From Cyclobacteriaceae bacterium (GTDB lineage: Bacteria; Bacteroidota; Bacteroidia; Cytophagales; Cyclobacteriaceae), in the NCBI GenBank assembly GCA_019638355.1, contig JAHBTY010000004.1:1-64000 (forward strand): a stretch of 64,000 nt of DNA, written 5' to 3'. Each line of letters opens with the position of its first letter. Position 1 is the first letter of the stretch. The position numbers and the translations under genes are program-made. Below, piece after piece: positions 1 to 64,000 of this stretch. A model generated the notes under the pieces. It ran no database searches. It was not told the DNA's origin and saw nothing but the letters and a program-made list of their open reading frames with translations.

Positions 1-3000
1 TTGTACTACTGTCCAGCTATACGTGGCTCCCGCTACACCATTCGTGGTGCTCAATGCGATGCTTGTATTCGATCCACTGCAAATCGTTTGACTCGCAGGT
101 AACGCTACTACGTTCGGTGTCGGATTGACGGTAACACTTACCACCTGTGAAGCACTTGGAGCACATGAACTTACAATAGCTTCAAATTCGTAATCGACTG
201 TAATCGGGGCACCTGTGTTGTTGGTAAGTATCTCCGATAAGGTTTGACCATTTGTAAAGAGTGCACCTGCTGAGTATGATCCAATTACGGCTCCGTACGT
301 AACATTTACTAATCGTACCTGTCCACCCAAAATTGGAGTATTCAATAAAATACTGGATTGTTGTCCACTGCAAATTGTTCCTGTTCCGCCACCAGAATTA
401 TTCGTAACTGAAAAATTCGGGTTAGGATAAACACGTACGGTTACAACCTGATTAACGGGAGCTATCGGACAAACAGGAGTAGTAGCAGGTGTTGTTACAT
501 TGAATGTGTATTCTACATCGATTGGTGCATTGGTGTTATTAAATAATGCTTCCTGCAATGGCGTGGCGCTTGTGAATGTTGTAAAACCTGGATTCACTGT
601 TCCCCCGGTTACTGCACCATAAAATACATTCACCACATTAATCTGATGACCTGCGGTAACACTTCCAAAGAAAATACTGGTTTGATCGCCATGACAAATC
701 TGAGGTGCAAAATTAGTGGCTACAAATGTTGGGTTAGGATTTATAACTACATCCGTGAAAAAACCGGAAGTGGTACAACCATTTGCAACTACCTCAAGAT
801 TATAGCGAACCGTTACAGGATTATTTCCTGGGTTGGTTAAACTTTCAGTTATGCTCGAGCCAGGGGTAAATGTTGATCCAGCTGATAATGTTCCTCCAGT
901 AACCGATCCGTAATTAACGGATGTGATTTGAATTACAGCACCTGAAGTGACACTATTCAACAACACATTCACAGCTGAGCCGCTGCAAATAGATGGTGAA
1001 CTATTCGTGATACTAAGTACTGGTGAAGGATTAACAACAACAGTTGCTTGTTGTGTTACCGGATTGGTGCAGTTTGGAGTAGCAACACTAAAAGTATAAA
1101 TAATGCTTACAGGAGCATTTGAAGTATTTATCAAACCGCCACCTTCTGTTATTGTGCTTCCATCAGCAAATGTTCCTCCTGCCGCATACAAACCACCGGT
1201 AATAAAAGCTCCATAGGTAACCGGCTGAAGTGTGATCGTGGCACCAACAGCAGGAGTTGCCAAATCGATGTTAATAGTTGAGCCGCTGCATATCTGACCT
1301 GTACCCGCACTTGTATTATTTGTTACGGTAAAGACCGGAACCTCGTTTACAGTAATGTCTATCTGATCTGAATCAGTACATCCAAAAGCATCTGTAACTT
1401 GCAGGACGTACGTTGTTATACCAATCGTAGGTGTAACCAATGGGTTAGATTGCGTGCTGGTGAAACCCGGAGGTACGCTGGTCCAACTATACGTGTACGA
1501 TCCACTACCGCCAGTGGCTGATGGACTTCCTCCCAATGTAATGGTTTGTCCATCGCAGAGACTTGTGTCAACACCAGCATGTGCCACAACAGCAGGATTA
1601 ACAACAACCGTAACAGTTGTTGCAGGACTTTCACAACCAATTGTTTGAGTTACATAAAGCAGGTAGGAACCAGCAGTCAGGTTATCAACTTCAGTTGCAG
1701 AGGGTGTAAACGGACTACCCGTTCCAACCAATGTAGTCAATGCTGCATCGGAGTACCAATTAAGATTTGATCCTGCAGCAGTTAAAGTTGGTATTGCCTG
1801 ACCAACACAAATTGGATTCGGATTGGAGGCAACGGGCGGGCTTGCAATAGAATTGATCGTAACATTTACAGGTACTGAAGCAGCCGATGTACAACCTGCC
1901 TGAATTTCATAAACGGTATAACTTCCGCTATTAACAACTGCAGTTGAAATACTAAGGGTTTGATTCACCTCCCCTGGAATGGGAATACCATCTTTATACC
2001 ATTGATTACCACTTACCGCACTACTGGTTAATACCACCGATGGATCTCCGACACAAGCTGTTACCGGACTAACCGGTGAAATTACAGGTGTAGGTATAGT
2101 TGCTCCTACTGTTACAGTAGTTGTACCTGGTAAGAAAATACTACAACCCGTTACAGGATTTTGAGCTTCAACAGTTAATGTGGTGTTAGCTGTTAAGGTA
2201 GAACTTACCAGATTTATTGCTGCTCCGGTTCCAGCTACATATGTACTTACGGGAGTTACACCATCGAATAACCGGTAGTTAATACCAGGTTCTGTTCCTG
2301 TAATAGTTACCGTAACATTGCTGCCACTACAAATAGTCGCATTTACAGGACTCACACCTGGTGTACTAAACGGCAATGCATTAATCGTTACTGCTACTGT
2401 ATTCGAAACAGCCGATGCACAACCACTTACTGTACTAATCACAGTATAACTGCCGCTGTTCGCGGGAGAAGTAGTAATGTTTAAAGTTGTAGCGGTCTCG
2501 CCTACCAATGCAATTCCGTTTCTGTACCATTGATTGCCACTCGCTGCATCGCTCGTTAAGACAATAGCTGCCGAGCCTTCGCATACTGTTACCGGGCCGG
2601 CTGGCGTAACCACTGGTGTATTAGGAACAGCATTTACTGTTATGGTGGTAATATCAGTATCAACAATCCCATTTGCATCTCGGATTGTAACTGTATAAGT
2701 CTCAGTCGATAACGGTGAAGCAATTGGATTTGCAATATTTGTAGCGCTAAGACCTGTTGCAGGACTCCATGAGAATGTAAAGGGCGCATCGCCTGTTGTG
2801 GTTGTATTTAAAGAAACAGTACCGCCTGCACAAATGGTAACTCCACCACCTGTAATGGTAGCTACCGGGTCTGCCCCTCTTATTCCGGTAAAAGTATTTG
2901 TTCCTGCAATCAACGTAGCACCTGTTGCAGTTAAGGTATTAGCAGCGAGTGGGGAATATTTTATCCACGGATTTGTTGCTTGATTAAATGTACCTGGTAG

Positions 3001-6000
3001 CTGTGCAGTGTTAATATTTGCTTCGGTTCCTGAAATATCTGCAACAGGATAAGTTGCCGTAATGGTGGCAATACAGCTGGTTATACCTGTTTGATCAACC
3101 TCCCAATACCTGGATAAAAAATTTGCAGAGCTTGAATTATTCGGATGTTTGGCATCCACAACCGATACTCCTACGTTTGCCGGGAAACCACTACCCGAAG
3201 TTATATTGATAGTAATTGGCGAATACTCCGTTGCTCCTGTATTGTCACCAATTGGAAAAACAAATGAACCTACGCCCGTGAAATTTTTAATAACCTGGCT
3301 ACCATTTGCGATTATCATCCGGGTTGCAGACGGGGATGCTACGGAAATTGTAGCCGTTGGACCCAGCGTTAGATCAAAACCGTTAAGATTAAGGTTTCCG
3401 TTCGTAAGCGTAAGAGTGCCATTTATTGTTGTGGCTCCACCCAGCAAGGCTTGGCCTGCCGCCTGATTGATAACCAGGTTATTGTAAACGCCTGCTGCAA
3501 TAGTTTGTGATGAACCATAATAGGTAACTGTTCCGGTGTTAACCGCAATTCCGTTTACAGCACCTGTAAAGCGTAAATTTCCGCCTGTATTATCAATAAC
3601 CCCTCCTACCGAGAGGGAATTAGCGCCCATATCCAGAATTGTAGAATTTGTTAGATTACTATTTACGGTTATAGAACCTGCAGCATTTTTTTGACCGGCT
3701 CCTGAAGTAATTAAATGATTATAAGTTACAGCTGCTACCAGTTGTGGGGTACCACCGTTAAAATGAACCGTACCCGAGTTGTTGTTAAAAGTTCCAGAGT
3801 TTGCGAAGCTTCCTGTAATAAATAAAGTTGAACTAGTGGAGATAAAGGTACCATTCGAAACAGTGAGCCCATTGATTGTTACATCATTTGCACCTAGACT
3901 TAAGGTACCAACTCCAGCTTTGGTTAAGCTTAAAGCAGGTGCATTTATAAATCCACCAGCAGTAAGTGTATTGGAATTAACCGTAACTAATCTATTACCG
4001 GTAAGAGTAATTGTTCCTGATCCCAAATTAAGATTCTGCGTTCCATTAAACGCAAAATCGCCACCCCATGACATCGGGTAATTAACTGTTGTAATCGCAC
4101 CAACGGATGTATTACCTATTGCACCACCATTAATTGAAAATGTACCGGCAATACTTCCAAGTGCATTCGCATTATTGATATTTAACTGACCCGCATTAAG
4201 CGTAAAACCAGAAGAAAATGTATTAGCTGCTGTTAATGTAAGTGTTCCGGCACCAAGTTTAGTAATCCCTATAGCTCCACCGCCAATAACTCCACCAACA
4301 GTAAGCTCACCTGCATTAACAGTTACTTGCCTGTTTGCATTAGGGGTAACTGCTCCCGTTCCTAAATTTAAATTTTGAGTACCGGTAAATGAAAAGTTTC
4401 CGTTCCAACTTTGGGGATTGTTAGTTGAAAGAGTGATTGCACCTGCAGATGTATTGTCGAGTGTACCTCCGTTAATGGTTAATGTGCCGGTTCCTATGGC
4501 TGTGGCACTGTTAATGGCAAGAGTCCCGGCCGATAAGTTTGTACCTCCGGTGTAGGTATTATTACCACTTAAAGCTAAAGTTCCAGAACCGCTTTTGGAA
4601 AGCGATAAAGCAGGTCCCAGGTTTTGAATCACGCCTCCAAAATTATTAGCTGCTACAGTATTTACGGTTAATGTGGCCGGGGCAGCTCCAGCATTTTCAA
4701 TAATGGGAGTTCCCCCATTTGAACTAAGGCCAGCTACAGAAACACTTAAGCCATTCAATCGCAACGAACCGGTACTGCCAACACCAAAAGCTACAACATT
4801 GGGTGAAGTTGAATTAAGTGCTCCAACATTTGCCAGTGTAACTCTACCGGCATCAATTCCAAGCCCACCTGTAAAGGTGTTATTTCCTCCCAAAACCAAA
4901 ACACCGCCTCCGGATTTGTTAATTCCAAATGCTCCGGCTACTACACCACTTAAGCCGAGCGTACTGGATAATACAGCAACATTTCTATTGCCTGTAAGTG
5001 TGATGGTACCAGTACCCATATCCAGGTTTTGCGTTCCGAAGTAGGAAAAATCTCCATTCCAGGTTTGGGCATAATTGGTTAGGGTGATAGCACCTCCGGT
5101 TGTATTAGATAAGGCTCCGCCATTAATGGTTAAAGTGCCTGCATTTGTACCAAAGCAGTTGGCATTGTTGGCGTTGATCGTTCCGGCATTCAGGGTTAGC
5201 CCACCGGTAAAAGTGTTTGATGCCGAAAGCGTAAGCGTTCCGGTTCCGTTTTTGGTAAGGGATCCGGTGCCACTTACAACGGATGATATGGTCAAATCTG
5301 GATTGGCTGCTCCATCAACAATGGTTAGCGTTCTGTTAACGGTACCCAAGGCCACAGGTGCCGAAATGAAAGCCGTTGAGGCACTTGCATTTATAGTTAC
5401 ATCGCCCGCTAAGTTTAGCGTTCCGGTGCCGGTTATAGAGGTGCCCGACATATTAATAGCCGTAACTGTATTCACGTTGTTAAACCCTAAAGCAAATATT
5501 CCGCTATTGACAAATAATGTATTTGAAATGCCTACGGCTGATGTTAATGTAACCGTATTATTACCTCCACCACCGGTATTGGCAATTATCAGGTCATTAA
5601 CAGTTGCTGGTAGTCCATTACCAGTTACCTGATTCGCAGTGCCCACATAAGCATAATCTGCCGTGGTTGGAAAGGTACGCACACCTGTTACTTGTATATT
5701 TCCGGTGGCAGTTGGGCTTGTTGTTATTCCAGCAGAGGAACCAATCCGAAGAACTGCGCCTGAACCCAATATAAAATCGCTGTCAAAACCGGTTACCGAA
5801 AAGTTATCACGTACCAATCCTGTTCCCGTAAGCGTTAGATCGCCATCGTTTTGAAGAAATCTGTTAACAGTTCCAGATGTAACATTAAGAGTTCCAGCAA
5901 TGGTACTAACGCTGGTTGACGATAAAATCATGTTCACCCTGAAACCCGAGCCATCAACACCCAATGTTAATGTCTTACCTGCGGCAATGGTTAAAGGGCC

Positions 6001-6354
6001 GGTAACTGTTATTACACTAACTGTGGCAGCGGCTGTACTACCAAACAGAGCATTCCCATTTATGGTTAAGCCACCAAGTGAAATGGTAGGCACATTTACG
6101 ATGTTACCGGATTGATCGGAGGCGATAATTACTACATCGCCAGCCACCGGAGTTGTACCTCCACTCCAGTTGGCCCCAACAGACCAATCCCCACCGGTGG
6201 CGGGTAGCCACGTTTTCTGGGCAAAAGCATGGGTCCCAACTATCAGTATTAGTAATACAAGAAAAAAACGAATGGAATGACGGCCAAGGTTTGAAACAGG
6301 TTCAACTGCTGATAACGATCTGAAACGCGAAAGCAGTCGTAAAATCAAGGACAT
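1..6354 (-). CDS. Giant repeat-rich surface protein (PATR and PKD/Ig-like repeats), C-terminus outside window
   Basis: The minus-strand frame is open from the ATG at 6354 to the window edge (2118 codons, no stop in the stretches I checked). Residues 1-46 form a long signal peptide with a hydrophobic stretch ending in THAFAQ. Residues about 360-830 hold roughly five autotransporter-associated beta-strand repeats (GTLTL.GNNTYTGG..L.AGTL type), alternating with NxTxGAIT..N..QSWNGDFSF modules. From about residue 1150 onward come PKD/Ig-like modules, including several VTVCEGS...GNQWYRNG and ICSGS..NV...VNYGxVTGGT copies, as in SprB-like adhesins of gliding Bacteroidota. It is probably exported by the type IX secretion system, but the sorting domain would lie beyond position 1 and cannot be seen. 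It is the last gene in a minus-strand run with the lipoprotein, barrel and STAND genes, with 78 nt between it and the lipoprotein gene. The many small plus-strand ORFs here are shadows of the repeats. Confidence 0.85.
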   Translation of the reverse strand, partial: MSLILRLLSRFRSLSAVEPVSNLGRHSIRFFLVLLILIVGTHAFAQKTWLPATGGDWSVGANWSGGTTPVAGDVVIIASDQSGNIVNVPTISLGGLTINGNALFGSTAAATVSVITVTGPLTIAAGKTLTLGVDGSGFRVNMILSSTSVSTIAGTLNVTSGTVNRFLQNDGDLTLTGTGLVRDNFSVTGFDSDFILGSGAVLRIGSSAGITTSPTATGNIQVTGVRTFPTTADYAYVGTANQVTGNGLPATVNDLIIANTGGGGNNTVTLTSAVGISNTLFVNSGIFALGFNNVNTVTAINMSGTSITGTGTLNLAGDVTINASASTAFISAPVALGTVNRTLTIVDGAANPDLTISSVVSGTGSLTKNGTGTLTLSASNTFTGGLTLNAGTINANNANCFGTNAGTLTINGGALSNTTGGAITLTNYAQTWNGDFSYFGTQNLDMGTGTITLTGNRNVAVLSSTLGLSGVVAGAFGINKSGGGVLVLGGNNTFTGGLGIDAGRVTLANVGALNSTSPNVVAFGVGSTGSLRLNGLSVSVAGLSSNGGTPIIENAGAAPATLTVNTVAANNFGGVIQNLGPALSLSKSGSGTLALSGNNTYTGGTNLSAGTLAINSATAIGTGTLTINGGTLDNTSAGAITLSTNNPQSWNGNFSFTGTQNLNLGTGAVTPNANRQVTVNAGELTVGGVIGGGAIGITKLGAGTLTLTAANTFSSGFTLNAGQLNINNANALGSIAGTFSINGGAIGNTSVGAITTVNYPMSWGGDFAFNGTQNLNLGSGTITLTGNRLVTVNSNTLTAGGFINAPALSLTKAGVGTLSLGANDVTINGLTVSNGTFISTSSTLFITGSFANSGTFNNNSGTVHFNGGTPQLVAAVTYNHLITSGAGQKNAAGSITVNSNLTNSTILDMGANSLSVGGVIDNTGGNLRFTGAVNGIAVNTGTVTYYGSSQTIAAGVYNNLVINQAAGQALLGGATTINGTLTLTNGNLNLNGFDLTLGPTATISVASPSATRMIIANGSQVIKNFTGVGSFVFPIGDNTGATEYSPITINITSGSGFPANVGVSVVDAKHPNNSSSANFLSRYWEVDQTGITSCIATITATYPVADISGTEANINTAQLPGTFNQATNPWIKYSPLAANTLTATGATLIAGTNTFTGIRGADPVATITGGGVTICAGGTVSLNTTTTGDAPFTFSWSPATGLSATNIANPIASPLSTETYTVTIRDANGIVDTDITTITVNAVPNTPVVTPAGPVTVCEGSAAIVLTSDAASGNQWYRNGIALVGETATTLNITTSPANSGSYTVISTVSGCASAVSNTVAVTINALPFSTPGVSPVNATICSGSNVTVTITGTEPGINYRLFDGVTPVSTYVAGTGAAINLVSSTLTANTTLTVEAQNPVTGCSIFLPGTTTVTVGATIPTPVISPVSPVTACVGDPSVVLTSSAVSGNQWYKDGIPIPGEVNQTLSISTAVVNSGSYTVYEIQAGCTSAASVPVNVTINSIASPPVASNPNPICVGQAIPTLTAAGSNLNWYSDAALTTLVGTGSPFTPSATEVDNLTAGSYLLYVTQTIGCESPATTVTVVVNPAVVAHAGVDTSLCDGQTITLGGSPSATGGSGSYTYSWTSVPPGFTSTQSNPLVTPTIGITTYVLQVTDAFGCTDSDQIDITVNEVPVFTVTNNTSAGTGQICSGSTINIDLATPAVGATITLQPVTYGAFITGGLYAAGGTFADGSTITEGGGLINTSNAPVSIIYTFSVATPNCTNPVTQQATVVVNPSPVLSITNSSPSICSGSAVNVLLNSVTSGAVIQITSVNYGSVTGGTLSAGSTFTPGSSITESLTNPGNNPVTVRYNLEVVANGCTTSGFFTDVVINPNPTFVATNFAPQICHGDQTSIFFGSVTAGHQINVVNVFYGAVTGGTVNPGFTTFTSATPLQEALFNNTNAPIDVEYTFNVTTPATTPVCPIAPVNQVVTVRVYPNPNFSVTNNSGGGTGTICSGQQSSILLNTPILGGQVRLVNVTYGAVIGSYSAGALFTNGQTLSEILTNNTGAPITVDYEFEAIVSSCAPSASQVVSVTVNPTPNVVALPASQTICSGSNTSIALSTTNGVAGATYSWTVVQ

Positions 6355-6432
6355 AGGAATGGTATTGGCCAACTACAGTTTCTGAATAATATAGACATGG
6401 TAAAAGTAACCATTTTGGCTTAAAACAGGATT

Positions 6433-7749
6433 TTAACGCCACAATTTCCCTTCGGAATTTAATTTGAGCAGCGCCATTTTCTTAAGTCCGTTGCGGGCAC
6501 CAACGGTCATGGTACCAACCATATATAATGTACCATCTGGAAGTTGTATCACATTACCGGCCTCATCTACCGACTCACCTCCAAAGGCGTATGGTCCCCA
6601 AATTGTATCTACCTCACGATTAAGCTTAAAAAGTGAAAAATCCTGTAGCAGGTCTAAGCTTAAATTTTGTGTAGCCAGAATTAGAAAGTCATTGTTAAAG
6701 CTATTATAAAACCCGCCCATTTTATCGCTCCCATCGGTACCTAACGGAAACCCATAAACCTGTAATGCATCTGCGGGTGAAGGTGCCGATGGTTCATTAA
6801 ACGGAAGTGTTCTTTTGAGCTTTACAAAGTAACTTCGTTTGTTTCCTGCATTGTCAATAGCGATGCCACCTAACAAAAATCCTCTGTCAAACGGATCGGA
6901 AGTATCCACATTCAAAACAACTTTCAACTTCTCATCTTCATTTATTGCACCCAACTCAATACCGTTGTTTGTTTCGCCACCGCCATCATTAAGACTGAAA
7001 ACCCAATATTTAAAATCCCGACTACCGCCACGGTTGGTGTTGGTATAACCAAAGAAGTAATAATCATTTGCAGTTTCTTGTATGGCTCTTACAACAATAT
7101 CCTCTGAATCATCTTCACCTTTTGATATCCAATCGGGATTGGGTAGAATGTTTAGTGGATTGTCAGTAAAGCGAAGAATCAAACCATCTTTTGTATCGTT
7201 TGGCTTAGCTGCATTGAATGGAATATCGGTGGTAGAGCCAGATACAATATAACCCAAACGTGCAGCAGGACCTTGGGTAATTATTGAGATTGAATTTACT
7301 TCTTCATCGCCTTGCAATACATATCTGTTTAATCCATAACGGATGCTGTCCAATTCGGCTCCGCTCCCATTTAAAATCTTCACGAAAACATCCCGGTTTC
7401 CAACTGACATCTCGGTTTCTCCGGCAATAATCAAGCGCCCGTCCGGATGTAGTTCAATATCTTTGACCGTGTTGTTTTTATCAGCTTGGCCAATCATATT
7501 TTCCCAAATTACATGGCCATTAAAATCTACTTTAACTACATAAATCATTTGCAACTTACCCGGCAAAGTGCTGTTTCCTACCATAACTATTGCGTTATCG
7601 GGTGTTACTACCAAATCCACACCTGTTTGTTCACCATCGGCTCCATAGAATTTTGTAAATACAGTACTTTCAGGTAACGGAATATTCCGTTCAGTATCGC
7701 ATGAAAAAAGTGCATTTAGTAAAATAACCGCCAGTAAGACCCTGTTCAT
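6433..7749 (-). CDS. Predicted outer-membrane lipoprotein with beta-propeller-like repeats
   Basis: 438 residues. The N-terminus is a lipoprotein signal with the lipobox LFSC, so Cys17 would be lipidated. The rest has recurring segments of the type D..I.MVGNST, GRLIIAGETE, FLLGGIAID and LPDGTLYMVGTMT, each followed by a K(L/V)(N/D) strand. This resembles the propeller-like repeats in which Bacteroidota proteins alternate data-value strands, but I cannot assign a named family. Its start overlaps the stop of the upstream barrel gene by 4 nt (ATGA), so the two are almost certainly cotranscribed and translationally coupled. The giant surface protein follows 78 nt downstream. A role in presenting or anchoring that protein is inference. 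Confidence 0.75.
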   Translation of the reverse strand: MNRVLLAVILLNALFSCDTERNIPLPESTVFTKFYGADGEQTGVDLVVTPDNAIVMVGNSTLPGKLQMIYVVKVDFNGHVIWENMIGQADKNNTVKDIELHPDGRLIIAGETEMSVGNRDVFVKILNGSGAELDSIRYGLNRYVLQGDEEVNSISIITQGPAARLGYIVSGSTTDIPFNAAKPNDTKDGLILRFTDNPLNILPNPDWISKGEDDSEDIVVRAIQETANDYYFFGYTNTNRGGSRDFKYWVFSLNDGGGETNNGIELGAINEDEKLKVVLNVDTSDPFDRGFLLGGIAIDNAGNKRSYFVKLKRTLPFNEPSAPSPADALQVYGFPLGTDGSDKMGGFYNSFNNDFLILATQNLSLDLLQDFSLFKLNREVDTIWGPYAFGGESVDEAGNVIQLPDGTLYMVGTMTVGARNGLKKMALLKLNSEGKLWR

Positions 7750-8858
7750 GGGTTATCAGGTAAATTTGTTTTACGTTTTAGAAAATCGAAGGGTGATTTG
7801 GCCTTCTTTCTTGGATTATAGATAGGGCGAATAAACCCAATTGAAATAGCGAGATTATCTAACCGAAAAATATCGCTTACCTCGGCAAACTTCACAACCG
7901 ATTGATCAAAGTTTCCATCTCGATCGTAAAAGATTTTATCAGGTTTGGTAATATTGGATAGCCCTGCCATGTATCGAAGGTCTCCGTATAAAAAATTTTT
8001 CCCTATTTTATATTTGACTCCACCGCCTATTACCAGCGATCGATTTAAAAAATTACGTTTATGCGTGAGGTTTTCCGGCCGATCAGTAATTTCACGGATA
8101 TTACCATCTTCCGATTCAAATCGAAATTGCCAATTGTTACCTCGCGATGAAAGCAGCAGGTTGAAAGCAAAGCCTGCGTATCCGAACGGCCTGATTTTAC
8201 CAGAATCGGCAGCATATTTTATATAAATGGGAACATCAAACCAGTTTTGACGCTCAATGGTTGAAAGATTATCATCACCAAAATATTTTCCGTTGCCTTT
8301 AATGGTGCTTCGTTTAAAGGCTTTGTTGGAATAGTTACCCTCGGCTCCAATACTAATGTTATTGGTTAAATTAATATCGAAGCCTAAGCCCAGTTGCACC
8401 CCAATTTTTAAAATGCTACGTGTTTCAATTGGTGTACCACTGGTGGTTACATCATAAATTATCCGCGGCAACGATGTATTAAAGCCTCCCCGCACGTGTG
8501 GAGTAATAACCGGTGTGGAGGTAAATTTTTTACTGAGGTAATAAACATCAATTGGATCACGGGCCGGATTGGCAACGTATTCAGGATCAGCCTTCAATAA
8601 TTTCAGATAACTATCCTCCGCTCCGGCAGGATCATCCAGAATGAGGTAAACCTGGGTTAATAATAAATAGGTTCTAACTAACTGTTCATTTGTTGTTTTA
8701 CCGTAATCAATTACCGGTTTTAAAATAGTTGGCAATCCATAATAGCGACCAGCGTTAAACTCATCACCAGCTCGAAGCAAAATTGCTTCCGGATCTATAT
8801 CCTGACAGAAGGTTAGTTGTTTTAGACAAAGCAGTAGAAGCAAAATTCGCCAACGCAT
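7746..8858 (-). CDS. Outer-membrane beta-barrel protein (PorT-like) with N-terminal TPR-like region
   Basis: 370 residues with a signal peptide ending near TFCQ. Residues 20-110 are helical and TPR-like (TYLLLTQVYLILDDPAGAED), and end in a D.IDVYYLSKKF motif common before barrels in Bacteroidota. From about residue 120 the sequence has alternating amphipathic strands (GVQLGLGFDINLTNNISIGAEGNY and so on) typical of the PorT/OmpW-size outer-membrane barrel fold. Its start codon overlaps the stop of the STAND gene (ATG shares position 8858 with it) and its stop overlaps the lipoprotein start. It is probably the outer-membrane member of the same functional unit. PorT proper is a type IX secretion accessory, but this copy could equally be a generic PorT-family barrel. 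Confidence 0.75.
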   Translation of the reverse strand: MRWRILLLLLCLKQLTFCQDIDPEAILLRAGDEFNAGRYYGLPTILKPVIDYGKTTNEQLVRTYLLLTQVYLILDDPAGAEDSYLKLLKADPEYVANPARDPIDVYYLSKKFTSTPVITPHVRGGFNTSLPRIIYDVTTSGTPIETRSILKIGVQLGLGFDINLTNNISIGAEGNYSNKAFKRSTIKGNGKYFGDDNLSTIERQNWFDVPIYIKYAADSGKIRPFGYAGFAFNLLLSSRGNNWQFRFESEDGNIREITDRPENLTHKRNFLNRSLVIGGGVKYKIGKNFLYGDLRYMAGLSNITKPDKIFYDRDGNFDQSVVKFAEVSDIFRLDNLAISIGFIRPIYNPRKKAKSPFDFLKRKTNLPDNP

Positions 8859-11800
8859 CAGATTTTCTTTATTAATAAACTCCTACATGTTGACTCGTAT
8901 GGAAATTCTTTTTCCTTACCTACATAACTATCCCATTCTTCCTGGGTCATGTTACGTTGCAGTTTCGGACACACTTGCTCGGCCAGCATACGTGTATCGG
9001 TTGGCCAGATGCGCACCTCGCCATTGTTACACGATGCAACCAGGTAATTGGAATCGGGTGTAAACCCAATATCCCAAACGGAACCGTTGTTATTATCCAT
9101 TACAATGGGCAGATCTTCCTCGTGATCGATTACCCACATCTGAAGTTTGCTATCCAAACCAGCACTCGCCAGCAACAATCCATCGGGACTGAATTTGAGA
9201 TCGGAGATTCCGGCTTTATGTCCCGATAATTCTTTCACACGATTGGTTTGAAGGTCGAGCAATTTTACCGTACCCCTGATGACGTTTCGTTTATCATTTA
9301 ATATCTCAACACCCAAGGCTAAGAGGTTACGCTGCGGATGCCACGCTACCGACAAGATTCTGTTTGCCACCTTTACAGATTTTGTCGAGTCGGCAAGTTT
9401 GATAGTATTCTCATCGCTCCAAACTTCTTTGTACTTATTTGAAACAAGGTCAACCAGCAATACTTTTCCTGTTACTGATACCCCCGCCAGCTGTTTACCA
9501 TCGGGGCTAATATCAATTGCTTTTAATTCGTATGGAAGTGTAACCAACTTACGACTTTCACCATTGGATGCATTGGAAAGTCGAAGTGTTTTATCAGAAG
9601 ATGTGCTGATAAAACTTATATTATCTGGTATAAACTTAATGTCGGTTATTAAGCGTGTATGGCCTTCTACTTTCAATGGTTTAGGTGATGCAGTAAGATT
9701 TATGATTTCCATGTAGCTGGAATCACTTGCATTTACCAGATACTTATCATCTTTACTTAAGGCTAATACACGATTCGGAAATCCCTTATTTTCGTAAATT
9801 ATTTGCGGTGCAAGTGTTTGATTTTTATAGTCGGCTTTATAAACCCGACCATCACTTCCAGTTGTATAATAAGTTGAGTTTTGATTGGTTACAGCCACAG
9901 CATACATGCGGTTACGCGAATTGCCCGGCATTTTTTGGGCATTATAATTATAGCCTTGTAGTTTGGCAATAGCATAATACAACCCTCTGAAAATGTAAGG
10001 GTCGTATTGTTTGCCCTCATACTTGGTGTGGAACAGATAGGCTTGCATAGATGTAAGTCCGGCAAGTTGGGCGTCATCAAGTCCTTCAGATTTTGCAGCC
10101 AATGATTGCGCTTTGGACAGTGCTAGTAGCCGAAGGGCATTCTGATAGTTTCTATTGGCCAGTGCTAAGTTTGATCGAGCTGAATCCATTGCAAAGCGTG
10201 CGCTATCTCGTTGAACAAGTGCTTCACGTTCGTTGAATTCTGCTCTTCGCTTTTGTGTCTCGGCCTCTAATAATGCGATTCTAAGTTTTTCCGCTGATGC
10301 CTTTAATTCAGCATACTGCTTATCCACTATCTCTTTTTGTTGTTCAACAAGAATAAGTGCTTGCTCAGCTTTGTTTCGCTGCGTGTTTGCCTCAATCGAG
10401 GCCGCTTCCGCTATTTCCTTACTTGCCAAAGCTTCAGCTCGCTGCCGCTCCGCCTCAATTCGTTGAAAAAATCCGTACACGAAAAAACCTGTGGCAATCA
10501 ATAAAAGCAAACCGAGAATAAGATTGGTGGCCCTGGCTCTGCGCAGCATTCTGCGCTGCAGCATCTCCTGGTTTTTTAATTCAGCCTCATAGGTAATGCG
10601 GCTGGTATCCAGAAATACGATAGCACGTTCAAAAGCAATATCATAACGCTGTGCCCACTGCCGGGTTGGGTTCTGTTTTTTTTGCCAGTTAAGTGCCAGT
10701 TGCAAATCGGGTGGGCGCCACAAACTGGTTTTTCCAATCTGGTACATAGCCGCTGCATCCGACACGCGCCTGTACATTTGAGCCGATTCATATTCTTCTT
10801 CTACCCAGGCCGAAAGCCTTGTCCAAATCCGCATTAAACTTTCGTGCGAAAGTTCAACCTGAGTGGTTGGCTTTAAATCAACCTGCATGCCAGGCATCAG
10901 AAACGATCGGCCTGGCTTACGAAATTGTTCAACAACCGCAATTACCTGATCATCTGAAACTTGGGCTAATTGAGCTACCTCTGAAATCCGGGCTGGCCTG
11001 CGCATTTCAAGGCCTTCAGCATTTTTTTCTGTAAGCGTTTTAAAAAGTGTTTCAGCGATTCTCTTTTCCTGGGTATCGAGCTCTTCAAACGCTTCATTGG
11101 CATGCAACGAAAGTGCCTGGGCTATCCGGCCAACGGCATTGTAGTGGCGGATGTCCATCGGCTCGCCCGGTTCGCGGTTGGCAACCCAATAGTCCCAGGT
11201 GCGCATTAAAGCATGTTGCAGAATAGGAAGTTGATCTTGATTATCACCAACATCGGAGAGTAATCGCTTAATCAAACGGGGCGATATTCTTCCTCCACCT
11301 ACAGCAACCGGCCCCTCTATTGCCATTCGCTTTTGCTCGCGCGACATCTGAGGCACCAGGTAATTACTGGAATTGATTAATTGTGTAAGTCCATGAAATG
11401 CAGCACACTCACCAATAAAATCTGAGCGCATATTAATAGCCAGATATACCGGCACTTTGCGTTGTGCTACGGCCTCTAACATCAGGTTTACATAGGTTAA
11501 TGCTTCATTGGCATTTTCACTATCTGAATGTTTAAACCTGAACAACTCTTCAAACTGGTCAACCAGAAAGAAAATATTCTCGTGAGTTTGCTGCTGTATG
11601 TATTTAGAAAGCTCAATTAATCCTTGCGAACTACTGCGCAAAACTGAGTTGATGATAGCACGATGAATGTGTTTGTCCTCTGGTGCTACTCTTCCTTCGT
11701 CAACCAAAAAGTTTACAACTGCTTTGGCAAGATTTTCAATGGGCGAATTGCCCGGGCGAATGGTAATGATTTTCCAATTGGGGCCGGTTTCGGTCATAAA

Positions 11801-12067
11801 GCCCCCATAAAGCACTGGTATAAGCCCACAATTCATTAAGCTGGATTTACCACTACCCGAGTAACCCATAATGGTTACCGACCTGTTTTGGTAGAGCTTC
11901 AGCAGGATTTCGTCAACCTGGCCTTCGCGGCCAAAGAATAAATGACTATCGTTGAGGGTAAAAGGTCTTAGTCCGGGAAATGGATTAGCACCAACCTTAT
12001 CACCCGAAAAATTTGGATCGGGTGAGGGTTCATTCAAATCGCCAACTTGTACAGAATAATTTAACAT
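8858..12067 (-). CDS. nSTAND1-type NTPase with transmembrane helix, coiled coil and C-terminal WD40 repeats
   Basis: 1069 residues. The nSTAND1 signature NPFPGLRPF..DSHLFFGR lies at residues 28-46, Walker A (GYSGSGKSS) at 68-76 and a Walker B-like FFLVDQFEELF at about 166-176. A winged-helix-like region follows. A single hydrophobic segment (LILGLLLLIATGFFVYGFF) lies near residue 520, then a long Lys/Glu/Ala-rich coiled coil (about 540-640), and the C-terminal part carries WD40-type repeats (ISPDGKQLAGVS, LKFSPDGLLLASAG, IGFTPDSNYLVAS). The family works as a ligand-triggered signalling ATPase with a sensor propeller; the trigger here is unknown. The single membrane segment would place the ATPase and the propeller on opposite sides of the inner membrane. 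It heads the run STAND, barrel, lipoprotein, giant surface protein, so its output may concern the envelope. STAND ATPases also occur in phage defence, but no effector domain is seen here. Confidence 0.85.
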   Translation of the reverse strand: MLNYSVQVGDLNEPSPDPNFSGDKVGANPFPGLRPFTLNDSHLFFGREGQVDEILLKLYQNRSVTIMGYSGSGKSSLMNCGLIPVLYGGFMTETGPNWKIITIRPGNSPIENLAKAVVNFLVDEGRVAPEDKHIHRAIINSVLRSSSQGLIELSKYIQQQTHENIFFLVDQFEELFRFKHSDSENANEALTYVNLMLEAVAQRKVPVYLAINMRSDFIGECAAFHGLTQLINSSNYLVPQMSREQKRMAIEGPVAVGGGRISPRLIKRLLSDVGDNQDQLPILQHALMRTWDYWVANREPGEPMDIRHYNAVGRIAQALSLHANEAFEELDTQEKRIAETLFKTLTEKNAEGLEMRRPARISEVAQLAQVSDDQVIAVVEQFRKPGRSFLMPGMQVDLKPTTQVELSHESLMRIWTRLSAWVEEEYESAQMYRRVSDAAAMYQIGKTSLWRPPDLQLALNWQKKQNPTRQWAQRYDIAFERAIVFLDTSRITYEAELKNQEMLQRRMLRRARATNLILGLLLLIATGFFVYGFFQRIEAERQRAEALASKEIAEAASIEANTQRNKAEQALILVEQQKEIVDKQYAELKASAEKLRIALLEAETQKRRAEFNEREALVQRDSARFAMDSARSNLALANRNYQNALRLLALSKAQSLAAKSEGLDDAQLAGLTSMQAYLFHTKYEGKQYDPYIFRGLYYAIAKLQGYNYNAQKMPGNSRNRMYAVAVTNQNSTYYTTGSDGRVYKADYKNQTLAPQIIYENKGFPNRVLALSKDDKYLVNASDSSYMEIINLTASPKPLKVEGHTRLITDIKFIPDNISFISTSSDKTLRLSNASNGESRKLVTLPYELKAIDISPDGKQLAGVSVTGKVLLVDLVSNKYKEVWSDENTIKLADSTKSVKVANRILSVAWHPQRNLLALGVEILNDKRNVIRGTVKLLDLQTNRVKELSGHKAGISDLKFSPDGLLLASAGLDSKLQMWVIDHEEDLPIVMDNNNGSVWDIGFTPDSNYLVASCNNGEVRIWPTDTRMLAEQVCPKLQRNMTQEEWDSYVGKEKEFPYESTCRSLLIKKI

Positions 12068-12200
12068 CCTGCCTTAAGACCTGTTAGAACTGAAATTTAC
12101 AAAATCCGGGAGTATCAGAATATTTAGTAGGAATATTACAACGTTTAAAAAATATACCTTACTCCAATCTTAGTTTAAAAAATCTGTGAAATTTAAAGGA

Positions 12201-15200
12201 TTATCCAATATATTCCAAAAATTTGTCTGCCATAGCCACATGTTCGGACAATAATTCATAAAACTGTTCCTTATTTACGATTAGAATTATAGCTGGCTTT
12301 ACTGCTTTGAGGCTATGGCTATTGATATAACCTGGATAGGCCAGCCGCTCACCTACAAACTGGCCGGGTAAGTAAGTTGTCGATTTGTTGTTGCGATCGT
12401 AATAATCTACTTCGCCTTTAAACACAATAAAAAAATCGGTTGTATTCAATTCATCAATATGTATTGTTTTTCCGGTTTCGAGTGTACTGGTTTTGGTTAC
12501 ATCAGCCAGGTAGGATAATAGTATGCCCGGCACATTCTGAAATAATTCGGTTTGCTGAAAGAATAGAATTTTGTCATATAGCATGGGGCTGCTACCTACT
12601 CCAAGAATTGTTTTATCCAGCGTTCGCTTAATATCATTGCCCAACCTGGTTACATGTGTTGTATAAAGGTCGGGGTCTATTTGGTGCAAGGCCCATGCAG
12701 CTGTTTCGCGAATCAACCAATCTGGATTAAACAGTTGGGCAATTAAATCGAGGTTAAACTCTGAAATGCGTTGAGTTCCAATCAGGTGTAGTACTGTTGC
12801 TTTTGTCCAACGGTTACTCTGGGTAAAATCCCGATTGATCAGGAATTTTAAAACGAGTTTTTCATCCAACGAAACGCGGGGATAAAAAATTTCGAGCCGC
12901 TTTATCTTTTCCGTTATACTTAAATCATCCAACACCGGTAAAACCCGCATTTTAAGTTGTTCGGAAAGAAATACATCTAACAATTCAATTGCATACGTAA
13001 TTCCTTCTGCCGTTCCCGAATCAATATTCTCCTTTACTAACTGGATTGAGCGGGTATCGTATAACATAGCCAGCAACATATAAATATGTTCTATGTCATT
13101 TTGAACTTCGCGGTGCAAAGCCCTTCGTACCACACGGGTTTGTTCGTCATCGCCAATTTCGGTGAGTGCGCCCAGGTTCCAGGCAATTGCTCCAATATCC
13201 GATTCTATTGCGTATTTGATGCGACTAATCTGCGAAATTCCAGCTTTAAAACCCGACTCGCCAAGGGATAACAAAACTTGCGAAACCACTACCTTATCCG
13301 GGTAGTCAATTTTGTTCCACAGCATATCTTTAGCGCGGTTGCCACCAATTACACCAATGATCTGAACTAATTTAAGCATAACTGCAGACGCCTGACCAGG
13401 TCTGTAAAAGGCATTGTCTAGTAAAGGGAGAGCGGTTTCACCAACCAGAATTAATGCATTCAGGGCTTCGTTGGCATATTCTGGCTGACCCAGGTTATCG
13501 ATCAGGGCTAAAATGACCTCATTATCATTTCGCTTAACAGCAGTTTTTATAGCTGCGCTTCTAACCTTATGATTTGCATCGCTTAAAAGTTCAATCAAGA
13601 AAGAAATATTTTCGCGGTTTTGAGAATGTAAGAGAAGTTCTGCGCAATAATGCCGATCATTAACATCGGTTGATCGGGCCAGGCGAAGTATTCGCGCCTT
13701 TTGAATATCTCCACCACTATTCAATATCATGTCCAACTCTGTGCGCGAAAGGATGTTCTTATCGGTATTCGCTTTATCCTTATCAATTCGAATAACATAG
13801 TTTTCAGAAACCGATAAACCTTTAAGCTCATTCATTTTGCGCTGGGCAAAGTCTTTGGTTGTGTCCTGTGGATTCTTCATCAAAACATTTATCCAACTCC
13901 CAACTTTACCCGGTTCAATTTTTTCAAGTAGTTTAAAAGCAAATACGGCTTTGGCAGGATCGTCCTGCAAGAGATTAGACTCAAGCCGGGCAGTTATTTC
14001 CTTATAACCTACCTCTAAGCGTTCCTGCCCTTCACCTCCATATTCTAATTTAGATTTGATCTTCTCTTTGTACTCTGCGTACAGATTTTGAATTACTTTG
14101 TAGTACGCTAAGATTAACCCAAGTACAATTATGGGTATCCAAATGATTTTAAAGAAGGGGGCCAAAGCAAAGAGGAATATAAATAACCCTGCCAAAAACC
14201 GGCCCGACTCATTTACCACGCCTTCAACTTTTGCCTGAATGCTGAACCTTAATTTGTTATCGAGGGGTATAAACAGTAGCTTGTAGATGGGGCTTTCCAA
14301 TGAATCTTTTATCATTGAATTGAACAACCGGGTAACGGCCACAAACAAAAAGAAGTATATATAGGCTTGTGGGCTTAACGCAGCATCATATCCCAAAAAC
14401 ACACCCGTTAAGATTGACCCGATAGAAAGCAATGCAACTACTACCGGTAAAACAAATAATGAAATCCGAATACCGTAGGTACTTAATATCTTATCGTTTA
14501 CAAATAATTGCATGAGCAAGCTTAGCGCATAGATTGCCCCGTTGAAGTATGCCAGAAAATTGGTTAGGTCGCGTTGGTCGGGGTATTGTTTATTCAAAAG
14601 CGTTTGAAACGTGAACTGGTTAAAACTTAAGGTAACCATTGACACGATTAGAAAAATAGAAAGCAATCGGATATACCGATCGCCCAAAATTTTACTAAAC
14701 CCGGTTTCGGCCCGAACGGTTGCATCGGTGCCTATCCGGGCTAAGGTGAAATTGGTTGCAATTAATATGAGGCAAATAAGCGAGCCGATTATACTGATAT
14801 TGCATACAATAAGGTAATTGGACGTGTCGGGAAATAACGCGGCTGTTGCCGGAATTAAAAAGTTAGCCAGAATGATGGCTATTAACTGACCAGTATCGAT
14901 CCAACCGATAATTCGTTTTGATTGTTTGAAATTAAAAAGCCGGCCAAAAATACCCCAATAGCAAAGCAACAGAATAGCCGTTATGGGCCCCACCAGGCAA
15001 TACATAACAAACAGTGTTGCGTTTTGAACACCTTCGTCAGTAAAATGATAGAAATAATAAATAGAAAGTGTGGCCAGAATAATGAGTACAATACTGCTGA
15101 TGGTAAGGGTTACAAACTTTAACCTGTTTTGGAAAAAAGTGAAAACAATAGTGGAGATAATACCCAAAACGCCCGATACCAGAAAGGCCTGATCTAATTT

Positions 15201-15350
15201 ATCGCTTAACTTGTTGAGAAAGAGTGATTCGGCAGTTACCTGGTATGTTGCAATAAAAATACCAATGAAGAACCCTGTGGCAAGCATCAGCCAAACCTGA
15301 CCTTGTTCTTCAGGTTTTACTCCTAAAAAGGCTAATGCATTTCTTTTCAC
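12201..15350 (-). CDS. Multidomain membrane protein: NTT/MFS-like transporter, HEAT repeats, cyclic-nucleotide-binding domain
   Basis: 1049 residues. Residues 1-420 carry about 12 hydrophobic segments and resemble the Npt1/Npt2 nucleotide-transporter or MFS fold (GFFIGIFIATYQVTAESLFL at the start, a SPIYKLLFIPLD stretch near 350). Residues about 440-880 are helical HEAT-like repeats (AELLLHSQNRENISFLIELL, KVRSAAIKTAV). Residues about 930-1049 form a cNMP-binding/Crp-type beta roll (FFIVFKGEVDYYD followed by PGQFVGERLAYPG). It ends in a short helix with no DNA-binding domain. True nucleotide exchangers are typical of intracellular bacteria and plastids; fused to a HEAT scaffold and a nucleotide sensor in a free-living lineage, the transporter part may be a sensor or act on another substrate. 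It is transcribed alone, with 133 nt separating it from the STAND gene. Confidence 0.7.
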   Translation of the reverse strand: MKRNALAFLGVKPEEQGQVWLMLATGFFIGIFIATYQVTAESLFLNKLSDKLDQAFLVSGVLGIISTIVFTFFQNRLKFVTLTISSIVLIILATLSIYYFYHFTDEGVQNATLFVMYCLVGPITAILLLCYWGIFGRLFNFKQSKRIIGWIDTGQLIAIILANFLIPATAALFPDTSNYLIVCNISIIGSLICLILIATNFTLARIGTDATVRAETGFSKILGDRYIRLLSIFLIVSMVTLSFNQFTFQTLLNKQYPDQRDLTNFLAYFNGAIYALSLLMQLFVNDKILSTYGIRISLFVLPVVVALLSIGSILTGVFLGYDAALSPQAYIYFFLFVAVTRLFNSMIKDSLESPIYKLLFIPLDNKLRFSIQAKVEGVVNESGRFLAGLFIFLFALAPFFKIIWIPIIVLGLILAYYKVIQNLYAEYKEKIKSKLEYGGEGQERLEVGYKEITARLESNLLQDDPAKAVFAFKLLEKIEPGKVGSWINVLMKNPQDTTKDFAQRKMNELKGLSVSENYVIRIDKDKANTDKNILSRTELDMILNSGGDIQKARILRLARSTDVNDRHYCAELLLHSQNRENISFLIELLSDANHKVRSAAIKTAVKRNDNEVILALIDNLGQPEYANEALNALILVGETALPLLDNAFYRPGQASAVMLKLVQIIGVIGGNRAKDMLWNKIDYPDKVVVSQVLLSLGESGFKAGISQISRIKYAIESDIGAIAWNLGALTEIGDDEQTRVVRRALHREVQNDIEHIYMLLAMLYDTRSIQLVKENIDSGTAEGITYAIELLDVFLSEQLKMRVLPVLDDLSITEKIKRLEIFYPRVSLDEKLVLKFLINRDFTQSNRWTKATVLHLIGTQRISEFNLDLIAQLFNPDWLIRETAAWALHQIDPDLYTTHVTRLGNDIKRTLDKTILGVGSSPMLYDKILFFQQTELFQNVPGILLSYLADVTKTSTLETGKTIHIDELNTTDFFIVFKGEVDYYDRNNKSTTYLPGQFVGERLAYPGYINSHSLKAVKPAIILIVNKEQFYELLSEHVAMADKFLEYIG

Positions 15351-15451
15351 GATTTGAAATTAAAACTAAAAGAAGACAACACAAAAAAGCCACGCAGTCT
15401 TACACCGGTGGCATCTTTTGCAGTTGCTATGCTTTCTTAAATCCGTTAAGC

Positions 15452-16084
15452 TTATTTCTTCTTGGCTTTGGTAGTATCCGATTTTACTTTTGGAGCCGCC
15501 AACTCCTGTTTATATTGCTCATTCAATCCTGCAATAACATCTTGGGTTATATCGATGGCTGAGCCTCCGTACAACAAATCGCTGCTGGTATTATACTTCA
15601 ATACTACTTGTAACTCTTTGTCTTGGGCATAGCCTTTCAGGTAGTTTGTAACCTTTAAGTAAAGGTCTTCATTTACTTTGGCTTGCTCTTCCATTAGCTC
15701 TTGTTCCAGGCTGCGTTGGTACATATCTAAGTTCTGGCGCTTTTTACCTAAATCTTCTTCTACCGCTTTAGCTTGACCTATTGTCATGCTACCATAATTA
15801 CGTTGGTACGCTGCAATATCGTTTTGTAGGCTTTGTGCCCGACTTTGCAAATCCTGATCTAGTTTTTTGCCCTTAGCCTCCAGTTTTTCTACAGTGGCTT
15901 TAAAAAAATCGTAATGTTTAAGAACAGTATCAGAATTTATAAAGGCAATTTTTATATCGGTGGGAATGGTACCCGCCCCGGTGGCAACACTGCTTGATTT
16001 GCTGCCCGATGAAAAGTGTAAATAGTATAGAACTGCAACAGCTACTACCAATATCCCATTCAGGGCAAGAGAAATATTTTTCAT
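15452..16084 (-). CDS. OmpH/Skp-family periplasmic chaperone
   Basis: 210 residues from the ATG at 16084. An in-frame start 12 codons earlier (16120) would put an uncharged extension ahead of the signal anchor, so I prefer the inner start beginning MKNISLALNGILVV. After the hydrophobic N-terminus there is a flexible Ser/Gly linker and the Skp-type strand IKIAFINSDTVLKHYDFF. A long charged coiled coil (KGKKLDQDLQSRAQSLQND...) follows, and then the closing strand LQVVLKYNTSSDLLYGG that completes the trimeric body. The C-terminus is Lys-rich. The family holds unfolded outer-membrane proteins in the periplasm. The N-terminal anchor looks uncleaved, unlike soluble Skp. Confidence 0.8.
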   Translation of the reverse strand: MKNISLALNGILVVAVAVLYYLHFSSGSKSSSVATGAGTIPTDIKIAFINSDTVLKHYDFFKATVEKLEAKGKKLDQDLQSRAQSLQNDIAAYQRNYGSMTIGQAKAVEEDLGKKRQNLDMYQRSLEQELMEEQAKVNEDLYLKVTNYLKGYAQDKELQVVLKYNTSSDLLYGGSAIDITQDVIAGLNEQYKQELAAPKVKSDTTKAKKK

Positions 16085-16140
16085 GAATTCAAAATTTGTT
16101 AGGGCGGCAAATATAGCCAAAGCACCCCAATATTTTCAAC

Positions 16141-16659
16141 CTATTCAAAATCAGTACTAATCTGAAAGGTGTAAAGCGCGGTGTCCAGTTTAAGAGTGCC
16201 TGCTCTGTAATCGTTTATAAAGCGAGTAATTACTTCATTTGTGATTGCCGGCACGTGAAGGCCGGCATCCATACCCAACCCTACCGGATTATCAGGATCA
16301 AGCTCCAAATGTTCCTGAACTTTTACTGCTTCTTCCTCTTCAAGTTCCAATAAAATCTCAGCCATCAACATCCCCATCTCTTCTTCGTTGCTGGCAGCAT
16401 CAGCTTCTTTCGATTTCATATACTGCGCAAATTTTTCAGCAGCCCGGGCCTCGGCCTCTTCATGCATTTCACTTTCATGATGCAGGCGTAATGTGTACAA
16501 CACACAATCGCAGATTACCTCCTGCCCCGCGTGCAGTGTAAGAAAGTAAAAGTGAACACACTCATCAGTGGGTTCGTCTTCATCATCAATATAAAATAAA
16601 TCATTACCCAGCTTTTGCCGAATGTGGGCTATCCTTTCTTTATCTTTTTTAGTTTCCAT
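16141..16659 (-). CDS. Acidic conserved hypothetical protein
   Basis: 172 residues, rich in Glu and Asp (for example EEEMGMLMAEILLELEEEEA at about 94-113), with no signal peptide and no membrane segment. I do not recognise a family. The first half has a CVHFYFLTLHAGQEVICDCV stretch that may form strands, and the centre is helical and acidic. It lies 3 nt downstream of the carbonic anhydrase-like gene on the same strand and 56 nt upstream of the OmpH-like gene, so the three probably form one transcript. An interaction or chaperone-like role is only a guess. Confidence 0.6.
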   Translation of the reverse strand: METKKDKERIAHIRQKLGNDLFYIDDEDEPTDECVHFYFLTLHAGQEVICDCVLYTLRLHHESEMHEEAEARAAEKFAQYMKSKEADAASNEEEMGMLMAEILLELEEEEAVKVQEHLELDPDNPVGLGMDAGLHVPAITNEVITRFINDYRAGTLKLDTALYTFQISTDFE

Positions 16660-16662
16660 TTT

Positions 16663-17178
16663 TTACTTCGGTTCAAACCACTTGGCATACATGGGGTAAT
16701 TACGGGCGGTTCTTTCTATTACTGCTTTCATTTCATCGCCCACATCTTTAACTTTTTTAGCAGGCATACCGGCAAAAATGCTTCCCGGTTCAATAATGGT
16801 TTTAGGTAACACCACCGCACCCGCTGCCACCACAGACCCTGCTCCTACCACAGCATCATCCATGACAATCGCACCCATGCCAATCAGTACATTATCCTCG
16901 ATTGTGCAGCCATGTACAATTGCATTGTGGGCAATTGAAACATTGCTGCCAATTATTGTTTTCGCTTTCTGATAGGTGCAATGAATGACCGCACCATCTT
17001 GAATGTTGGTGTTATCTCCGATAGTAATAGAATGAACATCGCCTCGCACAACCGCATTAAACCAAACAGTGCAATTATCACCCATGTAAACTTCGCCCAC
17101 CACTACTGCTGTTTCTGCTAAAAAGCAATTAGCCCCAAACCGGGGTGCAAAGCCTCTTACTTCTTGTACTATCGCCAT
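16663..17178 (-). CDS. Gamma-class carbonic anhydrase family protein (left-handed beta-helix)
   Basis: 171 residues made of hexapeptide repeats (VVGEVYMGDNCTVWFNAVVRGD, IGDNTNIQDGAVIHC, VIGMGAIVMDDAVV) forming a left-handed beta helix with a C-terminal helix (FAGMPAKKVKDV). The His residues expected to bind metal are present in GAVIHCTY and SIAHNAIVHGC. The length matches the YrdA/CaiE-like group, which is shorter than Cam and lacks its acidic loop, so carbonic anhydrase activity is not assured. Cytoplasmic. It is the first gene of a minus-strand set and is divergent from miaB across 117 nt. Confidence 0.85.
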   Translation of the reverse strand: MAIVQEVRGFAPRFGANCFLAETAVVVGEVYMGDNCTVWFNAVVRGDVHSITIGDNTNIQDGAVIHCTYQKAKTIIGSNVSIAHNAIVHGCTIEDNVLIGMGAIVMDDAVVGAGSVVAAGAVVLPKTIIEPGSIFAGMPAKKVKDVGDEMKAVIERTARNYPMYAKWFEPK

Positions 17179-17268
17179 CGTGCAAATTGTTTTTAAAATT
17201 CAAAACTAATCTTATTACAAGAGGTTTTAAACTATCTGCCAAGATGTCATTAAAGCTGGAAAATTTTA

Positions 17269-17276
17269 TAAATTTG
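17269..17276 (+). promoter_or_regulatory. Bacteroidota-type -7 element ahead of miaB
   Basis: TAAATTTG matches the TAnnTTTG -7 consensus exactly and lies 20 nt upstream of the miaB ATG. A good -33 TTTG is not seen at the expected distance, so this rests on the -7 element and its position. Confidence 0.4.
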
Positions 17277-17295
17277 CAACCTTGAATCCGTCAGA

Positions 17296-18756
17296 ATGAA
17301 GAATTTAATTGAAGATATAGATGTTATAACCCCCAATTCGGCCGAAGCATGCGAAACAATGAAAGTTACGGCCGAAACCAATACCGGTAAAAATCGCAAA
17401 CTTTATATCGAGAGTTATGGCTGCCAAATGAATTTTTCGGATAGCGAAATTGTAGCTTCAATCCTCCAAAAAGAAGGTTTTGACACTACCTCAGAACTGG
17501 CGCAGGCTGACCTTGTGTTTTTGAATACCTGTTCGATTCGCGAAAAGGCTGAGCAAACCGTTCGCCACCGACTGCAGCAAATACAATCATTCAAGAAAAA
17601 GAAACCCGAAATGCTGGTGGGTGTGTTGGGGTGTATGGCCGAGCGATTAAAAACCAAATTGCTGGAAGAAGAGAAAATAGTGGATTTAGTGGCTGGCCCT
17701 GATGCTTACCGCGATCTGCCCAAGTTAGTAGCCCAGGTAGATGAGGGCGACAAAGCTGTAAACACGTTTCTTTCGCGCGAAGAAACCTATGGCGATATTA
17801 CCCCGGTTCGCCTGGATAGCAACGGTGTTACCGCGTTCATCTCAATCATGCGCGGGTGCGACAACATGTGTTCGTTCTGTGTGGTACCTTATACGCGTGG
17901 CCGGGAACGTAGCCGCGATCCACACTCCATTGTAGCCGAAGCAAAAGATTTATTCAGCAAAGGCTACCGTGAAGTAACCTTACTAGGCCAGAATGTGGAT
18001 TCCTATAAATGGAGTGAAGCAGAAAACAACAAGGCCCGGCTGGAGAAGCAAGGCATAAACCAGGTTGTAAATTTTGCCAATCTGTTGGAAATGGTGGCAT
18101 TAGTGCACCCAGACTTACGCGTTCGGTTCTCCACATCTCATCCCAAAGATATTACCGATGAGGTGCTGCATGTAATGGCTCAGCACGAAAACATCTCCAA
18201 ATACATTCACCTGCCTGTGCAAAGTGGAAACTCGCGAATACTGGAATTAATGAATCGCGGTTACTCGCGCGAGTGGTATCTGGAAAAAGTAAATCGCATT
18301 CGCGAAATTCTTGGGCCCCACTGTGCCATATCCTCGGATATGATTGCCGGGTTCTGTACAGAGACGGAGACTGAACATGAAGAAACCCTTTCGCTAATGG
18401 ATTTGGTGATGTACGATTATGCCTACATGTTTATTTATTCAGAACGGCCCGGCACACCAGCCGCCAAAAAATTTACAGACGACATTCCGAATGAAATTAA
18501 AATACGCAGGCTGGAGGAAATTATAAATAAACAACGCGCACATTCCTTGCTTCGAAACCAGCAAGATGTAGGAACAATACAGAAGGTACTTATTGAAGGT
18601 AATTCGAGAAGAAGTGATGAGCATTGGCAAGGTCGTACATCAGCCAACCGGGTAGCTGTGTTTGCTAAAACCGGAAATAAAAACAAAGGCGAATACGTCA
18701 ATGTTTTAATAGAGAGTTGTACCGGAGGTACGTTGATTGGACGAATAGTTGAATAA
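17296..18756 (+). CDS. miaB: tRNA-2-methylthio-N6-dimethylallyladenosine synthase MiaB
   Basis: 486 residues. This radical-SAM methylthiotransferase modifies A37 of tRNAs reading codons that start with U, acting on i6A. The N-terminal UPF0004 domain begins [12 protein letters not shown] (Cys43) with further cluster cysteines in LNTCSIRE and LGCMAE. The radical-SAM motif is [17 protein letters not shown] near residue 187, and the C-terminal ~65 residues form the TRAM RNA-binding domain. A 20-residue N-terminal extension precedes the domain. It starts the plus-strand run miaB, sigma-54 activator, lptE, TPR-like gene, secG, with only 2 nt before the next gene. Confidence 0.95.
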
Positions 18757-18758
18757 AG

Positions 18759-20003
18759 ATGGCAATTTCAGAATCAGAAATTCAAAGTGTAAAACAGCGG
18801 TTTGGTGTAATTGGTAATTCGCCCCTGCTTAATAATGCGGTGCGGGTTGCCATGCAGGTTGCGCCTACCGATATGTCGGTATTGATTACAGGCGAAAGCG
18901 GAAGTGGAAAGGAGTCCTTTTCCAAGATCATTCACCATCTCAGTGCACGCAAGCATGGGCAATTCATTGCAATCAATTGCGGTTCAATTCCGGAAGGCAC
19001 CATCGACTCGGAGTTATTCGGGCATGAGAAAGGATCGTTTACGGGTGCTCATGAATCCCGTAAAGGTTATTTTGAAGTTACTAATGGCGGAACCATTTTT
19101 TTAGATGAGATTGGCGAAATGCCGTTAGGAACACAAGCACGGTTGTTGCGAGTGCTTGAGAATGGTGAGTTTATAAAAGTTGGTTCTTCCAAGGTTCAGA
19201 AAACAGATGTGCGTGTAGTGGCTGCTACCAATGTTAATTTATTGGTAAAAGTAGAACAAGGTAAGTTTCGCGAAGATTTGTATTACCGGTTAAGTACCGT
19301 GCCTATTTATGTTCCGCCTTTGCGCGAGCGCGGTAAAGATGTAGAACTGCTCTTCAGAAAATTTGCCACCGACTTTGCCGAAAAGTATAAGGTGAAACCA
19401 ATAGCACTTACTGAAGATGCAAAAAGTCTGTTGGTTAAATACCGGTTTCCCGGAAACATCAGGCAATTAAAAAACATGGTGGAGCAGATTTCAGTATTGT
19501 CATCGGACAATGCAGAAATTACGGGTGAGATTCTGGCGCATTATATTCCTAAAGAAACCAGCTTGCCAGCCTTGTATAAAGATCAGAATGGAGTGGATAA
19601 CATCTCTGAACGCGAGATTCTGTACAAAATCCTTTTCGATTTGCGCAAGGATATGAACGATCTGAAAAAGATTGTGCTGGAAGGTGCTGCCAACCCAGCA
19701 CATGCAGCCCAGTTGGTGAAAGAACATGCGGGGCTATTTGAAGGAATTGATGAAAATATTTCTGCAGCGCAGCAAGTAACTTATCTGGATTCGCCTACGA
19801 CCCAAACCGAAACGGAAGAAGAAGTACAAGACATTACGCACGAGGCTGAAGATGATTCACTTTCGATTGTGAAGAAAGAAAAGGAGTTGATTATGCGGGC
19901 GTTGCGTAAAAACAATAACAAGCGCAAATATGCGGCACGCGATTTGGGTATTTCGGAGCGCACGTTGTATCGCAAAATAAAAGAATACGAACTTGAAGAG
20001 TAA
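18759..20003 (+). CDS. Sigma-54-dependent transcriptional activator without a receiver domain
   Basis: 414 residues. The AAA+ domain starts within 15 residues of the N-terminus (FGVIGNSPLLNNAV), with Walker A GESGSGKES, the sigma-54 contact loop present as GSFTGA rather than GAFTGA, Walker B GGTIFLDEIGEM, and an arginine-finger region LYYRLSTVPIYVPPLRER. Residues about 280-360 are a variable linker. The C-terminus is a Fis-type helix-turn-helix (KYAARDLGISERTLYRKIKEYE). No receiver, GAF or PAS domain is present, so activity is probably set by level or by a separate protein. It overlaps the start of lptE by 11 nt and follows miaB by 2 nt, so it is translated in an envelope-biogenesis operon. 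Targets are not visible. Confidence 0.9.
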   Translation: MAISESEIQSVKQRFGVIGNSPLLNNAVRVAMQVAPTDMSVLITGESGSGKESFSKIIHHLSARKHGQFIAINCGSIPEGTIDSELFGHEKGSFTGAHESRKGYFEVTNGGTIFLDEIGEMPLGTQARLLRVLENGEFIKVGSSKVQKTDVRVVAATNVNLLVKVEQGKFREDLYYRLSTVPIYVPPLRERGKDVELLFRKFATDFAEKYKVKPIALTEDAKSLLVKYRFPGNIRQLKNMVEQISVLSSDNAEITGEILAHYIPKETSLPALYKDQNGVDNISEREILYKILFDLRKDMNDLKKIVLEGAANPAHAAQLVKEHAGLFEGIDENISAAQQVTYLDSPTTQTETEEEVQDITHEAEDDSLSIVKKEKELIMRALRKNNNKRKYAARDLGISERTLYRKIKEYELEE

Positions 20004-20517
20004 CCGACTTATTGCATTTGTTGTACTGATAGCCTTGCCGCTTATTCAGGGTTGCATCAGTTATTCATTTAGAGGAACTTCTACAGCTGCTAAATCTATA
20101 CAGGTTGAAGATTTCTTTAACAATACCGATCTGGGGCCTGCCAACCTGGGCCAAACATTTACCAACCGGTTAAAGGAATATGTACAACAGAACTCCAGCC
20201 TTAGAGTTGTAAAAGAAAATGGCGAACTTCAGATTGAAGGCACACTTACCCAATATGCTGTTACACCCGTTGCACCGGTTGCAGGCGGAGCAAATAGCCG
20301 GATAGACCCCGCTTCCCTAACCCGCCTTACCATTGCTGTGAAAGTTAATTATGTGGATACTCTCGTACCCAAGAATAACTTCAAAGACAAAACCTTCAGT
20401 TTCTATCAGGATTTTCCAAGTACACAGGACTTAAACTCGGTGCAAGAGAACCTGGAACGTAAAATCTTCGATCAGATCTTCATCGATATCTTTAACGCCA
20501 CCTTAGCCAACTGGTAA
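19993..20517 (+). CDS. lptE: LptE-family LPS-assembly lipoprotein
   Basis: 174 residues. The only start that keeps the signal peptide is TTG at 19993, inside the sigma-54 activator gene. The lipobox is LIQGC and the mature protein begins CISYSFRG. The mature part has the family layout: an early VEDFFNNTD strand, FTNRLKEYVQQNSSLRVV, and a late ERKIFDQIFIDIFN helix. LptE plugs the LptD barrel that delivers LPS to the outer leaflet. The position between an activator and secG is common in Bacteroidota. Confidence 0.8.
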   Translation: MKSNRLIAFVVLIALPLIQGCISYSFRGTSTAAKSIQVEDFFNNTDLGPANLGQTFTNRLKEYVQQNSSLRVVKENGELQIEGTLTQYAVTPVAPVAGGANSRIDPASLTRLTIAVKVNYVDTLVPKNNFKDKTFSFYQDFPSTQDLNSVQENLERKIFDQIFIDIFNATLANW

Positions 20518-20564
20518 AGGTTGCATCAAGCCGTAATTTCGCCTACTTTTACTTTCACGGCTTA

Positions 20565-21437
20565 TTGATTGTGGAAAAAGAAAGATTTCATCAGCTCATA
20601 ACCAACTACACGGCACTTTCGAAGGAAGAAGCACAAGAGGTATTTAACCTGCAACGTAATTTCCCTTATAGCCAGGTATTACACGGATTAGCGGCACGTG
20701 CCGCCCATGATAATAATCTGAACGATCAGGAACACCACCTTCATTTGAGCGCAATTTACAGCACCGATCGTTTTGTGCTCAAATCAATCATGACAGCCCC
20801 GCAACAGCCTCGAACTACAGAAGTTATAACACAACCTGAAACGACTTCTGTTGTTACACCCGAAATTATTTTTGAAACTGCATCTATTGAAACTCCATCG
20901 GGTGTTTCACTTAAAGAGCCTTCAGTTAAATCCAAAGAATTGAACGAATCCGTAAATCTGAGTGGCGATGACTTGAATAAAGCAGTAATGCAAGACATCG
21001 AAATCCTGCGCCAACGCAAAGCTCAATTCGAGAAAATGGTAAACAATCTGGAAAAAGGAATTCCGGTTTCTGAAGTACCCAAATCAAAAAAGAAGTTGGC
21101 AGACCCAGATGATGGGTTGTTGAATGAAATTAAAAGTCAAAAAAAGAAGATTAAGCCAGAAGGCGAAAAGCAAAAAGAGCAAATCGAGATCATTGATAAG
21201 TTTATTAAGGTTCAGCCCTCCATGCCTAAATTGAAGGCTACAGAAAGCCAAACCAAAAGCGACCTTTCCGAACCCAGTGTTACATATAGCGACAATATCG
21301 TTTCTGAAACCCTGGTAGAAATTCTGTTGAAACAAGGAAAGAAAGACAAGGCCATTGAGGTGCTTAAAAAGCTCATTTGGAAGTTTCCACAAAAAAAGGC
21401 TTACTTTGCGGCTCGAATTGAAGAACTGAAAAAGTAG
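20565..21437 (+). CDS. Conserved hypothetical protein with a C-terminal TPR-like helix pair
   Basis: 290 residues if the TTG at 20565 is used; the GTG at 20571 is also possible. The N-terminus (YTALSKEEAQEVFNLQRNFPYSQVLHGLAARAAHD) is helical, the middle (about 80-235) is disordered and Lys/Glu/Ser rich, and the end (VEILLKQGKKDKAIEVLKKL) looks like a TPR hairpin. It has no signal peptide. The gene sits between lptE and secG with short gaps (47 and 2 nt). Function unknown; a scaffold for envelope assembly would fit the neighbours but is inference. Confidence 0.65.
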   Translation: MIVEKERFHQLITNYTALSKEEAQEVFNLQRNFPYSQVLHGLAARAAHDNNLNDQEHHLHLSAIYSTDRFVLKSIMTAPQQPRTTEVITQPETTSVVTPEIIFETASIETPSGVSLKEPSVKSKELNESVNLSGDDLNKAVMQDIEILRQRKAQFEKMVNNLEKGIPVSEVPKSKKKLADPDDGLLNEIKSQKKKIKPEGEKQKEQIEIIDKFIKVQPSMPKLKATESQTKSDLSEPSVTYSDNIVSETLVEILLKQGKKDKAIEVLKKLIWKFPQKKAYFAARIEELKK

Positions 21438-21439
21438 TT

Positions 21440-21775
21440 ATGTATTATTCCCTGTTAATCGGCTTAGCCATTTTCTGCTCAGTATTATTGGTATTGGTAG
21501 TTTTGGCTCAAAATTCAAAAGGTGGCGGACTTTCCAACCAGTTTGGTGGCTCAGGAGCCAGCAATTTAATCGGTGTAAAAAAAACAGGCGACTTTCTAGA
21601 ACGCACAACGTGGGGCTTAGCAGTTGCTATAATGGTTATAGCATTGGCTACTAACTTTACAACCCCTAACGCTGCCAGCGAAAGCGAAATTCTACAGCGC
21701 GCACGCCAGCAAGGTGGCGGTGTAAATCTCAATCAAACCGAACAACCGGCCGCACCGGCCGATTCAACCAAATAA
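21440..21775 (+). CDS. secG: Preprotein translocase subunit SecG
   Basis: 111 residues with the two-helix SecG topology: a first transmembrane segment (LLIGLAIFCSVLLVLVVLAQ), the Gly/Ser-rich loop NSKGGGLSNQFGGSGA, the conserved FLERTTW stretch, and a second segment (GLAVAIMVIALATNF). The C-terminal tail is longer than in Escherichia coli and is Gln/Pro rich. SecG assists protein export with SecYE. It is the last gene of the operon and is followed directly by an intrinsic terminator. Confidence 0.92.
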   Translation: MYYSLLIGLAIFCSVLLVLVVLAQNSKGGGLSNQFGGSGASNLIGVKKTGDFLERTTWGLAVAIMVIALATNFTTPNAASESEILQRARQQGGGVNLNQTEQPAAPADSTK

Positions 21776-21780
21776 ACCAA

Positions 21781-21808
21781 AGCCCTCGATAAATTCGGGG
21801 GCTTTTTT
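21781..21808 (+). terminator. Intrinsic terminator after secG
   Basis: The 8-bp arms 21781-21788 and 21796-21803 (one G-U pair) flank a 7-nt loop and are followed by a run of T. It closes the miaB-secG operon. Confidence 0.8.
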
Positions 21809-21811
21809 GTT

Positions 21812-22528
21812 TCAGGCGGCTTTGGCAATTTGTTTTACCAGCAATCGCTTGGCTATCGGCATCAACGTTTTATCAAGCGGAAACTTAAGCTTCGACAATA
21901 CCAGGTACACAGAGGGATTGGGTAGTTCTGCGTATTGTCGAATCAGCGTAAGTTTCAAATGCTCGTAGGTATTACTGATGCTGCGCGGTGCCGTTAGCAA
22001 ATAGTGTGTGTGAATGCCGCGCATGAGTTCCGAACTCTGTTCAAAAAGCGTAACCTGGTAGCGATATACAGTGGTTTCCTTCTCAGGAGGCTGGGTGATG
22101 AACAAGTAACCTTCGTTGGCATACAGAGAAGTTAGACCAACGGGCGATATCTCACAACGTGATTCAACATAATCGTAAATGAAAGAACCTTCTTCCAGTG
22201 AGGACTTGAATTTGGGTAGCGCAAATTCCATAATGGACTCCAGTTCGTGCATCACGGCATCATCTTCAATCATGCGTTTGTAATTCAGTTCCAGATTTTT
22301 AAGCCCTTCCGGGGAAATTTCTTTGGGAAACGAATCGCGCAAAAGCGAATGATTGTTTTTAATCTGCAACAGGTTGCGATAGTGAAACACAAGGTCGGAC
22401 AAATAAGGGTACAACTCAACCCGTGTGAACGACTCCTTTACGCGTTTGAAGTAGGCCAATAGCTGATATTGCTTAAACTCAAAATCGATAAGGCCTTCGG
22501 TTAACCAATTGTCTTTTAAGCTTTCCAT
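21812..22528 (-). CDS. Conserved hypothetical protein
   Basis: 238 residues, no signal peptide and no membrane segment. It begins MESLKDNWLTEGLIDFEFKQ and is mostly helical in the first half, with a strand-rich centre (YLFITQPPEKETTVYRYQVTLFEQ) and a helical C-terminus. I do not recognise the family; it looks like a conserved lineage-specific protein. It converges on secG, whose terminator lies 4 nt from its stop, and is divergent from groES across 226 nt. Confidence 0.6.
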   Translation of the reverse strand: MESLKDNWLTEGLIDFEFKQYQLLAYFKRVKESFTRVELYPYLSDLVFHYRNLLQIKNNHSLLRDSFPKEISPEGLKNLELNYKRMIEDDAVMHELESIMEFALPKFKSSLEEGSFIYDYVESRCEISPVGLTSLYANEGYLFITQPPEKETTVYRYQVTLFEQSSELMRGIHTHYLLTAPRSISNTYEHLKLTLIRQYAELPNPSVYLVLSKLKFPLDKTLMPIAKRLLVKQIAKAA

Positions 22529-22606
22529 ACTGCTCTATTTTCATCCTAATTATACGAAAAAACGAGGTTTCGTGACAAACTGCCATTTTGAACGGTTGCG
22601 GTCTGC

Positions 22607-22633
22607 TTTGTCTGTCAAATTTTTTCATCTTTG
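22607..22633 (+). promoter_or_regulatory. Possible promoter upstream of groESL
   Basis: TTTG at 22607-22610 and CATCTTTG at 22626-22633 (7 of 8 matches to TAnnTTTG) are 15 nt apart, slightly short of the usual 17-19. The rest of the 226-nt gap is AT-rich. No CIRCE inverted repeat is present, so HrcA control is unlikely. Confidence 0.3.
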
Positions 22634-22754
22634 CTGCCCTTAAAGCGGAAAAAGTGGCAAAAAATACCTCTTCTATAGGCACTGGCACAGAAATCGTTCG
22701 TAGGGCGGCAGACAGTTTAAAAAAAATTGTTTAACTAAATTTTTATTAATCCAT

Positions 22755-23033
22755 ATGGCAAAAATCAACTTTAAACCTAATGAAGACCGCGTGCTTGTTG
22801 AGCCTGCGGCAGCAGAACAAAAAACAGCTTCCGGAATTATAATACCGGATACCGCAAAAGAAAAACCACAGAAAGGAAAGGTAATAGCGGTAGGCGAAGG
22901 TCTGAAAGACAAGCCTGTTACTGTTAAGGTTGGCGATCAGATTCTATATGGCAAGTATTCTGGCACCGAGATCAACATCGATGGCAAAGAATACCTCATC
23001 ATGCGCAATTCCGACATTTTTGGAACCGTTTAA
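22755..23033 (+). CDS. groES: Co-chaperonin GroES
   Basis: 92 residues, full length for the family. The sequence has the entry strand [17 protein letters not shown], the mobile loop [14 protein letters not shown] and the closing [16 protein letters not shown]. It caps the GroEL ring in the cytoplasm. groEL follows after 32 nt, so the two are cotranscribed. Confidence 0.96.
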
Positions 23034-23059
23034 GTTTTTCATTTACAATTAAAATCTAA

Positions 23060-24694
<1,635 letters not shown>

Positions 24695-24715
24695 TAAAAT
24701 CATGTGGATTAAAGA

Positions 24716-24744
24716 AAGGCCGCGCGGTTAGCGTGGCCTTTTTT
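24716..24744 (+). terminator. Intrinsic terminator after groEL
   Basis: Ten-bp arms 24716-24725 and 24731-24740 (one G-U pair) enclose the 5-nt loop GGTTA, and a T run follows at 24739-24744. Confidence 0.85.
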
Positions 24745-24781
24745 GTTACCTTTAAACTCAGGTATTAACCCGAATGCAGTT

Positions 24782-25150
24782 ATGGTGATACATAAAACGT
24801 TTAGTGATTTTGTACTTTACCTGTACATTCATATCGCTTACGCGGATGGTAAGCTACATGCAGATGAAGAACGCGTGGTGCTCGAAAAAATGAACCGACA
24901 CTTCCCTATTGAGGGCGATCACAAAGTGCGGTACGATCAGCGCGTGAAAGAATACAACGAGATTGACAAGAATCTCCATCACGAAATCATCAAAGCCTCC
25001 TTTCTGCATTTCGATCACATCAAATTTTCGCAGCGTTATAAAATCTATGCCGACATGTACGATATCATTCATGCCGATGGTAAAGTGGAGGAGTCGGAAA
25101 CTAAAGCCGTGAATGAATTAAAAGAGATTATAGATTTGTTGAATCAGTAA
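24782..25150 (+). CDS. TerB-like domain protein
   Basis: 122 residues from the ATG at 24782. The frame extends upstream to a TTG at 24743, but that lies in the groEL terminator. The sequence is all helical with two related acidic metal-site-like motifs, AYADGKLHADEERVV near the start and HADGKVEESETKAV near the end, as in TerB/DjlA-type domains. These domains are thought to bind metal or act in membrane-linked stress complexes, but the function is unproven. Cytoplasmic, no partners evident. Confidence 0.7.
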   Translation: MVIHKTFSDFVLYLYIHIAYADGKLHADEERVVLEKMNRHFPIEGDHKVRYDQRVKEYNEIDKNLHHEIIKASFLHFDHIKFSQRYKIYADMYDIIHADGKVEESETKAVNELKEIIDLLNQ

Positions 25151-25157
25151 GAATTAC

Positions 25158-25580
25158 ATGAGAAGAAAGACTTTCGGGTTAATCACTTTTTGTTTGCTAA
25201 GTATCGCTGCTTTTAGCTCTCAGGTTGACTCAACAAATCTGCGTAAAGTGAATTTTTCTGATGACAGAACTGTTTCTCTTGAGAAGGCGCAAGTTAAAAT
25301 AGAGGCAGAAATCCAAAGGGTAGATGAACTAAATAAAACAAGATTCGTTGATTTGTATATTTGGATAGGAATTTTTGTAGCATTGGTCACTGGTGGATTT
25401 GTACTTATAACAATTAATGCAAATAGCACAGCTAAAAAGCAAGCGATTGAAGAATTGGAAAAGCTAAAAGGAACTATAGATGGGCTCGAGGCAAAAACGA
25501 TAAGCATTCAGGCCCAATTGAATGAAGCTCAAACTACACTTCAAATTTTTGAATCTTTAAAGAAGAAAGAAAATGAATAG
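25158..25580 (+). CDS. Small membrane protein with signal peptide and coiled coil
   Basis: 140 residues. There is an N-terminal signal-like segment (LITFCLLSIAAFSSQ), an extracytoplasmic stretch, one transmembrane helix (LYIWIGIFVALVTGGFVLIT) near residues 67-86, and a C-terminal coiled coil (EELEKLKGTIDGLEAKT). No known family recognised. It overlaps the next gene by 8 nt. Base composition is more AT-rich than the flanking genes, which suggests a later arrival. Confidence 0.6.
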   Translation: MRRKTFGLITFCLLSIAAFSSQVDSTNLRKVNFSDDRTVSLEKAQVKIEAEIQRVDELNKTRFVDLYIWIGIFVALVTGGFVLITINANSTAKKQAIEELEKLKGTIDGLEAKTISIQAQLNEAQTTLQIFESLKKKENE

Positions 25581-25887
25581 AGCATCAAATTTAAATCAAG
25601 AGAACGAACTCAGATTATTACTCGACAAAATTCGTGCAAACTCAGCAGTTCTCTCTGACTACCAAAGGTATGAGCAAATCCTTGGTCAAAACGGGACAAC
25701 GTCTCAACAGATGGAAATGCTGCTAAGAAGAAACGGTTTTTTTTCAATTGAGCAATATTATAATCAAAGGACAGCCGCCAAAACATTAGAAGAAAAGAGA
25801 AGAACAGATGGTGAGTTCCTCGGTGCTATGCTAGGAATTGGCGGTGGACTTCTTCTATTATGGGCTTTACTATCTGCAAAGAGATAA
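25573..25887 (+). CDS. Small hypothetical protein with C-terminal membrane segment
   Basis: 104 residues. The first 75 residues are polar and helical (LRLLLDKIRANSAVLSDYQRYEQIL). The end is a glycine-rich hydrophobic segment, LGAMLGIGGGLLLLWALLSA, followed by KR. It is translationally coupled to the preceding coiled-coil membrane protein by an 8-nt overlap, and the two are likely to work together. No function can be assigned. Confidence 0.55.
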   Translation: MNRASNLNQENELRLLLDKIRANSAVLSDYQRYEQILGQNGTTSQQMEMLLRRNGFFSIEQYYNQRTAAKTLEEKRRTDGEFLGAMLGIGGGLLLLWALLSAKR

Positions 25888-25908
25888 TAAAGATTCCAAA
25901 AATTTCAA

Positions 25909-27951
25909 TTATTCGCTTTTCTTAATCGCCACCCGATACAACATAACGGCCATCGCGACAAAGAATAATACGCCAAGTAAGTGATATCCGCCTTCGCTTA
26001 ATGATTTTACCAACCCATGCTCAGCACTTATCTCAGCGAGTCCCTTATAAATTGATTCGTTTACAGAAAGTAAAGCTACAATCACACCGGCCAAAGCTCC
26101 ACCGGCAATCAAACCGGTTGCAAACAAACTTCCTTTTCCTAAATCCTCATCGGCTTTAGCTTCTTTTCTGCGTTCGGCACGCCAATCAATCAAACCCTTA
26201 ATTCCACCACCAATTGCAATTGGTAATGTTGTTGAGAGTGGTAAGTACAAACCAATTGCAAATGCAAGAGCCTTTATGCCACACAATTCAATCATTACAG
26301 CAATAAAAACTCCCACCATTACAAATTGCCAGTCGAGGTTGTACGACAGGATACCCTTTGCAAGGGTTGCCATTAGGGTAGCCTGCGGAGCCGAATATCG
26401 TTCACTACCAATTGCATGTTCTATTCCCATGGCCCTCATGTCGGGCGTGGGCGTATCCAGCAGAATTACAACATACCCAATGGCAAGAGATGAAACAATT
26501 GCACCTATAAACAGCGCTAATTGCTGATAGCGAGGCGTAGCGCCAACCAGGTAACCTGATTTCAAATCTTGCGAAGTTGCCCCGGCATTTGCAGCTGCAA
26601 TACAAATCATGCCCCCTACTACTAAAGCAAGTGGTTCAAAAAACTGACCGCTCCAACCTACTGAGGTAAAAATTAAGCAAGTACCCATTAACGTGGCGAT
26701 TGTCATACCTGAGATCGGACTATTGCTTGAACCTACCAAACCCACAATGCGGCTGGCTACCGTTACAAAGAAAAATCCGAAGAGGATGATCAGCACACCG
26801 ATCAAAAGTTTTTGAAGGATACCATCGCCCGGAATGATTTGACTTGGCAACAAGGCGATTATCGCAACAAGAATAACACTGCCTATAATAACCACCTTAA
26901 ACGATAAATCATTTTCGGTGCGCAACACCCCAGCTTCTGATTTTTCCTTCAACGATCCAATGCTTTCGCGAAAGGAACTGATGATGGTTGGAATAGTTTT
27001 CATTAATGTGATAAAGCCACCTGCGGCAACTGCTCCGGCACCAATCTGGCGTATGTACGCGAAGTACAATGCACTGGAAGGATTGGCAAAAGTTTTCGTT
27101 ACCGGATCCCAACCTCCCTTACCACCCGCAACATTGATATCGGCTAAATAGCCGAGTCCAACCAATTGCTCGGCTACACTTTCAAAAGGAACCAAGGTAG
27201 AAAGCAAGGGAATAATTGCCCACCACGCCAACACCGAACCTGCTACCAACACACCACCAATGCGCGGCCCAATGATATAACCCACCCCTAAATATTCTGG
27301 TGTAATCTCACCGTTAATAGTAGCCGATGGCCAGAATTTGTTTACCTGGTTCGTCACAAAAGTTGGTGCTTCAGCAATAACATGAAACACTTTTTGCAAC
27401 ACCGCATACACCAACGCAACACCCATTCCCAAAAACGCGGTCTTGGCAAACTCGCCACCTTTTTCACCGGCCTGCAGTACCGATGCACAAGCGGTACCTT
27501 CCGGATATGGAAGTGTATCGTGTTCTTTCACAATCAACGATCGCCTTAACGGGATCATCATCAAAGTACCCAGCATACCGCCAAATGCTGCGAGAATAAG
27601 AATGGTTAAGTAGTTGAAGAAGTCATCGCCATTGGCACCGGGCGATAAAAACAAAAATCCCGGCAAGGTAAACACTACACCCGCTGCAATTGATTCGCCA
27701 GCAGAGCCCGTGGTTTGTATAATATTATTTTCGAGTATGGTGGTTTTTAAAAACTTGCGACCTAACGTAATGGCAATTACGGCAATGGGTATGGATGCGG
27801 ATACGGTAAGGCCAGCCTTTAACGCCAGATAAACCGTTGAACATCCAAACAGAATACCAAACAAGGCTCCAAATACTACCGACTTAACTGTAAACTCGGC
27901 TACGTTTTGCTCGGGTGCGATGTAGGGTTTGAACTTATTGGTATTGCTCAT
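25909..27951 (-). CDS. OPT-family oligopeptide transporter
   Basis: 680 residues with about 15-16 hydrophobic segments. OPT-family features include the entry LALKAGLTVSASIPIAVI, a conserved stretch HDTLPYPEGTACASVLQAGEKGG near residues 144-166, and SNSPISGMTIATL near 410. OPT carriers use proton coupling to import peptides or metal chelates through the inner membrane. The substrate cannot be read. Transcribed alone; its start is divergent from the sodium symporter across 87 nt. Confidence 0.88.
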   Translation of the reverse strand: MSNTNKFKPYIAPEQNVAEFTVKSVVFGALFGILFGCSTVYLALKAGLTVSASIPIAVIAITLGRKFLKTTILENNIIQTTGSAGESIAAGVVFTLPGFLFLSPGANGDDFFNYLTILILAAFGGMLGTLMMIPLRRSLIVKEHDTLPYPEGTACASVLQAGEKGGEFAKTAFLGMGVALVYAVLQKVFHVIAEAPTFVTNQVNKFWPSATINGEITPEYLGVGYIIGPRIGGVLVAGSVLAWWAIIPLLSTLVPFESVAEQLVGLGYLADINVAGGKGGWDPVTKTFANPSSALYFAYIRQIGAGAVAAGGFITLMKTIPTIISSFRESIGSLKEKSEAGVLRTENDLSFKVVIIGSVILVAIIALLPSQIIPGDGILQKLLIGVLIILFGFFFVTVASRIVGLVGSSNSPISGMTIATLMGTCLIFTSVGWSGQFFEPLALVVGGMICIAAANAGATSQDLKSGYLVGATPRYQQLALFIGAIVSSLAIGYVVILLDTPTPDMRAMGIEHAIGSERYSAPQATLMATLAKGILSYNLDWQFVMVGVFIAVMIELCGIKALAFAIGLYLPLSTTLPIAIGGGIKGLIDWRAERRKEAKADEDLGKGSLFATGLIAGGALAGVIVALLSVNESIYKGLAEISAEHGLVKSLSEGGYHLLGVLFFVAMAVMLYRVAIKKSE

Positions 27952-28013
27952 CGGTAGTTCGTTTTAGTTGTAATAATTTCAGGTTTCAACTTATAAAAAA
28001 ATCCTTACTTTTA

Positions 28014-28021
28014 AACCTTTG
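28014..28021 (+). promoter_or_regulatory. Possible -7 element ahead of the SSS symporter
   Basis: AACCTTTG matches TAnnTTTG at 7 of 8 positions and lies 17 nt upstream of the ATG. No good -33 element is seen. Confidence 0.3.
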
Positions 28022-28038
28022 CGGCAAACCACTTATGT

Positions 28039-29508
28039 ATGATTTATTCCGTTGTTAGCATAGTCTATCTTGTATTATTAATTGGCATTATCATTTACAA
28101 GAGTAAATCAGTAAAAGATGAAGAGGATTTTACCGTGGCTGGCAGAGGCGTGCCGGTTTATTTGCTGGTTGGTACTCTTATTTGTACCTGGATTGGTTCT
28201 GGTAGTTTATTCGGAACTGCAGGCTTAAGTTTTCGTTCAGGTTTTGGCGAACTCTGGTTCTCGGCCGGAGCCTGGATTGGTATTATCGTAATTTATTTTA
28301 TTGCCGAACGTGTACGAAAAATTTCAAAAATCACCCTAACTGATTTATTAGAACAGCGCTACAATCATACTGCACGTATTCTGGGAACAGTAACCATTAT
28401 TGTTGCATACCTGGTTATTGCAGGTTACCAGTTTAAAGGAGGCGGGCGATTTATTTCCATTCTTTCAAATGGCGAAATCAGCCTGGAAACTGGAGCCTTT
28501 ATTACCTGTGTTTTTGTAATTGCCTTTACTGCATTAGCTGGAATGGTTTCCATTGTATCGATCGATATTTTTAATGGTATTGTCATGCTGATTGCTATGG
28601 CGCTTACACTACCCTTTGCTATATCGGCACACGGTGGTGTGGATGCTGTTGTTCAAACTATTGAAACCACAAAACCTGAATATCTTTCTTTGTTTGAAGG
28701 GCACGATGCCTGGTGGATTTTAGGAGTAATCTTACCCACTTTCCTTTTATTAATGAGCGAGAGTAGCATCTACCAAAAATTTGCATCGGCCAAGGACTCC
28801 GCCTCGGCACGCAAAGCAGTTATTGGAATGTTGGTAGGTGTTGTGTTTATAGAGTTTGTGATGTGTGCGATAGCAGTGGTAGGTTTTGCAATCTATGCTA
28901 AAGATCCCCGCTTTTTTCTGGCAGATGGTTCTATTAACCGCGCCATGTCAGAAGAAATTATTTTGCGCATTGGGTTTGAGCAGGTGCCTGCACTGGTTGG
29001 TTCCATGTTGTTTGCGGCAGGTGTTGCCATTATCCTATCTACCGGTAACACATTTTTAATGGTAACCTCAACTAATTTAACTAACGACATTCTGAAGCCT
29101 TATTTTCTTAAATCAGCAGACTCGAAAAAGATTATTCGTATGCAGCAAGTCAGCATCGTTATCCTGGGCTTGCTTGCCTATGCCCTGGTTACGCAATTTG
29201 AAACTGTATTGGAGATGGCTTTCATTTCCTATACGATGATTGGTGCTTCGCTGGCGCCCGTATTGTTAGCCAGTTTTTTCTGGAAACGTGTTACGCCCGC
29301 AGGTGGTGTAGCTTCTATTCTGGCAGGTATGTTGGTGCCTGTAGTAAATAAGTTGTTGGAGGTTGGTGGTGTTTCAATCGGTGTTCTTCCAGTTGATACT
29401 GATTATGTCGCTATTCCTTCACTGGTTGCATCATTGGTTATGCTGGTGGTGGTAAGCATGCTCACCAAACCATCGCCACCCGAAAAATGGAAACCATTTT
29501 TTGAATAG
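28039..29508 (+). CDS. Sodium:solute symporter family (SSS) transporter
   Basis: 489 residues with about 13 transmembrane segments. SSS-type features include the N-terminal DFTVAGRGVPVYLLVGTLICTWIGSGSLFG, the GYQFKGGGRF segment, and a second-half SSS motif region (FAAGVAIILSTGNTFLMVTSTNLTND). Sodium-coupled import of an unidentified solute. The gene stands alone and converges on the pirin gene. Confidence 0.88.
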   Translation: MIYSVVSIVYLVLLIGIIIYKSKSVKDEEDFTVAGRGVPVYLLVGTLICTWIGSGSLFGTAGLSFRSGFGELWFSAGAWIGIIVIYFIAERVRKISKITLTDLLEQRYNHTARILGTVTIIVAYLVIAGYQFKGGGRFISILSNGEISLETGAFITCVFVIAFTALAGMVSIVSIDIFNGIVMLIAMALTLPFAISAHGGVDAVVQTIETTKPEYLSLFEGHDAWWILGVILPTFLLLMSESSIYQKFASAKDSASARKAVIGMLVGVVFIEFVMCAIAVVGFAIYAKDPRFFLADGSINRAMSEEIILRIGFEQVPALVGSMLFAAGVAIILSTGNTFLMVTSTNLTNDILKPYFLKSADSKKIIRMQQVSIVILGLLAYALVTQFETVLEMAFISYTMIGASLAPVLLASFFWKRVTPAGGVASILAGMLVPVVNKLLEVGGVSIGVLPVDTDYVAIPSLVASLVMLVVVSMLTKPSPPEKWKPFFE

Positions 29509-29515
29509 TTGTGCA

Positions 29516-30433
29516 CTAGGAAAACGCCTGTGGGGGTGGTGACGATCCTGCCGGGCGCGACTTATCATCCGGTAACGGAACAAATTCATGATTATCGTTT
29601 GGTGGTAAAATAATTCTTCCCTCCTTCCAATCGTGTTTGGCTTGTTCTATTCTTTCCTTTCGGGATGATACAAAGTTCCACCAGATAAAACGTTCGCCCA
29701 AAGGTTCGCCACCCAACAACATAAGCGTAGTTGATTCGCGTGCGATAATGATCGGATCAGCGCCAGAATTGAATACTAACATTTGCCCGGCAGTGTAGTA
29801 TCGCCCAGCTACTTCCACACTACCCTTTGCCAGGTATATTGCCCGTTCGTTATACCCTTGCGGTAATGCAAAGCGGGCACCTGCTTCCAGTACTACATGC
29901 AAGTAAAATAAAGGCGAATGCGTTTTTACTTTATTGGTTAATCCATACGCATCACCGGCAATCAATCGCATCCATACACCTTTATCGGTAAACACCGGCA
30001 ATTCTTCCTGTTGATAGTTTACAAAAGTTGGATCAGCTTCTTCATCTTTTTCGGGCAAAGCCACCCAGGTTTGAATTAATTCAAAGTTACCGGCTGCCAG
30101 CACCGAAGGATCTTCAAAGCGCTCGGAGTGTGCAATGCCTTTACCGGCCGTCATCCAATTTACTTCTCCAGGTTTTATAATTTGTTGCACACCCAAACTA
30201 TCTCGATGTGTAATTTGGCCACCAAACAAATACGAAACAGTTGATAGCCCTATGTGCGGATGTGGCAACACGTCCATATTGGAAACCTGCAATGGGTCTG
30301 CCTTTACCGGTCCACCATGATCCATAAAAATAAATGGTCCCACCATTCTGCGTTGACGAAACGGAAGAATACGTTTTACGTTCATACCTGCACCTAACGA
30401 GGCAGCGCGAGCATCAATTACCAGATCGAGCAT
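29516..30433 (-). CDS. Pirin-family bicupin protein
   Basis: 305 residues from the ATG at 30433 (MLDLVIDAR). The longer frame to 30499 adds a non-conserved 22 residues. The metal-binding N-terminal cupin shows GPFIFMDHGGPV, PHPHIGLSTVSYLF and GIAHSE, giving two His plus the His/Glu pair of pirins. The C-terminal cupin has FNSGADPIIIA and GEPLGERFIWWNFVSS. Some pirins are quercetinases, others act as regulators; nothing here decides. It converges on the SSS gene with a 7-nt gap. Confidence 0.88.
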   Translation of the reverse strand: MLDLVIDARAASLGAGMNVKRILPFRQRRMVGPFIFMDHGGPVKADPLQVSNMDVLPHPHIGLSTVSYLFGGQITHRDSLGVQQIIKPGEVNWMTAGKGIAHSERFEDPSVLAAGNFELIQTWVALPEKDEEADPTFVNYQQEELPVFTDKGVWMRLIAGDAYGLTNKVKTHSPLFYLHVVLEAGARFALPQGYNERAIYLAKGSVEVAGRYYTAGQMLVFNSGADPIIIARESTTLMLLGGEPLGERFIWWNFVSSRKERIEQAKHDWKEGRIILPPNDNHEFVPLPDDKSRPAGSSPPPQAFS

Positions 30434-30573
30434 AAAAATTTCTTTTATGCAAGAACGGTAAGAAAGCTTGTAAATGAAAATGGTATTACGTTGAAGCAAG
30501 TGTAAACATTAACACTTTGAAATGGTATTACCGCTGCCATGAAGATTTTATTATCTTTTGGGTTTTAATCTTC

Positions 30574-31800
30574 ATGAATACCAACAAACCCTCGCGCACA
30601 CTCATCATTTTTATACTGGGCGCTTTCGATACCATTGCTCCGCTAACCATTGATATGTATTTGCCGGCCTTTTCGCAAATGGCTGTCGATTTCGGAACCA
30701 CTACGGCCCGGGTATCACTTTCGCTCACCAGTTATTTTATCGGGCTTGGTTTAGGCCAGGTATTTTATGGGCCTTTGCTCGATCGCTACGGTCGCCATAA
30801 GCCACTGTATTATGGAATGGCATTGTATGTGATTGCTTGCATGGGTTGTGCCCTGGCAACTTCTGTAGAAATATTTATTGCCTTCCGGTTGGTACAGGCT
30901 TTGGGTTGTTGCGTATCGGCTGTAGGTGTTCGGGCCATGGTGCGCGATTATTTCAGTATAGAAGAAAGTCCAAAAATATTCTCCATGCTGATGCTGATCT
31001 TATCGGTATCGCCATTGCTGGCTCCCTCGCTGGGAAGTGTGATTACCAGCAATCTGCATTGGAGTTGGGTGTTTTACATCCTTGCCTTTATAGTGATTGT
31101 AATTCTGATCATCACACACTTTTACTTGCCGGAAGTTTACAAACCCGATCCCGGTGTATCGTTGCGCATTAAACCCATGTTGCGCACCTATGGGGAAATA
31201 CTGCGCAACCGAAAGTTTATTACATATACGCTTGCTAGTTCGTTTTCTATTGGTGGCTTGTTTGTTTACCTCGCGGGTTCAACCGTAATTTTATTAGATC
31301 AGTTTAAGGTTACACCGGCATTTTATGCAATCCTTTTTGCTTTGCAGTCCATTGGTTTGATTGTGGGCAATAATCTGAACATCCGGCTATTGAAAAAAGT
31401 AAAAGCCAGTCAATTATTTAAGGTTGCCTTAACCATACAGATGTGCAGCGCGTTGTTGTTTGTAGTAGGTGCCTGGTTAAACTGGTATGGCGTGTATGCG
31501 ACCGTTGGATTTTTCTTTGTTTTATTAACTTGTTTAGGCATGACGTTCCCCAATAGTTCCGCTTTGGCATTAGCACCATTCACCAGTAACATCGGCAGTG
31601 CCTCATCACTTTTAGGTTGCGTGCAAATTGGCATTGGCGGTTTGATTTCGGGTAGCATAGGATTGTTCAATACACAAACCAGTTTTCCGGTTGCATTAAT
31701 GATTGCCCTTTCGGCTGTAGCCGCGTGGGTTACTTTGCTGATTGGGAAGCCGGAAGCTTCACGGCCATTAGAAGAAAAGTATAAAGAATCAATAATTTAG
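30574..31800 (+). CDS. MFS multidrug transporter, Bcr/CflA-like
   Basis: 408 residues from the ATG at 30574; an in-frame start at 30517 would add 19 unsupported residues. Twelve transmembrane segments are visible. The TM1 and loop motifs of the drug:H+ antiporter-1 Bcr group are clear: GAFDTIAPLTIDMYLPAF near residue 16, then GQVFYGPLLDRYGRHKPLYYG, and CVSAVGVRAMVRDYF. It probably exports a small toxic compound across the inner membrane. It runs divergently from pirin across about 140 nt. Confidence 0.88.
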   Translation: MNTNKPSRTLIIFILGAFDTIAPLTIDMYLPAFSQMAVDFGTTTARVSLSLTSYFIGLGLGQVFYGPLLDRYGRHKPLYYGMALYVIACMGCALATSVEIFIAFRLVQALGCCVSAVGVRAMVRDYFSIEESPKIFSMLMLILSVSPLLAPSLGSVITSNLHWSWVFYILAFIVIVILIITHFYLPEVYKPDPGVSLRIKPMLRTYGEILRNRKFITYTLASSFSIGGLFVYLAGSTVILLDQFKVTPAFYAILFALQSIGLIVGNNLNIRLLKKVKASQLFKVALTIQMCSALLFVVGAWLNWYGVYATVGFFFVLLTCLGMTFPNSSALALAPFTSNIGSASSLLGCVQIGIGGLISGSIGLFNTQTSFPVALMIALSAVAAWVTLLIGKPEASRPLEEKYKESII

Positions 31801-31910
31801 CTTCAACAATTCATAAACCTTCAATGGGCAAAACAACTTATACCCAACACAAAAGATTAGTTTGTTCACTGATCAGTACATGATGGTTCTATTTTAGCTT
31901 TTACCTTTCT

Positions 31911-34400
31911 TTACTTCTTCGAGGTCTTCTTGGTAGCTTTTTTTGCAACGGGCTTTCGAGCGGTTACTTTCTTGGTTGCCTTCTTAGCTGCTACTTTTTT
32001 AGGTGCTGCTTTCTTTGCAGCTTTTACAACGGGCGTTGGTGCTTCAGCAGGTGTTTCCTTTTTTCGCGCAAAGCGACCAAACCGACCTTTGCTTTCGGGT
32101 GCGTTGGCTGCGAGTGTAATACATTCTTCCAACGTAAGGTCTTTCGGCTCTTTGCCTTTCGGAATTTTTACATTCTTCTTGCCGGCTTTGATGTATGGCC
32201 CAAAGCGACCATTCAAGATTTCAATTTCAGTATTGCCTTCGCTTGCAAACGATTTGATCAGACGATTGGCATCTGCTTCGCGCTTAGCTTTTATTAATTC
32301 TATGGCGCGTTCGGAAGTTACGGTATATGGATCTTCACCTTTCGGAATGGATACAAATTTTTTATCGTGCAGCACATAGGGCCCAAAGCGACCGATGTTA
32401 ATCGTCATTTGTTTATCCTCAAACAAACCCATGTCGCGCGGCATCTTCATCAACTCCAGCGCATCGGCCAAGGTAATGTTTTCTATAAACTGTCCGGGGC
32501 GCAACGCTGCAAACTTGGGTTTCTCACCCCCGTTATCATCCGGATTTTCACCCAATTGTACATAGGCGCCAAAGCGTCCGAGTTTTACATACACATTCTT
32601 ACCGGTTTTAGGATCAACACCTAATTCCTTATTCTTATTTTGAACTGCTGAGCGTTCAAGTTGCTCGGTTTTGGAAACAGTTTTATGAAATGGCTTGTAA
32701 AACTGATGCAACATGTTTTGCCATTTCAATTTACCACTGGCAATTTCATCGAACTCCTGTTCAATCTCGGCTGTAAACGAGTAGTTGGTAATATCCGGAA
32801 AGTGTTCCACCAAAAAGTCATTGACAATCATGGCAATGTTGGTAGGAAACAGCTTGTTGCTTTCGGCACCGGTGGTTTCCGTTTCTTGTGTGGAAGTAAC
32901 CTTACCACTTTGCAGCGTATGCACATTGTACTTACGCTCCACACCTTCGCGACTTTCTTTCACAACATAACCACGTTTTTGTACCGTGGAAATAGTAGGT
33001 GCATAGGTAGAAGGGCGGCCAATGCCCAACTCTTCCAATTTTTTTACAAGGCTGGCTTCAGTATAGCGAGCCGGATGGCGGGAGAATGTTTGTGTGGCTG
33101 TTAGATTACTAAGATCAAGCTTCTGCCCAACGTTAAGAGGCGGCAACACTTTACCACTTTCCTCATCTTCACCCTCGTCATCATCTTTCGATTCCATGTA
33201 CACTTTCAGGAAACCTTCAAACTTAATTACCTCGCCTGTGGCGGTGAAGGTGCGTGGATTACTTGAGATTGAAATGGTAGCTGTTGTTCTTTCCAGTTCC
33301 GCATCGGCCATTTGCGATGCGATGGCCCGTTTCCAGATCAAGTCGTACAAGCGTTGTGCGTTGCGATCCATTCCTGGATTAAGAACTGAAAAATCGGTTG
33401 GTCGTATTGCTTCGTGTGCTTCTTGTGCACTAGCCGATTTAGTTTTGAACTTGCGTGTTTGCACAAATTCTTTTCCGTATGCTGATTGAATCTGCCTGAC
33501 CGCACCGTTAACAGCTTCGTCCGAAAGGTTAACAGAGTCGGTACGCATGTAACTGATCTTACCGGCTTCATACAATTTCTGAGCAACCATCATAGTTTGC
33601 GAAACTGAGAAACTTAATTTACGACCCGCTTCCTGTTGCAAGGTAGAAGTTGTAAAGGGTGGTGCCGGAGATTTTTTTGCGGGCTTCTTTACAAGATCAG
33701 CGATAGAAAATGTGGCACCTTTGCACGATTCGAGGAAAGCCAACGCTTCTTTCTCATCGTTAAACTTTTCACCCAGGTCGGCCAACAATTGTTTGCCGTT
33801 ACCAAGATCAAAAATAGCTGTTACTTTAAACGAAGATTTGGCTTCGAATTTTTCAATTTCGCGTTCGCGCTCAACCACTAACCTTACAGCCACTGATTGT
33901 ACGCGACCTGCAGAAAGTCCTGTTTTTATTTTTTTCCAAAGGATGGGTGAAAGTTCAAAACCTACCAACCGATCGAGCAACCTGCGGGCTTGTTGTGCAT
34001 TTACCAAGTCAATATCAATACCGCGCGGATTCTGAATCGCATTTAAGATTGCATTCTTGGTAATCTCCGTAAATACAATGCGCCTGGTTTTTTTATCATT
34101 GAGGTTTAATACTTCTTTTAAATGCCATGAAATAGCCTCGCCCTCACGGTCCTCATCGCTCGCCAGGTAAACCATCTGGGCATCTTCGGCTAACTCTTTC
34201 AATTTTTTTATTACGTCTTTCTTTTCAGCCGATACTTCATAGGTGGGTTCAAAATCATTTTCGATATCAATCGCACCATTGCCCTTTGCCAAATCGCGAA
34301 TGTGCCCCATACTGCTGGCCACCTTGTAATCTTTTCCAAGATAACCTTCAATAGTTTTTGCTTTTGCCGGAGACTCTACTATAACTAAGTTTTTTGACAT
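31911..34400 (-). CDS. topA: DNA topoisomerase I with lysine-rich C-terminal tail
   Basis: 829 residues. The toprim domain starts KNLVIVESPAKAKTIEGYLG. The catalytic Tyr is about residue 284, in SYMRTDSVNLSDEA. The second half carries GRFGAYVQLG, GRFGPYVLHDKK and GRFGPYIKAGKK, cysteine-free repeats that replace zinc ribbons. The last ~53 residues (from about 777) are Lys/Ala/Thr/Pro rich, resembling histone H1 (KKAAPKKVAAKKATKKVT). The enzyme relaxes negative supercoils. The tail probably adds non-specific DNA binding. A similar tail occurs on aconitase in this window. Confidence 0.95.
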   Translation of the reverse strand: MSKNLVIVESPAKAKTIEGYLGKDYKVASSMGHIRDLAKGNGAIDIENDFEPTYEVSAEKKDVIKKLKELAEDAQMVYLASDEDREGEAISWHLKEVLNLNDKKTRRIVFTEITKNAILNAIQNPRGIDIDLVNAQQARRLLDRLVGFELSPILWKKIKTGLSAGRVQSVAVRLVVEREREIEKFEAKSSFKVTAIFDLGNGKQLLADLGEKFNDEKEALAFLESCKGATFSIADLVKKPAKKSPAPPFTTSTLQQEAGRKLSFSVSQTMMVAQKLYEAGKISYMRTDSVNLSDEAVNGAVRQIQSAYGKEFVQTRKFKTKSASAQEAHEAIRPTDFSVLNPGMDRNAQRLYDLIWKRAIASQMADAELERTTATISISSNPRTFTATGEVIKFEGFLKVYMESKDDDEGEDEESGKVLPPLNVGQKLDLSNLTATQTFSRHPARYTEASLVKKLEELGIGRPSTYAPTISTVQKRGYVVKESREGVERKYNVHTLQSGKVTSTQETETTGAESNKLFPTNIAMIVNDFLVEHFPDITNYSFTAEIEQEFDEIASGKLKWQNMLHQFYKPFHKTVSKTEQLERSAVQNKNKELGVDPKTGKNVYVKLGRFGAYVQLGENPDDNGGEKPKFAALRPGQFIENITLADALELMKMPRDMGLFEDKQMTINIGRFGPYVLHDKKFVSIPKGEDPYTVTSERAIELIKAKREADANRLIKSFASEGNTEIEILNGRFGPYIKAGKKNVKIPKGKEPKDLTLEECITLAANAPESKGRFGRFARKKETPAEAPTPVVKAAKKAAPKKVAAKKATKKVTARKPVAKKATKKTSKK

Positions 34401-34422
34401 GCTAAAAATCTTTCGATGGCTT

Positions 34423-34450
34423 CAAATATCAGTAATTTTTTAAAAACAAA
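34423..34450 (-). promoter_or_regulatory. Promoter for topA
   Basis: On the minus strand a -33 TTTG (complement of 34447-34450) is separated by 16 nt from GATATTTG (complement of 34423-34430), 7 of 8 matches to the TAnnTTTG -7. Transcription would start near 34416, just upstream of the topA ATG at 34400. Confidence 0.5.
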
Positions 34451-34600
34451 AGTCTTGACATGTGCTGCAGCACATTAAAGATGTACTTTTCACTTAAAAT
34501 CGAAGTATTGAAAAATTGACTTAACCAATATGATTACCACGATTTTGCGTTTCAAAACAACAACCTGAGAATAGTTTTTAAAAAAATTCTATTACACACT

Positions 34601-34608
34601 TATTTTTG
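34601..34608 (+). promoter_or_regulatory. -7 element adjoining the SixA start
   Basis: TATTTTTG is an exact match to TAnnTTTG and lies only 5 nt upstream of the ATG at 34614. If used, the transcript would be leaderless or nearly so. No clear -33 element is seen. Confidence 0.35.
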
Positions 34609-34613
34609 CGCCC

Positions 34614-35105
34614 ATGCAACGGAAACTATATCTGGTAAGGCATGCACAAACCGTACCCGGAACTGCTTCATTGAAAGATGAAATGCGCACACTTACATCT
34701 GCGGGTGTAGCCGTAAGTAAACAAGTGGGTGAATTTCTTAAACAAAAGAATTCTAATCTGAATTTAATATTATCCAGCCCAGCCGAGCGCACCAAACAAA
34801 CCAGTTTATTAATTGCGCAACAATTTATTACGCAACCTAAAATCCGGCTTGAGCGCACTATATATAATGGTGATGTACTAGACCTACTAAAATTACTAAC
34901 CACCTTACCCGATACGTTACAAGAAGTAATGCTGGTGGGCCACTACCCTACGGTGGTTGATTTGCATAACTATATTGCATCGAATAACAAGTTGATGGTC
35001 ATGAACACTGGCGAACTGGTAGCCCTTACTATTGAAACCAACTGGCAAAAGCTAATGGGTGGCGCAGCTTATTTCGAATACACTTTTCTTCCGAACTTGA
35101 TATGA
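34614..35105 (+). CDS. SixA-like phosphohistidine phosphatase
   Basis: 163 residues, matching short histidine-phosphatase members. The RHG-type motif is LYLVRHAQT near residue 6, the second Arg is in SSPAERTKQTS, and the second catalytic His is in MLVGHYPTVVDL near residue 104. The short size, without the insertions of phosphoglycerate mutases, suggests a SixA-type enzyme that removes phosphate from protein histidines. It overlaps the ureohydrolase gene by 4 nt (ATGA), so the two are cotranslated. Confidence 0.82.
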   Translation: MQRKLYLVRHAQTVPGTASLKDEMRTLTSAGVAVSKQVGEFLKQKNSNLNLILSSPAERTKQTSLLIAQQFITQPKIRLERTIYNGDVLDLLKLLTTLPDTLQEVMLVGHYPTVVDLHNYIASNNKLMVMNTGELVALTIETNWQKLMGGAAYFEYTFLPNLI

Positions 35106-36112
35106 AAAAGTTCGATCACAATGGTCCTGGCCTGCAAGGAAAATTGTTTGGCTTACCGGTTGAGCCGGATACTGCTGACTTAATAATAATACCAATCCCG
35201 TGGGAGGTTACCGTAACCTACAAAACAGGTACTGCAGGCGCTCCGGCTGCCGTGTTGCAAGCTTCTAATCAGATTGATTTGTTCCATCACTTTATTACTG
35301 ATGCCTGGAAAATTCCTGTAACGATGTTACCGGTTCCCGATAATCTGAATCTTGAAAATAAAAATCTGCGCAGCCTTGCACTTACGCACATTCAAACGCT
35401 TGAAAGTGGTAACGAAGCTGATACCGGCAAAGTAATTACAACTAAAATAAACGAAGCCTGTGAAAGCCTGAACATTTATATTAAAAACCAGGCTCAAAAT
35501 TTATTGCGTGCAGGTAAGATGGTAGCAGTATTGGGTGGCGATCACAGTACACCACTGGGTTTGTTACGGGCCTTAGCAGAAAAACACGAACGCTTTGGCA
35601 TTCTGCAATTTGATGCGCATGCCGATTTACGCAAAGCGTATGAAGGGTTTACGTATTCACATGGTTCAATCATGTTTAATGCACTCAAACTTCCGGCTAT
35701 TAGTCGAATGGTGCAGGTGGGTATTCGCGATTATTGCGAGGAAGAATTGCAGATGATGCAACGTGCCGGTGGTCGTGTAAAAACGTTTTTCGATCCTGAC
35801 ATCAAATCACAAATGGCAGAAGGCATAACGTGGAAACAAATCTGCGATAAGATTATTCTGGAACTTCCGCCTTTGGTTTATATCAGTTTTGATATTGATG
35901 TATTTAATCCGGCCTTGTGTCCTAATACCGGCACGCCCGTGCCAGGAGGGTTAGAGTTTGATCAGGCTGCTTATTTGATACGGCAAGTGGTTAAATCCGG
36001 TCGTAAAATAATTGGTTTCGATTTATGCGAAGTAGGAAATCAGGAATGGGATGCCAATGTTGGTGCACGGGTGCTGTGGGAGTTGAGCCAGTTTGCGTTG
36101 AGTAGTCAGTAG
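35102..36112 (+). CDS. Arginase/agmatinase/formimidoylglutamase-family ureohydrolase
   Basis: 336 residues. The binuclear manganese site motifs are GGDHST (about residue 144), DAHADLR (about 173) and SFDIDVFNP (about 264), supplying all metal ligands of the family. It has an extended N-terminal region of about 120 residues before the site, longer than in bacterial agmatinases. Substrate cannot be decided; formimidoylglutamase, arginase and agmatinase share the fold. Overlaps SixA by 4 nt. Confidence 0.85.
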   Translation: MKKFDHNGPGLQGKLFGLPVEPDTADLIIIPIPWEVTVTYKTGTAGAPAAVLQASNQIDLFHHFITDAWKIPVTMLPVPDNLNLENKNLRSLALTHIQTLESGNEADTGKVITTKINEACESLNIYIKNQAQNLLRAGKMVAVLGGDHSTPLGLLRALAEKHERFGILQFDAHADLRKAYEGFTYSHGSIMFNALKLPAISRMVQVGIRDYCEEELQMMQRAGGRVKTFFDPDIKSQMAEGITWKQICDKIILELPPLVYISFDIDVFNPALCPNTGTPVPGGLEFDQAAYLIRQVVKSGRKIIGFDLCEVGNQEWDANVGARVLWELSQFALSSQ

Positions 36113-36297
36113 TTTTTAGTTTATAGTCGCTAGTAAGTAGTAAGCAGGAACGGTATGAAATACTTTACTTCGAATTACCAGAAACCAGAGACCAGAAGCG
36201 AGTAACCAGTAGCCAGCAGTCAGTAACTAGCCACTAATCATTCTTATTAGTCTCATTAAAAAATTATTTCATACTTTAGCCACATAAGCTAATCTGC
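36113..36297. other. Non-coding spacer with tag-like microrepeats
   Basis: The first 120 bases are built of short near-repeats (AGTAGT, TAGTAAG, CCAGAAACCAGAGACCAG, CCAGTAGCCAG) and encode nothing. A comparable patch occurs at 56928-57070. The rest leads to the symporter start and holds no clear promoter. Confidence 0.55.
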
Positions 36298-37695
36298 ATG
36301 AGTGATTTAATCGGTTCTATAGCCACCGGGGTATGGACTCCTGTTTTGTTCTTGTTGATTCTCGGTGGACTTTTCTTTTTTCTTTATTCACGATTTATTC
36401 CCTACAAATATTTTGGGCATGCAATCGCTATTCTGCGTGGCAAGTTCAACAACCCGAACGATCCCGGTCAGATTAATGCATATGAAGCTTTGTCCACTGC
36501 GTTGGCATCAACCGTAGGGATGGGTAATATTGCCGGGGTAGCTGCTGCAATTTCATTGGGTGGGCCTGGCGCGTTGTTCTGGATGTGGGTTACAGCCTTT
36601 GTAGGTATGAGTACAAACTTTTTTACTAGCTCGCTTTCGGTTATGTTTCGCGGCAAAGATTCGGCAGGCGAAATTCAAGGCGGGCCTATGTACGTAATTC
36701 GCGAAGCACTTGGCAAACCCTATTATCCACTGGCCGTATTGTTTAGTGTTTGTGCCATGATTGGCTGTCTTCCCATCTTTCAGGCTAATCAACTAACACA
36801 GGTAATAATAGACATTGGCGTAACTTCCGGGAGTGTAAGAAATGCAACCTTTAATTTTATCGGATATTCTATTTCAACCCCTAAGTTTATAATTGGTGTA
36901 GTGCTCATGATTATTTCAGGGATTGTTATTATCGGGGGAATTCAACGAATAGGAAAATGGGCTGGTAAAATGGTACCACTTATGATCGTAATTTATTTTT
37001 TGTCCGTACTCACTATTATCATACTCAATATTCAGGATATACCGCATTATGTGTGGATGGTGATTACCGATGCCTTCGCAGCAAACAACTATCGGGGTGA
37101 GCCGGCCCTGGGCGGTATTGTGGGGGGCCTGATTGTGGCTGGTGTGCGCAGAGCATCTTTTTCTAACGAAGCCGGTATTGGCACAGCCCCCATGGCGTTG
37201 GGTGCATCTAAAAGTGCCGAACCCATACGCGAAGGTTTAGTGTCGATGCTGAGTCCGGCTATTGATACTTTATTGGTTTGCACGCTTACAGCATTGGCAA
37301 TACTGGTAACCGATGTTTGGCAAACATCCGGTGCAAATGGTGTAACACTAACCTCAACTGCATTTGAAACATCGCTGGGTATAACCGGCAAGTATTTGCT
37401 GCTGATGTGTGCATTTTTCTTTGCCGTAACCTCTCTGTTTTCTTACAGTTATTATGGTAATAAAGCCATGAGTTTTCTGGCTGGTGTAAAAGCAGGTGTA
37501 TATTACAATTATTTTTACCTGGCTACCATTGTACTGGGTGCTATTTTATCCATGACGGATGTGATGAATATTATTGATGTGGCCTATGCACTAATGGCCT
37601 TACCTACTATGCTTTCCGGATTTTTATTGGCACCAAAAGTATTGGCCGAGGCCCGTTCCTACTTTGCCCGCATGAAACAAGAAGGAAAAGTTTAA
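36298..37695 (+). CDS. Alanine/glycine:cation symporter (AGCS family)
   Basis: 465 residues, about 11 transmembrane helices. AGCS signature segments include TALASTVGMGNIAGVAAAI near residue 68, GGPMYVIREALG near 130, and RRASFSNEAGIGTAPMALGA near 285. It imports small neutral amino acids with sodium or protons. Transcribed alone, converging on the conserved protein at 37705 with a 9-nt gap. Confidence 0.92.
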   Translation: MSDLIGSIATGVWTPVLFLLILGGLFFFLYSRFIPYKYFGHAIAILRGKFNNPNDPGQINAYEALSTALASTVGMGNIAGVAAAISLGGPGALFWMWVTAFVGMSTNFFTSSLSVMFRGKDSAGEIQGGPMYVIREALGKPYYPLAVLFSVCAMIGCLPIFQANQLTQVIIDIGVTSGSVRNATFNFIGYSISTPKFIIGVVLMIISGIVIIGGIQRIGKWAGKMVPLMIVIYFLSVLTIIILNIQDIPHYVWMVITDAFAANNYRGEPALGGIVGGLIVAGVRRASFSNEAGIGTAPMALGASKSAEPIREGLVSMLSPAIDTLLVCTLTALAILVTDVWQTSGANGVTLTSTAFETSLGITGKYLLLMCAFFFAVTSLFSYSYYGNKAMSFLAGVKAGVYYNYFYLATIVLGAILSMTDVMNIIDVAYALMALPTMLSGFLLAPKVLAEARSYFARMKQEGKV

Positions 37696-37704
37696 AAACC
37701 TTAA

Positions 37705-39141
37705 TTACACCACCGCTTTAGCTGTATTGGCATTACCCGTAACCGGGTAATCGAAGTAACCGTTCTCTTTAATGGTATCGCTAACTTTGGTTGGAACAAA
37801 CTTTTCCCAACCAGATTCGCCTTTGCGAATCATGGCCAATACATTATCGGAAATAATGTGCAGGTTGTTCACATTAGCATTTTGTATAGCCTCTAGTTTG
37901 TGATTGTCTTTTAAGTATCTGAATAGTGCTTGCAAGTTTGCCGGCAACTCTTGTTCAAAATCAGTAAGTGTAAATAACTGATTGCTACCCGGGCGTAGCG
38001 AAGGATAAATATAAAGTTTGACGTTTGTTCCGAAAAGTGGGGCAAAGCTTTCTAAAATTCCTCCACGCAGGTTTTCATAGGTTTTCTCCTCAAATATTTT
38101 CTGCAGTGCGTAAATACCTAAAACAAGTCCTATTTTTTTTCCGCGCGTAATGCGCGAGAGGTAATCAACCAGGCGATAATACTCAAAATAGTTTGATACC
38201 AATACTGTTTGACCCAGCGAGCAGATAATATCAGCACGATATAGAAAGTCTTTCTCGTCAATCTGACCATCCGAACTTAAATCGTTTAGCGTAAGCTCGG
38301 TTAAAACCACTAACCTGCTTTTGTCCACTTCGGGATCTTGTTTGAACCGCTTACGCGAAGTAAGCAGCATATCTACATTTACATGCGTAACCGGGCGAAA
38401 CCTGCCTCGTAAAACGAGTACATTTTTTTTATACAAAGCTTCAGAGGGTTGCATGACCGAACCATCGGGGCCAAACATGGCTACTTTTGTAAGACCGTTC
38501 TTAACCAGCTTAAGTGCCATTAACCGGTTATCCACATGCAAAAAGTCGGGGCCACTCAGGCGGAACATATCCACTTCCATTCTGCGGGTGGTTAAACCAT
38601 CCAGCAGCGAATTGATAATTGTTTCCGGGTCTTTTATGAACATACATCCGTAAATCATATTTACACCCAAAATTCCAAGCGACACTTGTTGTTGCAGTGG
38701 ATCATTATCCAGCATTTTTACATGCACCACACAATCATTATAGGGGCCTTCGGGTTTGAGTTGAAAACGCAGGCCAATCCAACCATGCCCCTGGTTGGTT
38801 CGTTCAAAATTCAAGATCTCAACTGTATCCGCGAAAGCGAAAAAACGGGTGTCGGCAATACGATGTTGTAATCGCTCGGGAAGTAGCCGGTATTCATGAT
38901 CAAGCATTTGAATGAGTCTGTCTTCGCACACATAGCGTTCGCACACACCATAAATGGCATCGCTGAATTTCATATCGTAGGCCGACATGGTTTTGGCAAT
39001 GGTGCCCGATGCGCCACCCACTTTAAAAAAATTGGCTGCTACCTCCTGCCCTGCTCCTATTTCGGCAAACGAACCGTAAATGGTTTTACTTAAATTTATT
39101 CGAAGCGCTTTTTCCTGTGTAGTAAGTTTTTTTTCTTCCAT
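37705..39141 (-). CDS. Conserved protein of unknown function (478 aa)
   Basis: 478 residues from the ATG at 39141 (MEEKKLTTQEKALRINL). The track to 39195 adds 18 unlikely residues. It has no signal peptide and no beta-barrel or TonB-box features. Recognisable stretches are KTIYGSFAEIGAGQEVAANFF, GGASGTIAKTMSAYDM, ISFD-free NHILR-type strands are absent, and the second half is mixed alpha/beta (RADIICSLGQTVLVSNYFEYYRLVDYL). I recall that related proteins exist in many Bacteroidota and carry inconsistent database names. No catalytic motif is visible. It is divergent from the NSS transporter. Confidence 0.6.
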   Translation of the reverse strand: MEEKKLTTQEKALRINLSKTIYGSFAEIGAGQEVAANFFKVGGASGTIAKTMSAYDMKFSDAIYGVCERYVCEDRLIQMLDHEYRLLPERLQHRIADTRFFAFADTVEILNFERTNQGHGWIGLRFQLKPEGPYNDCVVHVKMLDNDPLQQQVSLGILGVNMIYGCMFIKDPETIINSLLDGLTTRRMEVDMFRLSGPDFLHVDNRLMALKLVKNGLTKVAMFGPDGSVMQPSEALYKKNVLVLRGRFRPVTHVNVDMLLTSRKRFKQDPEVDKSRLVVLTELTLNDLSSDGQIDEKDFLYRADIICSLGQTVLVSNYFEYYRLVDYLSRITRGKKIGLVLGIYALQKIFEEKTYENLRGGILESFAPLFGTNVKLYIYPSLRPGSNQLFTLTDFEQELPANLQALFRYLKDNHKLEAIQNANVNNLHIISDNVLAMIRKGESGWEKFVPTKVSDTIKENGYFDYPVTGNANTAKAVV

Positions 39142-39267
39142 TGCACCTAATAACTTTTTCAAACTTGCTATTCCTGTACAAGGTAAGCAGTACATACTAA
39201 TTGAAACGCCTTTTTGATAATTTTAGTTTAAGGTTCTATTTTGCGCAGATTGCAACCCCAACATACT

Positions 39268-40701
39268 ATGGCAAACAGAGGTAACTTTAGCGGACGAATA
39301 GGATTTATTCTGGCAGCAGCAGGATCGGCCGTGGGGCTGGGCAATATCTGGCGGTTTCCGTATCTGGCCGGTGAAAATGGAGGTGCTATTTTTTTGCTGG
39401 TTTATCTGTGTTGTATCTTTTTGCTGTGCTACCCAATTATGGTTGGAGAAATTGCCATTGGCCGTGCCGCCAACAGCGATGCATTTGGATCGTACTCGCG
39501 CCTGGGTGGAAAAAAATGGGGCTACCTGGGCCTCTTCGGAATTTTTGCAGGTATTCTTATCCTCTCGTTTTACAATGTGGTTGCAGGCTGGGCATTCGGT
39601 TACTTTCTGCATATCTCGTTTGGCGATTTATTAAACCACAACAACTTTAGTGGTTTTTTTGGCGAGTACGTTAACGATATTCTTGATTTGAGTAGCCTGG
39701 GTGGGCTCACTAATTCTAATCTGGTTTTTTCGTTGGTGTTTATGTGCCTTACGGCACTTATTGTTTCGCAAGGCATACAAAAGGGTATTGAAGCTTCCAA
39801 TAAAATTATGATGCCGTCTCTTTATGTTATTCTCATTGGCATTATTATTTACAGCTTAACATTACCCAATGCATTTTCGGGGGTAAAGTTTTACCTGATA
39901 CCAGACTTTAGTGAATTAAAAATTCAAACGGTGGTAGATGGCTTGAAGCAAGCTTTCTTTTCACTTTCGTTGGGCATGGGTGCCTTAATAACCTACGGCT
40001 CGTATTTCAGTAAAAAAGAAAATATAACTTCTTCGGCAGCCGTTATCTCCATTGCCGATACTTCTGTGGCTTTTGTTTCCGGGCTAATGGTTTTTCCACT
40101 GGTTCATTTTTTGGCATTCAAACTAAACATCAATCCGCAAGAGATTGGCACTTCGGGGCCACCGCTCATTTTTGTTGTGCTGCCACAAATATTTTATGAA
40201 ATGGGGCCGGTATTAGGACGAATTATTGGCGGGTCTTTCTTTTTGCTTGTTTGCTTTGCAGCGCTTACTTCTACTGTGTCGCTGCTGGAAGTACCGGTTG
40301 CTTACCTGGTTGATCAAAAAAAATGGAGCCGCAAGCGCGTAGTTTGGTTAATGGCCCTGGTAATTTTTGTGTGTGGTTTACCCAGTATGGTTAGCCAGGG
40401 AATGATACCTGCACTTAATAGTTTACCTTTCTATCGGGGCCAGGATTTTCTAACCTTTATAGCCGATATGAGTGATATTTGTTTAACGGTGGGTGGCTGC
40501 TTAATGTCGATCTTTATTTCGCGTAAATGGGGTATTGAAAACATGGATGCCGAGTTGGTGCATGGTAACAACAATTACCTGAAATCGCGTGTGCGCATCT
40601 TCCTGCACATAACCATTAAATGGATTGCACCCATCCTATTAGGGTTACTTTCAATTGTAATTATTCTGGAGAAGTTCTTTGGAATTGAGAACCTGATTTA
40701 A
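39268..40701 (+). CDS. Neurotransmitter:sodium symporter (NSS) family transporter
   Basis: 477 residues from the ATG at 39268; a TTG at 39241 is in frame but weaker. The LeuT-fold start AAAGSAVGLGNIWRFPYLAGENGGAIFL covers TM1 with the unwound binding segment. About 11-12 helices follow, including GSYFSKKENI and SLGMGALITYGS in TM6. Sodium-coupled import of an amino acid or similar solute. Divergent from the unknown gene at 39141. Confidence 0.9.
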   Translation: MANRGNFSGRIGFILAAAGSAVGLGNIWRFPYLAGENGGAIFLLVYLCCIFLLCYPIMVGEIAIGRAANSDAFGSYSRLGGKKWGYLGLFGIFAGILILSFYNVVAGWAFGYFLHISFGDLLNHNNFSGFFGEYVNDILDLSSLGGLTNSNLVFSLVFMCLTALIVSQGIQKGIEASNKIMMPSLYVILIGIIIYSLTLPNAFSGVKFYLIPDFSELKIQTVVDGLKQAFFSLSLGMGALITYGSYFSKKENITSSAAVISIADTSVAFVSGLMVFPLVHFLAFKLNINPQEIGTSGPPLIFVVLPQIFYEMGPVLGRIIGGSFFLLVCFAALTSTVSLLEVPVAYLVDQKKWSRKRVVWLMALVIFVCGLPSMVSQGMIPALNSLPFYRGQDFLTFIADMSDICLTVGGCLMSIFISRKWGIENMDAELVHGNNNYLKSRVRIFLHITIKWIAPILLGLLSIVIILEKFFGIENLI

Positions 40702-40770
40702 CCAGCTACAGGCAACTAATTGCCGGGTTTAATTCGGTAGAAACGAGATGCCAGAAACCAGTGGCAAGAT

Positions 40771-41850
40771 TTAATCCACCCAATCAGCTACAAACAGATT
40801 CGTATCGCGCGTACCGTTGTTGTTCCGGTTACTGGAGAAAATAAGTTTCTTTCCGTCAGGCGAAAACATGGGAAATGAATCGAACACACCGTCATACGTT
40901 ATCTGTTCCAAACCTGTACCATCTTCGTTTATCATAAAAAGGTTAAACTGAAAACCGCGTGCACTTTTGTGATTAGAACTGAACAAAATCTTTTTTCCGG
41001 AAGGATGATAAAACGGAGCCCAATTGGCTTTACCCAAATTGGTGATTTGCTTAAGATCGGTACCATCTACATTGCAGGTGTAAATCTCCATTTCGGTTGG
41101 AGCAACCAATCCTTCTTTTAAATAATCGAGGTATTCTATTTTTTCTGCTTCTGTTTTGGGGCGCGAAGCTCTGAAAACAAGTTTCTTACCATCGGGCGAG
41201 AAGAAAGCGCCACCATCATACCCTAGCTCCTTGGTGATTTGCTTTACATTCTTTCCATCGATATCCATTATATACAAATCCAAATCGCCATTGCGTGTGG
41301 AGGTAAATACAATTTTATCACCTTTTGGAGATACAGTTGCTTCTGCATCGTATCCTGGTGTTTGGGTTAATTGTTTTTTAATTTTTCCTTTCAGGTCGGC
41401 CACGAAAATATCGTAGGTATTATAAATAGGCCACAAGTATTTACCCCCTGGTGTGCGGCCTGGATCTTTAGGACAATCGTTGCCACCTAAATGAGTAGAA
41501 CCAAAAAGAATAGTTTTATCGCCTGGCATAAAGTAAGCACACGTGGTACGACCCAAGCCCGTACTAACCATTGGCGGCCTGGACCCTTTCACGCTTAGAT
41601 CGAGACCTTCTACTGGCATGTAAAAAATCTGATCACAGGTTAAACCCCATTGCAGGTAATTCGATTGAAAACTTATTTTCTTGCCATCAAAGCTCCAATA
41701 TGCTTCAGCATTATCGCCCCCAAAGGTAAGCTGCCGTACATTTTTTAAATGCGATTCTTGCGGATAGTGAATTGTAGCCGTTTGCGGTAAGCCGGGCTGC
41801 GCAAATGCAACCGTAGAGAAACAAGCAAGGAGTATGGATAAGACTTTCAT
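40771..41850 (-). CDS. TolB-like WD40/PD40 beta-propeller protein, exported
   Basis: 359 residues with a signal peptide (VLSILLACFSTVAFAQ). It is followed by PD40/TolB-like propeller repeats: AEATVSPKGDKIVFTSTRNG, GAFFSPDGKKLVFRASRP, APFYHPSGKKILFSSNH and FPMFSPDGKKLIFSSNRN. Such exported propellers bind partner proteins or sugars; the partner is unknown. Transcribed toward the NSS gene, ending after a 69-nt spacer. Confidence 0.8.
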   Translation of the reverse strand: MKVLSILLACFSTVAFAQPGLPQTATIHYPQESHLKNVRQLTFGGDNAEAYWSFDGKKISFQSNYLQWGLTCDQIFYMPVEGLDLSVKGSRPPMVSTGLGRTTCAYFMPGDKTILFGSTHLGGNDCPKDPGRTPGGKYLWPIYNTYDIFVADLKGKIKKQLTQTPGYDAEATVSPKGDKIVFTSTRNGDLDLYIMDIDGKNVKQITKELGYDGGAFFSPDGKKLVFRASRPKTEAEKIEYLDYLKEGLVAPTEMEIYTCNVDGTDLKQITNLGKANWAPFYHPSGKKILFSSNHKSARGFQFNLFMINEDGTGLEQITYDGVFDSFPMFSPDGKKLIFSSNRNNNGTRDTNLFVADWVD

Positions 41851-41968
41851 TCTGAAAGATTAAATTTTGCGCGAAGATAACAGACTGATCCGTGCTATCG
41901 GCATGCCACCGATCACCTTGTAGATTAAAAAAATACCGGAATGCGTATTAAAACCAACCCTTGATGTT

Positions 41969-43060
41969 TCAAGAGTGCTTTGACTGCTGTTGGAATAAAG
42001 CTTCGTAATTAGCCGCAGTTTTTTCGATGCTAAATTCTTCATAAGCCGTTTTGTACCCTGCCTCGATGAGTCGTTGCCGCTGTGCAGGATTACCAATCAA
42101 TATTTCAATTTGGCGTGCAAGGGTTTCGCAATCGCCATCGTTAAAAAGTAATCCGTTCACGTCATGTTTTACAACATCTGTAATTCCACCAAAACGGGTG
42201 GCAATAACAGGGGTACCCATTGCCATGGCTTCAAGTAATACCAAACCAAAACCATCGGTAATGGAGGCAAGAATATTTACGGTTAGTAGTTTATAGTAAT
42301 TGAGCACAACATCGCCTTTAACAGCACCGGCATAAATAACAGGATTCTTCAAATTGAACTCTTTACAAAGAGAATCCAGGTAGCCCTCTTCTACACCTGC
42401 TGTCACAATTTTTATTTCAGGTTTGTTGAGTAACGCCATAGCCTTAATTATCTGCTCATGCCGCTTAAATCGTGAAATGCTACCCACCACAATTTCGCCA
42501 GGCTTAATTCCGTATTGTTCTTTAAGTTTTTGGACTTCAGATTCGCTCCATTGCTGGTAGCGTGCGGCAGGCATACCATTGTGAATAACCGCTATGTGTG
42601 CTGCCGGAAATCCTTTGGCAACAAAAATTTTTTTTAGGCCTTCACTTATTGAAATAATCTTATCGGTACCGGCCACATAAAATTTTCGTTGCAGATAACC
42701 ACCCACACTCATGGGGTATTGCCTGCGAGTATGATATAACCGGGCTTTTACACCGTAAAACCATCGGGCAAAAATAGTTATATAACGGTCTTTACTGGAT
42801 TGTGCATTAATTACTTGCAGGTTGTATTCGGTTACCCACCTAACCAATAATTTAATGGCGTTACGATCAAACCGCGATTTGATGGTAAGGGGTAAGAATG
42901 TTACCCGCGGATATTTCTGTATTAATTCATGTAATAATGAGTTGGGTCGTGCTGCAACATAAACTTTATTACCCCGTTCAGCCAACGCATTTGCGAGGTA
43001 TGAAACAGAATAGGTAGAACCAGCAAAAAAATCTTCCTGGGTAATCAGCAAAATATTCAT
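41969..43060 (-). CDS. Glycosyltransferase family 4 protein
   Basis: 363 residues from the ATG at 43060 (MNILLITQED). GT-B fold. The N-terminal half binds acceptor (FAGSTYSVSYLANALAERGN) and the C-terminal half carries IVVGSISRFKRHEQII, the EX7E-type DGFGLVLLEAMAMGTPVIAT and a G(G/T)...D.V.HDVNGLLF nucleotide-sugar site. It transfers a sugar, likely to a lipid or exopolysaccharide acceptor; no cluster is present to narrow this. The small overlapping frame at 41860-42096 is a shadow. Confidence 0.85.
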   Translation of the reverse strand: MNILLITQEDFFAGSTYSVSYLANALAERGNKVYVAARPNSLLHELIQKYPRVTFLPLTIKSRFDRNAIKLLVRWVTEYNLQVINAQSSKDRYITIFARWFYGVKARLYHTRRQYPMSVGGYLQRKFYVAGTDKIISISEGLKKIFVAKGFPAAHIAVIHNGMPAARYQQWSESEVQKLKEQYGIKPGEIVVGSISRFKRHEQIIKAMALLNKPEIKIVTAGVEEGYLDSLCKEFNLKNPVIYAGAVKGDVVLNYYKLLTVNILASITDGFGLVLLEAMAMGTPVIATRFGGITDVVKHDVNGLLFNDGDCETLARQIEILIGNPAQRQRLIEAGYKTAYEEFSIEKTAANYEALFQQQSKHS

Positions 43061-43105
43061 GCACACAAAGCTACAACTATACCCGGTTTATCTCATGCCA
43101 GTCGA

Positions 43106-44785
43106 TTATGCTGCCTTGGCTTTCTCTTCTTCTTTTAATGCGCGTCTCAAAATCTTGCCCACATTGGTTTTAGGCAATTCAGTTTTAAACTCAAAATGAC
43201 GTGGAACCTTATAGTTGGTCAGGTTTTCATGGGCAAATTTCTTCAATTCATCTTCCGTTAGCGATTCATCTTTCTTCACCACAAAAACTTTTATTGCTTC
43301 GCCTGATTTTGAATCGGGTACGCCAATGGCTGCAACCTCCAAAACTTTGGGATGGCCCGCCAAAACGTTTTCAACTTCGTTTGGATATACATTGAAGCCG
43401 CTCACTTTTATCATATCCTTTTTACGATCTACAATTTTGAAATAACCTTCCGGGCTCATTACTCCAATATCACCCGTGCGAAACCATTCCTGGTGGAAGA
43501 AAACTCCTGCGTTATCTTGGTTCCAGTAACCACGCATCACCTGCGGCCCGCGTGCACAAATTTCGCCAACCTCACCTTGCGGTAATTGGTTGCCATCATC
43601 ATCAAAAATTCCAATCTCGGTGCTTGGCATTGGAATACCAATGGTGCCGCGTTTGTGATTCCCGTCAAGCGGATTGCAACACAGCACGGGTGAAGTTTCG
43701 CTCAAACCATAACCTTCAATAAGCGGACAACCCGTTAACTTTTCCCACCGGTCGGCTACAACATCTTGAACAGCCATGGCGCCACCTATTGCACCTTTTA
43801 ATGCCGAAAAATCGCAGTCTTTAAAATCAGGATTGTTCAGCAATCCGTTAAATAATGTGTTAACACCCGTAATAACTGAGAACCTGTGTTTCTTCAATTC
43901 TTTCACAAAGGCCGGCATATCGCGCGGGTTGGTAATCAATACACTCTTTACACCTTGTGTGTACATCAACAAACCGTTTACAGTAAGCGCGAAAATGTGG
44001 TAAAGTGGAAGTGCAGTAATAATAATGTCTTGCTGGCCCTCCGTCATAATCGGTTTAAACCAGTGGGTTATCATGGCATTATGTGCGATGATGTTACGAT
44101 GCGAAAGCTGCGCGCCTTTTGAAACGCCTGTTGTTCCACCGGTGTATTGCAACACGGCAAGATCTTCTATGTGCAGATCGGGCTTATGGTAATGGAAAGC
44201 CGCTCCGCGCTTTAATACATTTTTAAATGAAATAGCATCCGGTAAGCTAAAGGCCGGAACCATTTTCTTTACATACTTTACCACGAAGTTTACAACCATT
44301 CCTTTCAAACCACCCACCATGTCGCCCATATCGGTAAGGATAATGTGTGGCTTGTTTTTAAGTTTGGGCAAAATCTGTTCGAGGTTGTGCGCAAAGTTTG
44401 ATACAATAATGATGGCCGAAACTCCGGCATCGTTAAACTGATGTTCCATTTCGCGCGGTGTATAAAGTGGATTAGTGTTTACGGCAATCATGCCGGCCTT
44501 TATAACACCCATAAACGCTATAGGAAATTGAATCAGGTTGGGCATTTGAATAGCTACACGATCACCCTTTTTCAACTTTAATTCAGTTTGTAAATAAGCT
44601 GCAAAAGCTGTAGAGAGCCGATCAACCTCTGCAAATGAAATCTCTTTACCAAAATTTTCGAACGCAATACGGTTAGGATATTTTTTAGCGGCTACTTCAA
44701 ACAATTCAATCAATGAATTGTATTCGAGAGTACCAATTTGTTGGGGAGTGCCTTTAGGATATTTTGCGTACCACGGAAAACTCAT
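43106..44785 (-). CDS. fadD: Long-chain fatty-acid-CoA ligase
   Basis: 559 residues of the ANL superfamily. The phosphate-binding motif YTGGTTGVSKGAQLSHRN, the GYGLSETSPVLCC motif, the fatty-acid-type signature WFRTGDIGVMSPEGYFKIVDRKKDMI, and the C-terminal Lys in KTNVGKILRRAL are all present. The length matches FadD. It activates fatty acids for beta-oxidation or lipid synthesis. Its start lies 82 nt downstream of the terminator of the tRNA-like RNA on the same strand, so read-through could reach it. Confidence 0.93.
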   Translation of the reverse strand: MSFPWYAKYPKGTPQQIGTLEYNSLIELFEVAAKKYPNRIAFENFGKEISFAEVDRLSTAFAAYLQTELKLKKGDRVAIQMPNLIQFPIAFMGVIKAGMIAVNTNPLYTPREMEHQFNDAGVSAIIIVSNFAHNLEQILPKLKNKPHIILTDMGDMVGGLKGMVVNFVVKYVKKMVPAFSLPDAISFKNVLKRGAAFHYHKPDLHIEDLAVLQYTGGTTGVSKGAQLSHRNIIAHNAMITHWFKPIMTEGQQDIIITALPLYHIFALTVNGLLMYTQGVKSVLITNPRDMPAFVKELKKHRFSVITGVNTLFNGLLNNPDFKDCDFSALKGAIGGAMAVQDVVADRWEKLTGCPLIEGYGLSETSPVLCCNPLDGNHKRGTIGIPMPSTEIGIFDDDGNQLPQGEVGEICARGPQVMRGYWNQDNAGVFFHQEWFRTGDIGVMSPEGYFKIVDRKKDMIKVSGFNVYPNEVENVLAGHPKVLEVAAIGVPDSKSGEAIKVFVVKKDESLTEDELKKFAHENLTNYKVPRHFEFKTELPKTNVGKILRRALKEEEKAKAA

Positions 44786-44866
44786 ACGTTCGTTGCTTTA
44801 GTTTCTAATGAATTCTAAAGAAAGAAAAAAAAGGTGGTGTTAGCAATCGTTTGTTAGTGGCGGAAA

Positions 44867-44894
44867 TTAAAAAAGCCACGCGGACTGCGTGGCT
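44867..44894 (-). terminator. Intrinsic terminator of the tRNA-like RNA
   Basis: Eight-bp perfect arms at 44874-44881 and 44887-44894 with a 5-nt loop. On the minus strand a U run follows immediately (44873 downward). It begins 5 nt after the CCA of the RNA at 44900. Confidence 0.85.
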
Positions 44895-44899
44895 TTACA

Positions 44900-45064
44900 T
44901 GGCTGTAGAGGGAGGGGTCGAACCTCCACGGAGAAGTTAGCTACAAGGCATAAGAAAACTCCCGATAGTTATCGGGATTAGTGGTCAACCCATTACCTTG
45001 CGTTTATCCTTTGCTCTCCACCCCCGAGACAGGAGGGCTTGTCTGCCAATTTCAACACCCTACA
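44900..45064 (-). tRNA. tRNA-Leu-like RNA with a greatly enlarged variable arm, possibly non-translational
   Basis: On the minus strand a class II tRNA cloverleaf can be drawn. Acceptor 5' strand TGTAGGG (45064-45058) pairs with CTCTACA (44910-44904) through all 7 positions (one G-U), then discriminator G and an encoded CCA. The D arm reads TTGAAATTGGCAGACAA, close to leucine tRNAs. The anticodon stem is CCCTC/GGGGG with loop CTGTCTC. The variable arm has stem GGAGA/TCTCC, and the T arm is GGAGG-TTCGACC-CCTCC. The variable-arm loop is about 80 nt (44935-45014) instead of 3-5 and contains a palindrome. The nominal anticodon GTC is wrong for a Leu-type body, position 37 is a pyrimidine and the discriminator is G, so a pseudogene or a tRNA-derived non-coding RNA is likelier than a working tRNA. 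No tmRNA tag frame is seen. Confidence 0.55.
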
Positions 45065-45374
45065 ATTTTTAAGAACAAATTTGGGTTAGTCTGCCTCCCG
45101 ATAGCTATCGGGATTCAACACCCCTACAATTTTTAAGAACAAATTTGGGTTAGTCTGCCTCCCGATAGCTATCGGGATTCAACACCCTACAATTTTTAAG
45201 AACAATTCTGGTTAGTCTGCCTCCCGATAGCTATCGGGATTCAACACCCTACAATTTTTAAGAACAATTCTGGTTAGTCTGCCTCCCGATAGCTATCGGG
45301 ATTCAACACCCTACAATTTTTAAGAACAAATTTGGGTTAGTCTGCCTCCCGATAGCTATCGGGATTCAACACCC
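45061..45374 (-). repeat. Five tandem ~63-bp repeats carrying a tRNA 5' end, a palindrome and a boxA-like motif
   Basis: Units begin at 45061, 45125, 45188, 45250 and 45312 (lengths 64, 63, 62, 62 and 63); a partial unit continues from 45375. Read on the minus strand, each has the tRNA-like 5' start TGTAGGGTGTTGAA, an 18-bp perfect palindrome (first at 45096-45113, CCCGATAGCTATCGGG core), GGCAGACTAACCC, then a boxA-like TGTTCTTAAAAAT. Units 3 and 4 share an AATTCTGG variant where 1, 2 and 5 have AAATTTGGG. There are no spacers, so this is not CRISPR. Confidence 0.9.
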
Positions 45375-45378
45375 TACA

Positions 45379-45391
45379 ATTTTAAAGAACA
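45379..45391 (-). promoter_or_regulatory. boxA-like element in the RNA leader
   Basis: The minus strand reads TGTTCTTTAAAAT, close to the boxA antitermination consensus (YGCTCTTTAACA) known from rRNA leaders. Slightly changed copies precede each tRNA-like 5' end in the array. NusB binding is inference. Confidence 0.35.
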
Positions 45392-45450
45392 GTTGGCTTT
45401 AGGCCTGACTAAACCACATTAGTGATGCATGTGATTTATAAATTATGATG

Positions 45451-45477
45451 CAAAGTAAGGTATAAAATGAAAATCAA
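45451..45477 (-). promoter_or_regulatory. Promoter of the tRNA-like RNA
   Basis: The minus strand has TTG (complement of 45475-45477) and, 16 nt on, TTACTTTG (complement of 45451-45458), a near match to the Bacteroidota -33/-7 pair. Transcription would start near 45444 and run through the array to the terminator at 44867, about 580 nt. Confidence 0.45.
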
Positions 45478-45557
45478 GTCAACAAAATAGTAAAATTTTT
45501 ATACAGTATTTAACAAATAGTAATATCTATTGATAAATTTACAAAAACATAACCCTA

Positions 45558-46022
45558 ATGAGCCGTCATTTTGAATTTGATAACACCGATCTAAAAATTT
45601 TGGAAATCCTGATGCAGGATGCGAAACGGCCTTATACTGAAGTTGCCAAGCGTGTAAATGTATCGCAAGGCACCGTGCATGTGCGCATGAATAAAATGGA
45701 AGACGCTGGCGTTCTGGAAAAGACCACGCTTAAAATCAACTATGCCAAATTGGGTTACGACATCACCGCTTTTATTGGTATATATCTGGAAAAGAGTGCT
45801 TTATATGAAATGGTGTTAGCCAAACTTAAAAGCATACCAGAGATTACCAACATCCACTACACCACCGGCAATTATAGCATGTTTGTCAAAATCCACTGTC
45901 GTGATACCAACCATCTGAAAGAAGTGTTGCACGATAAAATGCAACAGGTTGAGGGCATTGAGCGCACCGAAACCATGATCTCGCTTGAAGAAAGCCTGGA
46001 CAGAAACCTGAAACTAACCTGA
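45558..46022 (+). CDS. Lrp/AsnC-family transcriptional regulator
   Basis: 154 residues, full length. The N-terminal HTH is DLKILEILMQDAKRPYTEVAKRVNVSQGTVHVRM (residues ~9-42) and the C-terminal RAM domain (about 65-145) binds a small ligand, often an amino acid. The family controls amino-acid metabolism genes. Its start is divergent from the tRNA-like RNA across about 110 nt, so that RNA is a candidate target. The suf operon starts 92 nt downstream. Confidence 0.88.
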   Translation: MSRHFEFDNTDLKILEILMQDAKRPYTEVAKRVNVSQGTVHVRMNKMEDAGVLEKTTLKINYAKLGYDITAFIGIYLEKSALYEMVLAKLKSIPEITNIHYTTGNYSMFVKIHCRDTNHLKEVLHDKMQQVEGIERTETMISLEESLDRNLKLT

Positions 46023-46073
46023 TTTTCAAAGATATTTAAGGCATTTAGGAACCTTAAAGCGGTAGTTTTGTTG

Positions 46074-46081
46074 TACTTTTG
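46074..46081 (+). promoter_or_regulatory. -7 element of the suf operon
   Basis: TACTTTTG is an exact TAnnTTTG match 33 nt upstream of the sufB ATG. The -33 position is not a good TTTG. Start near 46088 would leave a leader of about 27 nt. Confidence 0.45.
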
Positions 46082-46114
46082 CAATCAATTTAAAATTAGT
46101 CTAAATAGGCAACC

Positions 46115-47560
46115 ATGAGCAAAAGCAACCAGGTTCTGGAAGAAATCACCTCGAAAGAATACGAGCATGGCTGGACTGTAAATCTTGAGACTGAAGAAGC
46201 ACCCAAGGGTCTTAATGAAGATATTGTCCGCTTCATTTCTTCAAAGAAAAATGAACCTGAGTGGTTATTGGAATGGCGCCTGAAAGCCTTTAGGCAATGG
46301 CAGAAAATGGTTGAGCCTAAATGGCCTAACGTTACCTATCCTGCCATCAATTATCAGGACATTATTTATTACTCAGCTCCCAAGCAAAAAGTAAAACCCA
46401 ATAGCTTAGATGAAGTTGATCCGGAACTGATCAAGACTTTTGAAAAGCTTGGCATTTCTTTAACCGAGCAAAAGCGATTGACCGGAGTTGCTGTTGATGC
46501 TGTGATCGACAGCGTTTCGGTAGCAACTACTTTTAAAGAAAAACTAAGTGAGTTGGGCATCATCTTCTGTTCTTTCAGCGAGGCAGTAAAAGAACATCCG
46601 GAGTTGGTAAAAAAATACCTCGGGTCGGTTGTGCCGATGAATGATAATTATTTTGCAGCGCTTAACTCAGCCGTATTTTCCGATGGCTCCTTCTGTTACA
46701 TCCCGAAAGGTGTACGTTGCCCAATGGAATTATCAACTTACTTCCGTATTAACGCGGCTAACACCGGCCAATTTGAAAGAACATTGATTGTAGCTGATGA
46801 AGGTTCGTATGTAAGTTACTTAGAAGGTTGCACTGCGCCCATGCGCGATGAAAATCAATTACATGCTGCCGTGGTAGAACTTTATACCATGAAGGGTGCA
46901 GAGATAAAATACTCAACCGTACAAAACTGGTATCCGGGCGACAAGAATGGTAAAGGCGGTATCTACAACTTTGTAACCAAGCGTGGTCTATGTGCAGGTG
47001 ATCATTCTAAAATCTCATGGACACAAGTAGAAACCGGATCGGCCATTACATGGAAGTATCCTTCTTGTGTTTTGAAAGGTGATTATTCGGTAGGTGAATT
47101 TTATTCTGTTGCTGTTACCAACAATTATCAGCAAGCCGATACTGGTACAAAAATGATTCACATCGGTAAAAACACGCGTTCGCGGATTGTGAGCAAAGGT
47201 ATTTCAGCCGGCAAATCGCAAAACAGCTACCGCGGTCAAGTACATATTATGAAACGGGCAGCCAACGCGCGTAACCACTCACAGTGCGATTCATTGCTGA
47301 TGGGTGATCAGTGTGGCGCACATACCTTTCCGTACATCGATGTGGAGAATAATTCGGCTCGTATTGAGCACGAGGCAACTACATCCAAGATAGGCGAAGA
47401 TCAAATCTTTTATTGTTTGCAACGAGGCATTGATGAAGAGGCAGCGGTCGCCTTGATTGTAAATGGTTATGCCAAAGAAGTACTGAATCAATTACCGATG
47501 GAGTTTGCCGTAGAAGCTCAAAAACTGTTGGCGTTAACTTTAGAAGGAAGTGTAGGGTAA
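46115..47560 (+). CDS. sufB: Fe-S cluster assembly scaffold SufB
   Basis: 481 residues, usual length. The sequence has YWSAP-like [11 protein letters not shown] near the start, [24 protein letters not shown]-type core ([18 protein letters not shown]), and the C-terminal [44 protein letters not shown] region whose Cys and Glu contribute to cluster assembly. It forms the SufBC2D scaffold in the cytoplasm. First gene of sufBCDSE; sufC follows immediately. Confidence 0.96.
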
Positions 47561-47606
47561 TCCTTTGCCACCTTGGCGTCTTTGCGTGAAAAAAATGAAA
47601 AGTATT

Positions 47607-48362
47607 ATGTTATCAATAAAGAACTTACAAGCAAAAATTGGGGAGAAGCAAATCCTGAATGGGATTGACCTGAAAGTAAATGCCGGTGAGGTGCACGCCA
47701 TAATGGGACCCAATGGTTCTGGCAAAAGTACGCTCGCATCCGTTTTATCAGGTCGCGAAGAATACGAAGTTACAGATGGCGAAGTTGATTTTCTTGGCAA
47801 AGATTTATTGGAACTTTCACCGGAAGACCGTGCCCGTGAAGGTATCTTCATGGCGTTTCAATATCCCGTTGAAATTCCAGGTGTAAGCACCATCAATTTT
47901 ATGAAGACTGCTTTAAACCAGATTCGGGAATACCGCGGTCAGCAAGCATTGGATGCCGTTTCGTTTCTGCAGTTAATGAAAGAAAAAATGAAGCTGGTTG
48001 AAATCGACCAATCACTCTTGAACCGCTCATTAAATGAAGGTTTTTCCGGTGGCGAGAAAAAACGTAACGAGATTTTTCAAATGGCCATGCTGGAACCCAA
48101 ACTTGCACTACTGGATGAAACCGATTCAGGGCTTGACATCGATGCCTTGCGCATTGTAGCCAATGGCGTAAATAAACTTCGCAATAAAAATAATGCAGTA
48201 GTAGTGGTAACGCATTACCAACGCTTGCTCGATTACATCGTTCCTGATTATGTACACGTGCTTTATAAAGGTAAGATTGTAAAATCAGGCACCAAGGAAT
48301 TAGCCTTGGAATTAGAAGCCAAAGGTTACGATTGGATTAAAAGTGAAGCAACCGTAGCTTGA
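47607..48362 (+). CDS. sufC: Fe-S cluster assembly ATPase SufC
   Basis: 251 residues from the ATG at 47607 (MLSIKNLQAK). Upstream in-frame starts at 47595 and 47565 lie in a common intergenic sequence and add non-conserved residues. ABC ATPase: Walker A GPNGSGKST, signature FSGGEKKRNEI, Walker B ALLDETDSGLDIDAL, His switch TH(Y)QR. It powers the SufBCD scaffold. sufD begins 2 nt beyond its stop. Confidence 0.95.
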   Translation: MLSIKNLQAKIGEKQILNGIDLKVNAGEVHAIMGPNGSGKSTLASVLSGREEYEVTDGEVDFLGKDLLELSPEDRAREGIFMAFQYPVEIPGVSTINFMKTALNQIREYRGQQALDAVSFLQLMKEKMKLVEIDQSLLNRSLNEGFSGGEKKRNEIFQMAMLEPKLALLDETDSGLDIDALRIVANGVNKLRNKNNAVVVVTHYQRLLDYIVPDYVHVLYKGKIVKSGTKELALELEAKGYDWIKSEATVA

Positions 48363-48364
48363 TT

Positions 48365-49666
48365 ATGAGTACTCCTGTAACACGCGATCTGGTAACTGAA
48401 ATTATTGAGAACCAACCGGTATTTGACGTAGCGCACAGTTCGCGCACACTGGCTTGGGAGCAGTTTAAGAAACTTGGATTACCCTCGGCAAAGCATGAGG
48501 AGTATCGCTTCACTCCTATTACCCGCCATCTCGAAAAGAATTTTAGTTGGACATCTGGCAATCCGGAAAGTACACTTTCATCCATTTCAGAATTTCTGAT
48601 TCCACAACTTGATGCCAATGTAATTGTATTGGTGAATGGCCGCTTCAACGCACTGCACTCTAAAATTGTAAGTCTTGAGTCTGAAGTAACAATTACCACA
48701 CTCAGCGAAGCTTTCCGCAAGGAACATCCAGCCGTTAAAGAATATTTCAATAAAAATCTTAATACCGAAACCGATGCATTTGCTGCTTTAAACACTGCGG
48801 GTTGGCACGAAGGAGTTTTTATTCACGTTCAGGAGAATACTGCAGTGAGTAAACCGATTTTTATTCTTCAAGTAAATGATGGCTCTCAATCGCCAGTAAT
48901 ATCCCAAACCCGCATATTGGGTGTGCTTGAAAAAGGTAGCAACATCAGCATTATTGAAAAATCAGATTCAACCGGTAATCAAACTGCCTTTCACAACTTT
49001 GCTGAGGAGTGGATCATTAAAGAAAATGCACACCTGGAATATTGTAAAATTCAAAACGATACTGGTAAAGTTTGCCAGGTTTCAAACTCGGTCATTCACC
49101 AGGCATCCAATAGCAAACTCAACACCTTCACGCTTACGCTTGATGGTCAGTTGATCCGCAACAACCTCCACATTTTAATTGATGGAGAAAATTGCGAATC
49201 GCATTTTTATGGATTGTATTTACTTGCAGGTAGTACGCATGCCGATAACCATACCGTGGTTGATCACCGAAAGCCTAATTCATTCAGCAATGAAATGTAC
49301 AAAGGTATTATGGATGGTAACTCGAAAGGCGTTTTCAATGGTAAGATTTATGTGCGGCCACATGCACAAAAGACCAATGCATTTCAATCGAACCGAAATA
49401 TTATTGTTTCCGATACTGCAACCGTAAACACTAAACCGCAGCTCGAAATCTGGGCCGATGATGTAAAGTGTTCGCATGGTTGTACGTCTGGCCAGTTAGA
49501 TGAAGAAGCGTTATTCTATCTGCGCTCGCGCGGAATTTCAGAGACAAACGCCAAAGCCATGTTGCTCTATGCTTTCGCAGCCGAAGTATTGGAACCCATC
49601 CAGAACGAAACGCTGAAAGCATACCTCGATAACCTGATTGCAGAAAGACTGCATAAAAATTTCTGA
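48365..49666 (+). CDS. sufD: Fe-S cluster assembly protein SufD
   Basis: 433 residues from the ATG at 48365; a TTG at 48359 is in frame but overlaps sufC. It has the SufB/SufD beta-helix core and the conserved end CSHGCTSGQLDEEALFYLRSRGIS near residue 370, with the family Cys and His in KCSHGCTSG. It partners SufB and SufC in the scaffold. Overlaps sufS by 1 nt. Confidence 0.94.
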   Translation: MSTPVTRDLVTEIIENQPVFDVAHSSRTLAWEQFKKLGLPSAKHEEYRFTPITRHLEKNFSWTSGNPESTLSSISEFLIPQLDANVIVLVNGRFNALHSKIVSLESEVTITTLSEAFRKEHPAVKEYFNKNLNTETDAFAALNTAGWHEGVFIHVQENTAVSKPIFILQVNDGSQSPVISQTRILGVLEKGSNISIIEKSDSTGNQTAFHNFAEEWIIKENAHLEYCKIQNDTGKVCQVSNSVIHQASNSKLNTFTLTLDGQLIRNNLHILIDGENCESHFYGLYLLAGSTHADNHTVVDHRKPNSFSNEMYKGIMDGNSKGVFNGKIYVRPHAQKTNAFQSNRNIIVSDTATVNTKPQLEIWADDVKCSHGCTSGQLDEEALFYLRSRGISETNAKAMLLYAFAAEVLEPIQNETLKAYLDNLIAERLHKNF

Positions 49667-50904
49667 TGATGGATACTGCAATGGCAAGCCTGGATGTTCA
49701 GCAAATCAGAAGTCAGTTTCCGATTCTGTACCAACAGGTTAATGGCAAGCCATTGATTTATTTTGATAACGCAGCTACCAATCAAAAACCCATGCGGGTA
49801 ATTGATGCTTTAACGCGTTATTACGAAAATGACAATGCCAATATTCATCGTGGCATTCACACACTTGCTGAACGAGCCACCAAAGCTTACGAGACCACAC
49901 GGCATGCCATGCAGGCATTTATCAATGCCAGTCATGAAGAAGAAATAATCTTTACACGAGGTGTAACGGAAAGCATTAACCTCGTAGCATCATCGTACGG
50001 TCGTGTGTTTTTAAATGCGGGCGATGAAGTAATTGTTTCCGGACTGGAGCATCACTCCAACATTGTGCCATGGCAAATGATTTGCGAAGAGCGTAAGGCT
50101 ATTCTAAAAGTCATTCCGGTAACCGAAGTTGGAGAACTTGATCTGGATGCTTATAAAAAAATCCTCTCCCCTAAAACCAAAGTCGTAGCCGTTAATCATG
50201 CCTCAAATAGTTTAGGAACGATTAATCCCATAAAAGAAATTATTACACTTGCTCATCAGGTGGGTGCGGTTGTTTTGATTGATGGCGCACAGGCATCTGC
50301 GCATCTTCACATCGATGTGCAGGAACTGGACTGCGATTTCTATTGCATCTCCTCGCACAAAATGTATGGCCCTACCGGAACCGGTATTTTGTACGGCAAG
50401 AAAGCGTTGCTAGAAAAAATGCCTCCGTATATGGGTGGTGGCGAAATGATAAAAGAAGTAACGTTCGCTAAAACCACGTATAACGATCTACCCTATAAGT
50501 TTGAAGCCGGCACACCGAATATTGCTGATGTAATCGCTTTGAACGAAGCGATTAACTTCATCAACGAGTTGGGTAAAGAAAATATAGCTGCCCATGAACA
50601 CGCTTTACTTGTTTATGCGGCTGCTAAGCTATCATCCATAAAAGGAGTTCGGTTAATTGGAACTGCGAAGGAAAAAGTAAGTGTGCAGTCGTTTGTAATT
50701 GAAGGTATTCACCATTTTGATATTGGGCAGATGTTGGACACGCGCGGAATTGCTGTGCGTACGGGCCACCATTGCACGCAACCTTTAATGGATGCATTTG
50801 GAATTGAGGGAACTGTGCGGGCTTCCTTTTCGGTTTATAATACAAAGGCTGAGATTGATCAGTTGGCAGAGGGAGTTGAACGGATTATTAAATTCTTGAA
50901 ATGA
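49666..50904 (+). CDS. sufS: Cysteine desulfurase SufS
   Basis: 412 residues, group II desulfurase. PLP-binding Lys232 lies in SSHKMYGPTGTGILYG and the persulfide Cys370 in RTGHHCTQPLMDAFG. The N-terminal FDNAATNQKPMRVIDA and the ANIHRGIHTLAERATKAYE segment are typical. It supplies sulfur to SufBCD through SufE. Its start shares a base with the sufD stop and its stop overlaps sufE by 4 nt. Confidence 0.96.
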   Translation: MMDTAMASLDVQQIRSQFPILYQQVNGKPLIYFDNAATNQKPMRVIDALTRYYENDNANIHRGIHTLAERATKAYETTRHAMQAFINASHEEEIIFTRGVTESINLVASSYGRVFLNAGDEVIVSGLEHHSNIVPWQMICEERKAILKVIPVTEVGELDLDAYKKILSPKTKVVAVNHASNSLGTINPIKEIITLAHQVGAVVLIDGAQASAHLHIDVQELDCDFYCISSHKMYGPTGTGILYGKKALLEKMPPYMGGGEMIKEVTFAKTTYNDLPYKFEAGTPNIADVIALNEAINFINELGKENIAAHEHALLVYAAAKLSSIKGVRLIGTAKEKVSVQSFVIEGIHHFDIGQMLDTRGIAVRTGHHCTQPLMDAFGIEGTVRASFSVYNTKAEIDQLAEGVERIIKFLK

Positions 50905-51338
50905 TGTCGATCAATCAAACACAAGACGAAATCATTAACGAATTTTCTCTGCTTGACGGAGACATGGAAATGACCGTGTTCTACATCATGGAACTTGGGC
51001 AGAAACTTCCAGCCATGAACGAAGCGGATAAATCAGACGACAACATTGTAAAGGGTTGTCAGTCCAAAGTATGGCTTACAGCAAAGCTGGAAAATGATGG
51101 AGTTGTTTTTGAGGCGGATAGCAACACGGCTATCACCAAAGGATTGGTAAGTTTGCTTGTCAGGATTTTTAATAATCAAAGGCCGGAAGATATTCTGAAT
51201 GCTGAGTTGTACTTTATGACTAAGATTGGCATGGAGCGATTTATTGGCACACAACGCTCCAACGGATTTGCAGCCATGATCAAGCAAATGAAACTTTATG
51301 CGTTAGCTTTTAAAACACAAAAGGAATTAGCAAAGTGA
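50901..51338 (+). CDS. sufE: Sulfur-acceptor protein SufE
   Basis: 145 residues. The sulfur-accepting Cys53 lies in NIVKGCQSKVWL. The remaining sequence has the family strand order and the C-terminal FIGTQRSNGFAAMIKQMKLYA. It takes persulfide from SufS. Overlaps sufS and the MIP18-family gene by 4 nt each. Confidence 0.94.
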   Translation: MMSINQTQDEIINEFSLLDGDMEMTVFYIMELGQKLPAMNEADKSDDNIVKGCQSKVWLTAKLENDGVVFEADSNTAITKGLVSLLVRIFNNQRPEDILNAELYFMTKIGMERFIGTQRSNGFAAMIKQMKLYALAFKTQKELAK

Positions 51339-51685
51339 GTGAAGAAACACAACCTATAGAACCTGCAACTGAAATTCCGCAAGGTGATTTACGCGACAAA
51401 GTAATTGCTGCGCTTAAAACTGTTTACGATCCGGAAATACCAGTGGATGTTTACGAACTGGGATTGATTTACGAGATCAATGTGTTTCCGGTAAACAATG
51501 TGTATATCCAAATGACACTTACCTCGCCTTCCTGCCCCTCGGCTGAAGTGATACCGGGTGAAGTAGAACAAAAAGTAAAAGAAATACCGGGTGTAAGTAG
51601 TGTAAAAGTAGAACTTACGTTTGATCCACCTTACTCGCAGGATATGATGAGCGAAGCTGCCAAACTGGAGCTTGGATTTTTATAA
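51335..51685 (+). CDS. MIP18/DUF59-family Fe-S assembly factor (SufT-like)
   Basis: 116 residues. The DUF59 domain has TVYDPEIPVDVYELGLIY and MTLTSPSCPSAEVIPGEVE, with the conserved Cys in TSPSCPS, and ends LTFDPPYSQDMMSEAAKLELG. SufT-type proteins help mature Fe-S proteins. It overlaps sufE by 4 nt and is the last of the tightly packed suf genes. Confidence 0.92.
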   Translation: MSEETQPIEPATEIPQGDLRDKVIAALKTVYDPEIPVDVYELGLIYEINVFPVNNVYIQMTLTSPSCPSAEVIPGEVEQKVKEIPGVSSVKVELTFDPPYSQDMMSEAAKLELGFL

Positions 51686-51784
51686 ATTTCGAATTCAAAA
51701 TTCAATATTTAAAACTGATTGAACCGGATCATAAAAACTATTGTTGAACTGAAGATAATCTTTAATCCTAAATTTTAAATCGAT

Positions 51785-52201
51785 ATGTATCCCGAACCAC
51801 TTGTAGCCCCCATGCGCCAGGATTTGACCGTGGCCGGCTTTAAAGAATTAAAAACTGCTGCCGAGGTAGATCAGGAATTAAAAGATCAGAAAGGAACAAC
51901 TTTGCTGGTGATTAATTCTGTATGTGGGTGTGCGGCTGGTGCTGCTCGCCCGGGTATTAAATGGGCAATCCAACATTCGGCAAAGAAGCCTAACAACCTG
52001 ACAACTGTTTTTGCAGGTGTAGATAAAGAGGCTGTAGCCAAAGCACGTGAGTACACGCTGCCTTACCCACCTTCTTCGCCTTCCATTGCCTTGTTTAAAG
52101 ATGGCGAGCTGGTACACTTTGTTGAACGCCACCACATTGAAGGCCGCAATGCCCAAATGATTGGCGAGCACCTGGTAGAAGTGTTTGACGAATTCTGTTA
52201 A
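51785..52201 (+). CDS. Bacilliredoxin BrxA/BrxB-family protein
   Basis: 138 residues. It contains the active-site CGC motif in NSVCGCAAGAARPG near residue 49. The family removes bacillithiol from protein thiols, though whether this lineage makes bacillithiol cannot be read here. It follows the suf operon after 99 nt, which links thiol repair to Fe-S assembly. A strong terminator follows. Confidence 0.9.
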   Translation: MYPEPLVAPMRQDLTVAGFKELKTAAEVDQELKDQKGTTLLVINSVCGCAAGAARPGIKWAIQHSAKKPNNLTTVFAGVDKEAVAKAREYTLPYPPSSPSIALFKDGELVHFVERHHIEGRNAQMIGEHLVEVFDEFC

Positions 52202-52227
52202 GCAGAGCTCAAATTAAAGTTTACAAG

Positions 52228-52248
52228 AAGGGCCTTCGGGCCTTTTTT
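52228..52248 (+). terminator. Intrinsic terminator after the bacilliredoxin gene
   Basis: Arms 52228-52234 and 52239-52245 (one G-U pair) with a UUCG tetraloop, followed by a T run to 52248. Confidence 0.85.
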
Positions 52249-52331
52249 ATTGGCCTGATTTTGGTAAACGGTAACATTCAAATCACTTTTTTCTAATAAG
52301 TTTGAATATCACACGCTTAAAAATTACTTGT

Positions 52332-53114
52332 ATGAAGAAAAATTTATGGATCACCGCCATGCTGGCCGTAGGATCAGTTGTGTTGGCAAAAGCCCAATAC
52401 TCCAGCAAACCACCGGAAGTTTCCCCTGCGCCCATGAAACCCGAGATGACGGAAATATGGGAACCAGAAGTAAAAGTAGTTACGCCTGCTAAAGTGTTGG
52501 GCGATGCACCTTCTGATGCGATCATCCTCTTCAATGGGAAAAACCTGGATCAATGGGTAAGCCAGAAAGACGCAACCAAACCCGCACCGTGGAAGATTGT
52601 AAACAACGATCACATGGAAGTTGTGCCCGGATCGGGTGGCATCCAAACCAAAATGAAGTTTGGCGATTGCCAGTTACACATTGAGTTCTCTGCTCCTGAT
52701 GTAGTGGAGAGCGAAGGTCAGGGTCGTGGAAATAGCGGAGTGTTTTTCCAAAACCGGTACGAACTTCAAATTCTGGATTCATACAATAACAGAACCTACC
52801 GCAACGGCCAAGCCGCCAGTATCTACAAAGATCACGCTCCCCTGGTAAATGCCATGCGCAGTCCGTTGGAATGGAATAGCTATGATGTAGTTTACACCGC
52901 ACCGCGCTTTAAAGCCGATGGTTCGTTGGATTATCCTGCCAGGATAACTGTGTTTCACAATGGTGTGTTGGTACAAAATAATGTAACCATCAATGGCCTC
53001 ACCCTTTACATCGGGTTACATCATTACCCGGAGGCACACGGAGAAGATGTTATTTCGTTGCAAGATCATGGCAACAAAACACAATTCAGAAATATCTGGT
53101 TGCGTAAGTTGTAA
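52332..53114 (+). CDS. DUF1080 (3-keto-disaccharide hydrolase-like) exported protein
   Basis: 260 residues from the ATG at 52332 (MKKNLWITAMLAVG); the longer frame to 52302 adds 10 non-conserved residues. The signal peptide ends near LAKAQ. The DUF1080 concanavalin-like fold shows LFNGKNLDQWVSQ, DCQLHIEFSAPDV, GNSGVFFQNRYELQILDSY and LQDHGNKTQFRNIWLRKL. Such proteins act in the periplasm or outside on modified disaccharides; some are uncharacterised. No sugar-cluster partner is next to it. Confidence 0.85.
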   Translation: MKKNLWITAMLAVGSVVLAKAQYSSKPPEVSPAPMKPEMTEIWEPEVKVVTPAKVLGDAPSDAIILFNGKNLDQWVSQKDATKPAPWKIVNNDHMEVVPGSGGIQTKMKFGDCQLHIEFSAPDVVESEGQGRGNSGVFFQNRYELQILDSYNNRTYRNGQAASIYKDHAPLVNAMRSPLEWNSYDVVYTAPRFKADGSLDYPARITVFHNGVLVQNNVTINGLTLYIGLHHYPEAHGEDVISLQDHGNKTQFRNIWLRKL

Positions 53115-53138
53115 AATAGAATCTCCTGATTTCTACAG

Positions 53139-53183
53139 GGCGTCAGACCGATTTATAGCATTTGCAAACATCGGTCAGACGCC
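53139..53183. repeat. GGCGTCAGAC hairpin, copy 1
   Basis: Arms 53139-53152 and 53170-53183 pair over 14 bp with one A-A mismatch and hold GGCGTCAGAC and GTCAGACGCC. The downstream TTTTATT on the plus strand allows termination of the DUF1080 gene. A related hairpin occurs at 62453. Confidence 0.7.
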
Positions 53184-53188
53184 TTTTA

Positions 53189-54781
53189 TTATTCTGATGT
53201 CTGAAGCTCCAACTCCAGGCGGGCTTCTTCCAGGTCAAGTTCATATTCGATCTTTCGCAACACTTCATCTTTTATTTGACCTTGCTTGCGTAAACTAAGT
53301 ACAAATTCACGCTCGTGGCGAATCAGCGCAAGCTGGATGCGTGTAAATTCTTCTATCTGTTCCCGCGTTAGTTTTTCTTCAGACTGATCTCTGCGAATGC
53401 GTTGTATCCGGATTTCATATTTCGTTTTGATCTGGTTCAGAACAGCTTCGCTCAATCCCAACGTATAGCGTTCTTCAATATGCTCAATTACTTGGGCCGC
53501 CACTTTTAATCGGGCCAACTCCTCTTCTTGTTCATGTCCATCATCGCCTTTTATACCAAACCACTTAATCAACTTTCGCAAAGTCATACCTTGCAAAACC
53601 AATGTTGAGAAGATTACACTGAAGGTTAAGAAAATAATAAGGTCGCGATTTGGGAACGGTTCCTCTTTTGAAATCATGATGGGCAAAGCAAGGGCAGCTG
53701 CCAGCGAAACAATACCCCGCATGCCCGACCATGCTACGATGGAAACCTGCCGCAAACCGGGATTTGGTTCGGTTGATCGGACCTCTTTACTTAACCAACG
53801 TGGCAAATAGGTTCCGGGAAAAACCCAAAGTATGCGTGCCAAAATAGTTACCACGCTTATCAAAACTCCGTAAAGCAAAAGCGTTGACCAATGATAAGTA
53901 CCGAGGTTTTCGAAAATAAATGGCAATTGTAATCCGATCAGAATAAAAATTACACCGTTTAGAATGAAGATCATGGTATCCCACACGGCAGTTGCCTGAA
54001 GGCGGGTACGATTGGAAAACACTTCCGATGATCGCGGACTCATGAACAACCCTGCCGCCACCACCGACAAAACTCCTGAAGCATGGAACTCTTCCGCTAC
54101 CAGGTACGATGCATACGGGGCGAGTAACGTAAACACCGTATCGGTTGTAGCATTATTGGGTGTAATTTTATGTATCCAGTAAAACACATACCCAATCATT
54201 AATCCTAATACAATGCCTAACCCGGCCACATAGAAAAAGTTAATACCCGCCAGCCAAAAAATAAACGACCCCGATGCTGTTGCTGCTATTGCATATCGGT
54301 AAGCAATCAACCCGGTCGCATCGTTCACCAAACTCTCACCTTCCAGAATGGTGATTATTCGCCTCGGCAATTTTAATCCTTTAGTGGCAGCTGTAGCCGC
54401 CACCGCATCGGGTGGGGAAATAATTGCACCCAACACGAATGCCTCAGGCCAACCAAAATTGGGAATGAGATAGTGAACCGAAAGGGCAACTAATACCGTA
54501 GTGAATAGAACACAACCTACAGCAAGAAGCGAAATTGGTCTTACAGATTCCTTAAAGTCGGGCCAAGATGTGTACCAGGCTGCCGAATACAATACCGGTG
54601 GCAGAAAGATAAGAAAAACCACATCGGGGTTTAGATGCACATTAGGCAGGCCAGGCACCAAACCAATTCCAATTCCCACCAAAACCAAAAGAATGGGATA
54701 AGGTATTCGGATTCGGTCTGTAATCTGGGCCAATGCCGTTACAATCGATAGTAAAATGATGATCAGACTTATGTTTTCCAT
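53189..54781 (-). CDS. CPA1-family Na+/H+ antiporter
   Basis: 530 residues. About 12 transmembrane helices are followed by a ~130-residue charged cytoplasmic tail (EEELARLKVAAQVIEHI...). The CPA signatures ISPPDAVAATAA near residue 140 and GESLVNDATGLIAYRYA near 167 place the conserved ND motif. It exchanges sodium for protons across the inner membrane. It converges on the DUF1080 gene. Confidence 0.92.
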   Translation of the reverse strand: MENISLIIILLSIVTALAQITDRIRIPYPILLVLVGIGIGLVPGLPNVHLNPDVVFLIFLPPVLYSAAWYTSWPDFKESVRPISLLAVGCVLFTTVLVALSVHYLIPNFGWPEAFVLGAIISPPDAVAATAATKGLKLPRRIITILEGESLVNDATGLIAYRYAIAATASGSFIFWLAGINFFYVAGLGIVLGLMIGYVFYWIHKITPNNATTDTVFTLLAPYASYLVAEEFHASGVLSVVAAGLFMSPRSSEVFSNRTRLQATAVWDTMIFILNGVIFILIGLQLPFIFENLGTYHWSTLLLYGVLISVVTILARILWVFPGTYLPRWLSKEVRSTEPNPGLRQVSIVAWSGMRGIVSLAAALALPIMISKEEPFPNRDLIIFLTFSVIFSTLVLQGMTLRKLIKWFGIKGDDGHEQEEELARLKVAAQVIEHIEERYTLGLSEAVLNQIKTKYEIRIQRIRRDQSEEKLTREQIEEFTRIQLALIRHEREFVLSLRKQGQIKDEVLRKIEYELDLEEARLELELQTSE

Positions 54782-54860
54782 GAACCAATTTTGAGCAGGT
54801 TAAAAACCCACAGACGCTATAATGTGAAATGAAACAATTTTGCTAATTTAATGTCTTGAT

Positions 54861-55802
54861 ATGCACATTAACCCCGCGCGCATGAAATACTTTACAGCTT
54901 TTTTACTGCTTGTGGCTTTAGGTTCTCCGGCCCTGGCACAGCAAGATCCTTTGTACGCGCAGTATATCAATAACCCGATTTTACTAAACCCAGCCTATGC
55001 CGGGCTAAACAATAACTTTAATGCCAACGTAACCTATCGCAACCAGTGGGGTGGTTTTGATGGTAATCCGGTTACATTCAATTTCAATTCGCATGTTTCT
55101 TTGGTTGACAATAAAGTAGGTGCAGGCTTACTCATTTCGCAGGATAAATTGGGTATTATCAAGAACACCGAAATTCAGGCTGCTTTTAGTTACAAACTTC
55201 CGTTGGATGAAAGTCGAACCTTTAGCTTCGGGATGCAGGCGGGTTTCGTAAACTTTAGGGCTAATTATAACGACTTAAATATTCCCGATGCTGATCGCGA
55301 TGATATCGCTTTTTCAGCAAATGAAAATTTATCTAAACCTAATCTGGGTGCCGGCATTATACTCAAGGGCGAAAAATATTTATTAGGTGCATCCGTTCCG
55401 AGATTACTTTCAACAACCATCACCACATCATCCACCGGCCAACAGTTTGAATTGTACAAACAACATTTCTATTTCTTTGGCTCCTATGTTATGTTTCTGA
55501 ACGAAAATATTCGTTTAAAACCCTCTGCCTTGATTCGGGCAGTGGGTGGCTCTCCTATTAGCATGGATCTTAACTTTAACTTCAATTTTAATGAAAAGCT
55601 AACGGCAGGAATTTTTACCCGTAATTTTGCAGCCTACGGACTACAACTACAAGCTAAATTAGGTAACAATATCCGGTTGGGTTATATATTTGAACTCCCC
55701 ACGGGCAACTCGGTTGGCACACGCTTCCTGACACACGAAGTTTTATTGGGAACAACGGTACCGGTGTTCGACTATCACGATCGATCAATCAGCACCTTCT
55801 GA
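54861..55802 (+). CDS. PorP/SprF-family type IX secretion membrane protein
   Basis: 313 residues from the ATG at 54861; the ATG at 54882 (MKYFTAFLLLVALG) is equally possible. The signal peptide ends near ALAQ. The start of the mature protein is the family hallmark QDPLYAQYINNPILLNPAYAGLNN, followed by YRNQWGGFDGNPVTFNF and barrel strands to a C-terminal end VPVFDYHDRSISTF. PorP/SprF members are outer-membrane barrels that help secrete or anchor surface proteins such as SprB. It stands alone here rather than next to a large adhesin. Confidence 0.9.
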   Translation: MHINPARMKYFTAFLLLVALGSPALAQQDPLYAQYINNPILLNPAYAGLNNNFNANVTYRNQWGGFDGNPVTFNFNSHVSLVDNKVGAGLLISQDKLGIIKNTEIQAAFSYKLPLDESRTFSFGMQAGFVNFRANYNDLNIPDADRDDIAFSANENLSKPNLGAGIILKGEKYLLGASVPRLLSTTITTSSTGQQFELYKQHFYFFGSYVMFLNENIRLKPSALIRAVGGSPISMDLNFNFNFNEKLTAGIFTRNFAAYGLQLQAKLGNNIRLGYIFELPTGNSVGTRFLTHEVLLGTTVPVFDYHDRSISTF

Positions 55803-55867
55803 TAATATTCCGGAAAATTTAAGCCTGATTTGAACCATTTACCCGTTGGCGGGTTTTATTTACATTA

Positions 55868-56278
55868 ATGAAAGTTGCTGTATTCCGAAAGGAGCATTTT
55901 AATGCCGCACATCGCCTGTTCAATCCTGCATGGTCTGAAGAGAAAAATTATGCCGTATTCGGAAAATGCAGCAACCCAAATTACCATGGCCACAATTACG
56001 AACTTGAAGTAAGATTGATTGGAACACCCGATCCGGAAACGGGTTATGTTTTTGATATGAAGGTTTTAAGCGACCTGATTCAGGAACATGTGGTAAAACA
56101 GTTCGATCACAAAAATCTTAACCTCGATACACCTCATTTTAAAAATCTTAACCCGACAGCCGAAAACATTGCGGTGGTAATCTGGCGGATATTAAGGCAG
56201 CATATTGACAACCAGTACGATTTAAAAGTGAAACTCTATGAGACAGAAAGAAATTTCGTTGAATATCCGGCCCATTAA
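55868..56278 (+). CDS. queD: 6-carboxytetrahydropterin synthase QueD (PTPS family)
   Basis: 136 residues. Zinc ligands are in FNAAHRL and NYHGHNYELEV, and the catalytic Cys in FGKCSNPN. The CxxxHGH-type order matches QueD, which makes the queuosine precursor from dihydroneopterin triphosphate. The product of the overlapping gene, FolE, supplies that substrate. The reading frames overlap by 41 nt. Confidence 0.9.
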   Translation: MKVAVFRKEHFNAAHRLFNPAWSEEKNYAVFGKCSNPNYHGHNYELEVRLIGTPDPETGYVFDMKVLSDLIQEHVVKQFDHKNLNLDTPHFKNLNPTAENIAVVIWRILRQHIDNQYDLKVKLYETERNFVEYPAH

Positions 56279-56927
56279 ACCGCTTGACGAGGAGTTTGAT
56301 GAGGATCACATCCTCACCTCGTGGAATACACCTTTGCGGGAAGACGCCTTCGCGTTAAGCGATGACGATAAAGTGGAACAGATTGAAAAGCGCTTTCGCG
56401 AGATCATGGAAATATTGGGGCTTGATCTGAATGATGACAGCCTGAAGGGCACCCCACGCAGGGTAGCTAAAATGTATGTAAAAGAAGTGTTCAGTGGTTT
56501 AAATCCGAAGAACCGCCCTGTTGCCCGTTTGTTTGAAAACAAATACAAGTACGACCAGATGCTGGTTGAAAAGGATATAACTTTTTACAGCCACTGCGAA
56601 CATCACTTTGTACCCATCTATGGTAAAGCGCATGTAGCTTACTTTTCGAGTGGTAAAGTAATAGGCCTATCTAAAATCAACCGCATCGTACAATATTTTG
56701 CTAAACGCCCTCAGGTACAGGAACGCCTAACCGTACAAATCGGCAAAGAACTTCAACGCATTCTGGGAACCGAAAGCGTAGGTGTAGTAATCGATGCCAA
56801 CCACATGTGCGTAGCCTCACGGGGTGTGGGCGATACCAACAGTAAAACCGGCACTGCATTTTTTGGCGGCAAGTTCGAAGAAGAAAATACCAAGCGGGAA
56901 TTCCTCAACTACATTAACAGTAAGTAG
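56238..56927 (+). CDS. folE: GTP cyclohydrolase I FolE
   Basis: 229 residues. The type I core has FYSHCEHHFVPIYGKAHVAY (zinc Cys and His) and TESVGVVIDANHMCVASRGV with the second Cys. A non-conserved N-terminal ~55 residues precede the core; the ATG at 56238 lies inside queD. It converts GTP to dihydroneopterin triphosphate for folate or queuosine. Overlap with queD suggests coupled translation. Confidence 0.93.
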   Translation: MRQKEISLNIRPIKPLDEEFDEDHILTSWNTPLREDAFALSDDDKVEQIEKRFREIMEILGLDLNDDSLKGTPRRVAKMYVKEVFSGLNPKNRPVARLFENKYKYDQMLVEKDITFYSHCEHHFVPIYGKAHVAYFSSGKVIGLSKINRIVQYFAKRPQVQERLTVQIGKELQRILGTESVGVVIDANHMCVASRGVGDTNSKTGTAFFGGKFEEENTKREFLNYINSK

Positions 56928-57128
56928 TATTTAGTCGATAGTCTTGAGTCGATAGTCTTGAGTCCCATAGTTGATTAGTCAAATACTTTAGATAGGTCTA
57001 ATCTGCCACGGTCTATGGAAAAAATAACTATGGACTAACGACTACGAACTAACAACTACTAACGCTGGACTACCGTTCGGATTTCACCATTATTTATTAC
57101 TTTAGAGGCTCGTAAACTAACACGATTT
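56928..57128. other. Non-coding spacer with tag-like microrepeats, copy 2
   Basis: Bases 56928-57070 repeat the short motifs TAGTCGATAGTCTTGAGTCGATAG, ACTATGGACTAAC, ACGACTACGAACTAACAACTAC. They encode nothing. A similar patch is at 36113. The remainder reaches the aconitase start without a clear promoter. Confidence 0.5.
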
Positions 57129-59675
57129 ATGGTATTCGATTTAGACATGATCAAGGCCTTGTATGCAGCCATGCCGGGCCGTATTGCAAAAGCAAGAACA
57201 GTGGTAGGAAAGCCCCTTACCCTATCTGAAAAAATCCTTTATGCACACCTTCACTCCGATCAGAAGCTCGAAAGTTTCGGGCGCGGTAAATCGTATGTGG
57301 ATTTTGCTCCCGATCGTGTAGCCATGCAGGATGCTACCGCTCAAATGGCTTTGCTGCAATTCATGTCGGCCGGAAGGCCAAAAGTGGCTGTACCTTCTAC
57401 CGTACATTGCGATCACCTGATCGTAGCCAAAGTGGGTGCTAAAGATGATTTATCGGTTGCCAACAGCGAAAGCAAAGAAGTATTCGACTTCCTTTCGTCT
57501 GTTTCAAATAAGTATGGAATTGGTTTCTGGAAACCAGGAGCCGGTATTATCCATCAGGTTGTGTTGGAAAATTATGCCTTCCCGGGCGGAATGATGATTG
57601 GTACCGACTCGCACACTGTAAATGCCGGTGGTTTGGGAATGGTGGCCATTGGTGTAGGCGGTGCCGATGCTGTGGATGTGATGGCGGGCATGGCCTGGGA
57701 ACTTAAGTTCCCAAAACTGATTGGCGTAAAGCTTACCGGTAAACTCAATGGTTGGACTTCAGCCAAAGATGTAATCTTAAAAGTAGCTGGTATCCTTACC
57801 GTAAAAGGAGGAACCGGTGCCATTGTAGAATACTTTGGCGAAGGCGCAACGTCTATGAGTTGCACAGGCAAAGGTACCATCTGTAATATGGGTGCCGAAA
57901 TTGGAGCCACCACGTCAACCTTTGGTTACGATGATTCCATGGCACGGTACCTGATTGCAACCGGTCGTGCTGAAGTGGCTAAGTTGGCGGATGGAATAAA
58001 AGAACATTTAACAGCCGATCCGGAAGTATATGCTAATCCAGAAAAGTATTTTGATCAGGTAATTGAGATCAACCTCTCAGAATTGGAACCACACCTGAAC
58101 GGACCGTTTACACCCGATCTGGCAACTCCAATTTCCAAACTAAAATCGGAAGCTGAAAAGAATGGCTGGCCCTTAAAAGTAGAAGTTGGTTTGATCGGTT
58201 CCTGCACCAACTCTTCTTACGAGGATATTGCCCGTGCAGCCAGTCTGGCTAAACAAGTAGCCGAAAAAGGACTGAAGACAAAAGCTGTATTCACTATAAC
58301 CCCAGGTTCAGAACAAGTTCGTTATACCATTGAGCGTGATGGCTTTATCGATACTTTTAATAAGATTGGTGCAAAAGTATTTGCCAATGCCTGCGGTCCT
58401 TGTATTGGTATGTGGAGCCGGGTAGGTGCCGAACGCAAAGAGAAAAATACGATTGTGCATTCGTTCAACCGTAACTTCCAATCGCGCAACGATGGCAACC
58501 CAAATACATTCGCCTTTGTAGGTTCGCCTGAATTGGTAACAGCTTTGGCTATTGCCGGTGATCTGGGCTTTAACCCGCTTACTGATACTTTAACCAATGA
58601 GCAAGGTCAACAAGTTAAACTCGATCCGCCTACAGGCGATGAATTACCAAAAAAAGGTTTTGATGTGAAAGACCCCGGCTACCAGGCTCCTGCAAAAGAT
58701 GGTAGTGGTGTAGTGGTTAAAGTGAGTCCTACCTCCGATCGTTTGCAATTACTGGCTCCGTTTAAGCCCTGGGAAGGTACCGATCTGAAGGGTTTGCGTT
58801 TGTTGATTAAAGCAAAAGGCAAGTGTACTACCGATCATATTTCAATGGCCGGTAAATGGTTAAAGTACCGCGGTCACCTCGATAACATTTCCAATAACCT
58901 GTTGATTGGCGCAACTAACTTTTATAATGAAAAAATCAACAGTGTAAAGAATGGACTAACCGGTGAGTACGATGAAGTACCAAAAGTACAGCGCGCCTAC
59001 AAAGCGCAAGGAATAGGATCAATTGTAGTAGGTGATGAAAACTATGGTGAAGGTTCATCGCGCGAACATGCCGCTATGGAACCCCGCCACTTAGGCGTTC
59101 GGGCTATTCTGGTTAAATCATTTGCGCGCATTCACGAAACCAACCTGAAGAAGCAGGGTATGTTGGCGTTAACCTTTGCGAACAAGGAAGACTATAACAA
59201 GATTAAAGAAGACGATACATTCGATATTGTTGGTTTAACTTCATTTAGCCCTGATAAGCCGCTTACACTGGTGATTAAACACAGCGATGGAAGCAGCGAA
59301 TCAATAACCGTTAACCATACCTATAATGCTAACCAGATAGCTTGGTTTAAGGCCGGTTCAGCACTTAATGCGATGGGTGCAGCCAAAGCTGCTGCTAAAA
59401 AAGCAGCAGCACCCAAGCAAGTTGCAAAACCTGCGGCAAAAAAAGCTCCAGCTAAGAAAGTCAAGGCTGTAAAGAAAGCTGCTAAGAAGGTGGTGAAGAA
59501 AGCCAAGCCAGCTAAGAAAGCTGTGAAGAAGATAGCAAAGAAGTCGGCTAAGAAAGTTGTTAAAAAAACCGTGAAGAAGTCGGCAAAGAAAGTGGTTAAA
59601 GCAGCTAAGAAATCTAAATCACCTAAGAAGGTGGTTAAGAAGTCGCTGAAGAAGACGAATAAGAAAAAGAAGTAG
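57129..59675 (+). CDS. Aconitate hydratase with histone-H1-like C-terminal tail
   Basis: 848 residues. Residues ~1-745 are a full aconitase: SQKV..SCT-type [15 protein letters not shown] and [10 protein letters not shown] supply the cluster cysteines, and [18 protein letters not shown] lies in the swivel domain. It interconverts citrate and isocitrate in the TCA cycle. The last ~98 residues (from about 750) are almost only Lys, Ala, Val and Pro ([16 protein letters not shown]), as in histone H1 and the TopA tail here. The tail is not needed for catalysis and probably binds nucleic acid. A terminator follows, and a SET-domain gene begins 162 nt downstream. Confidence 0.94.
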
Positions 59676-59699
59676 CATTACTGTTAACTTATAGAAGGA

Positions 59700-59730
59700 A
59701 GAGCGCCCACCACAGGCGCTCTTTTCTTTT
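59700..59730 (+). terminator. Intrinsic terminator after aconitase
   Basis: Eight-bp perfect arms 59700-59707 and 59715-59722, 7-nt loop, followed by TTTTCTTTTT. Confidence 0.85.
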
Positions 59731-59837
59731 TGAGTCATCATAATAATTTTACACAAACTTGATATTAATTGTAATGTCTATATCTTTATAGTGATTTTAC
59801 TTTTTAAACTCATTACAATCACTAACCACTACTCAAC

Positions 59838-60317
59838 ATGAGTTTCATTGAAACTATTGATCTCGATTTAACCGAGGTCGCGGAAATCCGTACGGATGCT
59901 GTAACCGGATTTCGATCGTTGTTTTCCAAAAAATCGTTTGAAGCAAACGAAGTAGTAATCGGTTTTATGGCTCGCGCCACCTATGAAAAACCAAACTACT
60001 TAACGGTGCAGATTAACGATGATGTGCACATTGAACTGTTTCCAGAATGCTTGGAGTGTATCAATCACAGTTGCGACCCCAACTGCTTTTTCGATACTAC
60101 CTTGATGGAACTGGTAACGGTTAAACCCATTGCTGCCGGTGAAGAGTTCAGCTTCTTCTACCCTTCTGCCGAATGGGATATGGACCGTCCGTTTGCTTGC
60201 CACTGCGGAAGTAAAGACTGCATTGGTAAAATCCAGGGTGCGAAACATCTTTCTGCGGAAGCATTGAAGAAGTATCGGTTTACCGGCTTCATTCAGCAGA
60301 AGTTAGCATCGCGCTAA
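59838..60317 (+). CDS. SET-domain protein (protein lysine methyltransferase-like)
   Basis: 159 residues. The SET core has CINHSCDPNCFFD near residue 73-85 and GEEFSFFYPSAEW near 103, and the post-SET-like zinc motif ACHCGSKDCIGKIQGAKHL near 120-138. The usual KGxGxFA start is replaced by TGFRSLFSKKSF. These motifs fit a protein lysine methyltransferase; activity and substrate are unproven. It lies behind an aconitase with a lysine-rich tail, a possible substrate. Confidence 0.82.
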   Translation: MSFIETIDLDLTEVAEIRTDAVTGFRSLFSKKSFEANEVVIGFMARATYEKPNYLTVQINDDVHIELFPECLECINHSCDPNCFFDTTLMELVTVKPIAAGEEFSFFYPSAEWDMDRPFACHCGSKDCIGKIQGAKHLSAEALKKYRFTGFIQQKLASR

Positions 60318-60321
60318 GCAG

Positions 60322-60948
60322 TTAGTTTAACTCTTTCAGTATTGTTCTGAATTCGTTCAGAATCATGGCGGTAGCGCCCCACACTACCTCTTGCTCTATT
60401 TCAAAGTGTGGTGCCCGCATGGGAAATAATTTAGCGGCCAAAATTTCTTTGGTACGAATGGCTTCGCTTTCCAATAGCTGGTTTACAGAACCCCTCAACA
60501 CCTTCACCACTTCTTTTGGATCAGGGGTAAACTGCGGAACATCATGCAAGAGTCCTACCACTGGTTTAACTATGAAGTTGCTGGGTATTACAAAGAAGTC
60601 TGATAGTGTTCCCAATACTTCAATAGATTCAGGTTTAATGCCTATCTCCTCATGGGTTTCGCGCAATGCAGTTTCAATTAATGTCTCACCTGGTTCTGCT
60701 TTGCCACCCGGTAAACTGATTTGCCCGCCATGTGTACCTAAATAATCCGGACGTTTGGTAAGTGGAAAGAAAACATCATCGCCATCTGCATAAAGCAAAA
60801 TCATTACACTACCCGGCCGCGGTGGTAGTTTATGTTCAAACTTTGGTTTGATTGTGCCAACTGGTTCGGCACGCATCAGGTTGTGTGCTAATTCGCCTGG
60901 CAAGGGTAAGGTTAACCGGTTTCGTAATGCTTCGTAATCAATCACCAT
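60322..60948 (-). CDS. NUDIX hydrolase, CoA pyrophosphatase-type
   Basis: 208 residues. The NUDIX box is [24 protein letters not shown] near residue 100, preceded by the CoA-diphosphatase motif [21 protein letters not shown]. It cleaves CoA to pantetheine-4'-phosphate and AMP-type products or similar. Converges on the SET gene with a 4-nt gap. Confidence 0.87.
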
Positions 60949-61014
60949 TTTTCAGTCGCAGTTTCAACAAGTATTTGTAACTTTAGATTCCGCACAAAGC
61001 AAAAATACCGAATC

Positions 61015-62448
61015 ATGCGTTTGCTTTTAGTTGGTCTGCTGGCATTTAATGTGTCGTTCGCTCAGGTCAGGGTAAGTCCTAATCAGCGTTACCTGATGAC
61101 CACCGATGGCAAACCATTTTTCTGGTTAGGCGATACCGCCTGGGAATTATTCCACCGGCTTACCCGTGAAGAAGCCGAGGAGTATCTGGAATTTCGCAAG
61201 CAACAAGGCTTTAACGTTATTCAAGCAGTGGCACTTGCCGAACTGAATGGACTTCGGCAACCTAACCGCTATGGCGATTTGCCATTGATAGATGAAGACC
61301 CTACCCGATTAGCCGTTACTCCCGGTGCTAATCCGGCCAACGAAACCGAATACGATTATTGGGATCATGTTGATTTTATTATCAACCGGATTGCCTACAA
61401 GGGAATGTATGTGGGCTTGTTGCCTACCTGGGGCGATAAGGTAGCGCACATGTGGGGCGATGGCCCAATCGTGTTTAACGAAGCCAATGCTGAAGTATAT
61501 GGAGCCACTTTAGCCAAACGATACAAAAACAATTGGAACATTATCTGGATTTTAGGTGGCGATAGACCCGCTACTTATAAATTTAAAGTTGAAGGTATTG
61601 AACAAGAGTTTGACGACCGCGACATTTGGCGAGCCATGGCCAAGGGCATTGAATCGGTATTGGGTAAAGATGCTTTTATAACCTATCACCCGATGGGCGG
61701 CACTTCCAGTAGTGCTTATTTTCATAGCGATGCCTGGCTCGACATGAATTCATTTCAATCCGGACACGGTGCTCGCGAAACAGAAGTATGGGATTGGGTT
61801 ACCCGCGACCTTGCCATGAAACATCAGAAGCCGACATTAGATATGGAGCCGTGTTATGAAGATCATCCGGTTAATCCATGGGATGGAAAGTGGACAAGGG
61901 CCGAACGCGGTTACTTTACTGCGTACGATGTGCGGGCCCGAATCTACCGATCGGTGTTTGCCGGTGCATGTGGCGTTACCTATGGCCATCATCAGATCTG
62001 GCAGTTTCTGAATACAGAACTAAACCCACCGATTAATATTGGGGATACACTGATTGGTTGGCAGCGGTCGGCCAAAGCCGAAGCAGCCGGACAAATGCAA
62101 TACCTGAAACGGCTGATGTTATCGCGACCGTACTTTGATCGCATGGACGATCAATCGCTGGTGGTGAGCGATCGCGGTGTTAACTATACCGACTTGATTG
62201 TAGCTACCCGCCACGAAAAAGGTTTATATGCCTTCATCTATCTTCCTCAGAATAAACCTGTTTCCATTGATCTTTCGAAGTTATCAGGAACAACAAAAGC
62301 CATTAGCTGGTTTGATCCACGAACAGGAAAAACGCTTTCCGGACTATCAACCACAACAACCGGGGTTATGATTTTCACTCCGCCCAATGAAGGCCAGGAT
62401 TGGGTGTTGATTATTGACGATGCCAGCCAGGGTTTTACTAAGCCTTAA
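61015..62448 (+). CDS. DUF4038/GH140-like exported glycoside hydrolase
   Basis: 477 residues. Signal peptide [18 protein letters not shown] (beta/alpha)8-type body has [41 protein letters not shown], and [14 protein letters not shown], with likely acid residues in the Asp and Glu of these. A C-terminal beta domain follows. GH140 members act on apiose or related pectin sugars; related DUF4038 proteins are untested. No polysaccharide locus surrounds it. Confidence 0.83.
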
Positions 62449-62452
62449 TGTG

Positions 62453-62505
62453 GATAGGCGTCAGACTGCTTGTTTGCTTCCGTTATTAGCCGTCAGACGC
62501 CTATC
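62453..62505. repeat. GGCGTCAGAC hairpin, copy 2
   Basis: Arms 62453-62466 and 62492-62505 (GATAGGCGTCAGAC and GTCAGACGCCTATC) pair over 14 positions with one mismatch. The GGCGTCAGAC/GTCAGACGCC core matches copy 1 at 53139. It lies between convergent genes. Confidence 0.65.
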
Positions 62506-62508
62506 AAG

Positions 62509-63531
62509 TTATTTCTTATTGCATTGCCTGATCTGCTCATCCGTAACCATGCGGTCGCCCAGGTCTTCCGATTTCTTAAATGAAACACAGGCCAATCCGG
62601 AATTGCCATTGTTTAGGTAAGCCATGCCCAGGTAGAAGTAGATTTTATCTACAAACGGATCGGTATCCAAAGCCTGCTTGAGCAAGCGTTCGGCATACTT
62701 GTAATCTTTTTTGATAAGACTAAGAATGCCTTTGTTGCGATAAGCCCAGGCATTGTAAGGATCAAGCGAGATACTTTCGTTGATATCAGCTTCGGCTTTA
62801 TCCAATTGATTTTGGCTCAGATAAATAAACCCACGGTTGTTAAGGTAATAGGGTTGCCTCGGACTTAACCTCAATGCCTCTTCTACCAAACGCATGGCTT
62901 CGGTATAGTTGGCTTGTTCAATCTCAATCAGCGCAAGCGTGTTGTAAATATTAGGCTCATCGGGTTTAATCAATGCAGCCTGTTTCAATTCAATACGGGC
63001 CGAATCAAACTTCTTCAGGTAAAATTGCACAGTCGCATGGTTGACAAGAATATCAACGTTATTAGGTTCAATATTTCTGGCGCGATCAAAAGCCAACAAG
63101 GCTTTGTTGAACTCGCGCAACTTGGTGTAGGTTAATCCTTGTGTAAAATGAGCCAGTGCAGTATCCGGTTTTACTGCAAGTACCTTGTCCAGATCATCGA
63201 GCGTCTTGTAGTATTCTTTTAACTCGTAGCTCGTATTGGCATGATTCATCAACGCATTGATAAAGCCCGGTCGGCACTCCATTGCTTTCTGATAGTGCTC
63301 TTGTGCCTGTGCATACTGCTTTTGCTTAAACTGAACGGTACCGAGGTTGTTCCAGGCATCGGCATAGCAACCGTCAACTTTTATGGCTTCACCAAAGTAG
63401 TAACTGGCTTTATCGTAGTTGCCCTCCTTTAAAGCGAGGTTGCCCTTTAATAAAAACTGTTGGAGCCTAGTTTCTTTAGTGCTGCAGGCGGAAAGAACTA
63501 ATAAAACAAAAATTATTAAACTAAATCGCAT
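62509..63531 (-). CDS. TPR-repeat lipoprotein
   Basis: 340 residues. The lipobox is VLSAC (Cys16). About eight TPR units follow (GNLALKEGNYDKASYYFGEA, AWNNLGTVQFKQKQYAQAQEHY, YLNNRGFIYLSQNQLDKAEADI and others). It probably sits on the outer-membrane inner face as an adaptor. The PIN toxin gene lies 7 nt upstream on the same strand. Confidence 0.85.
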   Translation of the reverse strand: MRFSLIIFVLLVLSACSTKETRLQQFLLKGNLALKEGNYDKASYYFGEAIKVDGCYADAWNNLGTVQFKQKQYAQAQEHYQKAMECRPGFINALMNHANTSYELKEYYKTLDDLDKVLAVKPDTALAHFTQGLTYTKLREFNKALLAFDRARNIEPNNVDILVNHATVQFYLKKFDSARIELKQAALIKPDEPNIYNTLALIEIEQANYTEAMRLVEEALRLSPRQPYYLNNRGFIYLSQNQLDKAEADINESISLDPYNAWAYRNKGILSLIKKDYKYAERLLKQALDTDPFVDKIYFYLGMAYLNNGNSGLACVSFKKSEDLGDRMVTDEQIRQCNKK

Positions 63532-63538
63532 CGAAATT

Positions 63539-63931
63539 CTATTTCTCTTCGTACAATATCAGGCCTTCAATGTACTTGAAGCCTTTTAAGTTACGGGTAT
63601 AAAGTGGGATGTTATTCGCAATGGCAGTGGCTGCTATCAGTCCATCCGGAAGGGATAATCGATGGCTTAACACATACGTCAACATAAGTTGCAAAAATAC
63701 TCTTCCAATTTTGTCGTCAAGATCAATTAGATGAAGGGCTTCGATATCCTTTTTTATTTGATTGAGCTCTCTTTTATTGAAAGCCCCGTACAGCAATTCA
63801 CCGGCTGTAATAATACTGAGAGAGATATTATGCTGACCTATTGCTTCCAGATTCTGGACAATTTTTTTATTGCCCTTATAAAATTCAATTAGAATATCGG
63901 TATCACAGAGAATTAACGATTTGTTTTCCAT
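63539..63931 (-). CDS. PIN-domain VapC-type toxin
   Basis: 130 residues. PIN acidic residues lie in ILCDTDILIEFYKG (residues 8-21), ITAGELLYGAF (Glu about 45) and LPDGLIAATAIANN (Asp about 96), and the length is usual. VapC enzymes cut specific RNAs. It overlaps the antitoxin stop by 19 nt. Confidence 0.85.
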   Translation of the reverse strand: MENKSLILCDTDILIEFYKGNKKIVQNLEAIGQHNISLSIITAGELLYGAFNKRELNQIKKDIEALHLIDLDDKIGRVFLQLMLTYVLSHRLSLPDGLIAATAIANNIPLYTRNLKGFKYIEGLILYEEK

Positions 63932-64000
63932 GCCTTCTTCCTGAGAGTTTCAGCATTCACGTCTCTGCCTTTCCACAGACCTTCAGAATCGAAAAAATCA
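63913..64000 (-). CDS. Partial VapB-type antitoxin, N-terminus outside window
   Basis: The open frame runs from the window edge to a stop at 63913, giving a C-terminal piece that ends GLWKGRDVNAETLRKKAW followed by KTNR. It resembles the toxin-binding tail of short antitoxins, and its overlap with vapC is typical of TA pairs. Not recorded among the longer frames because it is cut by the edge. Confidence 0.65.
   Translation of the reverse strand, partial: DFFDSEGLWKGRDVNAETLRKKAWKTNR

Follow-up and report, generated by a model that had tools for sequence, protein, structure and literature searches.

A conserved tRNA-like RNA of Bacteroidota that may serve asparagine synthesis outside translation

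The tRNA-like RNA and its fold

We analysed a window, that is, the whole 64,000-nucleotide stretch at the start of contig JAHBTY010000004.1 from a Cyclobacteriaceae bacterium (assembly GCA_019638355.1). Its minus strand holds, at 45064-44900, a gene for a class II tRNA-like RNA of 165 nt including an encoded CCA. The cloverleaf lies where the first-pass annotation had placed it and all arms are present, with stems of 7 (acceptor), 3 (D), 5 (anticodon), 4 (variable arm) and 5 (T) base pairs; the acceptor reads TGTAGGG/CTCTACA in DNA letters. We conclude that this is a genuine element, not a pseudogene. The features of the locus are as follows.

44869..44896, minus strand: terminator-like hairpin, then a T-run; similar hairpins lie 3' of many relatives
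44900..45064, minus strand: tRNA-like RNA; 157.2 bits with model R1 and 116.8 bits with model R2, covariation over relatives
44900..44910, minus strand: acceptor 3' strand, discriminator G73 (44903) and encoded CCA
44911..44927, minus strand: T arm GGAGG-TTCGACC-CCTCC
44930..45019, minus strand: enlarged variable arm of 90 nt, with a 4-bp base stem, an internal loop, an inner hairpin and a GGGTTGACCACTAA module
45003-45009 (GGATAAA) and 44936-44940 (CTAAC), minus strand: internal loop of the variable arm
44978-44991, minus strand: GGGTTGACCACTAA module of the variable arm
44961..44976, no strand assigned: palindrome CCCGATAGTTATCGGG inserted in the variable arm; 51 of 55 sequences are without it at this place
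45021..45037, minus strand: anticodon arm CCCTC-CTGTCTC-GGGGG, giving C32 U33 G34 U35 C36 U37 C38
45039..45055, minus strand: D arm, Leu-like, with loop AAATTGGCAGA; pairs 10-25 and 11-24 covary
45058..45064, minus strand: acceptor 5' strand UGUAGGG; all 124 members counted have U1-A72 and G2-C71
45051..45391, minus strand: array of about 5.4 units of 62 bp, presumed leader; the unit is the 5' end of the RNA (TTGTAGGGTGTTGAA) with the palindrome in the D loop
45450..45482, minus strand: Bacteroidota-type promoter-like site (TTGAC ... TTACTTTGC), assigned from sequence
45558..46022, plus strand: divergent gene for an AsnC-type transcriptional regulator of 154 aa, with PDB and NCBIfam matches

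The encoded CCA is followed by the terminator-like hairpin, as the first-pass annotation had described. The promoter that it reported upstream corresponds to a promoter-like site, which we name by what we take to be the Bacteroidota promoter consensus, but this site stands about 390 nt upstream of where the mature RNA starts, with five partial copies of the RNA's 5' end in between. Upstream of many relatives TTTG boxes were seen by eye.

Within the window, ARAGORN called neither a tRNA nor a tmRNA, Rfam 15 gave no matches at gathering scores, and a permissive Rfam search returned sub-threshold matches only. A comparison with all Rfam models had been proposed earlier, and it assigns the element to no known family at gathering scores; we therefore rejected a tmRNA, a riboswitch or another known RNA. 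A tmRNA has a tag reading frame and no anticodon arm, whereas the anticodon arm of the element is conserved.

An alignment of homologues, likewise proposed earlier, showed covariation that supports the helices. Over 44 sequences 95.8% of the cells pair, compared to 52-60% with the partners slid, and 19 of 31 pairs are double-changed; over 124 distinct members the corresponding values are 97.2%, 53-59% and 21 of 27 pairs. These 124 members are what is left of the 134 rows of alignment A3 after removal of two ordinary tRNAs, a match truncated at a contig end and, lastly, duplicates. Keeping the three rows gives 97.2% pairing and 23 of 27 double-changed pairs, but two of the 23 are owed to those rows, and therefore we prefer the members-only value. 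Energy-based folding of the single window sequence yielded z = -0.68, which is not significant, so that folding energy by itself fails to single out the RNA.

The large insert forms a structured arm and is not a loop. The first-pass annotation had recognized its size but described it as a variable-arm loop of about 80 nt, where we find a folded arm of 90 nt (45019-44930). Across members its internal loop reads GGANAAA/CUAAC and resembles a UAA/GAN motif. The hairpin of the arm is of very variable length, and members measure 110-198 nt, one 79-nt form aside (n = 124). The inner hairpin is the weakest helix, its three modelled pairs forming in 95.8, 54.5 and 87.4% of the cells, and TTGACCA occurs in the hairpin of 46 of the 124 members. 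The CCCGATAACTATCGGG hairpin is a local insertion; a hairpin of the CCCGAT...ATCGGG type is found there in 4 of 55 sequences, including the window copy. An encoded CCA is not typical, being present in 11/124 members, and the T stem is bulged in 7 of the 134 rows (families f11, f16 and f20), a bulge that would be expected to further disturb EF-Tu binding. An anti-Shine-Dalgarno role of CCUCC in the anticodon stem was dropped because this stem varies with compensation (CCGCC at locus L055), and self-pairing of the GGUUGACC loop is broken by variants.

Allo-tRNAs are charged with serine. Together with selC-type tRNA-Cys they share with the element a non-canonical form, a long variable arm and, in some cases, a GUC anticodon, but their acceptor/T stems are 8/4 or 9/3 bp (PMC7609411). 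Such stem lengths, of the allo-tRNA/tRNA-Sec type, are not those of the element, which folds as 7/5.

Distribution in bacteria and phages

A DNA search at E <= 0.01 over the window's own genome and those of 95 relatives gave matches in 71 of the 96, a few of them (e.g. G010 and G030) with a palindrome of about 20 bp only. The relatives have the same core from U1 to G73-C74, and in relative G009 the element is 98% identical. A covariance model built from 44 sequences separates members from ordinary tRNAs; with model R2, over 25 sources, members score at least 82 bits (one 79-nt form 72) and ordinary tRNAs at most 64. In a draw of 395 genomes from the class, model R1 detected members in 69 (E <= 1e-17), and in a draw of 395 from the phylum it did so in three genomes outside the class, all of one family (f67); both surveys used stricter filters, by which weak members may be lost. 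At E <= 0.001 the phylum draw gave 353, most of which score below 64 bits and have the size of ordinary tRNAs.

The loci examined cover 27 families, and relatives occur in at least 27 Bacteroidota families; one locus sample consisted of 100 loci spread over families, with 5 of the 30 loci L007-L036 taken. A pattern scan fixed at the anticodon loop, whose alignment (A2) was left out of the loop counts, had among the matches listed Cyclobacterium, Algoriphagus, Echinicola, Dyadobacter, Spirosoma, Runella, Pontibacter, Flammeovirga and Portibacter, and also many Cyclobacteriaceae and Saprospiraceae. The RNA is further carried by three IMG/VR contigs (61-170 kb) and one 636-kb phage record. In all four it lies among tRNA genes and keeps U1-A72 and G73; the loop CTGTCTC is an independent finding in the 636-kb phage only, because the three IMG/VR contigs were found by the loop pattern and their loop is thus fixed by construction. 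No match was obtained in 72,556 plasmid records.

The first-pass annotation had offered two readings, a tRNA repurposed into a non-coding RNA and a decaying tRNA-Leu pseudogene that retained its terminator. The missing ARAGORN call and the five partial copies upstream would suit decay, but an element that is conserved and covaries across at least 27 families contradicts it; covariation over 44 and over 124 sequences, together with conservation, rules out the pseudogene, to which we assign next to no probability. Repurposing, on the other hand, is borne out by conservation and covariation, by the RNA's own promoter-like site and terminator-like hairpin, and by the loss of decoding positions while others are fixed. 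The class II body, the D loop and the spacing of the variable arm are indeed those of a tRNA-Leu, whereas the anticodon and the absence of a constraint to U33 and purine 37 are not. tRNA-Leu requires A73 (PMC9976931), which is absent here, as all 124 members have G73. Nor do members have the short arm and the 83-89 nt of tRNA-Leu, being 110-198 nt long (one of 79), while the genome's own tRNA-Leu genes measure 83-87 nt.

Identity elements, GatB and AspRS

The strong aspartate determinants of bacteria are G73, G34, U35, C36 and C38 (PMC9976931). Among the 124 distinct members, collected not by anticodon pattern but with a model that was itself built from members and favours conserved columns, these AspRS determinants are present as G73 in 124/124, U35 in 123/123, C36 in 123/123, C38 in 122/124 and G34 in 113/123. 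Position 34 is replaced in 10/123 by A (6), U (2) or C (2), and the anticodon is GUC or AUC in 119/123. U1-A72 and G2-C71 each occur in 124/124, as does C74 with an intact acceptor end. The GTC anticodon, G73 and pyrimidine 37 had been listed in the first-pass annotation as oddities of the window copy; all three are present, but they are conserved rather than signs of decay, and GTC and G73 are aspartate-identity elements.

In bacterial tRNA-Asp both G1-C72 and G2-C71 are strictly conserved, and G10 is listed as an aspartate element (PMC9976931). The RNA resembles tRNA-Asp(GUC) in G73, G2-C71, GUC and C38, but it has U1-A72 in place of G1-C72 (0/124), a long variable arm, a Leu-like D arm and a pyrimidine at position 37; G10 is found in 17/124. 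The tRNA-Asp of the window genome has G1-C72 and the loop CTGTCAC, which differs from the CTGTCTC of the element at position 37 only, and its tRNA-Asn and tRNA-Gln have U1-A72. Bacterial GatCAB recognises U1-A72 of tRNA-Asn (PMC4206432). The element thus appears to join the charging signals of aspartate to the amidation signal of Asn and Gln tRNAs, with the needs of decoding relaxed. Neither the U1-A72 pair nor the link to AspRS and GatCAB, nor the neighbouring AsnC-type gene, figured in the first-pass annotation.

Other identities were compared in the same set. From the list of SerRS determinants in PMC9976931, the element has G73 and G2-C71 (124/124), R4-Y69 (118/124) and a large variable arm, and it lacks C72 (0/124) and mostly C11-G24 (present in only 22/124); a serine identity would account for part of the pattern but not for the fixed U35, C36 and C38. 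The GUU anticodon of a tRNA-Asn of the indirect pathway is absent, position 36 being C in 123/123.

Could the RNA be a working elongator tRNA for Asp codons, possibly one that inserts Asn? This would account for the nearly constant GUC or AUC anticodon and for the viral copies among tRNA genes. On the other hand, U33 is found in 94/123 and lost in 29/123, position 37 is a pyrimidine in 119/124 and a purine in 5/124, some T stems are bulged, and a normal tRNA-Asp exists. We regard a decoding role as highly improbable.

We compared the presence of the RNA with that of GatB (TIGR00133, E <= 1e-20) and GlnS (TIGR00440, E <= 1e-40) in the same 395 class genomes, 306 of which have GatB and 137 GlnS. 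GatB is present in 69/69 carriers. Among the 137 GlnS-positive genomes, and with kinship uncorrected, the RNA is found in 42 of the 59 with any GatB match and in none of the 78 without; these values become 42/51 vs 0/86 when weak GatB matches are left out, and 42/43 vs 0/94 when family f85 is left out as well. One of the 42 carriers, G612, has a partial GlnS match. The RNA is missing in 17 genomes with GlnS and GatB: eight belong to f85, whose GatB is divergent (about 1e-105), in another eight the GatB match is weak (1e-21 to 1e-24), and the last is G813. When 40 RNA-negative genomes, G813 and the eight of f85 among them, were searched with higher sensitivity, the best match had 63.8 bits and was of ordinary tRNA size. 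Among the GlnS-positive genomes of families f23, f24 and f75, GatB and the RNA are both missing in some members and both present in others. Family f88 is less clean: four GlnS-positive genomes without the RNA have an absent or weak GatB, and among its GlnS-negative genomes G646 has GatB and the RNA, while G567 and G669 have GatB without it. Of 247 genomes with GatB but without GlnS, 27 have the RNA and 220 do not; in these 27 carriers GatB is uninformative, because GatCAB is needed there for Gln-tRNA anyway.

AsnS was found in all 40 genomes tested, five of the 40 matches being in pieces; of the 25 carriers in this set, 17 have GlnS. Since these 17 carriers have both AsnS and GlnS, GatCAB is needed there for neither Asn-tRNA nor Gln-tRNA. 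Genomes with GatCAB plus both AsnRS and GlnRS have been noted before (PMC4206432).

The fixed identity positions would also serve binding, and the RNA might therefore act in regulation, as a decoy or sensor that tunes charging through its binding to AspRS or GatCAB, instead of being a biosynthetic carrier. We know of no identity or GatCAB link for the tRNA-Other of Bacillus cereus. That RNA, a tRNA-like RNA outside translation as is ours, is a non-translational pseudo-tRNA whose deletion gives phenotypes, which lends the idea a precedent; it is described as flanking one genomic island (PMC3399842). A decoy, however, has no obvious need for C74 and an intact acceptor end in 124/124 members or for U1-A72, and it leaves unexplained that genomes with GlnRS retain GatCAB mostly if they have the RNA. 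We consider such a role distinctly unlikely.

Which RNA, then, would GatCAB amidate in the carriers? The motif RDHG is seen in PDB chains labelled Asp/Asn ligase, and we take this residue as the mark of a non-discriminating AspRS, a sequence signature rather than an assay. All 15 AspRS sequences compared, nine from carriers and four from GatB-negative genomes, are alike without RDHG (RDKG, RDLG or similar). The AspRS of GatB-negative genomes would have to discriminate, and that of the carriers looks the same. If the enzyme of the carriers is indeed discriminating, the Asp-loaded substrate of GatCAB must be other than tRNA-Asn, and the element fits as this substrate. In Bdellovibrio a non-discriminating AspRS loads tRNA-Asn (PMC4206432). 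The pathway of non-discriminating AspRS and GatCAB on tRNA-Asn (Deinococcus, Thermus, Bdellovibrio) is similar in that Asp on a U1-A72 RNA is amidated by GatCAB in genomes with AsnRS and GlnRS (PMC4206432). Its carrier, however, is the decoding tRNA-Asn and its AspRS must be non-discriminating, whereas in the present case a distinct RNA that does not decode and has an Asp anticodon loop would be the carrier, and AspRS is without RDHG.

The AsnC-type neighbour and a proposed function

An AsnC-type reading frame lies upstream of the RNA and divergent from it at 67 of 93 loci (98 loci less five with short upstream sequence), corresponding to 65 of 83 bacterial genomes and 23 families, including f67 outside the class; one of the 65 genomes, G621, is counted on a 42.7-bit fragment only. 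The gap between the RNA and this gene is 46-473 bp, mostly 70-240 bp. Beside the RNA the gene was not found in 18 of the 83 genomes, one of which, G809, has it between two RNA copies. As a control, none of 30 ordinary tRNA loci from RNA-negative genomes (29 tRNA-Leu and one tRNA-Tyr; L320 with only 78 bp upstream) has an AsnC-type gene in the flank examined. In a partly overlapping gene-cluster set the AsnC-type gene is found at 68 of 122 loci; the cluster that ranks second, identified as SufB from its likeness to the window gene, is found at 20 of 122.

The AsnC-type protein of the window has E. coli AsnC as its best PDB match (2cg4, 4.2e-36, 127 bits; Lrp 2gqq 41 bits) and scores 170.5 bits against the NCBIfam AsnC model, under the cut-off of 227. 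A profile of 38 AsnC-type neighbours matches E. coli AsnC with 177 bits, the next PDB chain with 113 and Lrp with 68; the NCBI AsnC model matches all 38 proteins, as does the Lrp model, though more weakly at best. In E. coli asnC and asnA are laid out divergently. AsnC of E. coli is an activator of asnA whose effect is weakened by asparagine (PMC8707732). The arrangement described here is similar in that an AsnC-type gene adjoins a gene that would make asparagine, and differs in that the gene which would be controlled is an RNA and not asparagine synthetase A. No shared AsnC-binding palindrome was evident in 51 of the 67 upstream stretches, inspected by eye and with a simple inverted-repeat scan. 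In three genomes with asnA, no AsnC gene was found within about 3 kb of it.

We consider it probable that the element is a tRNA-like RNA without a decoding role, dedicated to making asparagine: AspRS and GatCAB would use it to produce this amino acid outside translation, and AsnC would control it. The ordinary cellular AspRS would aspartylate the RNA because of its G73, G2-C71 and tRNA-Asp-like loop with GUC and C38. U1-A72, which the tRNA-Asp of the genome lacks, would mark the Asp-RNA for GatCAB, which would amidate it to Asn-RNA. The altered loop, with U33 not kept and a pyrimidine at 37, and the large variable arm would bar the RNA from decoding, so that asparagine would be freed for AsnRS and metabolism and not be misread at Asp codons. 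Finally, as synteny and homology suggest, the divergent AsnC-type regulator would control the RNA promoter by asparagine, as AsnC does that of asnA. Charging and amidation are proposed here from the invariant determinants and co-occurrence, the fate of the asparagine from AsnC and the lost decoding features. The structured variable arm may recruit GatCAB or aid the release of asparagine.

The identity positions and the GatB evidence also agree with an RNA that is aspartylated and amidated in the same way but donates Asn (or Asp) to a peptide, lipid or wall polymer through an aminoacyl-transferase, and non-translational tRNAs that act as aminoacyl donors are known, e.g. staphylococcal tRNA-Gly. 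The widely recurrent neighbour, however, is the AsnC-type gene, with the SufB-like gene next and other clusters judged from sequence starts, and AsnC points to free asparagine. We therefore consider a donor function unlikely.

How would a synthesis of free asparagine on the RNA relate to the known asparagine synthetases? Their lack was discarded as a marker, because AsnB-family matches are found nearly everywhere (74 of 80 genomes, and 41 of 45 carriers tested) and do not discriminate; asnA occurs in 3 of 40 genomes. The window genome has four AsnB-family matches, and of the three viewed two lie among glycosyltransferase genes, while the third, outside any such cluster, has an asparaginase gene next to it and is possibly a genuine asparagine synthetase. 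With AsnB-family proteins in 41 of 45 carriers and this possible true synthetase, asparagine need not depend on the RNA, and synthesis on the RNA may be an additional, regulated route; E. coli likewise has asnA beside asnB. Four carriers (G243, G410, G485 and G621) have neither an AsnB-family match nor asnA, and there the RNA route may therefore be the only one.

tRNA-dependent amidation is known on decoding tRNAs. A literature search on the RNA and the pathway, with subscription journals mostly outside its coverage, found no description of this RNA, and the portion of PMC8007984 available does not describe it. As far as the literature was searched the RNA class is new, apparently unreported though widespread. 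It would add a large unannotated class of RNAs, one that phages carry among their tRNA genes, and it offers a clean test of what AspRS and GatCAB require of an RNA. If the proposal is true, a tRNA has been turned into a metabolic cofactor that has its charging enzymes in common with translation but does not decode, and this would answer why many Bacteroidota retain GatCAB despite having AsnRS and GlnRS. On balance we lean towards the view that in many Bacteroidota asparagine is made on an RNA cofactor that is dedicated to this task and does not decode; its AsnC-controlled gene would take the position that an asparagine synthetase gene has in E. coli, and phages would carry the cofactor as a metabolic RNA.

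Partial and tandem copies of the RNA

In the window, a tandem array is placed between the promoter-like site and the tRNA-like RNA:

45051-45391, minus strand: tandem array of about 5.4 units of 62 bp

Each unit reproduces the 5' end of the RNA in truncated form, with the palindrome CCCGATAGCTATCGGG in its D loop, and degenerate units of the same kind are also seen in near relatives, such as genome G009 (locus L008). Copies of the RNA are arranged in tandem in some genomes, the array of G090 comprising six (L037, 331-1438). At four loci (L017, L019, L029 and L034), a shorter upstream copy carries the anticodon loop CGATCTC and adjoins a normal copy with CTGTCTC.

Viral carriers, and bacterial AspRS and GatB

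On viral contigs (L057, L058, L059 and L209) the RNA sits amid tRNA genes, and the stretch fetched for L057 encodes a tmRNA and 19 tRNAs besides it. The AspRS of the window genome (L304, 1-1924, minus strand) can be read over 641 residues before the fetched stretch ends. It seems to contain extra segments in comparison to several relatives, whose open frames span 584-600 residues. Eight genomes of family f85 (G495, G534, G565, G593, G619, G645, G668 and G691) possess GlnS and a divergent GatB, without the RNA.

T stem and leader of the members

The T stem is bulged by one or two bases in families f11, f16 and f20 (L039, L040, L041, L042, L043, L075 and L259). Many members, for example those at L016, L031, L075, L289 and L293, feature the motif GTTCTTT just upstream of their 5' end, which is perhaps a boxA-like leader signal.
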